This document shows positions 1 through 64,000 of a stretch of 64,000 nucleotides of DNA, in pieces (position 1 is the stretch's first letter; each line of letters starts with the position of its first letter). Made by a program: the position numbers and the translations under genes. The notes below the pieces were generated by a model. It saw only the letters and a program-made list of their open reading frames with translations, had not been told where the DNA came from and did no database searches. The stretch is from Methanogenium organophilum (GTDB lineage Archaea; Halobacteriota; Methanomicrobia; Methanomicrobiales; Methanomicrobiaceae), in assembly GCF_026684035.1 (NCBI RefSeq), contig NZ_CP113361.1:992001-1056000 (forward strand), written 5' to 3'.

Positions 1-137
1 ACAGAGATCAGCACACAGTAGGTGAGATACTGCTCAATAGTAAGCCCGGTGCGTGCGGAGAGGAGGTCTTCACGCACAGAACGATACTTTGCCGGACGGC
101 GCCCGATGACCCAGTGAGCATACCTGTCGATGATCAT
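1..137 (-). CDS. Start of type II/IV secretion-type membrane protein (partial)
   Basis: Only the first 45 or so codons are in the window; the gene runs off the left edge. It begins with ATG at 137-135, and the last base of its ATGA overlap is the stop of the upstream ATPase, so the two genes are translationally coupled. The readable N-terminus (MIIDRYAHWVIGRR...) has the basic, amphipathic start seen in TadC/GspF/FlaJ-type membrane platform proteins. That family is the usual partner of this ATPase class. The assignment comes from position and partner rather than from a recognised domain, since the transmembrane part lies outside the window. Confidence 0.55.
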   Translation of the reverse strand, partial: MIIDRYAHWVIGRRPAKYRSVREDLLSARTGLTIEQYLTYCVLIS

Positions 138-1966
138 ATCACTGCCTGTTTCAGGTCGTCAATCGAGGATAGTACAGAGTCAGCATCTATATCATAGGCC
201 CTGAGAATGCGTGAAACCGTGATGTAATTCGTAATATCCTGATCCTTCATTGCATTCAGAACCTGTATCCGGCGGTTCACCTCAGAAGTAAGGTTCTCAT
301 ACGTCCAGCCACGCTGTTCCATGATTGCCGCATAGACGATAGAACGGCCGCTGAAGCTGAATACATCGGTAACCGGATCATACTCAAAGACCGTATTCAC
401 CCGGAGATTACCGGTGCCGGAGTCAATGCCCGCGATCTCCACGATCTCTGTTGACCGCCTGACCCGCTCCCGCCCAATGTAGGTGAGTGCCTGGATGCTC
501 ACGATGTCGAGCGCCTGCACCATATTTCGCGGCACATTGAGCGGCTGGTTTTCCAGCCGGTGAATAGCGGAGTCCACATCATTCGCATGCATCGTCGAGA
601 AGGTGGTGTGGCCCGTGTTCATTGCCTGGAAAAGTGTCTGCGCTTCATTGCCACGGACCTCCCCCACGATGATATACTCGGGCCGCTGGCGCATGGCAGC
701 CTTCAGGAGGTCAAACATATCGATTTTCGCCGAGGATGTATCCGTGATCGCGTCCCGGGTGACCGATGCAATCCAGTTCTCGTGATAGAGCGTAATTTCA
801 CGGGTATCTTCAATGGAGACAACCTTGGATAGTTGGGGGAGGAACAGTGAGACCGCATTAAGGGATGTCGTCTTTCCGGATGCCGTCCCGCCCACAAAAA
901 GGAGGTTTTTATTATTCTCGATGGCCATCCAGAAGTAGGCAAGGGCCTCCGCAGAGAAGGTGCCGCGGGTCATCAGCTCAACAGGCGAGAACGGCTCTTC
1001 ACGGAATTTGCGTATCGTAAATGACGTACCACGGGTCGTCACCTCACTGCCATAGGTGAGCTGCAGGCGCGACCCGTCCGGGAGGGTGGCGTCCAGTACC
1101 GGATTTGATATGGATACATGCTTCCCGGACCGCTGCGACAGCCGGATGGCAAGCGAGTTCAGGGACTCCTCATCAAACGTGACATTGCTCTTCACATTGC
1201 GATAGGTCCGGTGATAGAGAAAGACCGGGACACCGATACCGTCACAGGAGATATCCTCGAGGTTCGGGTCCATCATCAGCGGTTCAAGACGGGCCCAGCC
1301 GAGGAAGTTCCGGTTCATATAGTACATCACGCGGTAATACGAAGGCAGGGAGAGGACTACCCCGTAGTCATCGAGAAGACCAATTGTCTTTGAACGGAGC
1401 ACCACTTCACGGTCCTGCATCACCTCGTCATCGGTGAGAATCAGCACATCGCGGAGGTCGGCGTGGAGCCGTTCCACGATTTCATACTCAAACTCACTCA
1501 GTTCCGGTTCATTGAGATGATATTCGTGCTGCCGGGTGACGGTGTTGAGGAGGATCATCACCTCCGAACAACCGGGCACAATCCAGTATTGCTCTACCAG
1601 TGTGTAGCCCTGCGGGACATCCGCTGCAACAAGTGACCCGTGAATCTCCATATTATAGGGGTCGGCAGTCTTTTCTCCACGGTGCAGCAGACCTGCAAGA
1701 AGCCCGGTACGCATCTTTTTTTGTTTCGCCTTTCCTTTCTTCGGTATTTCGTCCGGAGCACCGGCTCTGTTCTCATCCGGGAATAGATCCAATGAAGAAT
1801 CTTCCTCCTCTGTATATTCCTTCATTCCCGCTACGGCCTCTTCTGCGGGATCCCCTGCAGCCACGGTTCCGGAAGAACCGGGCATATGTGGCGGAGCGGA
1901 TACCGGTATAACCGGTGCCGTCAGTTTTTTGTCTGCCTGTGCCAGTTCACTGTCCTCTTCTGCCAT
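134..1966 (-). CDS. Type II/IV secretion system (pilus/archaellum-type) ATPase, GspE/VirB11/FlaI family
   Basis: A 610-residue hexameric motor ATPase that would power assembly of a type IV pilus-like or secretion apparatus from the cytoplasmic face. Residues 1-100 are an acidic then basic, low-complexity extension. The C-terminal motor domain has a Walker A at about 358-366 (GGTASGKTT), an acidic box near 386 (SIEDTRE) and a Walker B at 430-439 (EYIIVGEVRG), followed by a His-containing segment (NTGHTTFSTMHAND). The next gene downstream overlaps by ATGA. No archaellin or other fla genes are nearby, so a pilus or secretion role is more likely than the archaellum motor. The N-terminal extension makes it longer than typical FlaI. 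Confidence 0.88.
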   Translation of the reverse strand: MAEEDSELAQADKKLTAPVIPVSAPPHMPGSSGTVAAGDPAEEAVAGMKEYTEEEDSSLDLFPDENRAGAPDEIPKKGKAKQKKMRTGLLAGLLHRGEKTADPYNMEIHGSLVAADVPQGYTLVEQYWIVPGCSEVMILLNTVTRQHEYHLNEPELSEFEYEIVERLHADLRDVLILTDDEVMQDREVVLRSKTIGLLDDYGVVLSLPSYYRVMYYMNRNFLGWARLEPLMMDPNLEDISCDGIGVPVFLYHRTYRNVKSNVTFDEESLNSLAIRLSQRSGKHVSISNPVLDATLPDGSRLQLTYGSEVTTRGTSFTIRKFREEPFSPVELMTRGTFSAEALAYFWMAIENNKNLLFVGGTASGKTTSLNAVSLFLPQLSKVVSIEDTREITLYHENWIASVTRDAITDTSSAKIDMFDLLKAAMRQRPEYIIVGEVRGNEAQTLFQAMNTGHTTFSTMHANDVDSAIHRLENQPLNVPRNMVQALDIVSIQALTYIGRERVRRSTEIVEIAGIDSGTGNLRVNTVFEYDPVTDVFSFSGRSIVYAAIMEQRGWTYENLTSEVNRRIQVLNAMKDQDITNYITVSRILRAYDIDADSVLSSIDDLKQAVI

Positions 1967-2119
1967 ATCTAATCCATCTCTTGGGTATTCTCACACAGGA
2001 AACCCAAAACAGCTGTTCTTATCAAGACAATTGACCTGCCGTATTATAATAATGTCCCAAACGGACAATCGGGCTCAGATTTAGAATAATATTAAAACAT
2101 CTCACGAGAGAGCAGATGT
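1967..2119. promoter_or_regulatory. Divergent promoter region
   Basis: This 153-bp gap separates the minus-strand secretion ATPase from the plus-strand KaiC-like pair, so it must hold both promoters. An AT-rich stretch at about 2083-2097 (gaataatattaaaac) is a plausible TATA region for the plus-strand gene, about 25-35 bases before its ATG. The minus-strand promoter was not resolved. Confidence 0.4.
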
Positions 2120-2956
2120 ATGCAGGATTCTCGCATGAAACACATGCCAACAGGGATACCTTCCTTTGATCCTGTCCTCAACGGCGGAGTTCCGCTGGGG
2201 TCAGTGATCCTTCTTGCAGGCGGACCCGGTGGCGGAAATGTGGAGTTTGCATACAGCTCGGTCCTCTCCCACGCCCGGAGACAGAAAGCAGAGCAGGAGA
2301 CACATTCCGAACGAATCTGCAATCCTAAGGAGATCGTCTACTTCACCTTCACCAAGCTTGCTCCCTCCATCCAGCGGGAAATTGAGCTCTCATTCAGGGC
2401 AGAAGAAGAGATCTTTGACGGAACAGTACGGTTCATCGACCTCTCCAAGATCTACTTTGACGCTTCTGTTGTGCCACGGGACTGGTACTCCAAGACCGAT
2501 CTTGTGGAGACACTCCGCAGCCGCCGTCACGAACCGGAAAGTCTCATCGCTGAAATCACAGAACAGCTCGGAACAATTGAAAAGGGCAGCCTCATCGTAT
2601 TTGATTCCCTCACCGATATTGCCACCCAGGCCGTGACAGATACCGAATGGCACCAGTTCATCAGTTTCCTGCGGGGGCTGCAGCGGGTATCAAAACACTG
2701 GAAGACAACTTATTATCTCATCATGTCAGACTCCATTCTGGAACCACGGAGAATGGCGGAGATCAAAGACTGCTGTGACGCATCAATACGCTTTGAATGG
2801 GAAGAGACCGGTGGCAGACGGCGGCAGCGGGTAATGTTTATTGAGAAGTTCCGCATTGTAATGCCTGCACTTGAAGAGCAGGATCTGGTAAAATTTGCGG
2901 TCAAAATAACCACAGACGGCGGATTTGAAGTGAGCAATATCAGGATGGTGGTATAG
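2120..2956 (+). CDS. KaiC/RadA-like P-loop protein with degenerate Walker A
   Basis: A 278-residue protein of the RecA superfamily (KaiC/GvpD/Rad55-like). The fold is recognisable from the start (SFDPVLNGGVPLGSVILLAGGPG) and from a Walker-B-like strand near 155-162 (GSLIVFDSLTDI). The P-loop reads GGPGGGNVEF where an active family member has GxxGxGKT/S, so the catalytic Lys and Thr/Ser are missing. It is therefore probably a non-hydrolysing partner of the intact KaiC-like protein that starts 4 bp downstream. In archaea such proteins are often signalling or motility regulators, but nothing here fixes the output. A circadian function should not be assumed. Confidence 0.75.
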   Translation: MQDSRMKHMPTGIPSFDPVLNGGVPLGSVILLAGGPGGGNVEFAYSSVLSHARRQKAEQETHSERICNPKEIVYFTFTKLAPSIQREIELSFRAEEEIFDGTVRFIDLSKIYFDASVVPRDWYSKTDLVETLRSRRHEPESLIAEITEQLGTIEKGSLIVFDSLTDIATQAVTDTEWHQFISFLRGLQRVSKHWKTTYYLIMSDSILEPRRMAEIKDCCDASIRFEWEETGGRRRQRVMFIEKFRIVMPALEEQDLVKFAVKITTDGGFEVSNIRMVV

Positions 2957-2959
2957 GAA

Positions 2960-3652
2960 ATGGAACGTATCCAGTTTGGCATCAGCGGCCTGGACGAAAT
3001 GTTTGGCGGAGGGCTGATAAAAAATAGTATCTGTTCGCTGATAGGAACATACGGCACCGGAAAGACGACGTTTGCGCTCCAGTTCATCTATGAAGGACTG
3101 CGCAATGGAGAGAAGGTCATCTACTTCAGCCTGGAAGAGCGGGAAGACCGGATCTACGACCTGATGGAAGACCGGAAGTTCCGGGTTGGGAAGTTCCGCG
3201 ATGAATCCCTCTTTGTGATTAAACTCGATCCCACCGACTTTAATCTCTCCATTAATTCCATTAAAAAAGACCTGCCGGATCTGATCACACAGATTGGTGC
3301 GAGCCGTGTGGTAATCGACCCCATCTCCCTCTTCGAAGGACTCTTTGACGACCCGTCCGAGCGGCGGCGCGAGATGTTTTACTTCACCGAGCTTCTCCGC
3401 GATCTGGACGCAACCTTCCTGCTGACAAGCGAGACCAGCACCACCGATCTCTATTCCAGTAAATATGGTCTCATCGAATACCTCTCCGACACCGTCGTCG
3501 TTCTGCGGTATATCCGGCCCAAAGACCTTACCGAGGTGCACACGTCAATCGAGGTGGTCAAGATGCGCCGGAGCAACCACTCCCGCGAGATAAAACCGTA
3601 TGAAATTCTCCAGAACCGGGTCAACGTCTACAACGAAGCGAGTGTGTTCTGA
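2960..3652 (+). CDS. KaiC-like ATPase (single domain)
   Basis: A 230-residue KaiC-domain ATPase. The Walker A is intact at about residues 28-36 (GTYGTGKTT), a catalytic-Glu-type segment follows (YFSLEEREDR, near 57-66), and the Walker B strand is ASRVVIDPIS. The C-terminus (VVKMRRSNHSREIKPYEI) is the typical KaiC end. It starts 4 bp after the previous gene, so the two are co-transcribed and may form a hetero-oligomer with one active and one dead site. The operon ends facing the BofA-like gene. Confidence 0.82.
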   Translation: MERIQFGISGLDEMFGGGLIKNSICSLIGTYGTGKTTFALQFIYEGLRNGEKVIYFSLEEREDRIYDLMEDRKFRVGKFRDESLFVIKLDPTDFNLSINSIKKDLPDLITQIGASRVVIDPISLFEGLFDDPSERRREMFYFTELLRDLDATFLLTSETSTTDLYSSKYGLIEYLSDTVVVLRYIRPKDLTEVHTSIEVVKMRRSNHSREIKPYEILQNRVNVYNEASVF

Positions 3653-3744
3653 AGAATCACACTCCGGGAAAAAAACAGAAAACCAGGAAATTCCCGGACC
3701 TGCACCGGGACAGGCCCACATTCCCACACCATCTCTTTTCTTTT

Positions 3745-3999
3745 CTATACCGTAATGCCCACAACATTGAGCAGCAGCAGGACGACAAATCCCGGAATCC
3801 CGCCCAGTGCACAGATCAGGACAGACGCAAGGGAGATAGGGATATCGCCCATCCCGAAGATATTGAAGAAATTGAAGATCAGGAGGAGCACGATACCCAC
3901 GACGGAGTTGATGATCAGTTTGGTCACATTTTTGAGGAAATACCAGAGGGCCACGGCTATCACAATCGCGATACCCAGTGTGAGGATGGTTTCGATCAT
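3745..3999 (-). CDS. BofA-like small membrane protein
   Basis: An 84-residue, almost entirely hydrophobic protein with about three membrane segments. The segment KLIINSVVGIVLLLIFNFF and the following ISLASVLICALGGIPGFVVLLLL match the SigmaK-processing inhibitor BofA family as it occurs in archaea, where its role is unknown because no SigK system exists. It lies directly downstream of tldE (2-bp gap), suggesting co-transcription with the TldD/TldE pair. Confidence 0.72.
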   Translation of the reverse strand: MIETILTLGIAIVIAVALWYFLKNVTKLIINSVVGIVLLLIFNFFNIFGMGDIPISLASVLICALGGIPGFVVLLLLNVVGITV

Positions 4000-4001
4000 T
4001 A

Positions 4002-5303
4002 CTATTTACCAATGATATGAAGGTTCTTGAACCTTACCTCAGGCAGAGTCATTCTGCCAATTTCCCGTCTCTCTTCTCCTGCACCGGCGATATCCTCGAG
4101 CATCGAAAACAGGTTGCCCGAGAGCATCGCAGACCGGATGGGAGCGCCATAAACGCCCTCTTCCACCCATGCGGCGTTCGAGAGTTCGACCGAGAAGTCC
4201 CCGGTGATCGTGTTTGCCGTATGGGCGCCGATGAGACCGTGGGCACAGACTGCCTTCTCATGGCGGACATTCTCCCGGCGGGCATCAAGTTTCAGGCAGT
4301 GGACACCGATCTCCGGGGCACCGCCGGCACCGCTCCTGACGGCACTGCCGGTAGAAGTCTCCCCGTAGCGGTATGCCGTCCGGAGGTCATAGGCAAAAGA
4401 CTGCACGGTCCCGCGACAGATGAAGTCAAGCCTGCGGGTGGCAACCCCGTCTGCATCGAAGCGGGTCGCCCCCATACCATCATACGGGTCGTCGTACAGG
4501 ACAAACGAGGGGTCCATGCAGGGGACACCCTTCTTGTCCGCCAGAAACGACCGGCCGGCATGCACATTTCTGCCGGAAAGTGCAGGCAGGAGAATAGCAC
4601 CGACAAGGGATGAAAGCGCCGTCGGTGTGAGGACAACATCTGCCGTGCAGGATTCAATATCGCCTGCACCGGCCCAGTAGTCGGCGAGGAACATCGCTTC
4701 TTCTGCCACCCAGTCGGTTTTGAGATCTTTGAGATGAGCTGTCCGGTCGAACTCATACCCGGTCGAGGTCCCGTTAATTGCCTCCAGTGAGACGGATGCG
4801 GATGTCGCCTCGCGGGTGTAGAAGACCCCGTTGGTATTCGCAATCAGAGACGACCCCTTCCCAAGGGAGACACCGCCGCCTGCAGTCTCCGCCTCTCCGC
4901 CTTCTGCGGCAGCCAGGAGAGTAGTAATGATATCGGTTGCGGTGTCCGCATCTGTCACAAGGGACGGATCATACACATCGATATCACGCGGGAACGAGAC
5001 GGGATCCGGCAGCCCGCCCCAGTCCTGGGGGTCTGCGAGACGCCCGGAGGCAAGGGCCGCCCGGAGGCAGTCCTCCCAGCGAGTGGGAGATGTCGTCATC
5101 GAGGCGCCGATATGCCCGTCTTTGATCGTACGGATGGCAAGCCCCCAGCTGACGGCCTTCTCGGCCTCCCCCACCTCACTGCGCCGGAGTTCAAGAGAGA
5201 CATGATCAGAGAGACTGAGGAATACCTCGGCCTCGTCCGCCTCACGTGCCGCCGCTTTGAGAATTTTCTCCACGAGATCGGTATAGTCTGTTGCATTACG
5301 CAT
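4002..5303 (-). CDS. tldE: TldE/PmbA family protein (metalloprotease partner)
   Basis: A protein of about 433 residues from the PmbA/TldE half of the TldD/E heterodimer, which in bacteria and archaea trims modified peptides and unfolded proteins. It lacks an HExxxH motif, as expected for the non-catalytic subunit. The C-terminal region (SVELSNAAWVEEGVYGAPIRSAMLSGN) is typical of the family. Start choice: an ATG at 5303 has a GGTGG ribosome site about 5 bases upstream; a GTG at 5312 is the alternative. Both overlap the end of tldD, so the pair is translationally coupled. Confidence 0.88.
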   Translation of the reverse strand: MRNATDYTDLVEKILKAAAREADEAEVFLSLSDHVSLELRRSEVGEAEKAVSWGLAIRTIKDGHIGASMTTSPTRWEDCLRAALASGRLADPQDWGGLPDPVSFPRDIDVYDPSLVTDADTATDIITTLLAAAEGGEAETAGGGVSLGKGSSLIANTNGVFYTREATSASVSLEAINGTSTGYEFDRTAHLKDLKTDWVAEEAMFLADYWAGAGDIESCTADVVLTPTALSSLVGAILLPALSGRNVHAGRSFLADKKGVPCMDPSFVLYDDPYDGMGATRFDADGVATRRLDFICRGTVQSFAYDLRTAYRYGETSTGSAVRSGAGGAPEIGVHCLKLDARRENVRHEKAVCAHGLIGAHTANTITGDFSVELSNAAWVEEGVYGAPIRSAMLSGNLFSMLEDIAGAGEERREIGRMTLPEVRFKNLHIIGK

Positions 5304-6630
5304 TGCGACCACCTACCACAGCACTCTTCAGCAACAGATGGGGCGACCCGTCGGTGACCGGTACACTCTGCCCGCCCTTCCCGCAGTATCCCGGCGTCAT
5401 CTTCCGGTCTGTCCCGCAGAGGGCGATGTTGTGCATCGTAGTGAGAATGTCGCCCGAAAGCGACACGTCCCGCACCATACCCCGCTGTTCACCGTCCTCG
5501 ATGACATAGCCATATTCCGCATTGAACTGGAAGACGCCCCGGCCGGGATCCACCTGTCCCCCACGGGAACCCTTCAGAAGAATGCCCGTTTTGCAACCCT
5601 CCAGAAGTTCGTCCATCGTCGCGTCTCCGTTCTCAATGAAGGTGTTTGACATCCGCACGATGGGGGAGGAGCTCCCCTCTGCACGGGCGTGGCCCGCAAC
5701 ACCGTCGCCCACCGCGGCAAGCGTCTCACGGCTGTGCAGGTAGTTCGTGAGGATACCGTTCCGGATGATCTCGGTGCGTTGTACGGCACTGCCCTCGGCG
5801 TCCACCGGCATAAACCCGAATTCCGGCAGCGTGGGGTCATCGACGACGGTTACCACCGGACTTGCGATCTGCTGGCCCGTCATGCCTTTGAGGACCGAGA
5901 CCCCTTCCTTGACAAGGTCCCCCTCACTTGCATGCCCGATGGCCTCATGGGCAAAGACACCGGCGAGTTCCGGGTCGAGGATGGCATTCATCATGCCGCC
6001 GCGGGCCGGTTCGGCATCGAGGAGCAGGAGGGCACGAACAGCTGCCTCCCTGCCCTTCTCCTCCCTGTGCCGCATGTTGAGCCCGGTGATCGCATGCTCG
6101 CTCTCCCGTGCCATCTGCATCTCACCACCCCTGCCTGCGACCGCAAGGATGGAGTAGCCCGACCGGACCATCTCATACCCGAATTCATTCCCGGATGAGT
6201 CCATGAACCGCACCGTTCCCTCGGACTCGATATAGCGGGCACGGGTATTGACGATACCCGGAATACGGGCGGCAGACTCTATGGATGCGAGCAGTTCGGT
6301 CTTCTCTTCGAGAGATACCTCACGCGGATCTTCCTTCACCCCGGGAACCGGCAACAGACCGGTCTGCACCTGGGCGAGCTCCACCCGTTCGCCGGTCGCA
6401 CGGGAGAGGGAAAGGGCATCTGCCACCGCCTGTTTCATCCCGCTCTCCCCGGCATCGGAGAAGTTGTCGATCACGACCATTCCCCACCCGGCACTGCCCA
6501 GTGCACGGACAATCGCGGAATCGGCAAATGACTGACCGGCCGCCTCGATCGTTCCGTTTTCAATATCTATATGGGTGGACGTCCCCACCAGGTGGCGGAC
6601 ATCATAATATCGTGGTTCTTCTGTTGCCAT
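5296..6630 (-). CDS. tldD: TldD family zinc metalloprotease
   Basis: The catalytic half of the TldD/TldE pair, 444 residues. The zinc site HExxxH is visible at about residues 228-233 (AHEAIGH in the segment GVFAHEAIGHASEGD), and the downstream metal-ligand region follows with conserved Gly-rich stretches (GHARAEGSSSPIVRMSNTF, LLKGSRGGQVDPGRGVFQF). The ATG at 6630 gives the natural family N-terminus. An in-frame start 30 bases upstream would add a Ser/Arg-rich stretch unlike the family. It is followed directly by tldE. Confidence 0.9.
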   Translation of the reverse strand: MATEEPRYYDVRHLVGTSTHIDIENGTIEAAGQSFADSAIVRALGSAGWGMVVIDNFSDAGESGMKQAVADALSLSRATGERVELAQVQTGLLPVPGVKEDPREVSLEEKTELLASIESAARIPGIVNTRARYIESEGTVRFMDSSGNEFGYEMVRSGYSILAVAGRGGEMQMARESEHAITGLNMRHREEKGREAAVRALLLLDAEPARGGMMNAILDPELAGVFAHEAIGHASEGDLVKEGVSVLKGMTGQQIASPVVTVVDDPTLPEFGFMPVDAEGSAVQRTEIIRNGILTNYLHSRETLAAVGDGVAGHARAEGSSSPIVRMSNTFIENGDATMDELLEGCKTGILLKGSRGGQVDPGRGVFQFNAEYGYVIEDGEQRGMVRDVSLSGDILTTMHNIALCGTDRKMTPGYCGKGGQSVPVTDGSPHLLLKSAVVGGRNA

Positions 6631-6757
6631 TGAACTAAACCTGCTGGAGCATGTACGCACCTGCCTTTAAAAAAAGATTTGGGAACCATTCGTGAACAGA
6701 TCCCGAAAAACGGGGGATAACAAAAAGGATAAAACGGGGGGGGGACAGCCGGATGCC

Positions 6758-8785
6758 TCAGGCACCGACCGGTTTTGCGTCCGGCTTCTCTGAGAAGATA
6801 CTCAGACGGCGGGCAGAGATCTCTTTGATCTTTGCCATGAAGTCCTCTTTGCGCTCGAACATAAGCGCATGTTCGAGGACCTCCTCGATGGTCGTGACCG
6901 GCACGATCTCGACCATCTTCTTGTATTCCTCCTCAATGACCACGTCAGCGAGGTTTGACTGGGGGATGATGACCTTGCGGATACCGGCCTTTGCCGCCGC
7001 CTCAATCTTGTAGGTCACCCCGCCTATGGGCAGCACCTGTCCGCGGACAGAGAGTGAACCGGTCATCGCAACGTCCTGGCGGACCGGGATGTTTTCGATG
7101 GCGCTGATGACACCGGTTGCAACAGTGACTGAGGCCGAGTCGCCCTCCACCCCGCTGTATGTCCCCAGGAACTGGATATGGACATCCATATTCTTGATGT
7201 CCTTGCCGGTGAACTTCTTGATGATCGCACTGACGTTCTTGATGGACTCCTGCGCAATCTCCTTTAAGAGACCGGTCGCGATCACCTGACCGGTGGCGCC
7301 CTGCGTCGGGGTCACTTCAGCGACGATGGGGAGCACCGACCCGGAGTCCGTGCCCATCACCGCAAGACCGTTCACCCGGCCCACAAGGGCACCTTCGACC
7401 ACCGTGAGGTCATACTCACGGGACCGGCGGATGTACTCGTCTGATATCTGGTCTTCGATAGACCGGGCCATGCTCTTTGCGTCAAGCACATGCCTGGCGG
7501 TGGCGATCTCCGCCCCTTCCTGCCGGGCAAGGTCACCTGCGACACGGATGAGACCGCCCATGTCACGCAGTTTGAGAGTGAGATGACCTTTCCGGTTGGA
7601 CCTGCGGCGTGCCTCAAGCATGAGTTCGTCGATTGCTTCCTGGTCAAAGTGCGGGATTTTGCCGTCGTTTTTGACTTCCTGTGCGATGAACCGGATGAAC
7701 TTGTCGCGGTTCTCCGGGGTGTCGGGCATCGTCTCCTGCATATAGACCTCATATCCGTAGCCGCGGATACGGGACCGGAGTGCCGGATGCATGCCCTGCA
7801 CGCCGTCCAGGTTGCCTGCCGCCACCATCACAAACCGGCACGGAACCGGTTCTGTGCGGACCATTGCTCCGCTCGAACGCTCGCTCTGGCCGGTGATGGA
7901 GTACTCCCCCTCCTGCAGCGCGGTCAGAAGACTCTGCTGTGAATGGGGGGTGAGGGTGTTGATCTCATCGATGAAGAGCACACCCTTGTGTGCCTTGTGG
8001 ATGGCACCGGCCTCGACACGGTCGTGGGACGGCGTCTCCAGTCCGCCGGACTGGAACGGGTCATGGCGGACGTCACCCAGGAGGGCGCCGGCGTGGGAAC
8101 CGGTGCCGTCGATGAAGGGTGCGGTGGAGTCAGGCTTGGTGGAGACGAGGAGTTTCGGGACCATCGCTTCTTCCTTGGGCCGTGAGTACTGCAACGCCAT
8201 GAAGATGAAGGCCGCTGCAATGATACCGAAGAGCAGCTGACCGGAGATGAGGGCATACCCCATGATACCGAATATCAGGAGTAAGATCAGCGTACTTCTC
8301 GTCTGGGTGCGTTTGCGGGCCTCCTGCTTGTGGGCGCCCACGATCTCCTTTCCTCTGCCGGAGGGGACGGTTCTCACCACCGGCTCATTCGGGTCCTCTG
8401 TATTTGGATAAATCAGAATATCCTGCATCTCCTCTTTGGGGAGCAGTTCAGCCATTGCCTTTGCAAGCATCGACTTGCCGGTGCCCGGCGTCCCAATCAT
8501 CAGGACATGGCGGCGCTGGATGGCAGCCTTGCGCATCACCTCAACCGCGTGTTCCTGGCCGATCACCTGGTCAATCAGGCTCTCGGGGACCGGAATCTCA
8601 CCGGAATGTGCCACTTCCGAGAGAGGGACAGGAGCCGTTTCCGGAGCCGCAGATGTCTCTGCCGCTGCGTTGCCTGCCTCTTCTGCCCCGGTATCAGGCG
8701 CCCCGGAAGTGACCGTTGGGGCGCTGTCTTCTACAGTACCGGAGTCCTCTGGTATCGTATCTTTCGAAATCTCTGAATCAGTCAT
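6758..8785 (-). CDS. lonB: Archaeal membrane-anchored Lon protease (LonB)
   Basis: A 675-residue ATP-dependent protease of the archaeal type. In order: an acidic Ala/Glu/Pro-rich N-terminus; the first part of the AAA+ domain with Walker A at about 98-105 (GTPGTGKS); two hydrophobic segments near 165-200 inserted in the AAA+ module, which anchor it in the membrane; a Walker B ([11 protein letters not shown]); and a C-terminal serine protease domain with the Ser in [10 protein letters not shown] and the Lys in [10 protein letters not shown]. That Ser/Lys dyad is the Lon signature. The ATG at 8785 is chosen because GAGGT lies about 11 bases upstream; a GTG at 8803 is an alternative. It is a single gene with its own upstream region. 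Confidence 0.95.
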
Positions 8786-8870
8786 ATTGTTTCCGGACCT
8801 CACTTTAGACCGGTAGTGCTTTAGTAATCTATTCTGATACTTTAAGTACTTTCTAATACGGGTAATCCAG

Positions 8871-9716
8871 ATGAAGGTCGCATGTACAGAAAAATCCCAG
8901 ATTCTGGGCTCAAAGGTTGCAAAAGCACTTGATTTGCCACTTGTTTATACACAGTTCAAAGCATTCCCGGACGGAGAATTATACCTGAAGACAGGTGCTC
9001 CGGACGAGGAAACCCTGCTGGTATCAAGCACTGTTGACAACCAGTCATTAATTCAGCTGTTGCTGATGATAGATGCCTGTGAAGGAAGCGAGATCACCCT
9101 AGTTCTGCCGTATATGGGTTATGCAAGACAGGATAAGCGGTTTAATGACGGCGAACCGGTGAGCAGCCGGGCGGTCGCCCGGGCACTCTCCGCGGGCGTA
9201 TCACGGGTCATTACCGTGAATATCCACGAAGATTCGGTTCTCTCCCACTTCCGCGCACCGGCAGAGGATATTACACTCGCACCGGAGATGGCACGGTGGA
9301 TAGAGGGACTCGGATGTGATGACCCCCTCATCCTCGCACCGGATAAAGGGGCGGCCGCGTTTGCTGCAGAGATTGCAAAGAACGGCGGATGGGAGACCGA
9401 CCACCTCTCCAAGACCCGCCTGTCGGGAGAAGAGGTCAGAATTGCCCCGTCATCCGTTGACGCAGAGGGCCGTGACATTGTCATCACCGATGACATCATC
9501 TCAACCGGAGGCACCCTTGCCACCGCAGCGGGGATGCTGAAGGACGGCGGCGCCCGGTCGGTTCATGCCGCCTGTGTCCACGGGGTCTTCGCCTCCGGCG
9601 GGTTTGCCCGCCTCAGGGCGGCAGGGCTCGCATCGGTCGCATCCTCCGACACCATTGAATCGGCGGCATCCACGTTCTCCGCCGCCGGGATGATCGCAGA
9701 CGCCATACGAAAATAA
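8871..9716 (+). CDS. prs: Ribose-phosphate pyrophosphokinase (PRPP synthase)
   Basis: A 281-residue enzyme that makes PRPP from ribose 5-phosphate and ATP. Recognisable motifs are YGYARQDKR-like ([20 protein letters not shown], near 83-102), the NIHEDS metal and ribose-binding stretch and the PRPP loop [19 protein letters not shown] near 203-221. It is shorter than bacterial enzymes (about 310-315 residues), as is usual for archaeal class members. It forms an operon with the NOB1 gene, whose ATG overlaps the TAA by one base. Confidence 0.95.
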
Positions 9717-10201
9717 TGGAAGAACATACCAAAAAACGGGTGGTGCTCGACGCATCCGTCTTTTTTACCGACCTGCCGGTGGAAGGGGAGTGCTACACCA
9801 CCCCCGCTGTTTTAAGCGAAATCAAGACCCAGGCGGCCAAAATGCGCCTCGCACTTCTCGAAGAGCAGGGTCTCCGCATTCATGCACCCGGACCGGCCGC
9901 CACAGCTGAGGTCGCAGTGGCCGCCCGGAAAAGCGGGGACGCAACTGTCCTCTCGGAAACCGACACCGGCATCCTTGCCCTTGCGAGGGAACTGGACGCA
10001 GCAGTCATGACCGATGACTTTGCGGTGCAGAACACGGCACAGCGCCTGGGAGTCCCCGTGATCCCCATCCTGCAGCGGCGGGCCAAAAAACGGACATGGA
10101 AGTACCGCTGCACCGGATGCGGCCGCTACTGGTCCGCCCCAGGCGTTTGCCAGGTCTGCGGTGCGGAGATCAGGCGGGCAGGCTCCGGAAAAAAGTATTA
10201 G
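9716..10201 (+). CDS. nob1: rRNA maturation endonuclease NOB1 (PIN domain plus zinc ribbon)
   Basis: A 161-residue protein with an N-terminal PIN nuclease domain (first acidic residue in VVLDASVFF at about 10-12; later acids in SETDTGILALA and AVMTDDFAV) and a C-terminal zinc ribbon CTGCGRYWSAPGVCQVCG. This architecture is the archaeal NOB1 that cuts the 3' end of 16S rRNA. Its start overlaps the stop of prs (TAATG), so ribosome maturation and PRPP synthesis genes are coupled here. Confidence 0.9.
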   Translation: MEEHTKKRVVLDASVFFTDLPVEGECYTTPAVLSEIKTQAAKMRLALLEEQGLRIHAPGPAATAEVAVAARKSGDATVLSETDTGILALARELDAAVMTDDFAVQNTAQRLGVPVIPILQRRAKKRTWKYRCTGCGRYWSAPGVCQVCGAEIRRAGSGKKY

Positions 10202-10228
10202 CCTTTTCTCACCGAACATATACTCATT

Positions 10229-10849
10229 ATGTCTTCCCTCGATGAACTGATCGGAAAGGCAAAACTGCTGCACGCCGAAGGGCACAGCCCAAGCCAGATC
10301 GCCGATGAACTCTCTTTGTCCATGGAAACCGTGACCTGGCTTCTTACCCAGCAGAAGGACACCGAGGCACCGAAGGACATCCATATCAACTGGACGGTCA
10401 TCGGAGGGAATGCTGACATGCTGCGTGACGCGGCCCTGCTCCTCCTCAAACGGTACTACTACGGTGAGGCAGAGGCACGGGACTGCACCCCTACCGACAT
10501 CCCGGCACCGGATCTGGTCGTGGGAGTAGCCCACTCGGGCATCCCCCTCGCAACGATCATCGCGGCTGAAGAAGGAGCACAGTTCACCATGTACCACCCA
10601 AAGAAGCATGCACAGGGCGACAATCCTGTGGGCTCCATGTCCGGCAACTTCGCACCGGTGCAGGGCAGGCACTGCCTGGTAATAGATGACGTGATCACCT
10701 CCGGCAATACGATGACAGACGTCATCAATCATCTCAGAAACCACGGGGCCGTGCCGGAAGCAGTATGTGTCCTGTTCAATAAAAGAAATATCCAGGAGAT
10801 AGACGGCGTCCCGGTATACAGTCTGTTTCAGGTCTCACGGATTGACTGA
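10229..10849 (+). CDS. GfcR-like regulator: HTH plus orotate phosphoribosyltransferase-like domain
   Basis: A 206-residue PyrE-like protein. The first 50 residues contain a helix-turn-helix ([22 protein letters not shown]), and the rest is a type I phosphoribosyltransferase fold with the PRPP loop [17 protein letters not shown] near residues 150-166. The same architecture in haloarchaea is the transcription regulator GfcR, and enzymatic PyrE proteins lack the HTH. In methanogens the targets are not known to me. Its position 27 bp after NOB1 and PRPP synthase suggests that it senses nucleotide or PRPP status. Confidence 0.82.
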
Positions 10850-10917
10850 AAAACGCTGCCACAGGAAAAAACCGGCTCCATTCACCTCTTTTTTAGTTCA
10901 CGCCCGCAGGGGTTGAT
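10850..10917. terminator. Terminator region between convergent genes
   Basis: The 68-bp gap between the convergent GfcR-like and TGT-like genes contains a T-run (cctcttttttag, about 10885-10896), which suits archaeal termination of the plus-strand operon. No clear hairpin was seen. Confidence 0.4.
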
Positions 10918-12123
10918 TCACATCAGGGGGGCGATACCCGGAGAAAACCCCTTTGCACCATCCCGTTCGGACCGTTCCCCGTTCCTGCAGACAGACATCC
11001 ATCCATCGTTCACCAGACCCGGGCCGACAGTACGCCGGAGGATCTCTGCAGCAAAGGGTTTTTCGTCGATAAACCGGTCTGTGGCATTATGAATGAGAGC
11101 ATGCTGGTACTTCTGTGACTCCGCACAATATGCAAAAGCGCGGTGCAGCCGGTTCATCGTATCAAACTCAGCCCGGCCCTCGATTGCATCTCCAATGGTC
11201 AGATTCCGGCAGAGAGGACAGTCACAGAAACGGGAGAGGTGCTGCTTTGCCCCATAGCGCCCCTCCAGTGCGTCAAACGTGAACATACTGTAGTCAGACG
11301 GAGCAAAGTAACGGTTCTTCCGCACAAAATCAACCTTCTCCTGCCCATCCATCCGGGAGATGAGGTCCGTGAAATACCCCCTGACATGTTCGCTCAGACC
11401 AACGGTACTGACGGTATCCACCCCAAACCAGTTGATCAGCATCCCCAGGGTTCCCTGGTTCTGCACCTCACGATACTGAAGAGGTGCAGAGAACGCATGC
11501 ACCCAGACATCCTGGTTCTTTAGTGTCTTCTGAACCCGATAGAGAAGCGGTTTTTCGAACCGGCGGCAATCAATACCAATACCCCCCAGATTGGGGAGAT
11601 AGCGCTCGAGCATTGCAAGATCTGTTGTTGTATGGGCAATTCCCATCAGCGGCGTCTCATACCCTGTGTCCTGCTGCCACTCCAGAGCATAGTGCACCCC
11701 CCGTTCATACGTCTGCGTATCACAGAAGGAATGAGGGATCTCGATAATGTCCGCACCCGCCCGGTACTGCAGAGAGAGCAGATCAATAATCATTTCCTTC
11801 TCCAGGGCCGCCACATCAGAAAAAAAGTTGAAATGCAGCAGACGGACAGAGGGCGGCAGCCCCAGAATCCGTTCGCATACAGCATCCGCCGCCGCCTCTT
11901 TCTCTTCCGGATGCCGGCGGGCACGCTCAATCATCGACCGCTGCACCCATACATCCGATTCACCAATACACTGTTTACTGCACCGGGCACCACCCGGCAC
12001 ACCCCCCATCTCCCGGCATACCGCGTCCGACAACGCATACGCCGGCGTCACAATATGATCCTCCCCAAGGTCCAGTACCCCCTGACGACCATTGGGATCA
12101 TTCACTTCAACAACAAATGGCAT
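10918..12123 (-). CDS. tRNA-guanine transglycosylase-like protein of unknown function
   Basis: A 401-residue protein starting at ATG 12123; an upstream in-frame start would add an improbable hydrophobic tail across the promoter. I recognise a TGT-type zinc site near the C-terminus: C300-x-C302-x-x-C305 with H327 22 residues later (CDCPLCRNL...NRLHR), nearly the spacing of archaeal TGT. The preceding DALEGRYGAKQHLSRF also resembles TGT. The usual DSGGFQ substrate-Asp motif is not evident, and where TGT has a GxDxFD nucleophile region this protein has FGVDTVST. It may be an inactive or altered-specificity paralogue. Base-exchange paralogues that modify DNA (DpdA) are another possibility, but no dpd neighbours are present. 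Confidence 0.6.
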   Translation of the reverse strand: MPFVVEVNDPNGRQGVLDLGEDHIVTPAYALSDAVCREMGGVPGGARCSKQCIGESDVWVQRSMIERARRHPEEKEAAADAVCERILGLPPSVRLLHFNFFSDVAALEKEMIIDLLSLQYRAGADIIEIPHSFCDTQTYERGVHYALEWQQDTGYETPLMGIAHTTTDLAMLERYLPNLGGIGIDCRRFEKPLLYRVQKTLKNQDVWVHAFSAPLQYREVQNQGTLGMLINWFGVDTVSTVGLSEHVRGYFTDLISRMDGQEKVDFVRKNRYFAPSDYSMFTFDALEGRYGAKQHLSRFCDCPLCRNLTIGDAIEGRAEFDTMNRLHRAFAYCAESQKYQHALIHNATDRFIDEKPFAAEILRRTVGPGLVNDGWMSVCRNGERSERDGAKGFSPGIAPLM

Positions 12124-12129
12124 ATATAT

Positions 12130-12144
12130 CAAACAATATGTTTG
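12130..12144. promoter_or_regulatory. Inverted repeat at transcription start of TGT-like gene
   Basis: CAAACA-ATA-TGTTTG is a perfect 6-bp inverted repeat with a 3-base spacer. It lies between the inferred TATA element (about 12158-12170 on the minus strand) and the ATG at 12123, where a bound repressor would block transcription start. This is inference from position only. Confidence 0.4.
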
Positions 12145-12542
12145 AGCATCAACCCCAATACATATATACTTAATTGCGAGAAATATCCACATTTTGCCAA
12201 AAAATACCAAAAGATTAAATAACATAAAAAATACCCACATTCAAAGACAGAACGCCGATATACAGAAAAATACTACCATAACTCACCCGGAACACATCCG
12301 GTGACCACTGAGAAGATTCTGCCTCCCGGAGATTTTACACCGCCCCGTGTGCACCCACGACAATCACCCGGAAGGGGTATCCACAACAATAACCGGGGGT
12401 GCAAAACCGCCACACAGGGATTCACCGGCTACCAAAATTCGAATCCGAACCACAAACGAACAAAACCTGCGCATAGTATAAATGGCATAATTATCACATC
12501 ATCACCGCACCGGAATCCGGAATACCCACATACAAACACAAT

Positions 12543-12551
12543 ACTTATATA
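12543..12551 (+). promoter_or_regulatory. TATA box of thermosome gene
   Basis: The element acttatata lies about 50 bases before the ATG at 12597. Transcription would begin near 12572, leaving a short leader that contains a strong ribosome site AAGGAG at 12581-12586, 10 bases before the start codon. Confidence 0.6.
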
Positions 12552-12596
12552 GAAGTTTAAATCCAATTTTATGACGCTTTAAGGAGTATCTGCATT

Positions 12597-14189
12597 ATGT
12601 TAGCGGGACAACCAGTAGTTATATTACGGGACAATGTAGACCGCATTGGCGGGAACGAAGCCCAGAGATCCAATATTATGGCGGCGAAGGCAATCGCCGA
12701 AGCCGTGCGCACCACCCTCGGCCCCCGGGGAATGGACAAGATGATGGTCTCACAGTCCGGTGGAGATGTGGTCATTACCAATGACGGTGCCACCATTCTT
12801 CACGAGATGGCAGTCGAACACCCAGCCGCAAAACTCGTAATCGAGGTGGCTGAGACACAGGACAATGAAGTCGGTGACGGTACCACCACCGCATCCATCT
12901 TCATCGGCAACCTGATGGAACAGGCAGAGACCCTCCTCACCCGGAAGATCCACCCGACGGTCATCGCAAACGGATACCGTCTCGGGATGCAGAAGGCAAT
13001 GGAGATAATCGACGAGCAGGTCATTACCGCAAACGGAGACGACCGCGAGACACTCATCAAGGTCGCAGGCACGGCAGTCACCGGCAAGTCCATCGAAGGT
13101 GTCAAGGACAAGATCACAAACATCGTGGTCGATGCAGTCCTTGCAGTCGCACAGAAGGATGAAGACGGAAAGTTCACCGTCGATGAGGACGACGTCCAGA
13201 TCAAGACCATGGTCGGCGACCACATGGAAGACGCGGAGATGCTTGAGGGATTCCTCCTCGATAAGACCCGTGTCCAGCACTCCATGCCAAAGCATCTCGA
13301 GGGTGCAAAGATTGCCATGCTCTCCCAGCCGCTCGAGGTGACAAAGACCCAGGTGAAGTCCAAGATTAAGATCACCACAGCTGAACAGATGGAAGCCTTC
13401 AGCGAACAGGAGACCGAAACCCTCCGCGGCCTTGCAGCAGAGATTGTTGCCTCCGGCGCAAACACCGTCTTCTGTGGAAAGGGCATTGCAGACGCAGTCC
13501 AGTACTACCTTGCAAAAGAGAATGTCATCGCGATCCAGGACATCCCTGATTCCGATATGAAGAAGCTTGCACGCGCTGTTGGTGCGACCATTGTGAACAA
13601 GCCCGAAGACCTCTCAGAAGATGTACTCGGTGAGGCAGGACTCATCGAGGAGATGAAGGACATCACCATTACGAAGATCACAAACTGCAAGAACCCGCAG
13701 ATTGTGAGCATCCTCTTAAAGGGCACCTCACAGGTCTTCATCGATGAACTCGAGCGTGCAGTCTATGACGCCGCCCGTGTTGTGATGGACGCCATGGAGG
13801 ACGGAGAATTCCTCGTCGGCGGTGCTGCAATCGATACCGAACTGATGATAAAGATCGGCGAATTCGCCGCCACCCAGGAAGGCAGAACACAGCTCGCAAT
13901 CGAGGCATTCGCCCGGATGTTTGAGATCATCCCGTTCACCCTCGCGGAGAACTCCGGCTATGATCCGATTGACAAACTCGTCGCCCTGAAGACTGCACAT
14001 GCAAACGGCAACAACCATGCAGGACTCAATGTCTTCACCGGCGAAGTCGTGGACATGTATGCAGAGGGCGTCATCGAGCCGGCCCGTGTCAAGCGTCAGG
14101 CAATCATGTCTGCATCCGAGACTGCGGCACTCATCATCCGTGTCGACGACATGATGATCTCCAAGAACGCATCCCAAATGGGAATGTAA
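12597..14189 (+). CDS. thsA: Thermosome subunit (group II chaperonin)
   Basis: A 530-residue archaeal group II chaperonin that refolds proteins in a double-ring ATPase complex. The sequence starts with the family pattern ([37 protein letters not shown]), with the ATP-site stretches NDGATIL at about 62-68 and GDGTTTASI near 93-101 and a C-terminal nucleotide-binding segment ([14 protein letters not shown]). It lacks the Gly/Met-rich tail and ends NASQMGM. A single copy lies in the window, with its own promoter. Which of several possible paralogues this is cannot be told from here. Confidence 0.96.
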
Positions 14190-14199
14190 ACACCAATAC

Positions 14200-14216
14200 C
14201 TTTTTTTCCATTTTTC
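14200..14216 (+). terminator. T-rich terminator of thermosome gene
   Basis: The runs ctttttttccattttt lie 11 bases after the stop codon, a typical archaeal T-tract terminator. A small inverted repeat TCCCA-AA-TGGGA at 14172-14183 sits in the last codons just upstream. Confidence 0.5.
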
Positions 14217-14262
14217 CATCGTAATGACGATCAGGATCAGGTAGTCACAGCAGGGCATCCGT

Positions 14263-14348
14263 TCTGCAATGTCAGCAATATATATTCTATATATTTTTCC
14301 GCGCACCAGATTGCAGAATTTATATATCAGAAAAGACAATCTGCAATC
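14263..14348. promoter_or_regulatory. Ech operon promoter with three TCTGCAAT motifs
   Basis: The motif TCTGCAAT occurs at 14263-14270, inverted within GATTGCAGA at 14309-14317, and again within TCTGCAATC at 14340-14348. The last two form a perfect 9-bp inverted repeat that brackets a TATA-like element (aatttatatatc, about 14317-14328). A second AT run lies at 14276-14297. This arrangement is what a regulator controlling the Ech genes would need. The leader to the GTG at 14498 is long, about 150 bases. Confidence 0.5.
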
Positions 14349-14497
14349 CGGAGATGAAACCCACACGCCCAATTCCGCCAGATATAGGACCTAATCTGGA
14401 TAGAATCGGCATTTTAGCAGATATTTCCCCCCTTTGACATAATGGTAATGATAAATAATGATTAATTCTCAAACTCTCACACAGAGGTGTATATAGC

Positions 14498-16402
14498 GTG
14501 GAGCTCTTAGTATTCCTGATTCTTTTCCCTGCACTGGCGGCACTGCTGTTCTGCATTCTGCCGAACGGCCGCCTCAGGGATACAATGGTGATACTCGTAT
14601 CAGCGATAATAATCGCTGCTACCCTGTATCTCTTTGTACTGTTTGCGGGGGCCGGCACGGTGTATTTCGATATCGACGGGGGTATGATCTCCCAGATCAT
14701 GACCGGACTCGAAGTCGTCATATCCGCGGGCCTTCTGTATCTCGCCGCAAAATACCGGCAGTATATTATTGCTGCGCTGGTCGTGGTCCAGCTGGGAGTG
14801 GTGCTGTATGCAGAGTCACTCATGCACGGTACTGTGGCACTGAATAACCTCTTCATTGACCCGTTCTCAGTCATCATGGCGATGATCATCGGCATTATCG
14901 GCAGCCTGATCTGTATTTATTCGGTTGGCTACATGCGTGATTATCACGAACATCATGGTGATATGCCAGACAAACGACGCTGGTTTTTTGCCCTGCTCTT
15001 TGTCTTTCTGGCGGCGATGTTTGGGGTGGTATTTTCCAATAGCCTGTTCTGGCTCTTCTTCTTCTGGGAAGTGACTACACTCTGTTCATTCCTGTTAATT
15101 GGATACAGCTGGGACGAACAGGCACGGAAGAATGCGTTCTGGGCCCTTCTCCTGAACCTCATAGGCGGCCTTGGATTTGCGTTCACGTTCGTCTGGGCAG
15201 GACTTACCGACCCGTCGGGAGGCCTCGTCATGATGGATACGCTCCTTGCTGCAGGTCCTGCTGTTGCGATGATCCCTGCCGCCCTCATTGGGTTTGCCGG
15301 TCTCACCAAGGCAGCACAGATGCCGTTTTCCTCATGGCTGGTCGGGGCAATGATAGCACCGACCCCGGTATCGGCACTCCTGCACTCCAGTACGATGGTT
15401 AAGGCAGGTGTCTATGTCATCGTCCGGTTTGCCCCCATCTACGATGCAAGCATGGTCGGCTACATCATCTCTCTGGTGGGCGGCGTGACATTCCTTCTTG
15501 CATCAGGCATCGCGATATCGCAGTCCAATGCAAAGAAGGTCCTTGCCTATTCAACGATTGCAAACCTTGGCCTTGTCGTGGCCTGTGCCGGCATCGGCAC
15601 GTATGCTGCAGTCTGGGCAGCAATACTCCTGATCATATTCCATGCGGTCGCCAAGTCCCTCCTCTTCCTCTCGGTGGGAACAGTGGAGCACAAGATCGGC
15701 AGCAGGGATATCGAGGATATGACCGGCCTTTTAGGCCGTCTGCCAAAGATCGCCCTGATGATGATGATTGGCATCGCCGGCATGTTCCTTGCCCCCTTCG
15801 GGATGCTCATCTCCAAATGGGCGGCCCTCTTAGCATTCCTGGATGCGCAGTATGGATTCATCCTCATTCTCCTCCTCGCCTTCGGGAGTGCAGTTACGGT
15901 CTTCTTCTGGACCAAATGGATGGGTAAACTGGTAGAGGTCGCATGGAAACCAGAACCCCTGGAAGTAAAGATCTCTACACAGGAATACACAGCCCTCGTG
16001 CCCCTCACGGTGCTGATGGTCGCTGTCTGTATCGGGTTCCCCCTGCTTTCCTCGTACCTGGTGGTGCCGTATGTCTTCGGCATCTACGGTATGGCGGCTA
16101 CCCTCGGGCAGGCAAACACGATTATCATGGTGATGATGGTCTTCATGGTCCTTGTCATGCCCCTCACTCTCCTGTACTTCAGGAAAGACCGTAAGATTCT
16201 GCCCCATTACGTGGGTGGCCGGCCGGCAACGCCGGACATGCATTTCAAAGGCAGCATCGGCGTGCAGCGCCCGGTGGCACTCGGCAACTACTATCTCTCT
16301 GAATACTTCGGGGAAGAGCGGCTCTCACATATCGGCAACGGCCTGTGCATCGCATTCATTGCCATGATTGCGGTGGCACTTCTGATGGGGGTGGGCTTAT
16401 GA
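14498..16402 (+). CDS. echA: Ech-type hydrogenase membrane subunit EchA (NuoL/MrpA-like)
   Basis: A 634-residue integral membrane subunit related to the ion-pumping NuoL/MrpA antiporter-like proteins. It is predicted to move protons or sodium as ferredoxin is exchanged with H2. About 15 hydrophobic segments are visible. The conserved core stretch AAQMPFSSWLVGAMIAPTPVSALLHSSTMVKAGVY (near 273-307) is diagnostic, with the Lys and Glu residues of the channel family (FFWEVTTL). Translation starts at GTG 14498 after an acagaggtg ribosome site. Its stop overlaps the EchB start (ATGA at 16399-16402). Confidence 0.9.
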   Translation: MELLVFLILFPALAALLFCILPNGRLRDTMVILVSAIIIAATLYLFVLFAGAGTVYFDIDGGMISQIMTGLEVVISAGLLYLAAKYRQYIIAALVVVQLGVVLYAESLMHGTVALNNLFIDPFSVIMAMIIGIIGSLICIYSVGYMRDYHEHHGDMPDKRRWFFALLFVFLAAMFGVVFSNSLFWLFFFWEVTTLCSFLLIGYSWDEQARKNAFWALLLNLIGGLGFAFTFVWAGLTDPSGGLVMMDTLLAAGPAVAMIPAALIGFAGLTKAAQMPFSSWLVGAMIAPTPVSALLHSSTMVKAGVYVIVRFAPIYDASMVGYIISLVGGVTFLLASGIAISQSNAKKVLAYSTIANLGLVVACAGIGTYAAVWAAILLIIFHAVAKSLLFLSVGTVEHKIGSRDIEDMTGLLGRLPKIALMMMIGIAGMFLAPFGMLISKWAALLAFLDAQYGFILILLLAFGSAVTVFFWTKWMGKLVEVAWKPEPLEVKISTQEYTALVPLTVLMVAVCIGFPLLSSYLVVPYVFGIYGMAATLGQANTIIMVMMVFMVLVMPLTLLYFRKDRKILPHYVGGRPATPDMHFKGSIGVQRPVALGNYYLSEYFGEERLSHIGNGLCIAFIAMIAVALLMGVGL

Positions 16403-17250
16403 TTGAAGAGATTATCTTTGCAATAGGATTCATCATCCTCGCACCGTTCATCGGTGCTCTTATCGGCGGTATCGACCGGAAGGTGACCGCCCGGATGCAG
16501 GGGCGGGTCGGCCCGCCGGTACTCCAGCCGCTCTATGATATATTCAAGCTCTTTGAGAAGGAGAAAGCAGTCGTCAGAAACGAGGTGAATTTCTACATAT
16601 TCTCATACCTGATATTTGTCGTCTTTACCGGAGCGCTCTTCTTCTCCGGCGGAGACATCCTGCTCGTAATCTTCGCACTGACGCTCGCACATGCCTTCCT
16701 CATCCTGGGAGCCTATGCGGCAGTCTCCCCGTACAGTCATGTCGGGGCGGAGCGTGAACTGCTTCAGCTGATGGCAGTCGAACCGATGCTGATTCTTGCG
16801 GCAACCGGGTTCTATATGGCAACAGGCTCCTTTGCGGTAAAAGACATCGCCCTCTGGCCGGAGCCCGTTGTCCTGACAATCCCCCTCATCTTTGTGGGAA
16901 TCGTCTATGTGCTCACCATCAAGCTGCGCAAGTCACCGTTTGATCTGGCGACCACCCACCATGCCCACCAGGAACTGGTGAAGGGACTGACAACCGAGTT
17001 TGCCGGCCCCACCCTTGGCATGGTCGAGATTGCACACCTCTATGAGACGGTATTCTTCCTTGGCATCGTCTGGCTCTTCTTTGCCTCCATGCCGTGGGTC
17101 GGTCTCGCTGCCGTCATCGTTGTCTATTTCCTTGAGATACTCGTAGACAATACCACAACACGTGTTCGCTGGCAGGTAATGCTCAGGAGTGCATGGCTCG
17201 TGGCACTCGTTGCCGGGGCTATAAACCTGGGGGTTCTTGCCCTGCTCTAG
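16399..17250 (+). CDS. echB: Ech-type hydrogenase membrane subunit EchB (NuoH-like)
   Basis: A 283-residue membrane subunit of the NuoH/HycD/EchB family that links the hydrogenase module to the ion channel. Diagnostic stretches are the early DRKVTARMQGRVGPPVLQPLYDIFKLFEKE (near 26-55) and the acidic loop SPFDLATTHHAHQELVKGLTTEFAGP, which corresponds to the quinone-site loop of complex I, re-purposed here. It starts at ATG 16399, overlapping echA by 4 bases. An apparent longer frame from 16345 lies inside echA and is rejected. Confidence 0.92.
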   Translation: MIEEIIFAIGFIILAPFIGALIGGIDRKVTARMQGRVGPPVLQPLYDIFKLFEKEKAVVRNEVNFYIFSYLIFVVFTGALFFSGGDILLVIFALTLAHAFLILGAYAAVSPYSHVGAERELLQLMAVEPMLILAATGFYMATGSFAVKDIALWPEPVVLTIPLIFVGIVYVLTIKLRKSPFDLATTHHAHQELVKGLTTEFAGPTLGMVEIAHLYETVFFLGIVWLFFASMPWVGLAAVIVVYFLEILVDNTTTRVRWQVMLRSAWLVALVAGAINLGVLALL

Positions 17251-17267
17251 GGAGGTGAGTGAGAAAT

Positions 17268-17714
17268 ATGTCATATATTACAAAATCCCCGTGGATTATC
17301 CATTACGACGGGTCCAGCTGCAATGGCTGCGATATTGAAGTGCTTGCCTGCCTCACCCCGCTCTATGACCTCGAGCGGTTCGGGATTGTCAATACCGGCA
17401 ACCCGAAACACGCTGATGTTTTCCTGATAACGGGGGGCATCAATGAACAGAGCCGGGCAGTGGTCAAAAACACCTATGAACAGATGCCGGACCCGAAAGT
17501 CGTGGTCGCTGTAGGCATCTGCGCCACCTCCGGCGGCGTATTCCGTGAATGCTACAACATCATGGGCGGGGTCGACACGGTCATCCCGGTCGATGTCTAT
17601 GTGCCCGGCTGTGCAGCCCGTCCCGAGTCCATCATCGACGGCGTCGTCCGTGCCCTGGGAATTCTTGAAGCGAAACGGGCAAAGATGGCAGAACAGGAGG
17701 GAAAAAAGCAATGA
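17268..17714 (+). CDS. echC: Ech-type hydrogenase small subunit EchC (NuoB-like)
   Basis: A 148-residue small subunit carrying the proximal [4Fe-4S] cluster. The ligands are visible in SSCNGCDIEVLACL, VAVGICATSGG and YVPGCAARPE. The ATG at 17268 is preceded by GGGAGGTGAG, a strong ribosome site; a GTG at 17259 is less likely. The stop overlaps the next start (ATGA at 17711-17714), keeping subunit synthesis coupled. Confidence 0.93.
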   Translation: MSYITKSPWIIHYDGSSCNGCDIEVLACLTPLYDLERFGIVNTGNPKHADVFLITGGINEQSRAVVKNTYEQMPDPKVVVAVGICATSGGVFRECYNIMGGVDTVIPVDVYVPGCAARPESIIDGVVRALGILEAKRAKMAEQEGKKQ

Positions 17715-18094
17715 TCGAACAGAAACACACCATTATAGAAATAGCGGTCACCGACCTCCTGAAAACAGTGGAGGAATACCACACAAAGGGGAACCGCCTG
17801 GTTCAGATCGGCTGCACCCCGTTAGGCGACTGCTATGAAATCAACTATACCTTCACAACAGCGTGGGAATTTGAGAGCCTCCGCATCACCGTACACGACG
17901 GCGACGAGATCCCAAGTATCTCCGGCATCTACTGGGGAGCATTCATCTATGAAAACGAGATCCATGACCTCTTTGGTCTGACCGTGACTGGCATGAACGT
18001 CGATTTCCAGGGACATCTCATCGAAACACGAGTCCCGACACCCTTCAAAAACCCACCCACCGTCACAAAAGTCCCGAAAGGGGGTGATGCATAA
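17711..18094 (+). CDS. echD: Ech-type hydrogenase subunit EchD (NuoC-like)
   Basis: A 127-residue hydrophilic subunit of the NuoC/HycE-N-terminal family, placed between EchC and EchE as in other ech operons. The C-terminal half contains the family pattern SISGIYWGAFIYENEIHDLFGLTVTGM (near 76-102). It has no cofactor ligands. The end overlaps the next start (TAATG at 18092-18096). Confidence 0.9.
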   Translation: MIEQKHTIIEIAVTDLLKTVEEYHTKGNRLVQIGCTPLGDCYEINYTFTTAWEFESLRITVHDGDEIPSISGIYWGAFIYENEIHDLFGLTVTGMNVDFQGHLIETRVPTPFKNPPTVTKVPKGGDA

Positions 18095-19173
18095 TGGGCA
18101 ACCAAATCGTTGTGCCATTCGGCCCGCAGCACCCGGTGCTGCCTGAACCCATTCATCTGGACCTGGTGATGGAAGACGAACGGGTGGTGGAGGCAGTCCC
18201 CACCATCGGGTATGTCCACCGTGGTCTCGAAAAACTCGTTGAGAAGCGGGATTTCAAGGATTATGTCCTCATCGCGGAACGTATCTGCGGGATATGCTCG
18301 TTCACCCATTCGGTGACCTACTGTAATGCGATTGAACATATCATGGGTATTGAAGTGCCGCCACGGGCGCAGTTCATCCGGACCATCTGGATGGAATACT
18401 CAAGGATGCACTCGCATCTTCTCTGGCTCGGTCTCGCCGCGGATGCAATGGGATTCGAGAACCTCTTCATGAACGCCTGGCGCCTGAGAGAGGAAATCCT
18501 CGATGACATGGAGGCCACGACCGGCGGTCGGGTCATCCAGGGCTCATCGAAGGTCGGCGGTATCCGCCTTGACATCCCGGATGAGAAACTCGGGGAGATG
18601 GTGGACCATCTGAAGAAAATACGGCCCCTCCTCGAGGAGTCGAACCGCATCTTCACTCATGACCAGACTGTCCGCCACCGGATGCGGGGTCTCGGTGTGC
18701 TCTCAGAGAAGGACGCATGGGACCTCGGTGCGGTCGGCCCGGTGGCCCGTGGGAGCGGGTGTGACATGGACGTCCGGTCCAGTGGCTACTCTGCATACGG
18801 CGAACTGGGGTTCAAACCGGTCGTGTTCACCCACGGTGACTGTCTGGACCGCTGTCTCGTTCGCTCGGAAGAGGTGCTTGCATCAGTTGACCTTGTGGAA
18901 CGGGCGGTGGCAAAGATGCCGGACGGCCCCATTGAGGAGAAGGTGAAGGGGAACCCCAACGGTGAGTATTTCGCCTTCTCTGAACAGCCCCGCGGAGAGT
19001 GCATGCACTACGTGAGGGCAAACGGTAAGAAGAACATTGTCCGACACCGTGTGCGGACACCGACCTTCACCAACATTCCACCGCTGGTGAAGATGCTTGA
19101 GGGCATCGAGATGGCGGATGTCCCGGTGGTGGTGTTGACCATTGACCCGTGTATCGGGTGTGCGGAGAGGTGA
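18094..19173 (+). CDS. echE: Ech-type [NiFe]-hydrogenase large subunit EchE
   Basis: A 359-residue catalytic subunit. The nickel ligands are present: N-terminal RICGICSFTH at about 64-73 and C-terminal DPCIGC near 351-356. The protein ends only three residues after the last Cys (AER), so there is no visible cleavable C-terminal tail of the sort many hydrogenases need for maturation. This matches what I recall for EchE and CooH. All ligands are intact, so the enzyme should be functional. Together with EchA-D and F it would couple ferredoxin oxidation or reduction with H2 to an ion gradient, useful for supplying reduced ferredoxin to CO2 reduction and nitrogenase. Confidence 0.95.
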   Translation: MGNQIVVPFGPQHPVLPEPIHLDLVMEDERVVEAVPTIGYVHRGLEKLVEKRDFKDYVLIAERICGICSFTHSVTYCNAIEHIMGIEVPPRAQFIRTIWMEYSRMHSHLLWLGLAADAMGFENLFMNAWRLREEILDDMEATTGGRVIQGSSKVGGIRLDIPDEKLGEMVDHLKKIRPLLEESNRIFTHDQTVRHRMRGLGVLSEKDAWDLGAVGPVARGSGCDMDVRSSGYSAYGELGFKPVVFTHGDCLDRCLVRSEEVLASVDLVERAVAKMPDGPIEEKVKGNPNGEYFAFSEQPRGECMHYVRANGKKNIVRHRVRTPTFTNIPPLVKMLEGIEMADVPVVVLTIDPCIGCAER

Positions 19174-19181
19174 GAAGAGAG

Positions 19182-19562
19182 ATGACGTTATTTGCCATGG
19201 TAAAGCGGGCACTTGTGAATGTGACGGGAAAACCCGCCACCCTGATGTATCCTGCAACACCTGCAAAACAGTATGAGGCATCACGCGGGCATGTGGTCAT
19301 CGCAATCGAGGACTGCATCTACTGCGGCAACTGCCAGCGCCACTGTGTCTCACAGGCGATCACGGTCGACCGTGCGGAACGGACGTGGGAAATTGACCGC
19401 CTCCGCTGCATCATCTGCGGTGTCTGTGCCGAGGTATGTCCAAAGGACTGTATCTTTGTGGAGCCTGACTACCACCCCTCATCCACCGGTCCGTCGGTGG
19501 AGTTCGTGGAAGGGCCGCCCGAACCGCCAAAAGAAGAGAAGACAGAAACAAGCGGGGAATAA
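19182..19562 (+). CDS. echF: Ech-type hydrogenase ferredoxin subunit EchF
   Basis: A 126-residue polyferredoxin with two [4Fe-4S] motifs, CIYCGNCQRHC near 45-55 and CIICGVCAEVC near 76-86, each followed by a typical Pro/Ser-Cys neighbourhood. The C-terminal tail is Pro/Glu-rich. The ATG at 19182 lies 8 bases after the echE stop; a longer frame from 19149 lies within echE. It would pass electrons between ferredoxin and EchC. It is the last gene of the six-gene operon. Confidence 0.93.
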   Translation: MTLFAMVKRALVNVTGKPATLMYPATPAKQYEASRGHVVIAIEDCIYCGNCQRHCVSQAITVDRAERTWEIDRLRCIICGVCAEVCPKDCIFVEPDYHPSSTGPSVEFVEGPPEPPKEEKTETSGE

Positions 19563-19657
19563 TTCCCGGCTGAGCCAATTTTTGTTCGTTTTTTGTGTCA
19601 CATTACCTGTGACAGTTGTTCGGATATGCCTCAAAAGATCCTCTGTTTGTTCTCAAT

Positions 19658-19864
19658 CTATCCCCGTGACGCAGTCTCTTCTATCGTCACTTCATCTTCG
19701 CAGACCGGCGTATCCTCCGGCAGGGAACGGTCACCGGCAAAGATGAGGACCGTGTCCGGGATAAGACCGCAGCGCAGCAGAAGATCCGCATAGGTCTCTC
19801 CTTCCTGATAGACATACTCTGATACCGTCTGTGAACGGGAGAAACGAAATCTGACAACCGGCAT
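19658..19864 (-). CDS. Ubiquitin-like sulfur-carrier candidate (MoaD/ThiS/SAMP type)
   Basis: A 68-residue protein with the beta-grasp pattern of small sulfur carriers: a two-strand start (VVRFRFSRSQTVSEYVYQEG), a helix (TYADLLLRCGL), then PDTVLIFAGDRSLPEDTPVCEDEVTIEE, which parallels the NG..VP.DT.L.DGDEV...P stretch of ThiS/MoaD. The C-terminus is SRG rather than the GG needed for adenylation and thiocarboxylation, so it may not be a standard carrier. Two Cys residues are present. It lies alone between the Ech operon and a lipoprotein gene on the opposite strand to ech. Confidence 0.6.
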   Translation of the reverse strand: MPVVRFRFSRSQTVSEYVYQEGETYADLLLRCGLIPDTVLIFAGDRSLPEDTPVCEDEVTIEETASRG

Positions 19865-19917
19865 ACCCTGTACCTGGGAGTGACGGGTAAAAAAAGGGAC
19901 GGGAACAGGATTTCCTG

Positions 19918-20364
19918 TCAGATGGGGAGGCTAATATAGTCCATCTGTTCAATCCGGGTCGACACAACCGGGCTTTCCCCGTTGGTAACAAGGTCCGTGT
20001 ATCCCACCGGGCCCGCCTCAAGCTGAATTGTCACGGTCTCGGAACGGACAGTGCCAGGTGCAATGGTGCCAAACTCCACGCTCTCATGTGCCATCCGTGA
20101 CATCTGGGTGGAGTCAGGTGTCTGCAGGGTGACACCGGCAATAACATCCTTTGCTGACGCATCACCGCTGTTTGTGACGGTCACGGTCATTGTATACCAG
20201 ATTGTTTCAGAGTCAGCATCCATGTTGGTGATCGTAATGTCGCTCGATTCCACAGTAATCTTTGGCTGTGCATCGGTGCACCCTGCCGCAAGAAGAACAC
20301 AGGCGAGGCAGGCGAGGAGCCCCCCGAGCCGTATATAATATGAAGGAAGTAAAGTTGATTTCAT
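19918..20364 (-). CDS. Predicted lipoprotein with CARDB-like domain
   Basis: A 148-residue secreted protein. The N-terminus has a basic start, a hydrophobic core and a lipobox ending in LLAAGC near residue 29, so it is probably lipid-anchored outside the cell. The mature part (TMTVTVTNSGDASAKDVIAGVTL ... FGTIAPGTVRSETVTIQLEAG) looks like a single Ig-like CARDB or DUF11-type beta-sandwich. The ATG at 20364 is preferred; ATG 20376 is possible. Its longer upstream frame overlaps fmdE on the other strand and is not real. Function unknown. Confidence 0.7.
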   Translation of the reverse strand: MKSTLLPSYYIRLGGLLACLACVLLAAGCTDAQPKITVESSDITITNMDADSETIWYTMTVTVTNSGDASAKDVIAGVTLQTPDSTQMSRMAHESVEFGTIAPGTVRSETVTIQLEAGPVGYTDLVTNGESPVVSTRIEQMDYISLPI

Positions 20365-20463
20365 TAGTATTTCCATTGTTCCCGTAAGAAAAAATATCTG
20401 TCGGACATCAAATCTTCGCCGGATACAGGCATTTATCACTCCCGCAGGCAAAGATATGGGATA

Positions 20464-21078
20464 ATGACAGTAACACTTCCGCCGTTTGAAGAAGTGGCCG
20501 AATTCCACGGCCATATCTGTCCCGGGCTTGCATATGGGTACAGGGCATCGGAGTATGCCAAAGAATGCCTGAACGCCGGACGGGCAGTGGATGAAGAGAT
20601 GGTCGCAATTGTTGAAAACGACGCCTGCATGATCGATGCCATCCAGTATATCACCGGCTGCACGATGGGGAAAGGCAACCTCATCTTCCGTGACCACGGA
20701 AAACCAGTCTATACCTTCATCCTGCGGAATGGTGAAAAGGCAGTTCGTATCTCCCAGAAACCTGCGTTCAGCATGGATGCCCTCTTTCCCGACATGACGG
20801 AGATCCAGGCAAGAATGGGTGCAGGCACCGCCACCCCGGCAGACAGTGATCGAATGCAGGAGATTCGCACAGAGATGATCGGGAAGATCCTCACCGCTCC
20901 GCTGGATGAAATCTATGAATGTACAGAGGTCACACCGGAACTGCCCGAACGGGCACGCATCTTCCGGTCTGTTCCCTGCGCCGTCTGCGGGGAGCCGGTA
21001 TCCGAACAGCGTGCACGGGTGCAGGACGGGAAAATTGTCTGTATCCCCTGCTTCAATGCATATACCCGCGGCTGGTAG
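20464..21078 (+). CDS. FmdE-family protein with C-terminal zinc ribbon
   Basis: A 204-residue member of the family named after formylmethanofuran dehydrogenase subunit E. The N-terminal domain has the signature FHGHICPGLAYGYR-like stretch (EFHGHICPGLAYGY near 13-26) and GCTMGKGNL. The C-terminus has a two-Cys-pair zinc finger (CAVCGEPV ... VCIPCFNAY). FmdE proteins are accessory to molybdenum or tungsten formylmethanofuran dehydrogenase in some methanogens, but the exact role is not settled. It stands alone here; no other fmd/fwd genes are in the window. Confidence 0.85.
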   Translation: MTVTLPPFEEVAEFHGHICPGLAYGYRASEYAKECLNAGRAVDEEMVAIVENDACMIDAIQYITGCTMGKGNLIFRDHGKPVYTFILRNGEKAVRISQKPAFSMDALFPDMTEIQARMGAGTATPADSDRMQEIRTEMIGKILTAPLDEIYECTEVTPELPERARIFRSVPCAVCGEPVSEQRARVQDGKIVCIPCFNAYTRGW

Positions 21079-21180
21079 ACAACGCCACCGATCCTTTTTT
21101 CCCCATTCGCCCTCTGCAAATTATATTCCGTCACATATATCCATGATTCAGTGGAAGAATCTCATATATACGGTGATATG

Positions 21181-24100
21181 ATGAACTACCCCTCCGCCAT
21201 GCGATTTGCATGCCTACTCATTACTGCCCTCCTTATCGTGCAGGGGGCAGCAGCACTCACGTTTGAACAGGCACCCCTCAATCCGGCCTTTGTCGCCTAT
21301 ACCGAGGGGGCGGATGCCGGTGCTGTGGCCTGCTACAGCGCTGTGTACCCGTCACCGGGTGCAGATCCAGCGCCGTTTGCCACCGGCCTCCTGCCGTCAC
21401 CGGCAGTGGTCTACTGGCCGGACGGTTATACGGCGCCTGCTGTAACCGATGCCGCGGCCCTCCCCGCACGCTTTGACCTCCGCGACGAAGGACGGGTCAC
21501 CCCGGTCCGGGACCAGGGGAAGTGCGGCAGCTGCTGGGCATTTGCGACCTACGGGTCGCTGGAGTCGACCTATCTGACCGATTCAGGAGAAGAAACGAAC
21601 TTCTCGGAGAACAACATGAAGAACCTCTGCTCGGATGAGTATGAGGACGGATTTGATTACGGCCCCTGCGACGGAGGTTTTGCCTTCATGTCCGACGCCT
21701 ATCTCGTTCGCGGAAGCGGCCCCGTGTGGGAGGCGGATGACCCGTATGCACTGCCAATGCCCTCCAACATTTCTCCCACCGATCTTTCGCCGGTGCTTGA
21801 CGTCCGTGAGGTAACGTTCCTGCCGCAGCGGACCGGGCCCCTTGATAACGACCTCTTCAAGGAGCAGCTGATGCAGGAAGGGGCCATCTGGGTCTCGTTC
21901 TACGTAAACTGGTCCTGCTTTGCGGACAACTACACCACCTACTACTGGCCGGGTGATGAGGAGGAGTATACCATCAACGGCGGTCACGCGGTCACCCTCG
22001 TCGGATGGGACGACGCCTTCCCGAAGGAGTCCTTTGCCGTGGAACCCCCGGGTGACGGTGCGTTCATCCTCAAAAACAGCTGGGGTACCAAATCCGGGGA
22101 GGATGGATACTTCTATATCTCCTATTATGACCCTATCATCGGCACCTTCGGCAAAGAGGGACAGGAATTTGTAATGGATGACAGGAATCGCACGTCCGCA
22201 GGAGCGGTCTACACCGGCGTTCCCGCCGATGACGAGAGACGGATATACCAGTACGACCCCCTCGGCTGGACAACAAGTGCCGGCACCGAGAGTGAAGGCC
22301 CCCTCTATGGAGCAAATGTCTTTACGGCAGACGGGTATGAGGCACTCACCGACGTAAGTTTCTACACCCGCGGGCCGGGGGCAGGATACACGGTCGCCAT
22401 CTTCACGAACTTCACCACTCCGCCGGGCGATGACGCACCGGTCGCGTGGACGGCCGGCACCTGTACCCTTCCGGGATATCACACCATCTCCCTCCCCGAA
22501 GCAGTCCCTCTCACTCCCGGCGAGGTATTCTCGGTCGTCCTTGCAATCGATGACCCGAGCGATACCTATCCCCTTGTCATTGAGATGCCAGTAGACGGCT
22601 ACTCCTCACAGGCCACCGCCGGGCCCGGCGAGAGTTACGTGAGCGAAAACTGGGGAGAGACCTGGGAAGACGTAAACGACCTCTTGCCCAACACGAACCT
22701 CTGCATCAAGGCGTTTACGCACCCCCTCACTGTCGTGCCGCGGGACTATGCGACCATCCAGGATGCGGTGAACGCCTCGGCGTCGGGTGACACCATCATC
22801 GTTGAAGCAGGCACGTATCCGGAAGAGATCTCCATCAACAAAACCCTCACCCTGCTGGGCATGGACGGGGCTGTTGTTGCCACCCCGGCAGACGGGACGG
22901 GGATTGAGATCGAAGCAGAGAATGTCACCGTTGCAGGCTTCATGTGCGATGGCGGCGGGAGCGCACGCTACGGGATCGCAGCATGGTGGGATAACTGCAC
23001 CATCTCTGACTGCCAGATCACCGGATATGAGAATGGTCTCTGGCTTCCCTCGGTGCAGGGCCTCACCCTCTCAGACATCGCCAGTTATGACAATGACTGC
23101 AATTTCATGTACGAGAACCCGGATGCAGACCCCGGCAACGCAATTGCTGAAACCGTCACCGTGAACGGGCGTCCGGTCATCTACCGCGAGGGTGTAACAG
23201 GAGAGACAATTGACGCCTCCACAGACGCGGGTGCCGTCATCTGCGTGAACTGCACGGACATGACCATCCGGGACACCGCGACCGACGCCATCGGGTACGG
23301 CTACTACCTCTGCTGGTGTGAGGACATACTCCTCGATACTGTCACCGCTGATGATGTGGAAATCGGCTTGGGGGTGCTGCATTCAGCAAATGTCACCGTA
23401 CAGGACTCCATATTTGGCCCGGACACAATGGAGGGGATGTTGCTTTTAGACAATAACGGGCTTTTCGTGGACGAAAATGAGATTGCCTGCAGTGGAGATG
23501 GAATATTTTCAATGATAATTGAGAATTTCACCATCAGCGACAACACGATCACGGCCCGTGATACTGCCATGGAAGGATGGATGTGTGTAAACGGTTCCGT
23601 AACCGGAAACAGCATCAATGGAAACCCGGATACCGGCATGGAGATCCTCCTGGCGCAGGATATATCCCTGCAAAACAACACGGTTGATGCCTCCTCTGAA
23701 GGGATCTCTGCGCTGTACTTCTGGGACTCCCTGGTATCCGGCAACACCGTACGGTGCAACGATACGGGCATAGGATTGCTGGTCCTTGGATACGGCTCGG
23801 AGATCTCTGAAAATACCGTTGATAACTGCTCGGTACAGGCCATAATGGAGCTGAACAATTCCTCGGTATCCGGAAACCGCTTCTCCGGCGGGGCATACCC
23901 GGTCATTGAAGCATCGGACGGCGGGGGAGCGGTCTATGTCTACCGCAATGACTTCGTGCTGACGGAGACCGTTCCGGACGGAGACATTCTCAGTGCAACT
24001 GCTGCAGCGGAGATGCCCGCTACAGCCGCAATGGATGCGGCAGCTGCCTTCTCTGTCTCAGGATACAGCATCGAAGATGTCCTGCCGGGCGAATGGGACA

Positions 24101-25068
24101 AGACCGGGCAGTTCAGTGCGATGGCAGCAGCAACAGATGTACCCGTTATTGCACAGCAGGCGGATGCGGCGAACGTCACCTGGCACTCCCCGGCACCCGT
24201 AACCTACTGGTACGGCGTTCAGAAGTGCAACGAGACGATGGGCAACTACTGGAGCACCTACACCGGCACCGACACCACCCATGACGGCATCGGGGATACG
24301 CCGTTCGTCTACCTGAACGAGACAAAGGACTGGTATCCTCTGGTCAACACTATCGCCTCCTACTCACTGACCGAACCGCAACTTCCTGACGGTGACGACC
24401 CCGCAGGCGATATCGCCGTTGCGGGCACCCTATCGACCGGTGAATCCGCAACCCTCCGTTTCACCGGATCTCCCGTGCAGACGGTCACCCTCACCGCAAC
24501 GGAGACTACCGGAAAGGTCGTCCTCACGGTCGACCGGGCACCCACCGGCCCGGCCGGACTGACGGGACCGGTCTATTCCTACCTTTCGGCTCAGCTTAGC
24601 GGAATGACGGATGGCGAGGTCGGCGGTGCCGCCATCTCCTTCCGTGTGCCCGCCGCGTGGCTCCGGGCAGAAGGGCTCGAACCGGCGGATATCTCCCTCT
24701 TCCGGTTCCATGACGGCGCCTGGCAGGAGCTCCCCACCTCTGTTGTCAGTGAAGAGGGCGGATGGGTCTCCTTTGAGGCGATCACACCTGGCTTCTCCAC
24801 GTTTGCGATTGCGGAAGGGGGCACACTGAATGCCACGATTGATGCCATTCCCGACATGATGGGACCGGGGCCGGAGATCATAAATGACACTGCAGACGAT
24901 GCAGGGTCTTTCGCGACAGAACCAGACGGTGAGACGGCACCGGAACCCCAGGTGACGGTTGCCGTTCCGGATGCGACAGACGCCGCCACCCCGCAGGCAA
25001 GTCCGGCGGGAGCACTTCCGCTCCTTGCTGGCGCTGCGGGTGCCGCCCTTCTCCTCCGGCGGCGCTGA
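21181..25068 (+). CDS. Secreted papain-like protease with beta-helix repeats and PGF-pre-PGF-type C-terminus
   Basis: A surface protein of about 1295 residues. In order: signal peptide (LLITALLIVQGAAA); C1A peptidase domain with the Gln/Cys region RDQGKCGSCWAF, His in GGHAVTLVGWDD and Asn in LKNSWGTKSGEDGYF; a beta-sandwich segment; a long run of NosD/PbH1-type parallel beta-helix repeats (DYATIQDAVNASASGDTIIV... onwards); a PGF-pre-PGF-like domain (FRVPAAWLRAEGLEPADISLFRF); an acidic Thr/Pro linker; and a hydrophobic tail ending LLLRRR, like an archaeosortase signal. All four catalytic-site residues are present. The ATG at 21181 follows GGTGAT; ATG 21178 is possible. Confidence 0.88.
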   Translation: MNYPSAMRFACLLITALLIVQGAAALTFEQAPLNPAFVAYTEGADAGAVACYSAVYPSPGADPAPFATGLLPSPAVVYWPDGYTAPAVTDAAALPARFDLRDEGRVTPVRDQGKCGSCWAFATYGSLESTYLTDSGEETNFSENNMKNLCSDEYEDGFDYGPCDGGFAFMSDAYLVRGSGPVWEADDPYALPMPSNISPTDLSPVLDVREVTFLPQRTGPLDNDLFKEQLMQEGAIWVSFYVNWSCFADNYTTYYWPGDEEEYTINGGHAVTLVGWDDAFPKESFAVEPPGDGAFILKNSWGTKSGEDGYFYISYYDPIIGTFGKEGQEFVMDDRNRTSAGAVYTGVPADDERRIYQYDPLGWTTSAGTESEGPLYGANVFTADGYEALTDVSFYTRGPGAGYTVAIFTNFTTPPGDDAPVAWTAGTCTLPGYHTISLPEAVPLTPGEVFSVVLAIDDPSDTYPLVIEMPVDGYSSQATAGPGESYVSENWGETWEDVNDLLPNTNLCIKAFTHPLTVVPRDYATIQDAVNASASGDTIIVEAGTYPEEISINKTLTLLGMDGAVVATPADGTGIEIEAENVTVAGFMCDGGGSARYGIAAWWDNCTISDCQITGYENGLWLPSVQGLTLSDIASYDNDCNFMYENPDADPGNAIAETVTVNGRPVIYREGVTGETIDASTDAGAVICVNCTDMTIRDTATDAIGYGYYLCWCEDILLDTVTADDVEIGLGVLHSANVTVQDSIFGPDTMEGMLLLDNNGLFVDENEIACSGDGIFSMIIENFTISDNTITARDTAMEGWMCVNGSVTGNSINGNPDTGMEILLAQDISLQNNTVDASSEGISALYFWDSLVSGNTVRCNDTGIGLLVLGYGSEISENTVDNCSVQAIMELNNSSVSGNRFSGGAYPVIEASDGGGAVYVYRNDFVLTETVPDGDILSATAAAEMPATAAMDAAAAFSVSGYSIEDVLPGEWDKTGQFSAMAAATDVPVIAQQADAANVTWHSPAPVTYWYGVQKCNETMGNYWSTYTGTDTTHDGIGDTPFVYLNETKDWYPLVNTIASYSLTEPQLPDGDDPAGDIAVAGTLSTGESATLRFTGSPVQTVTLTATETTGKVVLTVDRAPTGPAGLTGPVYSYLSAQLSGMTDGEVGGAAISFRVPAAWLRAEGLEPADISLFRFHDGAWQELPTSVVSEEGGWVSFEAITPGFSTFAIAEGGTLNATIDAIPDMMGPGPEIINDTADDAGSFATEPDGETAPEPQVTVAVPDATDAATPQASPAGALPLLAGAAGAALLLRRR

Positions 25069-25206
25069 GACGAACCGGTGAATCCGGCTCACACCTTTTT
25101 TCATCGTATTCCTGTTTTTCCGACCGGTACGGAAGTACCGGCACGTTTATACACAGACCGGATGAGAGAATCACTGTACATCTATTCAGATATGTAAGGT
25201 GATCCC

Positions 25207-28200
25207 ATGCCCCCCATACCATCCATACAAACAACCGTTCTATTCATTCTCGCCCTCCTCCTTGTGCAGGGCGCAGCAGCGCTTTCTATCGAACAGGCAC
25301 CACTCAACCCGGCATTTGTTGCATACCTGGAAGGGCAGGATGCCGGTGACACATGGTATGCAACCGGATGCCTCGGGAGCGCGGGTTCCACTACCGGCAC
25401 CCCCGTCATGCCCTACGCCACCGGGGATATCCCCGCACCGGTTGTCATGAGCTGGCCTGATGCCGATTCGATAGATATCTATCAGGCTACAGCAACGGAC
25501 GAAGTGACGTTCCCCGCCCGGTTCGACCTCCGGGATGAGGACAGGGTCACGCCGGTCCGTGACCAGGGAGACTGCGGAAGCTGCTGGACATTTGCCGCGT
25601 ACGGATCGCTTGAGTCGACGTACCTCACCGATACGGGAATGGTAGAAAACTTCTCGGAAAACAATATGAAAAACCTCTGTTCGGATCTCTATCCGGACGG
25701 ATTTGACGGTGGTCCCTGCAGCGGAGGAAACGCCTTTATGTCTGCAGCATACCTGACCCGGGGAAGCGGACCCGTCCGGGAGGAAGACGACCCCTATATC
25801 CTGCCGGTACCGTCCAACATCTCACCCACCAATCTGCCGCCGGTCCTTGATACCTACGAGGTAACCTTCCTGCCGACACGGACAGACCCCCTCGAAAATG
25901 ATCTCTTCAAGCAGACGCTCATGGATGAAGGTGGCATCCGCGTACGGTTCCTCGTAAACTATTCCTGTTTTTCCGGCAACGGAACGACATATTATCGTCC
26001 GGATGCAGGATACCCCTCGGTTGGAGGCCATGCAGTGACACTCGTCGGATGGGATGACGCCTTCCCGAAAGAGGAGTTCGTCGTTACACCGCCGGGAGAC
26101 GGGGCCTTCATCCTCAAAAACAGCTGGGGTACCGGGTTCGGGGAGGACGGATACTTCTATATCTCCTACTACGACCGTTCACTGGACACATCAGAATCTG
26201 CCGTCTTCACCGGTGTGGCCGCCGATGATGAGAGACAGACATACCAGTATGACCCCCTCGGCTGGACGACGAGCATCGGCACCGGTACATCCGCACCCAT
26301 CTGCGGGGCCAATATCTTCACGGCAGACCGGTATGAAGCACTCACCGATGTAAGTTTCTATACCCGCGAGCCGGAGACGCACTACGCAGTGGCCATCTAT
26401 ACCAATTTCACCATTGCCCCGGGCGACAGACCACCGGTGACATGGACAACCGGCACCTGCTCCCTTCCCGGATTTCACACGATCTCCCTCCCGGAGTCCG
26501 TGCCCCTGATGCCCGGCGAGGTATTTTCCGTGATCCTTGAAGTCGTCTCTCCAACGGATACCTCTCCTCTCGTTGTGGAGATGCCGATTGAGGGGTATTC
26601 ATCCGGTGCGACAGCAGAGGCAGGCGAGAGTTATGTGAGCACAGACGGCAGCTGGGAGGACCTGACCACACACTACCCGGACACCAATGTCTGCATCAAG
26701 GCACACACCAGTCCCCTGACCGTGGTCCCCCGGGATTACCCGACGGTCCAGGAGGCAGTGAACGCCTCGGCGGCAGGTGACACCATCATCGTTGAGGCGG
26801 GCACCTACCCCGAAGAGCTGATACTTGACAAACCACTGACCCTCCTGGGCGTGGGAACACCGGTCCTTGCCACCCCTGCTGACGGCATCGGCGCAGAGAT
26901 TGAGGCGGAGAACATCACCATCGCAGGCTTCACCTTCGACGGCGGCGGGGCTGCAGAGGGGGGCATCGGCATCACGGGAGACGACTGCACGATGTATGAC
27001 ATGGCGATTACCGGGTATGAGCAGGGTCTCTATATCGGCTTTGTGAACAACCTCTCCCTCTCCGATACCGCCGTGTACGACAATGATTACAACCTCATCT
27101 ACGAGGATTTCCTGGATGATCCCGGCAATACCATTGCAGAGACCGTCACCGTGAACGGGCGTCCGGTCATCTACCGCGAAGGCGCAGCGGGGGAGACGAT
27201 TGACGGGTCTTCTGACGCGGGCGTCGTCATCTGCGTGAACTGTACGAATATGTCGATTCGCGATACCGCAACAGCGACCTCGAGAGAGGGATACGTACTC
27301 TTCGGATGCCGTGACGTGACGATGCAGAACGTCACTGCAGATGCAGTGCGGTACGGAATGGTGGCAGAAGAATCGGCGAATATCTCGGTGCAGGACTCCT
27401 CGTTTGGCCCGGATGTGCATTACGGCGTGGTATGTGACGCAATTTCCGGCCTCCAAATGGACAAAACCGATATTGCCTGTGCAGGTAACGCAGGGATTGA
27501 GCTGATGGATGCAACGGACTGCACCATCACAGACTCCGCCATCTCCGGTGGCAGGATCGGCGTGCTGGGATTCCTGCTGGAGAACTGCTCATTCACCGGC
27601 AATACCATCGTTGATTCAGATCTGATGGGTTTCGGCACCCTCCTGGGAGACGGACTTATAATCACCAACAATACCGTGGAGACCTCCTTCGCCGGAATCT
27701 ACGCGGAAGGTCTGTTCAATACGCTCGTTTCCGGCAACAGCATGCAGTGTAAAGATACCGGCACAGCGATCCTGGTCCTCGCGGACGGAACAGAGATCAG
27801 CGCGAACATCGCGGAAAACTGCTCTATACAGGCCCTGATGGAACTGAATGACTCCGTGGTATATGGCAACCGCTTCTCCGGCGGGGCATACCCGATCATT
27901 GAAGCACCGGACGGCGGGGCAGCGTCCTATGTCTTCCGCAATGACTTTGTGTTGACGGAGATCGTTCCGGACGGAGACATTCTCAGTGCAACTGCTGCAG
28001 CAGAGATGCCCGCTGCGGGAGCGATGGATGCGGCAGCCGTCTTCTCTGCCTCCGGATGCAGCATCGAAGACGTCCTGCCGGCCGACTGGCGTCCGACGGG
28101 CCGGTTCAGCACGATGACGGCAGCGGCGGATGTAACTGCTACTGCAGATGAGATGGCTGCATCGAATGTCACCTGGCACTCTCCGGGAAACGAAACATAC

Positions 28201-29067
28201 TGGTACTACGGGCAGGAATTCACCCGGACGATGGGCAACTACTGGAGTACTTACACCGGCGTCGATACCACTCATGATGGTATCGGGGAAACACCGTTCG
28301 TATACGACAATGAAACGATTGACAGTTACCCGCTGGTGAACCCGTCCGCCCAGTACCTGGACGAAAGACCGACATCCCCCGATGACGAGGACCCATCGGC
28401 CAATATGGCAACGTCCCATGCCCTGAGCGCAGGGGATTCTGCGACACTCACCTTCTCCGGCTCTGCGGTGCAGACCGTGACGGTCACCGCAGCGGATTCG
28501 ACAGGCCGGATCCTTCTCACCGTTGACCCGGCACACAACGGGCCGGACGGTCTTACCGGGCCGGTCTACCAGTATCTCTCCGCACAGCTCAGCGGTATGA
28601 CGGATGATGACGTCCGTGAGGCGGTATTCTCCTTCCGGGTACCCGCTGCATGGCTGAGGGCAGAAGGGCTCGCTCCGGCGGATATGGCATTATGGCGCTT
28701 CCATGACGATGTTTGGCAGCAGCTTCCGACCTCCGTTCTCCGGGAAGAAGGCGGATGGATATACTTCGAGGCAATATCACCGGGATTCTCTTCGTTTGCC
28801 ATCGCCGGAGGTGCAGATGAAAATCTGGTGATCGAGACCAATACTCCGGAGACAGGAGGAGAGACAGCGGACGTGGGAATCACTGTCACGACAAAACCCG
28901 GAAATGAGACGGTAACTGAGCCGGAACCACAGATAACAGTCGCAGTCCCTGAAGGGACAGATACAGCGGCAGAAGAAGCCACCGCACCACAGAAGAGCCC
29001 GATCGGCCTTCTCCCCGCCATTGCCGGCGCAGGGGCATGCGCTGCCGTTCTCTTCCGGAGACGATAA
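25207..29067 (+). CDS. Second secreted papain-like protease with beta-helix repeats (tandem paralogue)
   Basis: A 1286-residue paralogue of the gene just upstream with the same domain order: signal peptide, C1A protease (DQGDCGSCWTF; His in GGHAVTLVGWDD; Asn in LKNSWGTGFGEDGYF), beta-sandwich, beta-helix repeats, PGF-pre-PGF-like segment and sorting tail SPIGLLPAIAGAGACAAVLFRRR. Many stretches are identical or nearly so to the first copy, including DNA around FSGGAYP.IEA and NYWSTYTG.DTTHDGIG. It starts at ATG 25207 after AGGTGA. It lacks the short insert (YDPIIGTFGKEGQ...) of copy one and has a different set of beta-helix repeats. Confidence 0.88.
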   Translation: MPPIPSIQTTVLFILALLLVQGAAALSIEQAPLNPAFVAYLEGQDAGDTWYATGCLGSAGSTTGTPVMPYATGDIPAPVVMSWPDADSIDIYQATATDEVTFPARFDLRDEDRVTPVRDQGDCGSCWTFAAYGSLESTYLTDTGMVENFSENNMKNLCSDLYPDGFDGGPCSGGNAFMSAAYLTRGSGPVREEDDPYILPVPSNISPTNLPPVLDTYEVTFLPTRTDPLENDLFKQTLMDEGGIRVRFLVNYSCFSGNGTTYYRPDAGYPSVGGHAVTLVGWDDAFPKEEFVVTPPGDGAFILKNSWGTGFGEDGYFYISYYDRSLDTSESAVFTGVAADDERQTYQYDPLGWTTSIGTGTSAPICGANIFTADRYEALTDVSFYTREPETHYAVAIYTNFTIAPGDRPPVTWTTGTCSLPGFHTISLPESVPLMPGEVFSVILEVVSPTDTSPLVVEMPIEGYSSGATAEAGESYVSTDGSWEDLTTHYPDTNVCIKAHTSPLTVVPRDYPTVQEAVNASAAGDTIIVEAGTYPEELILDKPLTLLGVGTPVLATPADGIGAEIEAENITIAGFTFDGGGAAEGGIGITGDDCTMYDMAITGYEQGLYIGFVNNLSLSDTAVYDNDYNLIYEDFLDDPGNTIAETVTVNGRPVIYREGAAGETIDGSSDAGVVICVNCTNMSIRDTATATSREGYVLFGCRDVTMQNVTADAVRYGMVAEESANISVQDSSFGPDVHYGVVCDAISGLQMDKTDIACAGNAGIELMDATDCTITDSAISGGRIGVLGFLLENCSFTGNTIVDSDLMGFGTLLGDGLIITNNTVETSFAGIYAEGLFNTLVSGNSMQCKDTGTAILVLADGTEISANIAENCSIQALMELNDSVVYGNRFSGGAYPIIEAPDGGAASYVFRNDFVLTEIVPDGDILSATAAAEMPAAGAMDAAAVFSASGCSIEDVLPADWRPTGRFSTMTAAADVTATADEMAASNVTWHSPGNETYWYYGQEFTRTMGNYWSTYTGVDTTHDGIGETPFVYDNETIDSYPLVNPSAQYLDERPTSPDDEDPSANMATSHALSAGDSATLTFSGSAVQTVTVTAADSTGRILLTVDPAHNGPDGLTGPVYQYLSAQLSGMTDDDVREAVFSFRVPAAWLRAEGLAPADMALWRFHDDVWQQLPTSVLREEGGWIYFEAISPGFSSFAIAGGADENLVIETNTPETGGETADVGITVTTKPGNETVTEPEPQITVAVPEGTDTAAEEATAPQKSPIGLLPAIAGAGACAAVLFRRR

Positions 29068-29084
29068 CCTAAACCCCTGTAGAA

Positions 29085-29109
29085 AGCCGGATACCCGGCT
29101 CACTTTTTT
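29085..29109 (+). terminator. Hairpin plus T-run terminator after second protease gene
   Basis: AGCCGG (29085-29090) and CCGGCT (29095-29100) form a 6-bp stem with a 4-base loop, followed by a six-T run at 29104-29109. A weaker relative of the same arrangement (ccgg-tgaat-ccgg, then six T) follows the first protease gene near 25075-25103, consistent with a tandem duplication that included the 3' flank. Confidence 0.6.
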
Positions 29110-29281
29110 CAGAACGAATTTTTATCCCGCCATGCGAACGTTGCCACCGGCTGGTTCACACGATGCCAAACCGTCCATGTTCATGCGAGAAGAGACAGAC
29201 ACAGCGGAAGAAATATGGGAGTGAATGATCCCGGTCTATTTTCCCGGTTTGATTCGTTCAGATGTTTTCCACACTACCAAT

Positions 29282-29881
29282 TCATTTCCCTTTTCGGAAG
29301 CGGCCGGTTAACCGTTTCCGGGGCTTCCGGTAAAGATGGGGAATATCCCCTCCCTTCGCCGAACGGACATCTGCGATGGTATAGAAGGCATTCGGGTTAT
29401 ACTGATGGACCATTTTGATCACCGTACTGATGTCTTTTCGCTTCACGACAAGAAAGATCAGCTTCACCGGGCCATGTTTTCCGTTTGCATCAACAGCAGT
29501 TACGCCAAAACCATCGGATTTCAACGCTAATATGAGCTCTTCCGCATCATACTGGGTGATGATCCGGATTAGATTTAATCCAATCGCCATACGCTCTTCA
29601 ACAAGGATACCAACATAGTTGCCAACGGCAAATCCTCCTGCGTAGGCAATGATATTCACAACACTCCCGATATCCTGAAAAACCTGACCGATTGCGACGA
29701 GCCAGATGATGATCTCAAAGAACGCAACAAACGGGGCAAGGAGTTTCATTCCCCGTGAAATGAAGATGATGCGGAGTGTCCCGAAGGTAACATCAGCGAT
29801 ACGGGCGAAAAAGATGAGAAGCGGCAGCACGACAAGAGAAAAGAACTCAGGTTCTCCGATGAATGATATGTCCAGTGCCAT
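29282..29881 (-). CDS. UPF0316/DUF2179-type membrane protein
   Basis: A 199-residue protein with three N-terminal membrane segments (FFSLVVLPLLIFFARIADV, LLAPFVAFFEIIIWLVAIG, VVNIIAYAGGFAVGNYVG) and a cytoplasmic DUF2179-like domain (VKLIFLVVKRKDISTVIKMV ... FYTIADVRSA). The family is widespread in bacteria and methanogens and has no firm function. The ATG at 29881 lies 4-5 bases after GGAG; a GTG at 29884 is also possible. The basic C-terminus (RKPRKRLTGRFRKGK) is characteristic of this copy. Confidence 0.82.
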   Translation of the reverse strand: MALDISFIGEPEFFSLVVLPLLIFFARIADVTFGTLRIIFISRGMKLLAPFVAFFEIIIWLVAIGQVFQDIGSVVNIIAYAGGFAVGNYVGILVEERMAIGLNLIRIITQYDAEELILALKSDGFGVTAVDANGKHGPVKLIFLVVKRKDISTVIKMVHQYNPNAFYTIADVRSAKGGDIPHLYRKPRKRLTGRFRKGK

Positions 29882-29896
29882 CACACTCCACGGGGA

Positions 29897-30154
29897 TCAG
29901 GTCCAGAGATCCCGCCCGGTTGCGGGCTGCACCAGGTGCTCCCCTGCCTTGCCCCCAACGATACAGATGGAATCCCGCGGCACTCCGAGGCCCATCTCCA
30001 TCTCGGGACAAACCGGGATAAAATTGACAAACTCCTTCAGCCGGTCCATGATGTGGCTGGTGATCATCTCGCCGTTCCACCGGCAGTGATCAAACTCGAT
30101 GCACCTCATCACTACCACTGTCGGGGTTACAAACGTTCTCACCATTGACACCAT
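29897..30154 (-). pseudogene. Truncated DUF523 family protein
   Basis: The readable protein of about 85 residues starts like archaeal DUF523 proteins: TPTVVVMRCIEFDHCRWNGEMI then FVNFIPVCPEMEMGLGVPRDSI and LVQPATGRDLWT, after which it stops with TGA. Full-length relatives are roughly 150 residues or longer and continue past GRD with a Thr/Glu-rich helix. The stop falls exactly there and the next gene begins within 16 bases, so this is most likely a 3'-truncated remnant. The DUF523 Cys residues RC and HC and the PVCPE segment remain. A shortened functional domain cannot be excluded. The start at 30154 is uncertain. Confidence 0.55.
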
Positions 30155-30520
30155 GCCTGATTCAGATACAGCGAAAGAGGGCACGATAGTTTATATGCCT
30201 GTTGCCCGGCTGTAAAGATTTGCCATGCCTGAAAAGGGATATGACAGATAATCCGAAAAAATGAACCATTTTTGACGATTCCCTCAGGCGTTCAAAGCAG
30301 AGGGGGCCCTCTTCCATCCCGCCACCTGCACCTGACGATTCTCTCAATACAAACCCACTCGTTTCAAGCACCCGCACCGGAACATGCTGTTTCGGGAAGG
30401 TGGTTGCACAAATCCGGATAATCCGGGGAGATTCAAAGAGGAACGAAATCAGGGCACGGGCCGCCTCTGTCCGAATGGGGTTTCAGAGAACATGGTATCT
30501 CTGAAAAGGATTGGGAACAG
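30155..30520. other. Intergenic stretch without supported gene
   Basis: About 366 bases between the DUF523 fragment and the ATP-cone nuclease. A TATA-like run (minus strand ggcatataaactatc, about 30189-30203) could serve the DUF523 fragment. The sequence GACGATTC-C/T-CTCA occurs twice (about 30276 and 30336). A 71-codon minus-strand frame (30162-30377) has no recognisable features and was not called. Confidence 0.4.
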
Positions 30521-31348
30521 TCATTTTACTACCAACCGTGCCCGTTCCACAAGGAGAGTCATCTCCGTTTCCGAAATCCCGGTCTTCTCTGAGAGTCTTT
30601 CCGGAGAATGTTCCAGAAGGTGCCCTACTGTCACAATCCCACCCCCGATCAGTTTTTTTCTCGTTTTGGCATTGACGCCTTTAATCAGTGTCACCGGACA
30701 GAGCTTCCGGTCGGCGACCATCGCCGCGATATTCTCGTCTTTCGGGTTGTCCCAGCCGATGTGTTTGATGTCCCAGCAGGCGGCATACCGCTTTGCGTGA
30801 GAGGAGAGTTTGGTGTTGCAGACGATCATCGCCTTATCGACGGTGAAATGATTTCGCCCTTCTTTGTAGCCTTCCTGCACATCCTCGACGATGGCACGGG
30901 CGATCCGCCCTTCATCAAGGCCGGTCATCCGGTGATGGTTGTGGTGGTGCTTGACCTCGACAAAATAGGTGATGCCGTCCTTGCGGGCGATGGCATCCAC
31001 CTCATGCTCACCGCACCGGCCTTTGAGGATTCGCCCCTTCTCCACTTCATAGCCGGAGCCTTTTAAGAGGGCACGGACATAAAGTTCAAAGTCCGGTTTC
31101 GGGGAGAGCAGACCAATTGCCCGGCGCACATTCGTCCGACTTTCAACTGCAGGATGATATCTGCGGGCATAGGTATGGATCAGACGCAGGATGTCACGGG
31201 TACGGATACCATCATACAGGTGCCGCTCCACCTCTGCGGCAACTTCTATGACATAGTCATCCGGCACGCCATAATTGCGGGCAGTCCGCATCACCCGGTG
31301 GCGGTCATAGGGGTTTTTTGTCCCGTCTGCCTTGATAACGTATTTCAT
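30521..31348 (-). CDS. ATP-cone plus PD-(D/E)XK nuclease protein
   Basis: A 275-residue protein with three parts: an N-terminal ATP-cone-like domain (MKYVIKADGTKNPYDRHRVMRTA ... ILRLIHTYARRYHP), a restriction-endonuclease-like core with the catalytic pattern GEHEVDAIARKDGITYFVEVKHH near residues 112-134 (Asp then Glu-x-Lys), and a C-terminal helix-hairpin-helix stretch (KTRKKLIGGGIVTVGHLLEHSPERLSEKTG). The combination is known from archaeal Mrr-like, single-copy proteins, probably in DNA repair or restriction. The nuclease core residues are intact. ATG 31348 follows a GAGGTGG site. Confidence 0.8.
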   Translation of the reverse strand: MKYVIKADGTKNPYDRHRVMRTARNYGVPDDYVIEVAAEVERHLYDGIRTRDILRLIHTYARRYHPAVESRTNVRRAIGLLSPKPDFELYVRALLKGSGYEVEKGRILKGRCGEHEVDAIARKDGITYFVEVKHHHNHHRMTGLDEGRIARAIVEDVQEGYKEGRNHFTVDKAMIVCNTKLSSHAKRYAACWDIKHIGWDNPKDENIAAMVADRKLCPVTLIKGVNAKTRKKLIGGGIVTVGHLLEHSPERLSEKTGISETEMTLLVERARLVVK

Positions 31349-31537
31349 ATCTTATAGTGCCACCTCAAAACGCGGTAATTCCTGCGAAACGAAAAAATCA
31401 CGCATCTCTGCCATCACCATATGTGATGATTCGTTCTTTGTGCCGGATAGTGATAATCATTCGTATACCCGCCAGCTCAACGACTCCCCATCTGCCAGCG
31501 GTTTGTTGTCGTGTCTCTTTCTCATCACTCCGGGGAC

Positions 31538-32263
31538 CTACCATTCCCCTGTCACATCAGTGAGACTGCGGGCAAGAAGAGCAGGATGGGTGACCATCGC
31601 GTCGTGGGAAGCGGAGATACTCCGGCACGGCCAGCCTTCTCCTTCTGCCTCGTCAAAAAACGGCCAGAATTTCGGTGCAAGGGGAGACTCTGTGCAGTGA
31701 ATGTATCCTTTCGGGAGCTGCTCGTATCCTCCGGAGAAGAGGGAGAGGGTGTCGTGCTGGCATTTGACCGGAAAGTCGGTGAGGCGGGACTGTACCCATG
31801 CACGATCGGCATCTTCAGTGATGCCGAGGGTTTGCACGAATGCATCGGTGGGGGGGATGCGCCAGCCGTCGCCGCCCCGGGCGGCCCACTGCAGATACAA
31901 AGAACGGGTCTCTTCCGGCTGGAAATCCCACATCGCCGCCCCGTCGTGGCCGGTGAAGGCGTCAAGGAATATCAGCCCCGCGAGCTGATCCGATGCCCGG
32001 TCGGCAAGCTGGGAGATGACCATCCCCCCATACGAGTGCCCAACCGCGATGACATCTGTCAGGTCTTCAAAATAGAGGGTCCCCAGGAGGTCAAGGACAT
32101 GGGTGGAGAGGCCGGTTTCCGGAGTGAGAAGATGATAGCGCTCTCCCATTCCGGTCAGGGTCGGCGTCAAAACCCGGTGGCCCGCTGCCTCGAGGAGAGG
32201 GGTGACCCTCTTCCAGCACCAGCCGCCGTGCATCGCGCCGTGGACGAGGAGAAAGGTTGCCAT
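31538..32263 (-). CDS. Alpha/beta hydrolase
   Basis: A 241-residue alpha/beta-hydrolase of the plant-esterase-like or bacterial group. The oxyanion region is FLLVHGAMHGGWCW at 4-17, the nucleophile elbow is GHSYGG near 75-80, and a late His lies in SASHDAMVTHP. It is cytoplasmic and has no signal peptide. The substrate is not predictable. It is monocistronic in this window, facing the nuclease gene in the same direction with a 189-base gap between them. Confidence 0.85.
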   Translation of the reverse strand: MATFLLVHGAMHGGWCWKRVTPLLEAAGHRVLTPTLTGMGERYHLLTPETGLSTHVLDLLGTLYFEDLTDVIAVGHSYGGMVISQLADRASDQLAGLIFLDAFTGHDGAAMWDFQPEETRSLYLQWAARGGDGWRIPPTDAFVQTLGITEDADRAWVQSRLTDFPVKCQHDTLSLFSGGYEQLPKGYIHCTESPLAPKFWPFFDEAEGEGWPCRSISASHDAMVTHPALLARSLTDVTGEW

Positions 32264-32507
32264 ACGACGCTCTCATCTCCCCCGGACACGAGTGCAGGAA
32301 TCCATTAATCCTGACCGTATCATACGGAAGGACGCATTCCCGCATATCGTTTTGCCACACATAAAATTCATTCGCACCCCCATCATATGACCTGGAGTTT
32401 CGGTATTTATTTCTCCGGAGACCGGTGAAGAATTGCTCTTCTCTCCGGCAGAATCCCGATAAGTATTATAGGAGAGCGGGGAAATATAATCTCTGCATTT
32501 TTAACGA

Positions 32508-32591
32508 GCCGAGATAGTCTAGCCCGGCAAGGCGGGGGCCTCGAAAGCCTCTGGTGTTCGCACCACGGGAGTTCAAATCTCCCTCTCGGCG
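32508..32591 (+). tRNA. tRNA-Ser(CGA)
   Basis: The cloverleaf can be drawn by eye. Acceptor GCCGAGA pairs with TCTCGGC and the discriminator is G. The anticodon loop CTCGAAA gives anticodon CGA. A long variable arm GGTG-TTCG-CACC is typical of serine tRNAs, and the T arm GGGAG-TTCAAAT-CTCCC is complete. No intron is visible and the CCA is not encoded. A TATA-like run (gaaatataat, 32481-32490) lies about 20 bases upstream, a plausible promoter. Confidence 0.93.
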
Positions 32592-32845
32592 TATTTCAGA
32601 TAACAACGGCGATAAGGGCGCGTATCTCATCCGTTCCCCATGGAAAAATCGTTGGTGAAGCAGGGGTCTCCTTTAAATTCTGATATCACTTCATGCCTGC
32701 CACATACCGGATCGTCTGCTGACACGATCATTCCATTCTGCGATACCCATTTATATTCTTCATCCGGTACAGACGCATAGAACCGGGGGGACTCCGGTTT
32801 GCTGCACCTCAGTGGGGGCTGCAGGAATACGAGGTGAACGACACT

Positions 32846-33724
32846 ATGCAGATATTTACAGGAAGCACAGACGGCGGGGCTGGTGGGCCACTACTGAATG
32901 GAACACTGAATATCACACCTGAAGCGCTCATTTTTGCCGTTCTCGCGCTTGTTATCGGATACATAGCGGCAAAGCTCATTGTCCGCTGGGTGGAACGGAT
33001 GCTCCGGAGGCAGGGACACCTGACGGAGGTCGCCACAGGTCTTCTGGGCAGAATCATCTCGGTGCTGCTCTACATCATCGTCGTCCTGATCGCAGTCAGC
33101 TTCCTCGGGGTGGATGTGAACGGCATCGTTCTCGGTCTCTCTGCAATAATCGGCCTCGTCATCGCCTTCGGCATGAAGGATACGGTCAACAACTTCGCGG
33201 CAGGCATCTGGATTGCCTCGATGAACCTCTTCGAGAAGGGCGAAGAGGTCACCATTGGCGGACACTGGGGTATTGTGCAGACAATAGGCATCATGGCGAC
33301 GCAGCTTACTGCTGCCGGGTCGAACATCATCACCATCCCGAACGGCAATGTATGGAACGATTCCATTATCAATTATACCCGCAACCCCGAACGCCGCATC
33401 GACCAGTCGTTCGGGGTGAGCTATGAGTCTGACATGACAAAAGTCGTGCAGATCGCACTCTCCATTGCCAAAACCCACCCGAAGGTGCTGGATTCACCTG
33501 AACCAGTGGTCATCTTTGCGGAGATGGCGGACTCCTCGGTGAACTTCACCCTCCGCTGCTGGACAAAGACTCCCGACTACTACGGGGCACGGGCCGACAT
33601 CCTGCGCTCGTTGCATGCGGAGCTGACCGCAGCAGGCATTGAGATCCCATACCCGCATGTGGATGTTGCATTCAGGAATGCAAATGCCGGGGAAGAAAGC
33701 ACCACGGCAACAGGAGTGCAGTGA
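32846..33724 (+). CDS. MscS-family mechanosensitive channel
   Basis: A 292-residue small-conductance mechanosensitive channel that would release solutes under hypo-osmotic shock. Three membrane helices precede the conserved pore helix and beta domain: VDVNGIVLGLSAIIGLVIAFGMKDTVNNFAAGIWI, then the cytoplasmic vestibule (VTIGGHWGIVQTIGIMATQL, IPNGNVWNDSIINYTRNPERR). ATG 32846 has GAGGTG about 8 bases upstream. A GTG at 32834 is in frame but lies within that ribosome site. Confidence 0.92.
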   Translation: MQIFTGSTDGGAGGPLLNGTLNITPEALIFAVLALVIGYIAAKLIVRWVERMLRRQGHLTEVATGLLGRIISVLLYIIVVLIAVSFLGVDVNGIVLGLSAIIGLVIAFGMKDTVNNFAAGIWIASMNLFEKGEEVTIGGHWGIVQTIGIMATQLTAAGSNIITIPNGNVWNDSIINYTRNPERRIDQSFGVSYESDMTKVVQIALSIAKTHPKVLDSPEPVVIFAEMADSSVNFTLRCWTKTPDYYGARADILRSLHAELTAAGIEIPYPHVDVAFRNANAGEESTTATGVQ

Positions 33725-34143
33725 GAAGAGGCACCGGAAAAACTGAGGATGTGAGGAATACACCGGTCTCCTCAATCGCTCACCGCACCCGAATTTGTTC
33801 ATCCGGCGAGTCACATTCATTCAATGTCATGTACCGGGAACCGCCAAATGTTCCCGCAGGGTATCGGGCGCTTCAGGGGCGGCAGGACCAGTTTTTTCCG
33901 GAACGCTGTACGGATAATCGTCACGGGAGATGGATTTGTTATTACATATCAATTGAATTATCAGAATAAGTATTACGAATAGTAAATTATTTATGCACAT
34001 ATGCACTAGTGGAGAGTGCCGGAAACACACCAGTATCCACCTGCAATGATGATTTACGGTGTGCCGGGTGTTTCACCCATGACTGCACCGACCCGATTCC
34101 CGGCCTGTTGTGGGTCCCATCGCACAAAAAAAGAGGGAACAAA
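33725..34143. other. Intergenic region with one inverted repeat
   Basis: About 420 bases without a supported gene. GGGAAC (33836-33841) and GTTCCC (33850-33855) form a perfect 6-bp inverted repeat with an 8-base spacer. The right half (about 33940-33990) is AT-rich and includes aaattatttatg near 33978, a possible TATA region for the small gene at 34144. Confidence 0.4.
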
Positions 34144-34479
34144 ATGCAGAGAGTGGTTGAATTTGAAGACGGAGATATTGTTCTGGATACGGATAACGAC
34201 ACCAGAATATTCCTTGCCCCACGCCCGGTCTCGGAGAATGACCGCCGGTACGAGCGAGGCAGGGATCTCTTCATAAAAAATCGTGAAGATAAGCCGGACA
34301 TCTACTACATGTACCGGTGGACGGAAATTCCAGATGAAGAAGAGAGAATTACGATTGTAACGAGGAACATCGCTGAGCGGTTCCTTGAAGAGCATGGCCT
34401 GATCCTTGCCGATAATCCGGAAAACAGGGCAGGTTCCATACTAGGCGCCTACGGGTATGGAGTCCTGGAGGAATTCTGA
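34144..34479 (+). CDS. Hypothetical protein, 111 residues
   Basis: A small acidic cytoplasmic protein (start VVEFEDGDIVLDTDNDTRIFLAPRP, end GAYGYGVLEEF) without signal peptide or membrane segments. I do not recognise the family. ATG 34144 follows AGAGGGA about 6-11 bases upstream, a convincing ribosome site, and the charged, balanced composition supports a real gene. Longer in-frame starts from 34009 would run through the promoter. It stands alone between two gene-poor gaps. Confidence 0.6.
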   Translation: MQRVVEFEDGDIVLDTDNDTRIFLAPRPVSENDRRYERGRDLFIKNREDKPDIYYMYRWTEIPDEEERITIVTRNIAERFLEEHGLILADNPENRAGSILGAYGYGVLEEF

Positions 34480-35836
34480 GACGGACGAGTGATTACCTAC
34501 CGAGTGACATGGACATATTCTGGAGGAGGGGATGCCAATGATCAGGAAGCACGCACACACCACCACCCGACCCAGGCATAGGGAACGGCCCTCCCATTTG
34601 GGGGACATTTGAACACTTCCTTTTCCCGTTACCAGACCCAATCCACATTCCCCTCCTCTCAATCGCCTCATTCCTGTCCTCATGCAGCGACCATCTTACC
34701 GGAAAAACAGGCACACTGATAACACAGGACACCACACCGTAATTTTACCAGACACCGAAAGAACCACGGGCAATAAAGATTATCCAGACAGGATGCCTTC
34801 TGCGATATGATAACAATTTTACTTCATTTTGTCTTTCACCGGACATACTCTCTGTTTTCCCCGACCACCCGGGTGGACAAACCAGCGTAGAGAGAGAGAC
34901 AGAGTAAACACGGAACATCCGCTTGTGCACCATAATATCAGCCGGATCAGATAGTATTCCATACGGACGGAGTCTTTCGGTGCTCACAGGTAACAGCCCC
35001 AATTGCCCATCAAGTAGTAATAAATTAAAAATTAGTCTGCATTAGTAATATTATTAGAAAGATATTTCATACTGAAGGGCATAAAAGTACATGCTGTATA
35101 TCTACAGCATAGCAACACACACCACTAAGAGAAAAGCTGAAGAGTATGAAATAAGAGAAGAGAGATTCGTCCGGTTTGCCATAAAAATATTCCAAGAATC
35201 ACAACCCTGATGACAGGCAGAATCGGCATACTATCCAGGCGACGACATAAAAGCTGCGACAGAATCTGTCAACCGATTGAATACCAAAGAACCAGAATCT
35301 GAGACCATTTGCACCGGACACAAACAGATCAGATTCCGGGAACGGTATGCTCTCCCATCGTTTCCCCGCATAAAACCTTCATTACCCAGCCATCCCCGTC
35401 CAACAGACCTCTTCCAGGGAATACCCCATTTCATTCTCTCCGTTTTTGTCCGGAACATTCTTTCTGCAAGATACTAACATGCTCCGCATATGCAGGAACG
35501 TTTCCGGCAGGATCCTGGGTAATGTAAGAACCGAAGCGGATGATGGCGTGTATACCCAAATCAGATTCCTGCTTCATGAATTGACAGACCCCATGTAATT
35601 AAACAGGATTGAGGTCTATTGCCCACGCAAATCTATGCCACATCATGCAGTATTCATCGCGATAAAAACAGATCCCACCAGCTCCCGGACCATGCTTCCC
35701 TTTTCCCGGCTCCCAACAGAGCATTCAATTTCTACTTCAGTTTATCCAAAGGAAAGTCATTTTTCCCCTTCCGGTGGAAAACAGCCGGTGAATCCCACTC
35801 GCAGCACGTTCAAATGATAAAGAGACAAAAATAAGA
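34480..35836. other. Long gene-poor region
   Basis: About 1.36 kb without any gene I can support. Several 60-85-codon frames occur on both strands but lack ribosome sites and show unnatural composition. A perfect 8-bp inverted repeat ATGCTGTA-(4)-TACAGCAT lies at 35091-35110 in an AT-rich section (35020-35130). It may hold decayed genes, or RNAs that cannot be judged by eye. Confidence 0.5.
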
Positions 35837-36913
35837 TTATTGTTCTGAAAACGCCCGAATCCGGTCGCCCACATTCTGCTCGAGGTTCCGGTACCAGAAT
35901 GCATAGTCGTAGCGGTGGTACACTCCTTCGGTATATGGCCCGATGTCAAGTTCTTCACCCTCGGGAATCGTGGTCATGAGTGCGCCGGACGTCAGGTTAA
36001 TCTGTGCGTCACAGTAGTTGTCCACTTCACGCAGGAATTCACCGGTCGAATCGTTATAGAACCGTGCACCCAGGTTTTCCGAGGCGGGGGCATAGGTATC
36101 ATCCGTCTTCCAGTTCAGGGGGTTGATGCAGTGTGCTCCGGCCATGAGCATGGGGCCGCCTGCGGATGTCGGTGACTGGGTGTTATAGGTGACGACCACA
36201 CCAACGTCATCTGCACGCTCTGCAGCGGTCAGGTTTGCTGCCTCGAGATCGCTGTCCGTTACGGTGTACCCGATGAGATATGCAGCAACCATCCGGCTGC
36301 GAAGCTCTTCGTCATCCCCGAACCGGTTTTTGATCAGCTCGATCAATGCCATCGTTCCCTGGCTGTGGCCGGCGATGATGAACGGGCGGCCTTCGTTGAG
36401 ATTCTCGATGTAGTACTCAAAGGCGTTCTGCACATCGATAGCACCCTGTTTGAACTCCGGCGTATCGGTTGCAAGACCGCCTGCGGACATATCCACATTG
36501 GTTGTCATCTGCCGGTAGTACGGGGCGAAGACATTTGCGTTCGGTTCATACACGCTGGCCTGCGCCTGGTAGATGCCTTCCGCGAGCGACCGCTCGTCTG
36601 CGCTCGTGATATCCATCTGTCCGGTGATGTTGGCACTCACCGTCGGATAGACATAAAATACATCCACTGCTTTATCGATGGACGGAAGAGAGACCCAGTA
36701 GTATTCGTCTGCATAGTCCGGGTTCTGAGCAGATTCAGCCGTGCCGGAATCAGCAGTTTCGGTTTCCTCCGCATTGGTTTCTTCCGGAGTGGGTTCCATT
36801 GCGCCGTTGTCCGGTGTGGGGGACGTATCCTCGTTCACACAACCGCAGGCAAGAATGACGCAGATTCCCACAAGTGCAGTGAACCAGATCAAAGAAGGTG
36901 ATTTATTTATCAT
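35837..36913 (-). CDS. DUF3089 alpha/beta-hydrolase lipoprotein
   Basis: A 358-residue secreted enzyme-like protein. The N-terminus is a lipoprotein signal ending in ILACGC, followed by a Thr/Glu/Pro-rich linker (TPTPEETNAEE...). The catalytic domain matches DUF3089: VDVFYVYPTV, FAPYYRQM and the nucleophile motif IAGHSQGTMAL near 184-194, and a C-terminal His (YHRYDYAFWYRN). It is probably an extracytoplasmic esterase of unknown substrate. ATG 36913 is chosen for the GGAG 8 bases upstream; the longer frame would start at TTG. Confidence 0.85.
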   Translation of the reverse strand: MINKSPSLIWFTALVGICVILACGCVNEDTSPTPDNGAMEPTPEETNAEETETADSGTAESAQNPDYADEYYWVSLPSIDKAVDVFYVYPTVSANITGQMDITSADERSLAEGIYQAQASVYEPNANVFAPYYRQMTTNVDMSAGGLATDTPEFKQGAIDVQNAFEYYIENLNEGRPFIIAGHSQGTMALIELIKNRFGDDEELRSRMVAAYLIGYTVTDSDLEAANLTAAERADDVGVVVTYNTQSPTSAGGPMLMAGAHCINPLNWKTDDTYAPASENLGARFYNDSTGEFLREVDNYCDAQINLTSGALMTTIPEGEELDIGPYTEGVYHRYDYAFWYRNLEQNVGDRIRAFSEQ

Positions 36914-36988
36914 TGTCAATTCTCCACAGATAGTTCATTGAGTATCTGTCACCCGGAAGAAAAAGCGTTTTGAATTGAAAGAATGGTT

Positions 36989-37327
36989 CTAACGGGACAC
37001 GAACATGCAGCCGATGCACGTAAGCCCGGCATCGGTCAGGGAGTAGATGATCCAGTTGCCCTGGGATTCCCCCACAATAAGACCCGCTTTTTTTAGCACG
37101 TTCAGGTGATAGGAGAGCTTTGAATCCGCAATGCCAATCACCTCTTTTATTACACAGACGCAGAGCGGCTGCGGGAAGAGCAGGGAGATTATCTTCAGAC
37201 GAACGGGGTCTGCACAGGCCCGGTGAACCGCACAGAGACGGACCAGCTGTTCTTCAGTGGGGAGGCGCTCCTCCATTGCCCTGACCCCGCCGCAGGCAAT
37301 GAGTGCTGCTGCCACCTCCTCAGGCAT
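36989..37327 (-). CDS. ArsR-family winged-helix repressor
   Basis: A 112-residue metal-sensing type regulator. The winged helix is visible in HRACADPVRLKIISLL, VIKEVIGIADSKLSYHLNVLKKAGLI and GNWIIYSLTD. Cys pairs occur at PLCVCVI (N-terminal side of the recognition region) and CIGC at the C-terminus, which could bind As(III), Hg(II) or another thiophilic metal. Start chosen at ATG 37327 because a TATA-like element (tttatagt, about 37403-37410 on the minus strand) sits just before the longer alternative at 37393. It lies 1.1 kb from hgcA on the opposite strand; hgcAB loci often carry an ArsR-type regulator. Confidence 0.82.
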   Translation of the reverse strand: MPEEVAAALIACGGVRAMEERLPTEEQLVRLCAVHRACADPVRLKIISLLFPQPLCVCVIKEVIGIADSKLSYHLNVLKKAGLIVGESQGNWIIYSLTDAGLTCIGCMFVSR

Positions 37328-37621
37328 TTCATGACCATCTCTTCTTTTGCCTTCTGGAAAGGGAGTATCCTGATTCTGCCGATTTTCAGGCATCTGACGT
37401 ACTATAAACGAGCACCGGCAATAAGAATTATGTCCGACAGACACCGGGATATCCGGTCTGATGAAAGGCCCGGCACTAATTAAGAGGAGATTCGGAGACG
37501 GGAAATTATCACAGATGCCCAGGATAATTGCATAATTCCGGCTGGCCTGCCTCATCCGGTCCCACCAGAGGGATGATGAAAGGAAAGCATATGTGAAAAG
37601 GTTGATGAAATAACCGCGTTT

Positions 37622-38039
37622 TCACCTGTCTTCACGGAATGGCAACCACGGCTGTCCAAGATATTTTCGTTTTATCGTCCGGGCAAAAATCCAGGGGAAG
37701 ATGATTCCTACGGCGAGGTCAAACGGCAGGAACCAGACCTGGGGATTGCTCCATACCCATGTGTCCACCATCCAAAGGAGCGGGCCAAGCCCGTACCATA
37801 TGAACGCCGTGAACCATGTCAGGAGAAAGAGGCCGGCGAGGCCGGCAGGGCCGGGCCTGAGGCTCATGAGAAGAACAGATAAGTCATACCCGAATACAAG
37901 GATGAATCCCGCCAATGCCGACAATGAGAATCAGGGTCAGCAGGAATGATTCCCCGAGAAGTGACGCATAATACCCCCCGAAGAGCAGGACGGAAAAAAG
38001 CCCGCACACAAGGGAGTTTCGTGTTATACCATAAAGCAT
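37622..38039 (-). pseudogene. Small membrane protein, probably frameshifted
   Basis: Two hydrophobic frames abut: 37884-38039 (51 codons, starting MLYGITRNSLVCGLFSVLL after a GGGGTG ribosome site) and 37622-37924 (about 81-100 codons, no ribosome site and no ATG near its beginning). Joined by a one-base shift near 37925 they would give one protein of about 135 residues with four membrane segments, ending FARTIKRKYLGQPWLPFREDR. Either a recent frameshift, a sequencing error or two overlapping small genes explains this; the first two are more likely. Family not recognised. Confidence 0.5.
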
Positions 38040-38362
38040 GCCATTCACACCCCGCCCGCAGCCGCACGGGGCGTTTTCATACCAAACCGCGTTAAACCGG
38101 GACCGCACCGGCATGTGACAGATACCGTTTCGGCAGTACCGCAGACGAAGTCTGAATACAGGGGGGAGTGGATGCATGTGGTCATATAATATTCATTTCT
38201 GAATTTCAGTCTGTTACCGGATTTATAGCTTCTGATGAGGCATGCATTCATTCAGCAGTCATTATACCCGTTACACTGATTTAGCACGATGAACGGGGAC
38301 GAAAAACACCGTCTTTCTGTATGCCGGAGCGTGCAACACCGGATACTATGTACCTGCAGTTG

Positions 38363-38380
38363 TTTCAAAATATGTTGAAA
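38363..38380. promoter_or_regulatory. Candidate ArsR-type operator upstream of hgc operon
   Basis: TTTCAA-AATATG-TTGAAA is a perfect 6-bp inverted repeat whose AT-rich spacer could itself be the TATA element of the downstream operon. Its size and composition fit ArsR/SmtB-type sites, and an ArsR-family gene lies 1 kb away. The first gene starts at 38455. Confidence 0.45.
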
Positions 38381-38454
38381 TACCAACCATTATTTGTCAG
38401 CCCCTGCCATACCTCTTCAACGAATAATGATTCATCAGGAGTGATTCCACACCT

Positions 38455-38616
38455 ATGCCGGAAAAAAATCAGAAGCCAACAAAATACGGATTTGCGGACA
38501 TACTAAAAAAGGCAATGCTGGGCTGTGCCGGCGAGTGCGGTGACGGGTGCAGCTGCTGCTCCGGTGACATCAGGGTCGAGCCGAAAAAGGATGCAGAGAA
38601 AGAAGAGAAGGACTAA
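38455..38616 (+). CDS. Small Cys-rich protein in hgcAB operon
   Basis: A 53-residue protein with a charged N-terminus (MPEKNQKPTKYGFADILKKA), a cysteine cluster GCAGECGDGCSCCSG at about 23-37, and a Lys/Glu/Asp tail. The ATG follows AGGAGTG 12 bases upstream, and hgcA starts 100 bases after the stop. The vicinal CC and spaced Cys pairs echo those in the N-terminus of HgcA and the tail of HgcB, suggesting a role in holding or delivering a soft metal. This is inference; the family is not known to me. It was found by reading the sequence, as it is short. Confidence 0.68.
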   Translation: MPEKNQKPTKYGFADILKKAMLGCAGECGDGCSCCSGDIRVEPKKDAEKEEKD

Positions 38617-38716
38617 AGAGAGAAAGCCTTCATAGCCGGTTCTGACGGTGAGCCTGCCGGAGCGGTCCCGTTCAGCCCACCCATGGGATAAACCGGAATA
38701 TTTCGGAAGGACATAC

Positions 38717-39793
38717 ATGACCAACCCACAGAATAAAGAAAAATCCTCATGCTGCTCGTGCGCAGGCGGGGGCAATGCTTCAGCTTCCTGCTGCAGTATT
38801 CCCGCAGACACAGAGACGGCAATCCCAAAAGCCACCAGTACCATCACCAGAGAAAACCGTCTCGATCACATCCGTGCACGCGTGGGCATCAACCGGATGG
38901 GGCACCGTGTCGAACCGGGACTGTACCGCCTTGGTAGACCGGATGTCGATTCTCCGGTCTTTGCATCGGCGAACTATACACTCAGTTTTGACGCACTGCG
39001 CTCTGCGCTCGCCGGTGTTGACTGCTACATCCTGGTACTGGACACCAACGGAATCAATGTCTGGTGTGCAGCCGGGAAGGGCACATTCGGAACAGATGAG
39101 CTGGTGCACCGCATTGAGTCCACCGGGCTTGCAGCGATTGTCCGGCACCGGAAAATCATCCTGCCCCAGCTGGGCGCCCCCGGCGTTTCGTGGCCGGATG
39201 TCATGCGCAGAACGCACTTTAAGGTAGTATACGGGCCGGTGCGTGCCGTTGATCTCCCCGAATTCCTCAGGACCGGTACGGCGACACCATCCATGCGAAG
39301 AGTCGAATTCCCGTTGCGGGACCGTCTCGTACTGACCCCGGTCGAGTTCGTGCATGTCGCCCTTCCGGCGCTGGCTGCGGCAGTCATCCTGTATTTTTTG
39401 GCAGGTTACGGCGCATCCCTTGCCGCAGTCGCCGCAGTTCTTGCAGGAACGGTCCTGTTCCCGGCATTGCTCCCATTCATCCCTACCCATGACTTCAGCA
39501 CAAAAGGGCTCATTCTCGGGGGAATTGTCGCCGTTCCGTTCGCGGCATCCTTTGCGACGGTTCCATTGCTTCCTTTCTGGGCGAATACAGCGGCGGCTCT
39601 CGTCGCGCTCCTCCTTATTCCGTCAGTGACCGCATATCTGGCCCTCAACTTCACCGGCTGCACCACATTTGCCTCACGCTCGGGAGTGAAAAAAGAGATA
39701 TTCCGGTATGTACCGGTGATGGCCGTCATGGCCGGGTCGGGCATCATTCTTGCCATCCTTCTCGGCATAAGCCGGCTTTTCGGGGTGATCTGA
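38717..39793 (+). CDS. hgcA: Mercury methylation corrinoid protein HgcA
   Basis: A 358-residue membrane corrinoid protein that transfers a methyl group to Hg(II), making methylmercury together with HgcB. The diagnostic cap-helix motif N-V-W-C-A-A-G-K is present at residues 114-121, with Cys117 the predicted lower ligand of the cobalt. The C-terminal half (from about 205) has about five membrane helices ending at ILLGISRLFGVI. Unusually the N-terminus carries an extra Cys-rich stretch (SCCSCAGGG...ASCC, residues 11-26). ATG 38717 is chosen for GGAAGGA 6 bases upstream. hgcB follows with no gap. Confidence 0.95.
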   Translation: MTNPQNKEKSSCCSCAGGGNASASCCSIPADTETAIPKATSTITRENRLDHIRARVGINRMGHRVEPGLYRLGRPDVDSPVFASANYTLSFDALRSALAGVDCYILVLDTNGINVWCAAGKGTFGTDELVHRIESTGLAAIVRHRKIILPQLGAPGVSWPDVMRRTHFKVVYGPVRAVDLPEFLRTGTATPSMRRVEFPLRDRLVLTPVEFVHVALPALAAAVILYFLAGYGASLAAVAAVLAGTVLFPALLPFIPTHDFSTKGLILGGIVAVPFAASFATVPLLPFWANTAAALVALLLIPSVTAYLALNFTGCTTFASRSGVKKEIFRYVPVMAVMAGSGIILAILLGISRLFGVI

Positions 39794-40189
39794 ATGTTCG
39801 ACTCATATACGGAAAACACGCTCCAGTATAATGAGGAGCGGTGCATCAACTGCGGGATGTGCAGTGCTGTCTGCCCCCACGGCGTGTTTACCCCCGGGGA
39901 TACCGCGGCCGTGCTTGCCGCCCCGTCGTCCTGCATGGAGTGCGGCGCCTGTGCCCTGAACTGCCCGGTTCAGGCCATCGGTGTGGAGAGCGGTGTCGGG
40001 TGTGCGTGGGCGATGATCTCCGCTGCACTGAGGGGAAAAGACATGGACAGCGGCACATGCGGGTGCGGCGGGGCGGCAGGTTCGTGCTGTGGTTCTGATA
40101 CAAAGGAGCCGTCCTGCTGCGATAAGAAGGAAAACGATTTCGGGAAGCAGAAGAATGATGAGGATATTCTCGTGTCTCCCCCCGTGTGA
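39794..40189 (+). CDS. hgcB: Mercury methylation ferredoxin HgcB
   Basis: A 131-residue protein with two [4Fe-4S] motifs, CINCGMCSAVCP at 17-28 and CMECGACALNCP near 47-58, a following conserved Cys (GVGCAW, near 70), and a Cys-rich tail (GTCGCGG, SCCG, SCC) which would carry mercury to HgcA. Classical HgcB is about 95 residues, so the tail here is longer by about 35 residues. It starts at an ATG directly after the hgcA stop (TGAATG). The whole pair and its active-site residues are intact, so a mercury methylator phenotype is expected. Confidence 0.95.
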   Translation: MFDSYTENTLQYNEERCINCGMCSAVCPHGVFTPGDTAAVLAAPSSCMECGACALNCPVQAIGVESGVGCAWAMISAALRGKDMDSGTCGCGGAAGSCCGSDTKEPSCCDKKENDFGKQKNDEDILVSPPV

Positions 40190-40461
40190 TCAGCCACATA
40201 GAATTCCATTCACCTGTTGCCCGAATTCAGGCACCTAAACGCATTTTTTTTCAAAATATCGTTTCACCAGCATCGATACGCCCATGTGATCCATTTCCGT
40301 CCGGGTCCGAAACCGAACCGTTTTCCATTACCCATACTGGAGCAGACAGTACTTCACACCCCACAAACAATAGATTAATATATGTTAGAAAGAAGGTTCC
40401 TTCCAACACAATTAAATACATATAAGGCACATTTGATCATGTAACAAAGTTGGGAGAAAGA
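40190..40461. promoter_or_regulatory. hgcB terminator and nif operon promoter
   Basis: An eight-T run at 40245-40252 probably ends the hgc operon. The nif promoter lies at about 40392-40426: an inverted repeat GAAGG-TT-CCTTC (40392-40403) followed by a TATA-like run (aaatacatataagg, 40414-40427). Transcription would start near 40447. The repeat lies in the position expected of a repressor site. It is not an exact match to the GGAA-N8-TTCC NrpR consensus known from methanococci. Confidence 0.55.
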
Positions 40462-41605
<1,144 letters not shown>

Positions 41606-41627
41606 GATACCACAGGAAGTGAAACAA

Positions 41628-41954
41628 ATGTTGTTTGTAAGAGCGATAGTCAGACCGGAAAAGAAGGATGAAGTCCTCGAAAACCTCTCTGCCGGAGGAT
41701 TCCACGCAGCAACCGTTGTCGATGTCGTCGGCCGCGGAAAGCAGAAGGGTATCAGAATGGGAGACATCTACTACGACGAGATCCCAAAAACCCTCATTCT
41801 TGTCGGAATTGAGGATGCAGACAAGGACAAAATCGTAGATATAATCCTCAAAACAGGAAAAACCGGAGCCGACGGGAACTTTGGTGACGGGAAGATCTTC
41901 ATCAGCCCCGTCGAAGAAGTCTACACGATCTCAAAGGGAACGAAGGGCCTGTGA
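41628..41954 (+). CDS. nifI1: PII-like nitrogenase regulator NifI1
   Basis: A 108-residue PII-family protein. In methanogens NifI1 and NifI2 form a complex that shuts off nitrogenase when ammonium is present, relieved by 2-oxoglutarate. The family pattern is clear (MLFVRAIVRPEKKDEVLENLSAGG, then VVGRGKQKG, and the C-terminal GDGKIFISPVEEVYTI). ATG 41628 is preferred, after AGGAAGTG; a GTG at 41619 is possible. It lies 22 bases after nifH. Confidence 0.93.
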   Translation: MLFVRAIVRPEKKDEVLENLSAGGFHAATVVDVVGRGKQKGIRMGDIYYDEIPKTLILVGIEDADKDKIVDIILKTGKTGADGNFGDGKIFISPVEEVYTISKGTKGL

Positions 41955-41969
41955 GCAGGAGATGCTGAG

Positions 41970-42389
41970 ATGAAAGAAATTTTGGCAATCGTGCGGATGA
42001 AGAAGACCGGCGCAACCAAAAAGGCGCTCATTGAAGCCGGAGTTGCGGGATTCACCGCAATGAAGGCGACCGGCAGGGGAAACCTGGTGGACGACGATGA
42101 CATCATCGTCCCCTGCAGGGAGAAGCTCGAGAAGATGGCACCCAATGATGTCATCGACGAGGAGGAAGTGGAAGAGCAGATTGTCACATTCCTCGATGAC
42201 ACACGGATGTTTCCCCGCAGGCTCTTCACCATCCTTGCCCATGATGAGGATGTCCCCAGAATCGTTGAGGCGATAATGGCGGCAAATCGCACCGAACGCG
42301 GTGCAGGCGACGGAAAGATATTCGTAACCCCAGTAGCAGATGCCATTCGTGTCCGCACGGGTGAATCAGGCGACGCTGCAATCTGGTAG
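41970..42389 (+). CDS. nifI2: PII-like nitrogenase regulator NifI2
   Basis: A 139-residue second PII-like subunit. The N-terminus (KEILAIVRMKKTGATKKALIEAGVAGFTAMKATGRG) and C-terminus (GAGDGKIFVTPVADAIRVRTGE) are typical. It is longer than NifI1, with an extended middle (REKLEKMAPNDVIDEEEVEEQIV) characteristic of NifI2. It begins 15 bases after nifI1 and ends 21 bases before nifD. Post-translational switch-off of nitrogenase is therefore expected in this organism. Confidence 0.92.
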   Translation: MKEILAIVRMKKTGATKKALIEAGVAGFTAMKATGRGNLVDDDDIIVPCREKLEKMAPNDVIDEEEVEEQIVTFLDDTRMFPRRLFTILAHDEDVPRIVEAIMAANRTERGAGDGKIFVTPVADAIRVRTGESGDAAIW

Positions 42390-42410
42390 GTATTACGGAG
42401 GACACAGAAT

Positions 42411-44027
42411 ATGACAGTAACAGATCTGAACGTCGACGATATGATGACACCATACCCGAACAAGGTATTAAAGAACCGGAAAAAGCATATCGTCGCAAAG
42501 ACTGACGGAGCCGCTTCCTGCCCGCAGATCGAGGCAAATACCCGAACCGTCCCCGGTATTATCTCACAGCGGGGATGCTGCTATGCAGGGTGCAAGGGTG
42601 TCGTGGTCGGCCCGATCAAGGACATGATCACGATAACGCACGGTCCCATCGGGTGTGGCTATTACAGCTGGGGAACCAGGCGAAACAAAGCACGTGCCGA
42701 TGACAGGACACCGCCGGAACACATCTTCTCGGCGATGTGCTTCTCGACTGACATGCAGGAGAGCGATATCGTATTCGGCGGCGAGAAGAAGCTCGCGAAG
42801 ATGATCGACGAGGTTGTTGAGATATTCCACCCGAGAGCCATAAACATCTGCTCCACATGCCCGATAGGACTTATCGGTGACGACCTCGGTGCCGTCTCAA
42901 AGGCGGCAGAAGAGAAGCACGGCATCCCGATCATCCATTACAACTGTGAAGGGTACAAGGGGGTCAGCCAGTCGGCAGGCCACCATATCGCAAACAACCA
43001 GATCATGGAGAAGATGGTCGGCACTGGCACAGACGGACCGGCAGGGGACCGCGTCATCAACATCCTCGGCGAGTACAACATCGGCGGAGACGGATGGGAG
43101 ATTGAACGCATCCTCGAGGATATCGGATACACCGTAAACTCGATACTGACCGGCGATTCCGCCTATGCAAATATCAAAAACCTGCATTCGGCCAATCTGA
43201 ACCTGGTCCAGTGCCACCGCTCTATCAACTACATCGCGGAGATGATGGAGACAAAATACGGCATCCCCTGGCTCAAGGTGAACTTCATCGGTGTCGAGGC
43301 GACGATAGCGACCCTCAGGGACGTCGCCCAGTGCTTTGGCGACGAGGATCTGATTGCACAGACAGAGGTCGTCATTGAACGCGAACTGGCCGCAATCACT
43401 CCGGAACTGGAGCGTTACCGCAGTATCTGCAAAGGAAAGACCGCATTCACCTTTGTAGGCGGGTCCCGCAGCCACCATTACCAGTACCTGCTGAAGGACC
43501 TGGGCATGGAGGTCGTTGTTGCAGGGTATGAATTTGCCCACCGTGACGACTACGAAGGACGCGATGTGATTCCTACCATTAAGAGCGATGCGGATTCAAA
43601 GAACATCCCCGAACTTCACCTGGAAGCGGACCCCGACATGTATGAAGAACCAAATCTTCACCTGAACATGTCGAAGGAGAAGTATGACGAACTGGTCGAA
43701 GCCGGCCATTTCGCCACCTATGACGGGATGTACCCGGACATGGTAGATGGCGGTGTGATGATCGACGACCCCAACCATTACGAGACCGAGGAGCTCATCG
43801 AGATCTTCCACCCCGACCTGATATTCTCAGGAATTCGGGACAAGTACATCTCACACAAGATGGGCGTCCCCTCAAAGCAGCTGCACTCATACGACTACAG
43901 CGGCCCATATGCAGGATTCAGGGGTTCAATCATCTTTGCAAAGGATGTGGCGAACGCACTCTCCACCCCTGCATGGCAGATGATCACCCCACCATGGGAT
44001 AAGACAGAAACCGAAGGAGGCGACTGA
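42411..44027 (+). CDS. nifD: Nitrogenase MoFe-protein alpha chain NifD
   Basis: A 538-residue protein. P-cluster Cys ligands are visible in CCYAGCKGV and GPIGCGYYSW and in the later CSTCPIGLIGDD. FeMo-cofactor ligands appear as Cys in LVQCHRSINYI and His in QLHSYDYSGPYAGF. The substrate-site stretch GVSQSAGHHIAN corresponds to the Gln191/His195/His196 region. The position that is His451 in Azotobacter is Ala here (PYAGF). An insertion near 400-450 (DPDMYEEPNLHLNMSKEKY...) is typical of clostridial and methanogen-type alpha chains. nifK begins two bases after the stop. Confidence 0.96.
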   Translation: MTVTDLNVDDMMTPYPNKVLKNRKKHIVAKTDGAASCPQIEANTRTVPGIISQRGCCYAGCKGVVVGPIKDMITITHGPIGCGYYSWGTRRNKARADDRTPPEHIFSAMCFSTDMQESDIVFGGEKKLAKMIDEVVEIFHPRAINICSTCPIGLIGDDLGAVSKAAEEKHGIPIIHYNCEGYKGVSQSAGHHIANNQIMEKMVGTGTDGPAGDRVINILGEYNIGGDGWEIERILEDIGYTVNSILTGDSAYANIKNLHSANLNLVQCHRSINYIAEMMETKYGIPWLKVNFIGVEATIATLRDVAQCFGDEDLIAQTEVVIERELAAITPELERYRSICKGKTAFTFVGGSRSHHYQYLLKDLGMEVVVAGYEFAHRDDYEGRDVIPTIKSDADSKNIPELHLEADPDMYEEPNLHLNMSKEKYDELVEAGHFATYDGMYPDMVDGGVMIDDPNHYETEELIEIFHPDLIFSGIRDKYISHKMGVPSKQLHSYDYSGPYAGFRGSIIFAKDVANALSTPAWQMITPPWDKTETEGGD

Positions 44028-44029
44028 AA

Positions 44030-45400
44030 ATGCTGGACTGCACACCAAAAGGCCCTGTCGATACACACAAGACAGGCACCATCAACCCGATCAAGACATG
44101 CCAGCCCCTGGGAGCGATGTATGCTGCCCTCGGCATTCACGGATGTCTGCCGCACAGTCACGGATCTCAGGGATGCTGCGCATATCACCGGATGGCGTTG
44201 ACCCGCCACTTCCGTGACCCGGCAATGGCATCCTCAAGCTCCTTTACGGAAGGAGCGTCCGTATTCGGCGGTGCGGGCAACCTCAAGACATCCATTAAAA
44301 ATGTCTTTGCAATCTACAACCCGGACATCATTGCCGTGCATACCACCTGCCTCAGCGAGACAATCGGAGACGACCTGCCGACGATCATCAAGCAGTCGGA
44401 GATCCCCGAGGGGAAGTATGTCATTCACGCCAACACCCCAAGTTACCACGGATCGCACATCACCGGGTTTTCGAATATGTGCAAGGGAATCGTATCCTAC
44501 CTGGCAGAATCCGACGGGAACCCCAAAAAAGAACAGCTCAACATATTCCCCGGGTTCGTCAACCCGGGCGACATGAGAGAGGTACAGCGGATTGTAACCG
44601 AGATGGGAATTCCCTCAATCATGTATCCGGACACAACAGACGTGATGGACTCACCACTGCTCAAGACGTACGAGATGTACCCCAGTGGCGGCGCGAAGAT
44701 TGAGGATATCAGAGATTCGGGCAACTCGAAGCTGACGCTTGCGCTTGGAGCATGGTCATCGGCAGAAGCTGCAGCAATCCTCCAGGATAAGTGCGGCGTG
44801 CCCGGTGTACCTCTCAAACTCCCGATAGGTGTCAAGGCGACCGATGCCCTGATTATGGCAGTGAAGGACGGATTCGGTGTAGATGTCCCGGCATCTCTCG
44901 AGATTGAGAGAGGACAGGTCATCGACACCATGATTGACACCCACTTCCACTACCAGGGAAAGACCGTGGCAGTATTCGGGGATCCGGATCTTGTGATTGC
45001 ACTGACCGAGTTCCTCATCACCCTGGGAATGATCCCGAAATACGTGATCACCGGAACAAATGGGAAAAATTTCGAGAAGATCATCAACGAGATGCTTGAA
45101 GAAGCAGGCATCGAAGGATCAAAAGTCAAAGCGGAAGGAGATCTCTTCGACCTCCATGAATGGATCAAAGAAGAGTCTGTCGACCTGCTGATGGGCAACT
45201 CACACGGCAAGTACATTGCACGGGCTGAAGACATCCCGCTCGTCCGGGTTGGATTCCCAATCTCGGACAGGGCGGTTCATCCCCTCATGCCTGTCACCGG
45301 ATACCGGGGATGCCTGCGCCTGATTGAGATGATCAGCAATACCCTGCTTGACCGCCGTGACCGCGACGCCGCTGACGAGGACTACGAACTCGTACTGTAA
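44030..45400 (+). CDS. nifK: Nitrogenase MoFe-protein beta chain NifK
   Basis: A 456-residue partner of NifD. The P-cluster ligands occur in IKTCQPLGAMYAALGIHGC and SHGSQGCCAYHRMAL, and the stretch DPAMASSSSFTEGASVFGGAGNL is diagnostic of NifK. It is shorter at the N-terminus than proteobacterial NifK (about 520), as is normal for this branch. Translation begins 2 bases after nifD, so stoichiometric synthesis is favoured. Confidence 0.96.
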   Translation: MLDCTPKGPVDTHKTGTINPIKTCQPLGAMYAALGIHGCLPHSHGSQGCCAYHRMALTRHFRDPAMASSSSFTEGASVFGGAGNLKTSIKNVFAIYNPDIIAVHTTCLSETIGDDLPTIIKQSEIPEGKYVIHANTPSYHGSHITGFSNMCKGIVSYLAESDGNPKKEQLNIFPGFVNPGDMREVQRIVTEMGIPSIMYPDTTDVMDSPLLKTYEMYPSGGAKIEDIRDSGNSKLTLALGAWSSAEAAAILQDKCGVPGVPLKLPIGVKATDALIMAVKDGFGVDVPASLEIERGQVIDTMIDTHFHYQGKTVAVFGDPDLVIALTEFLITLGMIPKYVITGTNGKNFEKIINEMLEEAGIEGSKVKAEGDLFDLHEWIKEESVDLLMGNSHGKYIARAEDIPLVRVGFPISDRAVHPLMPVTGYRGCLRLIEMISNTLLDRRDRDAADEDYELVL

Positions 45401-45424
45401 CGGAACAGAAACGGAGGAGAAACA

Positions 45425-46813
45425 ATGGAAAACACATGTTCACAGACCCCGGAACAAGATGCCCTTATCACAGAGCGACAGCATTCAATCGTCACCACCG
45501 GCAACACCAAAACCAGTATCAACTGCACGGACGACAGCCTCGCAGGTTCCGTTAGCCAGCGGGCATGTGTTTTCTGCGGAGCACGAGTGGTCTTAAATCC
45601 GGTCACCGATGCCGTTCACCTGGTGCACGGGCCGATTGGATGCGCCGCGTATACCTATGATATACGCGGCAGCCTTTCGAGTGGTTCGGAGATGTACCGG
45701 AGAAGCTTCTCCACTGATATGAAGGAAAAAGACGTCATCTTCGGCGGAGAGAAGAAACTCGCTGCATGTCTTGCGGAGCTGGCTGAAAAGCACCATCCGC
45801 CAGCGATATTCGTCTACTCCACCTGTGTCTCGGGAATGATCGGAGACGACATCGTCGCCGTCTGCAAAGAGGCTTCCCTCACATACGACATCGATGTCAT
45901 CCCGGTCGAGTCCAGCGGATTTATCTCCGGCAACAAGATCGTGGGATACCGGGCCGCAGGAGAGGCACTCCTGCGCCTCATCACCCCAAAAGAAGGAGAG
46001 GTCATCGAAAAGACCCGGAAGCTCAACTTCCTCGGCGAGTACAATCTCGGCGGAGAGAAGTGGGTCGTCGAACGCTACCTGCGTGAGATAGGAATCGAAA
46101 TCAATGTCGCCTTTACCGGAGACTCGACCGTTAAAGCCCTGAAAAAGGCTCCCGGTTCCTGTCTTAATATTGTCCAGTGCACCGGTTCGATGCACTGGGT
46201 GGCAAACCAGATGTACGAAGCGTTCGGGATCCCCTACCTCGATGTCAACTTCTTTGGTGCGGAAAACACCGCAGAGAGCCTGCGAAAGATTGCAGCGTTC
46301 TATGACGACCCTGAGATCTCCGCCAGAACCGAAGCTCTCATCGAACGGGAGATGCAGGCGGTCAAAGACGTGAACGAGAAATACAGAAAGAGTCTGGAAG
46401 GCAAGCGTGCCGCGATATATGTCGGAGGCGCCTTCAAGGCATTTGCGATTATCCGCCAGTTAACGGAACTGGGCATGGAAATCGTCCTGACCGGCACCCA
46501 GACGGGCAAGAAGACCGAGTATGAACGGATGGGCAGTCTGCTCAATGAGGGAACAGTTATCATCGACGATGCAAACCCCGCTGAGATCGAGAAGTTCCTC
46601 ATCGAAAAGAAAGTCGATGTCATGGCCGGAGGGGTGAAAGAACGATTTCTGGCATACAAGCTGGGAGTCGGGTTCATCGACCACAACCATGACCGAAAAG
46701 ACGGCCTGATAGGCTTTGAAGGAGCCATTAGGTTCACAAAGGAAGTGTATGCGACTACATGCTCGCCGGTATGGAAGTACGTGAGACATGAATACGGAGA
46801 GACAGACCAATGA
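45425..46813 (+). CDS. nifE: Nitrogenase cofactor scaffold NifE
   Basis: A 462-residue NifD-like protein that with NifN forms the scaffold on which NifB-cofactor is matured to FeMo-co. NifE-type Cys regions are present (RACVFCGARVVLNPV, GPIGCAAYTYDIRG, STCVSGMIGDD), and the cofactor-region Cys lies in NIVQCTGSMHWVANQM. The start lies 24 bases after nifK. Its end overlaps the start of nifN (ATGA, 46810-46813). Confidence 0.94.
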   Translation: MENTCSQTPEQDALITERQHSIVTTGNTKTSINCTDDSLAGSVSQRACVFCGARVVLNPVTDAVHLVHGPIGCAAYTYDIRGSLSSGSEMYRRSFSTDMKEKDVIFGGEKKLAACLAELAEKHHPPAIFVYSTCVSGMIGDDIVAVCKEASLTYDIDVIPVESSGFISGNKIVGYRAAGEALLRLITPKEGEVIEKTRKLNFLGEYNLGGEKWVVERYLREIGIEINVAFTGDSTVKALKKAPGSCLNIVQCTGSMHWVANQMYEAFGIPYLDVNFFGAENTAESLRKIAAFYDDPEISARTEALIEREMQAVKDVNEKYRKSLEGKRAAIYVGGAFKAFAIIRQLTELGMEIVLTGTQTGKKTEYERMGSLLNEGTVIIDDANPAEIEKFLIEKKVDVMAGGVKERFLAYKLGVGFIDHNHDRKDGLIGFEGAIRFTKEVYATTCSPVWKYVRHEYGETDQ

Positions 46814-48231
46814 CAGAGTCCAGCCGGAACACCTGCCCGGACACGGTGAAGCTGGTCAATGAGAACCAGTGCCACATGTGTATGCCCCTGGGTGGCGTTA
46901 TCGCATTCAAGGGCGTTGAAGACACCATGGTGCTCGTGCACGGCTCACAGGGATGCAGCACCTATATGCGTCTCACGAATGTCGAGCACTACCACGAGCC
47001 GGTGGATGTTGCCTCCTCATCCCTCAATGAGAAGCAGACCATATACGGCGGAGAAAAGAATCTCAAGAAAGCTCTGGACAATGTGATCCGGGTGTACGAA
47101 CCGAAGGTGATCGGCGTGCTTACGACCTGCCTCACGGAGACGATGGGAGAGGACCTGAACCGTATCATCGCCTCCTGGCGGACGGAGACCGGGAATGACC
47201 ACACGGACATCATCCCTGTTTCAACACCGAGCTACGACAAGAGCCATACGGAAGGGTTCTGGACCACCACCCGTGAGATTATCGCATATTATGCGAAGAG
47301 TGGCGTTTTGCCCCACGCACGGGTCAATGTGATCATCCCGCACATCAGCACTGCGGACATCCGGGCGATTCAGCAGATGCTGGAGCTGTGGGGTGTTGCA
47401 TACACCATGCTCCCGGACTACTCCATGACGCTGGACCGTCCCTTTGCAGGAAAATACCTGAAGATCCCGGAAGGGGGCACCTCACCCACAGAGATCGCAG
47501 AGATGGGCGGGGCACCCCTGACCATTCAGTTTGGCTGCACGTGTGATGAGAGCATCTCCCCCGGAGCGTATCTCAGGGATACCTTCGGCGTGCCCCTTGT
47601 CAACCTCCCTCTGCCCGTGGGTATTGAGAATACCGACCGCTTCATGCAGGCACTCGAAGAGCACACGGGAAGACCGGTGCCCGACCGCCTCCGGTATGAA
47701 CGCGGATGGCTCATCGACGCGATGGCCGATTCGCACAAGTACAATGCGTCGGCACGGCCGGTCATCTACGGGGAGCCTGAACTGGTGTATGCCTATACCT
47801 GTGCATGCATGGAGAACGGTGCGGTGCCGTCGGTGATTGCAACCGGAACTCCCCATTCCCACATCGGACCGATGCTCAAAGAGAGGCTAACGGACGCCAT
47901 TGAGATGCCGGTCATCCTTGAGGGAGCCGACTTCTCCATGATCGAGAAAGCGGCACTGGATACCGGTTCGACCATCGCCATCGGGCATTCCGGCGGACGC
48001 CAGCTGGCCGAGAAGCATGGCATCCCCATCGTGCGGGCAGGTTTCCCTATTCATGACCGTGTCGGCGGGCAGAGAATTCTGTCGGTGGGATATGCAGGAT
48101 CGCTTGCGTTCCTTGACCGGTTCACGAACACGATACTCGAGAAGAAGTACGCATCCTACCGGACGCTCAGAAGAGAGGAACTGCTCTCAAAGATTGCAGC
48201 TGTTCCCTGTGAAGGATACATCACAGACTGA
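46810..48231 (+). CDS. nifN: Nitrogenase cofactor scaffold NifN
   Basis: A 473-residue NifK-like partner of NifE. NifK-like markers are NENQCHMCMPLGGVIAFKG, HGSQGCSTYMR and DVASSSLNEKQTIYGGEKNL, and the C-terminal half is conserved (IVRAGFPIHDRVGGQRILSVGYAG). It is coupled to nifE by a 4-base overlap. nifB, the radical SAM enzyme that makes the cofactor precursor, is not in the window and must be encoded elsewhere. Confidence 0.93.
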   Translation: MTESSRNTCPDTVKLVNENQCHMCMPLGGVIAFKGVEDTMVLVHGSQGCSTYMRLTNVEHYHEPVDVASSSLNEKQTIYGGEKNLKKALDNVIRVYEPKVIGVLTTCLTETMGEDLNRIIASWRTETGNDHTDIIPVSTPSYDKSHTEGFWTTTREIIAYYAKSGVLPHARVNVIIPHISTADIRAIQQMLELWGVAYTMLPDYSMTLDRPFAGKYLKIPEGGTSPTEIAEMGGAPLTIQFGCTCDESISPGAYLRDTFGVPLVNLPLPVGIENTDRFMQALEEHTGRPVPDRLRYERGWLIDAMADSHKYNASARPVIYGEPELVYAYTCACMENGAVPSVIATGTPHSHIGPMLKERLTDAIEMPVILEGADFSMIEKAALDTGSTIAIGHSGGRQLAEKHGIPIVRAGFPIHDRVGGQRILSVGYAGSLAFLDRFTNTILEKKYASYRTLRREELLSKIAAVPCEGYITD

Positions 48232-48263
48232 TAAACCAAAACCAGAACAGGAGAGAGAAAACC

Positions 48264-48572
48264 ATGCAGAAACCAAAATACCACATCCTTGTATGTACCA
48301 GCTCACGGCCGACCGGCCAGCAGCAGGGCTTTTGCCACGCGAATGCCGGTGTGGAGATACTGATGAGACTGGCAGAAGAAATTGACGACCGCGAACTTGG
48401 CGGCGAGGTGTTTATCAACAACACGGGCTGCTTCGGGATCTGTGATAAAGGGCCCATCGTGGTGGTATACCCCGATAATGTCTGGTACGGGTCTGTCACG
48501 CCGGATGACGTGGACGAGATTCTGGACGAGCATATCGAGGGCGGAAATGTTGTCGAACGTCTGCTGATCTGA
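48264..48572 (+). CDS. Thioredoxin-fold [2Fe-2S] ferredoxin in nif operon
   Basis: A 102-residue ferredoxin with four Cys in the order expected of thioredoxin-like [2Fe-2S] proteins (C in LVCTSSRPTG, C in GFCHANAG, then NNTGCFGICDKGPIVVVYPDN). Similar small ferredoxins lie beside nif or anf genes in many diazotrophs. It sits 32 bases after nifN and 28 before the AnfO-like gene, so it is part of the operon and may pass electrons to, or protect, the nitrogenase. Exact partner unknown. Confidence 0.85.
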   Translation: MQKPKYHILVCTSSRPTGQQQGFCHANAGVEILMRLAEEIDDRELGGEVFINNTGCFGICDKGPIVVVYPDNVWYGSVTPDDVDEILDEHIEGGNVVERLLI

Positions 48573-48600
48573 ATGATACCGGAGATATAAGGTGGATTAT

Positions 48601-49227
48601 ATGGCGGCAGAGATTGCAGCAATCGTTGATGCAAACGGAAGGACAGGCCTCCTGAACGAGCCCGGACAGATTGTCGTCTACCGACGAACTGAGGCGGGCT
48701 GGGATACCGTAAGAGAGATGCCGGTCTCCCTTGACCAGTGCAGAAACCTGCCGGAGATGCGCCGGAAAATGACTGATATTGTGCAGTTTCTTGGTGAATG
48801 CAGGATATTTATGGCCGGGTCAGCAAGCGGAGCCCTCTACTTCGAACTCGAGAAAGCCGGATGCAACATCTGGGAGATTTCCGGAAACCCCGTTGATTTT
48901 CTGGACAGTGTGCTGGAAGAAGAGGAGAAGGAGCAACGTTCGCCGGCAGAGGCCGGTATAGCCGCCATCCCCTCTCCCGAGGAGATACATCCCGGAGAAT
49001 TCTTCATCTCGATAAAGGATGTGCAGGGGAAGATGCCCGGTGTCACCAGCAAACAGATTCTCGCACGGTTCATCACTGAAGGTAATTTCCGTCTTCTGGA
49101 AATTCTCTGTGATCATGTGCCGCCATGGATTGAGATGGAGGCAAAACGCCATGGATACGGCCTGCAATCGGAGAAGAACCGACCAAACGAGATTGTGGTC
49201 AGACTGACGGGAGCAGTGGCAGGATAA
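48601..49227 (+). CDS. anfO: AnfO-like nitrogenase accessory protein
   Basis: A 208-residue protein of the AnfO family, originally linked to iron-only nitrogenase but also present next to Mo-type nif genes in methanogens. The family look is clear: AAIVDANGRTGLLNEPGQIVVYRR, FLGECRIFMAGSASGALYFELEKAGCNIWEISGNPVDFLDSVLEEEE, and PGVTSKQILARFI ... HVPPWIEMEAKRHGY. The ATG at 48601 has AGGTGG 7 bases upstream; a GTG at 48592 is possible. No anfDGK genes are in the window, so it is probably a general accessory protein here. Confidence 0.8.
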   Translation: MAAEIAAIVDANGRTGLLNEPGQIVVYRRTEAGWDTVREMPVSLDQCRNLPEMRRKMTDIVQFLGECRIFMAGSASGALYFELEKAGCNIWEISGNPVDFLDSVLEEEEKEQRSPAEAGIAAIPSPEEIHPGEFFISIKDVQGKMPGVTSKQILARFITEGNFRLLEILCDHVPPWIEMEAKRHGYGLQSEKNRPNEIVVRLTGAVAG

Positions 49228-49252
49228 GAGGCCTGCAATCCGGCAGAAGAAG

Positions 49253-49272
49253 GTCCGGTGGATAGACCGGAC
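49253..49272 (+). promoter_or_regulatory. Hairpin between anfO and modA
   Basis: GTCCGGT-(GGATAG)-ACCGGAC is a perfect 7-bp stem with a 6-base loop in the 115-bp spacer upstream of modA. No T-run follows it directly, so it may be an RNA processing or stability element or a regulator site rather than a terminator. Confidence 0.4.
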
Positions 49273-49342
49273 ACCAGCCCCGCTTCCAGGTATGAGAACC
49301 GATGTACCGCATTGTCGAAATTACTGAAATTATGGTGTTATT

Positions 49343-50173
49343 ATGAAAACAGGAAAAACCGCTCTGGTGCTGCTTGCATGCCTGATGATGGGGGCAGTCC
49401 TCCTCGTCGCAGGCTGTACCACGACATCAGACGTCACTCCGTCAGCGAATGCAGAGAAGAGCATCACGGTCTTTACGGCAGGTTCCCTGAAGGGCGCCTT
49501 CACTGAAATGGCCGCTGCGTATGAAGATGAACATCCGGGCACAACGGTCGTCCTCAATATCGACGGCACCCAGGCCCTGCGGACCCAGGTGGAGCAGGGA
49601 GCAAGGGGAGACGTCTTTGCGTCAGCGAATACGAAACACATGGACGCCCTGATGGCAGGGGGGTTCATGGAGAATGACACAGTCAGCGGTTTTTTAGAGA
49701 ACCGTGTTACGATTGCCCTTCCAGTGTCAAACCCGGGAGATATTCACGGACTCGCAGACCTGTCCACTCCTGGAGAGAAGGTGCTCATTGGAACACCTGA
49801 GGTCCCCGTCGGTGGCTACGCCCGGCAGGTACTGGAGAAGATGGCCGCAGACCCTGAGTATGGAGAAAATTATACGGAAGCGGTGATGGCAAACATCATC
49901 TCTGAAGAAACGAACGTCAACAACATCATCGCAAAACTCCTCATCGGTGAGGCGGACGCCGGGTTCACCTACACCTCAGATGTCGTCACCCCGGCATATG
50001 CTGACCAGCTGACCACCATTCCCATACCGGATGAGTACAATGTCGTCGCCCATTACCCCATCGGGGTCCTCAAAGAGTCCACAGACCCGGAGACAGCAGA
50101 AGACTTCATCGCCTTCGTCCGCTCCGGACCGGGCGGGGAGATCCTCAGGACGTATGGATTTGAACCGCTCTGA
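49343..50173 (+). CDS. modA: Molybdate ABC transporter substrate-binding lipoprotein ModA
   Basis: A 276-residue extracytoplasmic binding protein. The lipoprotein signal ends in LLVAGC at about residue 24. The mature part has the ModA/WtpA pattern: ITVFTAGSLKGAFTEMAAAYEDEHPG, GARGDVFASANTKHMD, IGTPEVPVGGYARQVLEKM and ETNVNNIIAKLLIGEADAGFTYTSDV. It delivers molybdate (or tungstate) for FeMo-co and for molybdopterin enzymes. Its position after nif supports molybdate. modB overlaps its last 20 bases. Confidence 0.9.
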   Translation: MKTGKTALVLLACLMMGAVLLVAGCTTTSDVTPSANAEKSITVFTAGSLKGAFTEMAAAYEDEHPGTTVVLNIDGTQALRTQVEQGARGDVFASANTKHMDALMAGGFMENDTVSGFLENRVTIALPVSNPGDIHGLADLSTPGEKVLIGTPEVPVGGYARQVLEKMAADPEYGENYTEAVMANIISEETNVNNIIAKLLIGEADAGFTYTSDVVTPAYADQLTTIPIPDEYNVVAHYPIGVLKESTDPETAEDFIAFVRSGPGGEILRTYGFEPL

Positions 50174-50975
50174 AGCACTGAAGAGAGGTGAAAAGGCCGC
50201 TCTGGCCCTCGGCATCTCCCTTCTTTTTGGGGGGTTCCTTCTTTTTATCACGGTCCCGGTCATTTCGCTCTTCCTGCGGATATCGCCTGAGACCTTCCTC
50301 GCATCGCTCTCAACCCCGGTTGTGACCGACGCCCTGATCCTGAGTCTTACGACGGCCGTGGCATGCGTTTTGATTGTCGTACTCTGCGGGACGCCAATCT
50401 CCTACATCAATGCGAGATTCGCCTACCGGGGGAAGGATATCATCGATACGCTCATTGACATCCCCGTCATTCTGCCGCCTGCAGTCGCCGGTCTTGCCCT
50501 GTTAATGGCATTCGGGCGCTATGGCATTGTCGGGAAATACCTGAGCCTCTTCGGAATAGAGATTGCCTATACAACGCTCGCCGTGGTGCTCGCCCAGGTC
50601 TTCGTTTCCTCGCCCTTCTATATCCGGCAGGCACGGGCGAGTTTCGAGGCGGTTGACACGAATCTCGAGGACGCCGCACGAACGCTCGGTGCGTCACCTG
50701 TCCGGACATTTGCCCGGATAACGATGCCCCTTGCCGCCGGTGGCCTGATCTCCGGTGCAGTGATGACCTTTGCACGTGCACTGGGAGAGTTCGGTGCGAC
50801 GATAATGTTTGCCGGAAACATCCAGGGGCGGACCCAGACGATGCCTCTTGCGATTTATACGACGATGCAGGGAGATCTCGATGCATCCCTCGCCCTTGCG
50901 GTGATCCTCGTAATCATCTCGTTCGGGGTGATCACCGGGGTGCGCTATACTCTCAGGAGGGGAGACAGTGCTTAA
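50154..50975 (+). CDS. modB: Molybdate ABC transporter permease ModB
   Basis: A 273-residue membrane permease with about six helices. The permease signature is EDAARTLGASPVRTFARITMPLAAGGLISGAVMTFARALGEFGATIMFAGN, typical of ModB/WtpB. The ATG at 50154 lies within the end of modA (MDLNRSEALKRGEKAALALG). An ORF extending to 50031 overlaps modA deeply and is rejected. Confidence 0.9.
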   Translation: MDLNRSEALKRGEKAALALGISLLFGGFLLFITVPVISLFLRISPETFLASLSTPVVTDALILSLTTAVACVLIVVLCGTPISYINARFAYRGKDIIDTLIDIPVILPPAVAGLALLMAFGRYGIVGKYLSLFGIEIAYTTLAVVLAQVFVSSPFYIRQARASFEAVDTNLEDAARTLGASPVRTFARITMPLAAGGLISGAVMTFARALGEFGATIMFAGNIQGRTQTMPLAIYTTMQGDLDASLALAVILVIISFGVITGVRYTLRRGDSA

Positions 50976-51711
50976 TCTGACGGTAACAAAACAACTCAGG
51001 GACTATGTGCTTGATGTCCGTGTCGCAGTGAACCACGGGGAGACCCTGGTCGTCATCGGTGAGAACGGCGCCGGGAAATCGACGATTCTCAATCTGGTAG
51101 CAGGACTGCTCCATCCTGACACAGGGACAATCACCCTTGCAGGCAGGAGCCTGTTTGATGGAAATACGCAGGTCATTCTTCCCCCCGAGGAGCGGAAGGT
51201 GGGTTATGTGCTCCAGAACTACGCCCTCTTTCCGCATATGAGCGTAGCAGACAACGTCGCCTTCGGCCTCCTTTCGCGGGGGGTTTTGAAGCAGGAGGCA
51301 CAGGAACGGAGCCTCGGGATGCTTGAACGAATGGGCATTGCCGCCTTTGCAGACGTCCGGCCGAACGCCCTCTCCGGCGGGCAGCGGCAGCGCGTGGCCC
51401 TCGCACGGGCACTCGTTACAGATCCCGACATCCTGCTCCTTGACGAGCCCCTCGCAGCCCTTGATGTCAGAACAAAGACGGCGATGCGGCGCGAGCTTAG
51501 GGCCTGCATCAAAGAGGCAGGGATTCCGGCGGTCATCGTCACCCATGCGCTCAAGGATGCCCTCGAACTCGGAGACCGGATTGCGGTGATCGAGGAGGGG
51601 AGAATTGTCGCCGACGGCACGCCTGATGAGATTCTTGCGGGCGGAAACGGATTTGTCTCGCATTTCTTCTGCGGGTGTGTGCACAGCAGAAAGGGTGAGA
51701 CAGACGGATGA
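50968..51711 (+). CDS. modC: Molybdate ABC transporter ATPase ModC
   Basis: A 247-residue ABC ATPase. Walker A is GENGAGKST near 31-39, the signature is LSGGQRQRVALARAL near 131-145 and Walker B is DILLLDEPLAALD. The start is GTG 50968, eight bases inside modB and preceded by AGGAGGGGAG. It lacks the C-terminal MOP/TOBE sensor domain found in E. coli ModC, so it does not itself carry a molybdate sensor. It completes modABC. Confidence 0.9.
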   Translation: MLNLTVTKQLRDYVLDVRVAVNHGETLVVIGENGAGKSTILNLVAGLLHPDTGTITLAGRSLFDGNTQVILPPEERKVGYVLQNYALFPHMSVADNVAFGLLSRGVLKQEAQERSLGMLERMGIAAFADVRPNALSGGQRQRVALARALVTDPDILLLDEPLAALDVRTKTAMRRELRACIKEAGIPAVIVTHALKDALELGDRIAVIEEGRIVADGTPDEILAGGNGFVSHFFCGCVHSRKGETDG

Positions 51712-51856
51712 GAAAGGACGTGCGCATATGCCGGGTGACCCGGCCATAAGCCTTCCACACTATTTTACCTGTTCCACCACTCTTTTTTACTTCTTCATCA
51801 TCTGAAGCGATTGCGGCCATTTTGCCAGTTAGAGCAGACACTGAAGAGAGTAAATC

Positions 51857-52060
51857 ATGGTGAGGTATTCGGGAGAAGGAGGTTGCCCCGAGGACCCGAA
51901 GCGCCGAAAGCTATACATCCTCTGCATCATCTCCTGCGCCGCCCTAATCGCAGTCCTGCCGTTCGTTACCCATATGCGATTTGTCATCTGGCTGGTGCTC
52001 GGGATTATCATGTACGTAGCATACGGACGATCCCACAGCATCCTTCAGAGAATGACGTAA
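51857..52060 (+). pseudogene. Orphan C-terminal domain of APC amino-acid permease
   Basis: A 67-residue frame whose second half is LPFVTHMRFVIWLVLGIIMYVAYGRSHS, the pattern of the C-terminal two helices of cationic amino-acid transporters of the APC superfamily (W-I-R-F--W---G--IY--YG--HS). The rest of the transporter is absent. The ATG at 51857 follows a weak GAGAG site, so it might be translated as a small two-helix membrane protein, but a gene remnant is more likely. Confidence 0.55.
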
Positions 52061-52274
52061 GTGGTTTCGGGAGGAGGGAGACGGATACTGTTACGTATCC
52101 TGTCGCACTCCACCCAAACGAGCGGACTGATGCCGGGAAATATTGGTAAAACAACAATTATGCAGAGATTGAGTGGCATTTTGCATATATCACACGAATG
52201 TGCTTGCGAGAGAAAAACACCGTTCATTCAAAACAAAGAGTATATAATCAGACTTTCCATACTACACCTTAGCG
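52061..52274. promoter_or_regulatory. AT-rich upstream region of HTH-PAS gene
   Basis: About 214 bases before the HTH-PAS gene. The right part contains gagtatataatcag near 52240-52252, a good TATA element 25-35 bases before the ATG at 52275. From here on the sequence is much richer in AT than the nif-mod region, a sign of different origin. Confidence 0.5.
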
Positions 52275-53642
52275 ATGGAAGAATATCAGGAAAAACTCAT
52301 TGCTGTCCGGGAGTTCCTTCGGGAAAAAAGCCCCCAACAGATGTCTATTTCTGCCATTTCCAGAAGTATGGGAATGAACAGGGGTACGGTATCCAAATAC
52401 CTTGAGATTCTCAGGATTAACGGCCAGGTCACAATGGTGTATTATGGCAAATCAAAATTATATACAGTCTCCGATAGAATCCCGGCAGTATCACTCTTTG
52501 ATTACACAACGGATATCATCATCATAATGGATGCAAATGCACGGATAATGACAGCGAATAAGAGTTTTTTTTCCAAATACAATAGACTAAATGAGAGAAC
52601 ACTCGTTGGATCCAACATTTTTCATTTAGGAATACCAATTTTTTCAGAGTCCTCAGTTCATAAAAATATCAACAGAATGATCAGAGGAGATAAATTTCTG
52701 CATGAAATGCAGTACATCGATGAGAGAAACAACCAGATATATTCAATAAAATTCATCCCGACCGTTTCCCTTGACGGAAACAAAAATTGCATGATCGCTC
52801 TGAGAGATATTACCGATCAGATACATACTGAAGAGGCTCTTTCCATCAGTGATGAAAAATTACGGACAATTTTTAAGAAAGTACCGAGCGGGATATTGTT
52901 TTTCAATGAATCGGGGAATATCATCAATGCGAACAGCGCATCCCTCAGGATGCTCGGGGTGGACAATTATCAGGATCTGATGAAGACAAATCTGTTTGAT
53001 CTCTTCTGCCGGAAAGAAAAGATAATAAATGCTCTTTTTGACGGAGATATTGGCAAAATTGAATTTATTTGTGATTTTGAGCGTTTAAAGCGAGAACAGA
53101 TAATGCCAACGTCAAGGTCGGGAATTGCATATTTTGAAGCGTCTTTCACCCATATCTCGAGTGAAACCGGATTTCGGGAGTATGCCACAATAATTATGGA
53201 TGTTACGGCAGAAAGAATGGCAAAAAAAGAACTCAAATTTAATGAATCAAGATACCATTCATTCTTTAATTATACCTGTACAGGTGTTCTGATCTACCAG
53301 CCCGTAGACGGCGGAAACGATTTCATGATTAAAGATGTCAATCAGGCCCTTGAAATTATTTTACAGGTGAAAAAAGAGGAGATAATCGGAAAAAAACTCT
53401 TTGTTGCATTCCCCGACCTTCCAATCAGCAGCGTGCGTCTGGCGTTGAATCGGGTCAACAGCACAGAGATTCCCGAAGTTGTTCCGCCTCTCCAGTATAT
53501 TAAGAATGAAACATCCCCGTGGCTCACTCATTTTATCTTTAAGCTGCCTACCGGGGAGATCGCCTCGTTTATGATGGATATCGCCAAGGATCTGAGGGAG
53601 GAAGTGACATATCGAAAAACCCTGTGTACTGAAAACGACTAG
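52275..53642 (+). CDS. HTH and multi-PAS regulator
   Basis: A 455-residue protein. Residues 1-55 form a winged or simple HTH (MSISAISRSMGMNRGTVSKYLEILRINGQV), followed by three PAS-like sensor domains (about 80-190, 205-320 and 335-445; for example TDIIIIMDANARIMTANKSFFSKYN and PSGILFFNESGNIINANSASLRMLG). There is no kinase or output enzyme domain, so it probably acts as a one-component transcription regulator. PAS proteins of this style are expanded in Methanomicrobiales. The ligand is unknown, and low GC sets the gene apart from the neighbours on its left. Confidence 0.75.
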   Translation: MEEYQEKLIAVREFLREKSPQQMSISAISRSMGMNRGTVSKYLEILRINGQVTMVYYGKSKLYTVSDRIPAVSLFDYTTDIIIIMDANARIMTANKSFFSKYNRLNERTLVGSNIFHLGIPIFSESSVHKNINRMIRGDKFLHEMQYIDERNNQIYSIKFIPTVSLDGNKNCMIALRDITDQIHTEEALSISDEKLRTIFKKVPSGILFFNESGNIINANSASLRMLGVDNYQDLMKTNLFDLFCRKEKIINALFDGDIGKIEFICDFERLKREQIMPTSRSGIAYFEASFTHISSETGFREYATIIMDVTAERMAKKELKFNESRYHSFFNYTCTGVLIYQPVDGGNDFMIKDVNQALEIILQVKKEEIIGKKLFVAFPDLPISSVRLALNRVNSTEIPEVVPPLQYIKNETSPWLTHFIFKLPTGEIASFMMDIAKDLREEVTYRKTLCTEND

Positions 53643-54279
53643 TCAGGTCCATCAGAGAAAGTGTGTTCTCCGGTGACATTAGATATCCGTCGAATAAAAC
53701 CAGATTGCATTCAACCAATAGGTTCAAACACGGTTATATCGGCTTCTGATACAAATGCCAGGTATATTGCATATCATAAATCCCGACAGCTCTGGTAGCC
53801 ATTATAAAAGGGAAAAATTCAGACAAGATATTTGCATAATATCAGAATAAATCTCGTAATTAAGTCGGGAATACCAGCTTTGCGAGAAATTATACTATTT
53901 ATAGATGCGCATTTTATGCTATTGACCAGCAATAAAAGTGATAATTATATCTGAAAAAGTAAAGTTTTAATTGTGTAGGATGGAGTCCTGCATAAAAATG
54001 GCAGACGGCTTACTGCGTGCATGGACGGGGTTATCTGAAGTTCACTCCTGAAAGTTTGAGGATTCATAAGTGAACAACAGTCCTCACCCTATCCAAATAG
54101 AATAGGTTACCTGCAGTATTTAAATTTTGGCTCAGGTTCATGTACCGGTTATTCCTCTCTGTCAAAGAGACGATAATCATGGAAACAAAAGTAGGCTATT
54201 TCGCATCTTTGGAGCAGTATACTCCCTATAAAATAATAGGGAAATCTCTTTTATCTCCTATCATATGGAGGAGGACAGA
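53643..54279. other. AT-rich gap before cupin gene with operator-like repeats
   Basis: About 640 bases without a supported gene. Visible signals: GTTCACT (54040-54046) with AGTGAAC (54069-54075), a 7-bp inverted repeat that could form an RNA hairpin with an inner TCCT/AGGA pair; CCTAT (54088-54092) with ATAGG (54102-54106); and the palindrome at 54224-54241 over the cupin promoter. Confidence 0.5.
54224..54241. promoter_or_regulatory. Palindrome over TATA element of cupin gene
   Basis: CCCTAT-AAAATA-ATAGGG is a perfect 6-bp inverted repeat with a 6-base spacer. The whole element (ccctataaaataataggg) looks like a TATA box 40-55 bases before the cupin start, so a protein bound here would compete with TBP. 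A looser CCTAT/ATAGG pair lies at 54088-54106. Confidence 0.45.
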
Positions 54280-54669
54280 ATGAAAGAAACCGGAATTATC
54301 GACCTGTACAATAAAGCAAAAATCATCTACCCGGATAAGGAGGTTGATGCAGAGGAAAACTCATGGTACATACATCCAGCCTTTAAGGGAGTATCCCTGA
54401 AAGACCTTGTCATGGGGACGGATACGGAAGGTCTGTTCAGCTGTCATATCGTGAGGATTGAAAAGGGGTGTGAAGTGGGCAATCATTCTCATAACGTTCA
54501 ATGGGAGTTTAATGAGGCAATTGGCGGAAGCGGAATATTTGTTCTCGGAGATAAAGAGATCATGTTTAACTCCGGGTTTTCCTTTGTTACCCCGCCGGGG
54601 GTGAAGCACACCGTCATTGCCGAAGATGATGACCTCTACCTGTTAGCGAAGTTTGTCCCTGCACTATAA
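54280..54669 (+). CDS. Small cupin protein
   Basis: A 129-residue single-domain cupin. The first metal-binding motif is seen in CEVGNHSHNVQWEFNEAIGGSGIFVLG and the second in FVTPPGVKHTV, with His residues in both. It has no signal peptide. Cupins bind small ligands or act in sugar, oxalate or stress metabolism, and the ligand here is unknown. The ATG at 54280 has GGAGGAGGA just upstream, whereas the in-frame ATG at 54265 would overlap that site. Confidence 0.8.
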   Translation: MKETGIIDLYNKAKIIYPDKEVDAEENSWYIHPAFKGVSLKDLVMGTDTEGLFSCHIVRIEKGCEVGNHSHNVQWEFNEAIGGSGIFVLGDKEIMFNSGFSFVTPPGVKHTVIAEDDDLYLLAKFVPAL

Positions 54670-55003
54670 TGAACATCATTGAAGGGATTTAACAGGACAT
54701 ACACAACGTACACACAACGTACCGAAAAACCGTCGGGCAGCGAAATAGAGAGAATCCGGATGTCAACCGTTATTGAGGAGTGGTATGATGTATAACCTCG
54801 TAATGGACAGATCTGAATTCACTCGCATTGCATCACTGTCAAAAACGGTCATTACCTTAATCAAAATTTAAACGATTCATCTGACGATGGAATGATACTA
54901 TGTGAATTCTCTCTGCAGGACACTCCCGGATAGGGGAACTTGTTCTGACGAACCCCGGAGTTCTTTGACCCGAAAAGGAGCATTTGGGTCATAATTGTGT
55001 CAT

Positions 55004-55189
55004 TCAGCATACATAATACCTAAACGGCATCGCCTGCATCTGTTGTCTTTCGGAGGAGCGGACATTCCGGCTAAGATTCTGGCGTAGCCTGACACGCTCT
55101 TCCCCTGGCTCGCGGTATTCTGCCGAAAGGGAGCGGATTCCGTCCGCAAGTGTGGTGCAGATCCGAAGAGGCGGGCATGGCGTGATGTA
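55004..55189 (-). pseudogene. Possible gene remnant (GC-rich frame without start)
   Basis: On the minus strand a 62-codon open frame (ending TGA at 55006-55004) reads like coding sequence, including LADGIRSLSAEYREPGEERV, with strong GC third positions inside an otherwise AT-rich gap. It has no start codon near its beginning and no recognisable family, so it is best seen as the C-terminal remnant of a lost gene. A structured RNA is an alternative. Confidence 0.28.
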
Positions 55190-55730
55190 TCAGTATTCTG
55201 AAGAATTATTGAGTGTTATTGGGATGTTTCTAGGGTTAGATGAGGGGTAGGGGCATTTGGCCCATCCGTTCTTTGGTTTCCCTGACCGCTCTCTTTGAAC
55301 CATTTTATTGGGTAATTCGGGGATAAATCGAGCTTATTTCGTGCTCAGATAAATCCCCGGAAAAATACGGCGTTTATACTGATTAATCACTGAAATTACG
55401 GCATATTGTGGATTAATAAGGGGTTGTCATTGCCCGGTATTTTTCACAGGATGTATAAGGCTATCACAATTGCGAATGGTCCCCTCCGGGCGTCTGTGTG
55501 GATGTTTTTTTGGGGCAAAAAAGCAGCATGATTTGTTATTTGGCAAACATATGCCCTCATATTCCTGAAAATAGCTCAAAATTCTGAGATTCATAATCAG
55601 CATCATTTCCATTCTGGGATATATTTTTCATAATTTGAAATGATGAATAGAATTATTGACATGAGGGAGGTAGCGCTCTCTACAAGAGAGGGGGCACAGG
55701 TTGGCATACAGTGCCAAAATGCTAATATAG

Positions 55731-55790
55731 TGTAAACGTCACAATACTGTTTGGTTTACAATTCCAATAAAATATAATATTTTGTAAACC
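55731..55790. promoter_or_regulatory. Promoter and operator of XRE-ImmA/PIN operon
   Basis: GGTTTACAA (55753-55761) and TTGTAAACC (55782-55790) form a perfect 9-bp inverted repeat on either side of a TATA run (aatataatat, 55771-55780). A third copy of the half-site core, TGTAAAC, lies at 55731-55737. The arrangement suggests autoregulation by the XRE-domain protein encoded 43 bases downstream. Confidence 0.6.
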
Positions 55791-55832
55791 GCGTGCGACA
55801 AACCCCTTGAGAGGAGGAAGATGTGAGAGAGA

Positions 55833-56855
55833 ATGAGCATAGCCGAACGAATAAAATCAGCCCGGATAAGCGCTGGCCTGAGCCAACAAAAACTGGGTGA
55901 GGCAATTGGTGTATCGAAGATGGCAATCTCAAAGTACGAACAGGGAAAAACCATTCCGAATTCCGGAATGCTGCTCCGTATTGCAGAGGCGCTGGATGTC
56001 AGAGTAGACTATTTCTTCCGCACACCCGCTGTCACACTATCAGAACCACAGTATCGCTGCCACAAAAAACTTTTGAAAAAGGATGAAAACGCCATCCATG
56101 GGAAAATATTGGACTGGCTGGAGCGATATCTTGAAATTGAGATGATCACGGATGTTCAGACCACCTTAGATCTTCCAAAAGAAGAGATCTGCCATGCAGT
56201 AACTATGGAAGATGTGGAGAAGGTGGCCCAAATGCTCCGGGACGAATGGGCATTGGGACTTGACCCGATTGAAAATGTGATGGATGTTCTAGAACAGCAC
56301 GGCATCAAGGTTGGTATTGTTGATGCGCCCGATACCTTTGATGCACTCACATTCACCTATGATGGCAAAATTCCGGTGATTGCTGTGAACAAGAACACCA
56401 CCGGGGACCGCCAGCGCTTCAATCTGGCGCATGAACTTGGTCATCTGATTTTGCAGGTCAGTGGAGACCTCGATGAAGAAAAAGCAGCAAACCGCTTTGC
56501 AGGGGCATTTCTTGTCCCGAGAGAGATGGGAATAAATGAGTTGGGTGAGCATCGGAACCGCCTCTTCCTCCGGGAACTGTATGTCCTCAAGCACAAGTAC
56601 GGGCTGAGCATGAAGGCCTGGATACACCGGGCTCATGATCTGGGAATCATCTCAAAAAATCAGGAAACGGGACTATATATTGAGCTGAATACGTACACCA
56701 AGAACAAACAGGAACCCGGAAAGCAAATTCGACCACAGTTGCCGACCCATATGCATCAGCTCATCTTCCGGGCATTAGGCGACAAAAAGATTACCCAGTC
56801 ACGGGCCCGTGAACTCTTTGGCGGGCCGATTCCGGTTGTGGGTGTGGAGGAGTAA
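55833..56855 (+). CDS. XRE-HTH plus ImmA/IrrE metallopeptidase protein (antitoxin-type)
   Basis: A 340-residue fusion. The N-terminus is an XRE helix-turn-helix (MSIAERIKSARISAGLSQQKLGEAIGVSKMAISKYEQG, residues 1-38). The middle is an ImmA/IrrE-type zinc protease with HELGHL near 195-200 and a downstream Glu (EEKAANRFAGAFLVPREM). Such fusions (COG2856) often act as antitoxins or phage-induction regulators. The PIN-domain gene 9 bases downstream fits a toxin-antitoxin pair. The proposed operator lies in its promoter. The ribosome site GAGGAGGA is 15-20 bases before ATG 55833. Confidence 0.85.
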   Translation: MSIAERIKSARISAGLSQQKLGEAIGVSKMAISKYEQGKTIPNSGMLLRIAEALDVRVDYFFRTPAVTLSEPQYRCHKKLLKKDENAIHGKILDWLERYLEIEMITDVQTTLDLPKEEICHAVTMEDVEKVAQMLRDEWALGLDPIENVMDVLEQHGIKVGIVDAPDTFDALTFTYDGKIPVIAVNKNTTGDRQRFNLAHELGHLILQVSGDLDEEKAANRFAGAFLVPREMGINELGEHRNRLFLRELYVLKHKYGLSMKAWIHRAHDLGIISKNQETGLYIELNTYTKNKQEPGKQIRPQLPTHMHQLIFRALGDKKITQSRARELFGGPIPVVGVEE

Positions 56856-56864
56856 GGAGGACAT

Positions 56865-57380
56865 ATGGGAGGACTCATTCCGGAATGCATCATTGATGCC
56901 AATGTCATTTTTGACGCAGTAGAAGGTAACATCCTCCCGGAGATCTTTCAACTGGGTTACCACATAATCACGACCGATTTTGTTGTAATGCTTGATATTA
57001 AGTCCATCCAGCATTCTGAATTAATTGCTCTTGGTCTAATCGTGCAGGATATGCCGGGAGAATTAGTAGAAGAGATACTGAAATTACGGGAAAAACATAT
57101 CGAGCTCTCCATTCCCGACTTATCGGTATTCGTTATGGCAAGACATAACGACGCAATTATGCTGTCCGGAGACGGAGAATTGCGAAGAGTTGCAAAGAAG
57201 GCAGGGGTCGCATTTCATGGAACATTATGGCTCATTGATGAAATGGTCGAAAAAGAAATCCTCCAACCAGAACGTGCTGCTGAGGCGCTTCAGGCGATGT
57301 GTGATAATGATCGGTGGCTGCCTGTAGAAGAATGCAGGCGGCGGATTCGGATGTGGGGTATTGAGAATACCAAAAAATAA
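56865..57380 (+). CDS. PIN-domain protein, probable toxin partner
   Basis: A 171-residue protein with PIN-like acidic positions: IIDANVIFD near 9-17, SIPDLSVFVMARHNDAIMLSGDGELRRVAK (near 85-114), consistent with the four-acid nuclease site, close to the DUF3368-like group. The C-terminal 60 residues (LIDEMVEKEILQPERAAEALQAMCDNDRWLP) are helical and may bind the partner. It is located 9 bases after the XRE-ImmA gene, so the two form a probable toxin-antitoxin operon. An RNase function is inferred from the family. Confidence 0.72.
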   Translation: MGGLIPECIIDANVIFDAVEGNILPEIFQLGYHIITTDFVVMLDIKSIQHSELIALGLIVQDMPGELVEEILKLREKHIELSIPDLSVFVMARHNDAIMLSGDGELRRVAKKAGVAFHGTLWLIDEMVEKEILQPERAAEALQAMCDNDRWLPVEECRRRIRMWGIENTKK

Positions 57381-57421
57381 GGGTTGTTCTCTACCCGGAT
57401 TGCATACAGAAGAAACCTTGC

Positions 57422-57880
57422 TTACCCTCTTGGTGTCTCTGCCGCCTTCATGATCAGTTCATAATCCTCTTCAGGAATGGTCCGCATCGCCTGCCCCCTG
57501 ATGTGACCAGACCACTGCTTCTTGTTGGTGATGAACGAGAGATCCGGGAGAAGGGGTTTGAAATTTACGGGTTCATCGAATATTTTGATTGGCTTAAGCC
57601 TGATTCGAAGCGGAAATACTTCATAGCCAAGTTTTGGTTGAGCAGTAAATATCTTCGTTTCATCTTCAAAGACATCTGAGACTATCTCAAAGCAACCGGT
57701 GATCGCCGGTGGGAGGGTGATTTCTTTGTCGATCACCTCTTGTCAAACATAGATCAGCAGGGTATCACCAATTTTTGCCTTTCCGATCTGATTGACGACG
57801 CGTTTGGGTACTCCCCAGATATTGTGTCGGATTACCACATCGGAATTATCCCGGTTAGATATTGCAAGCAGACGAGTCAT
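57422..57880 (-). pseudogene. EVE-domain protein interrupted by in-frame TGA
   Basis: The frame starts at ATG 57880 with MTRLLAISNRDNSDVVIRHN and IWGVPKRVVNQIGKAKIGDTLLIYV, meets a TGA at 57745-57743 (codon 46), and continues in the same frame with no shift: QEVIDKEITLPPAITGCFEI, then FEDETKIFTAQ, YEVFPLRIRLKPIKIFDEP and SFITNKKQWSGHIRGQAMRT to ETPRG. The joined 152-residue product matches an EVE/PUA-like reader domain end to end. Such domains bind modified bases and cluster with restriction systems. The TGA is either a nonsense mutation or a sequencing error; the downstream half alone (GTG at 57736) is unlikely to fold. Confidence 0.75.
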
Positions 57881-58192
57881 TCAATTAGCTCTGTTTTTAA
57901 CAAAAGATAAATTGATCCTGCCTAATCCCCCAGCACTTGATCAACATTAATCGGCGAATTCTTTTACTGTCCCTTTAAATGTAATCATTACAGGGGGAAC
58001 ACAACGACAGGTTCCAAAACACCTATGTAATACGCTCATATTATGAGAAAATTCATGGATTATACTCATAACGGAGATATTTTCACAGGATCGATTCCCC
58101 TGAAGCAGAACGTGTTGTCCGAAAGTACTGTGCCTGAAACTCTCAATATTCAGATCTGCCCAGTCTCATAATCAGAAACAGGAAAGGAAGAA
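57881..58192. promoter_or_regulatory. Upstream region of type I restriction operon
   Basis: About 312 bases between the broken EVE gene (minus) and hsdM (plus). A perfect inverted repeat CTCATA-T-TATGAG lies at 58035-58047, with a partial third copy (tactcata) near 58064. These may control hsdM expression. The TATA element is not clear. Confidence 0.4.
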
Positions 58193-60634
58193 ATGGCTCT
58201 CAAGAAATCCGAACTATATAGCTCAATCTGGAAAAGCTGCGATGAATTGCGTGGCGGCATGGATGCGTCCCAATACAAAGACTACGTGCTTGTCCTGCTC
58301 TTTGTAAAATATGTATCCGATAAATACGCGGGTCAGCCGGACGCCCTGATTGATATCCCTCAGGGTGGAAGTTTCGACGATATGGTGGCCCTGAAAGGGA
58401 GTGATGATATCGGAGATCAGGTCAACAAAATAATCGGCCGCCTTGCTGAGGCAAACAACCTCAAAGGTGTCATTGATCTGGCAGACTTCAACGACACTGA
58501 CAAGCTGGGGAGCGGCAAGGAGATGGTTGACCGGCTGAGCAACCTGATTGCCACATTCCAGAATCCGGACCTCGACTTCAGCCGCAATCGTGCCGAGGGC
58601 GATGATCTTCTCGGAGATGCCTATGAATACCTGATGCGTCATTTTGCAACGGAATCGGGGAAGAGCAAGGGACAGTTCTATACTCCGGCAGAAGTCTCAC
58701 GCGTGATTGCAAAGGTTGTCGGTGTGAACCGGGCCATCCGTCAGGACCAGACGATATATGATCCCACCTGTGGTTCTGGCTCTCTGCTGCTCAAGGCGGC
58801 GGACGAAGCACCCCAGGGCATAACGATCTACGGTCAGGAGAAGGATAATGCAACAGCCGGTCTTGCCCGGATGAATATGTACCTGCATGACCGGCCCGGT
58901 GCTGTGATCTGGAAGGACAACACACTCTCCAAACCCCATTTCAAAAACACTGAAGGTAGTCTGAAAACCTTTGACTTTGTCGTGGCAAATCCGCCGTTTT
59001 CAGATAAGGCATGGAGCAATGGCCTGAATACATCAGAAGACCTTTTTAAACGCTTTGAGGATGGCGTTCCGCCAGCAAAGAACGGAGATTATGCATACCT
59101 GCTGCACATTCTCAGGTCCATGAAGAGCACCGGAAAGGGTGCCATCATTCTCCCCCACGGCGTGTTGTTCCGGGGAAATGCAGAAGGGGATATCCGCCGG
59201 AACCTTGTACGAAAGGGAGTCATCAAGGGCATCATCGGCCTTCCTGCAAACCTCTTTTACGGCACCGGCATCCCGGCGTGCATCATTGTTATGGATAAGG
59301 AGAATGCCATCGGGAGAAAGGGCATTTTCATGATCGATGCCAGTAAGGGCTTCATGAAGGACGGAAACAAGAACCGCCTCCGCCATCAGGATATCAGAAA
59401 GATCGTGGACATCTTTAACAGTCAGACAGAATGTGAACGCTATTCACGGATGGTCCCCCTGACTGAGATTGAGGCAAACGACTACAACCTGAATATCCCC
59501 CGGTACATCGACAGCACCGAACCCGAGGATCTGCAGGACATCGAAGCACACCTCAAGGGCGGAATCCCCAACCGCGACATCGAAGGGCTGGCCGCATACT
59601 GGGAGTTATGCCCGTCCCTGAAGGACGAGCTCTTTTGTGCCGCTGACCGGCCGGGCTACAGCCTGCTGAAGGTCGATGCCAACGAGATAAAAAGGACCAT
59701 CTACACACATCCGGAATTTACAACCTATACAAAGAGTCTCCGTACGCTCTTTGACCACTGGCTGGAGAACAACCACGGGACACTCAAGGGCATAGAGAAT
59801 GGGGCCAACCCAAAGGAACTGATCCAGAATCTTTCCGAGGACCTGCTCACGGTCTTTTCCGAGGTCCCGCTCATCGATACATACGATATCTACCAGTATC
59901 TGATGACCTACTGGGCTGACACCATGCAGGACGATGTGTACCTAATCACATCCGACGGCTGGACTGAGGCAAACGCCGTCCGGAAGATCGTCGAAACAAA
60001 GGGCCAGAAGAGCAAGGAAGAGGCAGACATCACCATTGGCAAACAGAAGTTCAAGACCGATCTGATTCCCCCGTCACTCGTCATCGCACGCTACTTCAGG
60101 GACGAGAAGGTTGCGGTGGATGAACTGCAGGCTGATCTGGAAGCCGCCTCACAGGCAATGGAGGAGATGCAGGAGGAACACGGCGGAGAGGACGGACTGC
60201 TCTCGGAGGTCACGAATGACAAGGGGAAAATCACCAAAGGGGATCTCAAAGCCCGGATTAAGAAAATTAAGAACGATCCGGACGAAGAAGAGGAGAGAGC
60301 AGTGCTTGAGGCATACCTGAGTCTTATGGAACAGGAATCCAATGCCAAAAAGGCGGTCAAGGCGGCAGAGGAGACACTGGACAGGAACGTGCTGGCCAAA
60401 TATCCCGACCTTTCTGAAGAGGAAATAAAGACGCTTGTTGTGGACGACAAATGGGCCGCGACCCTCTGCTCCGACATCAAGACCGAGCTGGACCGTGTCT
60501 CCCAGAAACTCACCAGACGCATCAAAGAGCTTGCTGACCGGTATGCCACCCCCCTGCCGGAGATCACCGACGAGGTGGAAGCACTCAGCGCAAAGGTGGA
60601 TGAACACCTGAAGAGGATGGGATTTGTGTGGTAA
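58193..60634 (+). CDS. hsdM: Type I restriction-modification methyltransferase subunit HsdM
   Basis: An 813-residue N6-adenine methyltransferase subunit. An N-terminal HsdM helical domain is followed by the SAM-binding motif DPTCGSGSLLLKA near 183-195 and the catalytic NPPF motif (FVVANPPFSDKAW near 263-275). The protein is longer than usual HsdM (about 500-550); the extra C-terminal 300 residues carry a coiled coil with many Glu/Lys residues (about 640-760). The N-terminus ALKKSELYSSIWKSCDELRGGMDASQYKDYVLVLLF is typical. The stop overlaps the hsdS GTG by 7 bases. Confidence 0.93.
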   Translation: MALKKSELYSSIWKSCDELRGGMDASQYKDYVLVLLFVKYVSDKYAGQPDALIDIPQGGSFDDMVALKGSDDIGDQVNKIIGRLAEANNLKGVIDLADFNDTDKLGSGKEMVDRLSNLIATFQNPDLDFSRNRAEGDDLLGDAYEYLMRHFATESGKSKGQFYTPAEVSRVIAKVVGVNRAIRQDQTIYDPTCGSGSLLLKAADEAPQGITIYGQEKDNATAGLARMNMYLHDRPGAVIWKDNTLSKPHFKNTEGSLKTFDFVVANPPFSDKAWSNGLNTSEDLFKRFEDGVPPAKNGDYAYLLHILRSMKSTGKGAIILPHGVLFRGNAEGDIRRNLVRKGVIKGIIGLPANLFYGTGIPACIIVMDKENAIGRKGIFMIDASKGFMKDGNKNRLRHQDIRKIVDIFNSQTECERYSRMVPLTEIEANDYNLNIPRYIDSTEPEDLQDIEAHLKGGIPNRDIEGLAAYWELCPSLKDELFCAADRPGYSLLKVDANEIKRTIYTHPEFTTYTKSLRTLFDHWLENNHGTLKGIENGANPKELIQNLSEDLLTVFSEVPLIDTYDIYQYLMTYWADTMQDDVYLITSDGWTEANAVRKIVETKGQKSKEEADITIGKQKFKTDLIPPSLVIARYFRDEKVAVDELQADLEAASQAMEEMQEEHGGEDGLLSEVTNDKGKITKGDLKARIKKIKNDPDEEEERAVLEAYLSLMEQESNAKKAVKAAEETLDRNVLAKYPDLSEEEIKTLVVDDKWAATLCSDIKTELDRVSQKLTRRIKELADRYATPLPEITDEVEALSAKVDEHLKRMGFVW

Positions 60635-61854
60635 ATACCCATTTAGTCCCAGATAAATGGAATGTTTCCCGGATCATTGACATCGTCGAGAATATTATTG
60701 ACTATCGAGGTCGAACCCCACTCAAGCTTGGTATGGAATGGGGAAAAGGAGATATTCCCGCATTATCGGCAAGAAATGTAAAAATGGGACGAATTGATTT
60801 TGAGGAAGAAACATACTATGGATCTGAAGATTTGTATAACCGTTGGATGTCCAATAACTGTACAAAAAAAGATGATATTGTAATAACAACTGAAGCTCCC
60901 CTTGGAAATGTTGCTCTGATACCTGATGATTCAAAGTACATCCTAAGCCAAAGGACAATTTTACTTCAAATAAACCCTACAATAGTATTTAATCGATTTT
61001 TGTATCATTATTTTGTTTCAAAACAATTCCAAAATATATTGGCCAAACACTCTACTGGATCTACAGCTAAAGGGATTCAGAGGAAAAAATTTGAGACACT
61101 TGAAATTATTTACCCCCCTCTCCCAGAACAAACCGCCATTGCCGCCGCCCTCTCTGATGCAGACACACTCATTACCTCCCTGGACCGGCTCATAACCAAG
61201 AAGCGGAATATCAAGCAGGCCACCATGCAGAAACTTCTGACTGGAAAGAAGCGACTGCCAGGAATTAGTAGTGAGTGGGAAATTCAGGAATTAAGAACCA
61301 TTGTAAAGGAATTTATTGTACCAATGCGTGATAAGCCGAAGGTTTTCAGAGGGGATATACCATGGTGCAGGATTGAAGATTTTAATGGGAAGTATTTAGA
61401 CGGATCAAAATCAGGGCAGCATGTAGATAAGGAAATAATTAATGGAATGAATTTAAAGATCCATCCATTTGGTACGTTATTAGTCTCTTGTAGTGCAGAT
61501 TTAGGACGTTGCGCAATAATTAGAAAACCATTGGTCACAAACCAGACATTCATCGGATTGGTTGTAGATGAATCAAAATTATTGAATGAATTTTTGTACT
61601 ACTATATGACTTTCAATGCTGATGAATTAAACAATATTTCATCTGGAACCACAATTTCATATCTCTCTAGAGAATTATTTGAATCATTTAAGGTTTACAT
61701 TCCAATCAACAAAGAAGAACAAACCGCCATCGCAACCGTCCTCTCCGACATGGACACTGAAATCGCCGAACTGGAGGAGAAACGAGATAAAGCACGGATG
61801 ATAAAGGAAGGGATGATGCAGGAACTCCTGACGGGAAGGATACGGCTGGTATGA
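60628..61854 (+). CDS. hsdS: Type I restriction-modification specificity subunit HsdS
   Basis: A 408-residue subunit with two target-recognition domains (about 5-165 and 215-360), each followed by the conserved helical spacer. The spacers are LPEQTAIAAALSDADTLITSLDRLITKKRNIKQATMQKLLTGKKRL and EEQTAIATVLSDMDTEIAELEEKRDKARMIKEGMMQELLTGRIRL. The recognition domains are AT-rich compared with the spacers, as expected when they are exchanged by recombination. The start is GTG 60628 inside the end of hsdM. The target sequence cannot be predicted by eye. Confidence 0.92.
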   Translation: MVNTHLVPDKWNVSRIIDIVENIIDYRGRTPLKLGMEWGKGDIPALSARNVKMGRIDFEEETYYGSEDLYNRWMSNNCTKKDDIVITTEAPLGNVALIPDDSKYILSQRTILLQINPTIVFNRFLYHYFVSKQFQNILAKHSTGSTAKGIQRKKFETLEIIYPPLPEQTAIAAALSDADTLITSLDRLITKKRNIKQATMQKLLTGKKRLPGISSEWEIQELRTIVKEFIVPMRDKPKVFRGDIPWCRIEDFNGKYLDGSKSGQHVDKEIINGMNLKIHPFGTLLVSCSADLGRCAIIRKPLVTNQTFIGLVVDESKLLNEFLYYYMTFNADELNNISSGTTISYLSRELFESFKVYIPINKEEQTAIATVLSDMDTEIAELEEKRDKARMIKEGMMQELLTGRIRLV

Positions 61855-64000
61855 GCAGGGTTGGGGAGATCGAACGCAGAACCCAGGAACGGGTGATCAG
61901 GCTCTTTCGCGATACGCTCGGCTATGACTATCTGGGAGACTGGTCGGACAGAGTTGATGAGGACGGGAAAGGCAACGCCAATATCGAAGAAGCATACCTC
62001 CGCCCCTTTTTGAAGGAGAAAAAACAATACGACGAGACCCTGATCACCAAGGCCATCTTTGAGCTGAAGAGGGTGGCAGGCGATCAGAACCGCACCCTCT
62101 ATGACATCAACAAGGATGTCTATAGTCTGCTCCGCTACGGGGTGAAGGTCAAGCCTGAGGCAGGCAAAAATATGCAGACTGTCTGGCTCATCGACTGGAT
62201 GCACCCGGAGAACAACCACTTCGCAGTCGCAGAAGAGGTCACCGTAGTGGGCGAACACACCAAACGGCCCGACATTGTGCTCTATATAAATGGCATTGCA
62301 CTGGGAGTCATCGAACTCAAGCGTTCCACCGTCTCCGTGGGCGAGGGTATTCGTCAGAACCTCGACAACCAGAAAAGCATCTTCATCCGTCCATTCTTCT
62401 CTACCATACAGCTTGTCATGGCAGGCAACGACACACAGGGACTCCGCTATGCCACGACAGAAACCCCGGAAAAATACTACCTCACCTGGAAGGAGAAGAG
62501 CGATACCGAAAACCTGCTCGACCGTCACCTGATGCAGGTCTGTGAGAAAACCCGGTTCCTGGAGATCGTCCACAATTTCATCGTCTTTGATGCAGGCACC
62601 AAGAAGATCTGCCGTCCCAACCAGTACTTCGGTGTGAAAGCCGCACAGCCGTTTATCAAACGACGGGAGGGAGGCATCATCTGGCACACGCAGGGCAGTG
62701 GTAAGAGCCTCACCATGGTCTGGCTTGCCAAATGGATACGTGAGAACGTCATGGATTCACGGGTTCTCATCATCACCGACCGCACTGAGCTCGATGAACA
62801 GATTGAGAAGGTCTTCATGGGTGTTGATGAAGAAATATACCGGACCAAAAGTGGCGCTGACCTCATTGCAAAACTCAACGACACCAAACCATGGCTCATC
62901 TGCTCGCTGATTCATAAATTCGGGAAAAAGGGAAAGGGTGGCGATGAGGCAGATGTGGACGGATTTGTCGAGGAAATCCACAAAGCTCTCCCGAGTAATT
63001 TCAGGGCAAAAGGGGACATCTTCGTCTTCGTAGACGAATGTCATCGCACCCAGTCCGGCAAACTCCACGATGCCATGAATGAGATCCTGCCACATGCTCT
63101 CTTGGTCGGTTTCACCGGCACCCCCCTTCTCAAGAAAGACAAAAAAACCAGCATGGAGATCTTCGGCCGCAATATTCACACCTACAAATATGATGAGGCA
63201 GTAGCAGACGGTGTGGTGCTCGATCTCCGCTATGAGGCCCGTGACATCGACCAGACCATCCGGTCACAGGACAAGATCGACCAATGGTTTGACGCAAAGA
63301 CCAGTGGTCTCAACGACATCGCCAAAGCCCAGCTCAAGAAACGATGGGGAACGATGCAGAAAGTCCTCTCCAGCAAATCGCGGCTGGATATGATCGTAAG
63401 TGACATCCTCTTCGACATGGAAACACGCGACAGGTTACAGAGCGGGCGGGGGAATGCTCTGCTTGTCACCAGCAGAATCCATGAAGCCTGCATCTGTTAC
63501 GAGCTCTTTGAAAAGACTCCTCTGGCAGGCAAATGTGCCATCGTCACCTCCTACCAGCCCTCAACAACAGACATCAAAGGCGAGGAGAGCGGCGAAGGAG
63601 ATACCGATCGGCTCCGGGATTATAAAATATACCAGAAAATGCTCGCTGATTACTTCCATATCCCCCCGGAAGAGGGGGTTACCAAGGCAGAAGAGTTTGA
63701 AAAGGCTGTCAAAAAGAAATTTATCGAAGAACCCGGCCAGATGAAGCTGCTTATCGTGGTAGACAAACTCCTGACCGGCTTTGATGCTCCCCCCGCCACA
63801 TATCTCTATATTGATAAGCAGATGCAGGATCATGGTCTTTTTCAGGCAATCTGCCGGGTCAACCGACTCGATGGTGAGGATAAGGAGTATGGATACATCA
63901 TCGATTACATGGACCTGTTCAAAAGCCTGGAGAAGTCGGTCCATGATTATACCTCAGAAGCCTTCGACGGATATGACAGGGAAGATGTTGACGGGCTGTT
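61851..64000 (+). CDS. hsdR: Type I restriction endonuclease/translocase subunit HsdR (partial)
   Basis: It starts at ATG 61851, overlapping the hsdS stop (ATGA), and runs off the right edge after about 716 codons. The nuclease core appears in PDIVLYINGIALGVIELKRS (Asp and Glu-x-Lys), the helicase Walker A in IWHTQGSGKSLTMVWLA, and the DExx box in VFVDECHRTQSGKLHDAM. Later motor motifs include FTGTPLL and LLIVVDKLLTGFDAP. The subunit would cut unmodified foreign DNA after translocation. All motifs inside the window are intact. Confidence 0.93.
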   Translation, partial: MSRVGEIERRTQERVIRLFRDTLGYDYLGDWSDRVDEDGKGNANIEEAYLRPFLKEKKQYDETLITKAIFELKRVAGDQNRTLYDINKDVYSLLRYGVKVKPEAGKNMQTVWLIDWMHPENNHFAVAEEVTVVGEHTKRPDIVLYINGIALGVIELKRSTVSVGEGIRQNLDNQKSIFIRPFFSTIQLVMAGNDTQGLRYATTETPEKYYLTWKEKSDTENLLDRHLMQVCEKTRFLEIVHNFIVFDAGTKKICRPNQYFGVKAAQPFIKRREGGIIWHTQGSGKSLTMVWLAKWIRENVMDSRVLIITDRTELDEQIEKVFMGVDEEIYRTKSGADLIAKLNDTKPWLICSLIHKFGKKGKGGDEADVDGFVEEIHKALPSNFRAKGDIFVFVDECHRTQSGKLHDAMNEILPHALLVGFTGTPLLKKDKKTSMEIFGRNIHTYKYDEAVADGVVLDLRYEARDIDQTIRSQDKIDQWFDAKTSGLNDIAKAQLKKRWGTMQKVLSSKSRLDMIVSDILFDMETRDRLQSGRGNALLVTSRIHEACICYELFEKTPLAGKCAIVTSYQPSTTDIKGEESGEGDTDRLRDYKIYQKMLADYFHIPPEEGVTKAEEFEKAVKKKFIEEPGQMKLLIVVDKLLTGFDAPPATYLYIDKQMQDHGLFQAICRVNRLDGEDKEYGYIIDYMDLFKSLEKSVHDYTSEAFDGYDREDVDGL

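Follow-up and report, generated by a model that had tools for sequence, protein, structure and literature searches.

Results

The hgcAB locus and its leading gene

The window, a 64,000-nucleotide stretch of the Methanogenium organophilum genome, contains the adjacent genes hgcA and hgcB on the plus strand. hgcA (38717..39793) encodes a 358-residue protein, the corrinoid protein of mercury methylation, which exceeds the NF040863 cut-off of 275 bits with 446 bits, has a cysteine-rich N-terminus and carries an intact NVWCAAGK cap motif, of the form N(V/I)WCA(A/S)GK, at residues 114-121 (nt 39056-39079). hgcB (39794..40189) encodes a 2[4Fe-4S] ferredoxin of 131 residues with 111.6 bits against NF040864 (cut-off 99); both of its CxxCxxCxxxCP motifs are intact, and two CC pairs can be read in its tail. 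With both cut-offs passed and the motifs present, the intact pair that an earlier, sequence-only reading of this DNA had proposed is confirmed. For hgcA we use the ATG at 38717, which is backed by the hgcA start in Methanogenium marinum DSM 15558 (G105); a GTG at 38648 was rejected because the frame in that genome is closed ahead of it. The locus has the look of a functional hgcAB operon, and its genes predict methylation of Hg(II). Directly 3' of hgcB, translations alone point to a nitrogenase-type cluster (40781-46813) with nifH-like, two PII-like and nifD/K/E-like genes.

The operon starts with a gene for a 53-residue, cysteine-rich protein (GCAGECGDGCSCCSG; 38455..38616, plus strand). In two further members of the genus, one of them M. 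marinum DSM 15558, hgcA is preceded by copies with 91% and 62% identity, and three pairwise comparisons gave dN/dS values of about 0.26, 0.27 and 0.52, so that synonymous change is favoured. Because of this conservation and of dN/dS ratios below 1, the frame is very probably coding. It is short and has no match to any Pfam or NCBIfam family, as a spurious open reading frame might, but it belongs to a conserved family, follows a Shine-Dalgarno-like GGAGTGA and keeps a fixed place past an operator, all of which makes a chance frame very hard to credit. The sequence-only reading had placed a small cysteine protein at the start of the operon, and this proves to be a genuine conserved gene, standing in front of hgcA in three Methanogenium genomes. 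A single weak match to a pestivirus capsid was put down to chance. Profiles of the metallochaperone ArsD (PF06953/NF033727) matched neither this protein nor the other members of the family alignment (A1).

A probable ArsR-type operator around the predicted promoter

Upstream of the small gene lies a perfect palindrome of the form TTTCAA-N6-TTGAAA (TTTCAAAATATGTTGAAA; operator 1, 38363..38380). The 2.65-Mb genome contains one other perfect match to this pattern, which is located within an unrelated open reading frame and was set aside. A TATA-like ATTATTT (38389..38395, plus strand), the inferred promoter, follows between the two operator positions. Operator 1 and the ATTATTT are conserved in M. 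marinum and in a further relative (G108). Operator 2 (38415..38432), 52 bp from operator 1, is degenerate in the window, with 4 mismatches, and matches the half-site pattern in both relatives.

On the minus strand, a gene at 36989..37327 encodes a regulator with a 112-residue core (MPEEV...) that scores 74.8 bits against NF033788 (cut-off 55), which places it in the ArsR/SmtB family; its nearest solved structures are NmtR, SmtB and CadC. At sequence level it possesses a metal site in the form of a Cys-x-Cys in helix alpha3 (PLCVCVIK), which is kept in 63 of 71 operator-adjacent ArsR homologues. Homologues of the regulator are found in 176 of the 232 genomes of the order Methanomicrobiales. An insertion of about 900 bp (37457..38361), missing from M. 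marinum and G108 in the alignment, lies between the ArsR gene and the operator. As operator 2 is degenerate and these 900 bp separate the regulator from its operator, control in this species could be weakened. The insertion includes a frame for a hydrophobic protein of 100 residues (37622..37924, minus strand), for which a family search returned no match. A mobile element was considered and dropped: the insertion is single-copy in the genome, and flanking or terminal repeats were not found.

Across the order, the palindrome is usually doubled, with 52 bp between the copies and one on either side of a TATA box. The consensus of 93 such pairs reads ATTTCAAA-TAAT-TGAAAT...TATATA...TATTTCAAnAAAATTTGAAAT, and its TATATA corresponds in position to the ATTATTT of the window. 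Operator pairs are present in 91 of the 232 genomes, where a reversed-pattern control gave no matches; in a sample of the phylum outside the order, the pair was found in 1 of about 310 genomes and the reversed control likewise matched once. For 96 pairs, the flanking DNA was long enough to judge the context; an ArsR of the window type lies within 600 bp of 73 of them, divergent in 72 cases. The pairs precede permease, thioredoxin or DGC genes in 78 of 96 cases and hgcA in 9. Several genomes with an operator-fronted hgcA carry an additional pair, located at a permease locus; in the hgcA-bearing Methanogenium genomes, a genome-wide pattern search found no other pair. Regulator and operator are thus co-located; ArsR probably binds these sites and would be released by metal. 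The ArsP_1 permease encoded in the genome of the window (L105) was left out of the regulon, as it is accompanied by a separate ArsR paralogue and by two DGC proteins, and the pattern search detected no operator pair in this genome.

A small cysteine-rich family of ars-type operons

With a profile built from the relatives of the 53-residue protein (A1), we scanned the 232 Methanomicrobiales genomes and found the family in 64 of them. Its members, a previously undescribed family, have about 45-55 residues, with a C-rich core followed by (V/I)(K/R)(I/V)xPK and an acidic/basic tail, and are encoded just after the operator, the ATG usually lying 10-26 nt past operator 2. The protein of the window has these traits and matches the profile with an E-value of 2e-16, being itself part of the alignment.

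hgcA is present in 85 of the 232 genomes, yet it coincides with the small gene in only 13, against about 23 expected (odds ratio 0.34, uncorrected p = 0.0014), which is a depletion. The two genes are immediate neighbours in only three genomes, all Methanogenium. Elsewhere, the small gene usually comes first in operons that encode ArsP_1-type permeases (PF03773) along with ArsE-like thioredoxins, adjoined by a divergent ArsR. In two genomes (G030 and G040) it stands beside ArsR, an ArsP_1 permease, ArsC and Acr3, and in G040 an ArsD is found there too. The ars operons of these two genomes (L068:7119-9964 in G030, L069:6496-9659 in G040) follow hgcAB at a distance of about 1-2 kb. An orphan gene of the hgc-linked subtype adjoins a gene for an MscS-type channel in a further genome (G107, locus L036), where neither hgcA nor a recognisable operator was found; an MscS-type gene is present in the window too, at 32834-33724.

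The sequence-only reading had combined the cysteine clusters of all three proteins into a thiol relay specific to hgcAB, in which the small protein, having evolved for this purpose, the N-terminus of HgcA and the tail of HgcB pass Hg(II) to the corrinoid site. CC-rich stretches do occur in all three proteins, and the adjacency of the small gene to hgcA is kept in three Methanogenium genomes. However, the co-occurrence with hgcA that had been proposed as a check came out in the opposite direction: the family is mostly found in genomes and places that do not contain hgcA, which that reading had itself named as a refutation, and most hgcA loci do not have the small gene. Nor are the other two parts peculiar to this locus. 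A cysteine-rich N-terminus, described before as unusual, is typical of nearly all Methanomicrobiales HgcA proteins that we examined, generally with 3-6 cysteines, and occurs in some Methanosarcinales and Firmicutes as well, while it is missing mainly in Deltaproteobacteria. The HgcB tail had been singled out as long; in most of the Methanomicrobiales compared it has one or two CC pairs, and only about 18 additional, cysteine-free residues set the present one apart. We therefore abandoned the idea that all three cysteine-rich parts are locus-specific. As the family is mostly unlinked to hgcA and sits in ArsR, permease and ars operons, an hgcAB-specific relay is not supported and seems improbable to us. 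The small protein is possibly a general thiol binder of soft metals and metalloids that was borrowed by hgcAB.

Two regulatory styles at hgcA loci

Upstream of hgcA, the order offers two main solutions. We compared 70 hgcA loci, counting single palindromes along with pairs. An AbrB-like HgcC (NF040962) lies directly upstream of hgcA in 47 loci, none of which has the operator; the operator fronts hgcA in 13 of the 70 loci, all among the 23 that have no HgcC. For this mutual exclusion, Fisher's test on a near-identical table gave p ~1e-8, a value to be read with the caveat that the loci are not independent events and that the HgcA tree addresses their kinship only in part. HgcC (NF040962, cut-off 70 bits) has no match anywhere in the genome of the window.

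The operator-fronted loci differ in what follows. In Methanogenium, the order is operator, small cysteine gene and hgcA; six Methanoregula-type genomes have the operator, a cupin-domain gene (PF07883) and hgcA; in three more (G157, G134 and G173), hgcA begins directly past the operator. The cupin-domain protein, of 115-135 residues where it lies between an ArsR-type operator and hgcA (L098, L295, L097, L266 and L169), is possibly a second hgcAB-associated protein. A third arrangement within the order occurs in G196 (L100), where a same-strand gene for an ArsR homologue immediately precedes hgcA. A tree of 86 HgcA sequences requires seven changes in the operator state, and well-supported branches force at least four of them; operator-fronted hgcA appears to have arisen several times.

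The two styles are not fully separate, since HgcC genes also adjoin some ArsR-permease loci: HgcC-type AbrB proteins are encoded near such loci in the absence of hgcA in G133, G184 and G190 (L258, L283 and L289), and near a second operator pair in G134 and G195. HgcC may thus not be exclusive to hgcAB, and it may be part of the same metal response and not a wholly distinct system.

Discussion

How did a mercury-methylation operon come to stand behind an ArsR-type operator? Our analysis makes it fairly likely that hgcAB was recruited into a metal(loid) regulon of the ArsR family, with the small protein as a thiol metal-binding partner. This reading is based on gene content, conservation, the shared operator, the mutual exclusion with HgcC and the repeated origin on the tree. 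The usual members of the regulon would be ArsP-type permeases, ArsE-like thioredoxins and DGC proteins, the small cysteine gene being the standard first gene in many genomes. In the proposed mechanism, the ArsR-type repressor (36989-37327) would bind the TTTCAA-N6-TTGAAA palindromes around the TATA box and the transcription start and thereby shut the promoter. A thiophilic ion, for example As(III), Hg(II) or a comparable one, would release the repressor on binding to its Cys-x-Cys site, upon which the 53-residue protein, HgcA and HgcB would be produced together. Small and soluble, the first of these would most likely carry or buffer soft metal(loid)s through its thiols. We infer the identity of the operator-binding protein, the inducing ion and the carrier role of the small protein.

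A simpler history is that hgcAB landed as a passenger behind an existing ArsR/small-gene promoter, the small protein keeping its old metalloid role and contributing nothing to mercury methylation. A member of the same genus that does not possess hgcA (G109) indeed carries the small gene with a permease and a thioredoxin, the Methanogenium HgcA proteins do not group with those of their family-mates G101 and G102 on the HgcA tree, and in the window the inserted DNA and the decayed operator agree with such a history. However, the small gene and its place are kept in all three hgcA-bearing Methanogenium genomes, even though the pattern search detected no other pair in them. Moreover, hgcAB was captured independently elsewhere on the tree, which suggests selection on its regulation. 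On balance, we regard the passenger history as unlikely, though less so than the relay. The small protein could also be an ArsD-like or anti-repressor partner of ArsR in regulation and not a metal carrier, a role with which its tight linkage to ArsR and operator and its clustered cysteines would be compatible. We consider this a poor prospect, on a par with the relay, as the protein matches neither ArsD nor any other profile and its family stands beside ars genes in two genomes, one of which has a separate ArsD.

Taking the recruitment of hgcAB into the regulon further, we tentatively propose, at somewhat less than even confidence, that in Methanomicrobiales mercury methylation was repeatedly made an output of one ArsR-controlled soft-metal/arsenic regulon with its tandem operator around the promoter, and that in Methanogenium the small cysteine protein would supply or buffer metal for HgcAB. 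The question of why microbes keep hgcAB and what turns it on bears directly on methylmercury in food webs. The operator common to hgcAB and metal(loid) permease operons makes it directly testable whether archaea methylate mercury as part of a response to metal(loid) stress, and it predicts which species ought to respond to arsenic. The small cysteine proteins further provide a family for annotation.

Comparison with known systems

The locus resembles the known hgcAB pair (NF040863/NF040864) in both scores, the cap motif, the two 4Fe-4S motifs and the adjacency of the genes, but here a small cysteine protein and an ArsR-type operator lead in place of HgcC. HgcC, the AbrB-like "HgcAB-associated protein", grouped here with the TA/prlF-type archaeal regulator of Zhang et al. 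(2023; PMC10349881), is normally encoded immediately ahead of hgcA in this order and is also small with a cysteine-rich N-terminus; in the genome of the window it is replaced by ArsR, operator and small gene. With ars operons (ArsP_1 permeases, ArsD, ArsC and Acr3), the locus has the small protein and ArsR-type regulators in common, whereas hgcAB stands where the efflux genes would be. The small protein shares with ArsD its small size, its clustered vicinal cysteines and its membership in ars operons, but it is half the size of ArsD and has no sequence match to it.

ArsR-like control of hgcAB and a response to arsenic have been described for Pseudodesulfovibrio mercurii ND132 (Gionfriddo et al., 2023, as cited in PMC10349881). 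That system likewise links an ArsR-family regulator to hgcAB and has an arsenic connection; its arsR is co-transcribed upstream of hgcAB, whereas the present one is archaeal and divergent, with a tandem operator in common with a permease regulon. In the survey of Zhang et al. (2023; PMC10349881), ArsR control of hgcAB is mostly bacterial, and archaea are assigned an antitoxin/AbrB-type (TA/prlF-type) regulator, with one archaeal ArsR exception. Our results revise this split by adding, for archaea, a defined and repeatedly acquired ArsR-type architecture.
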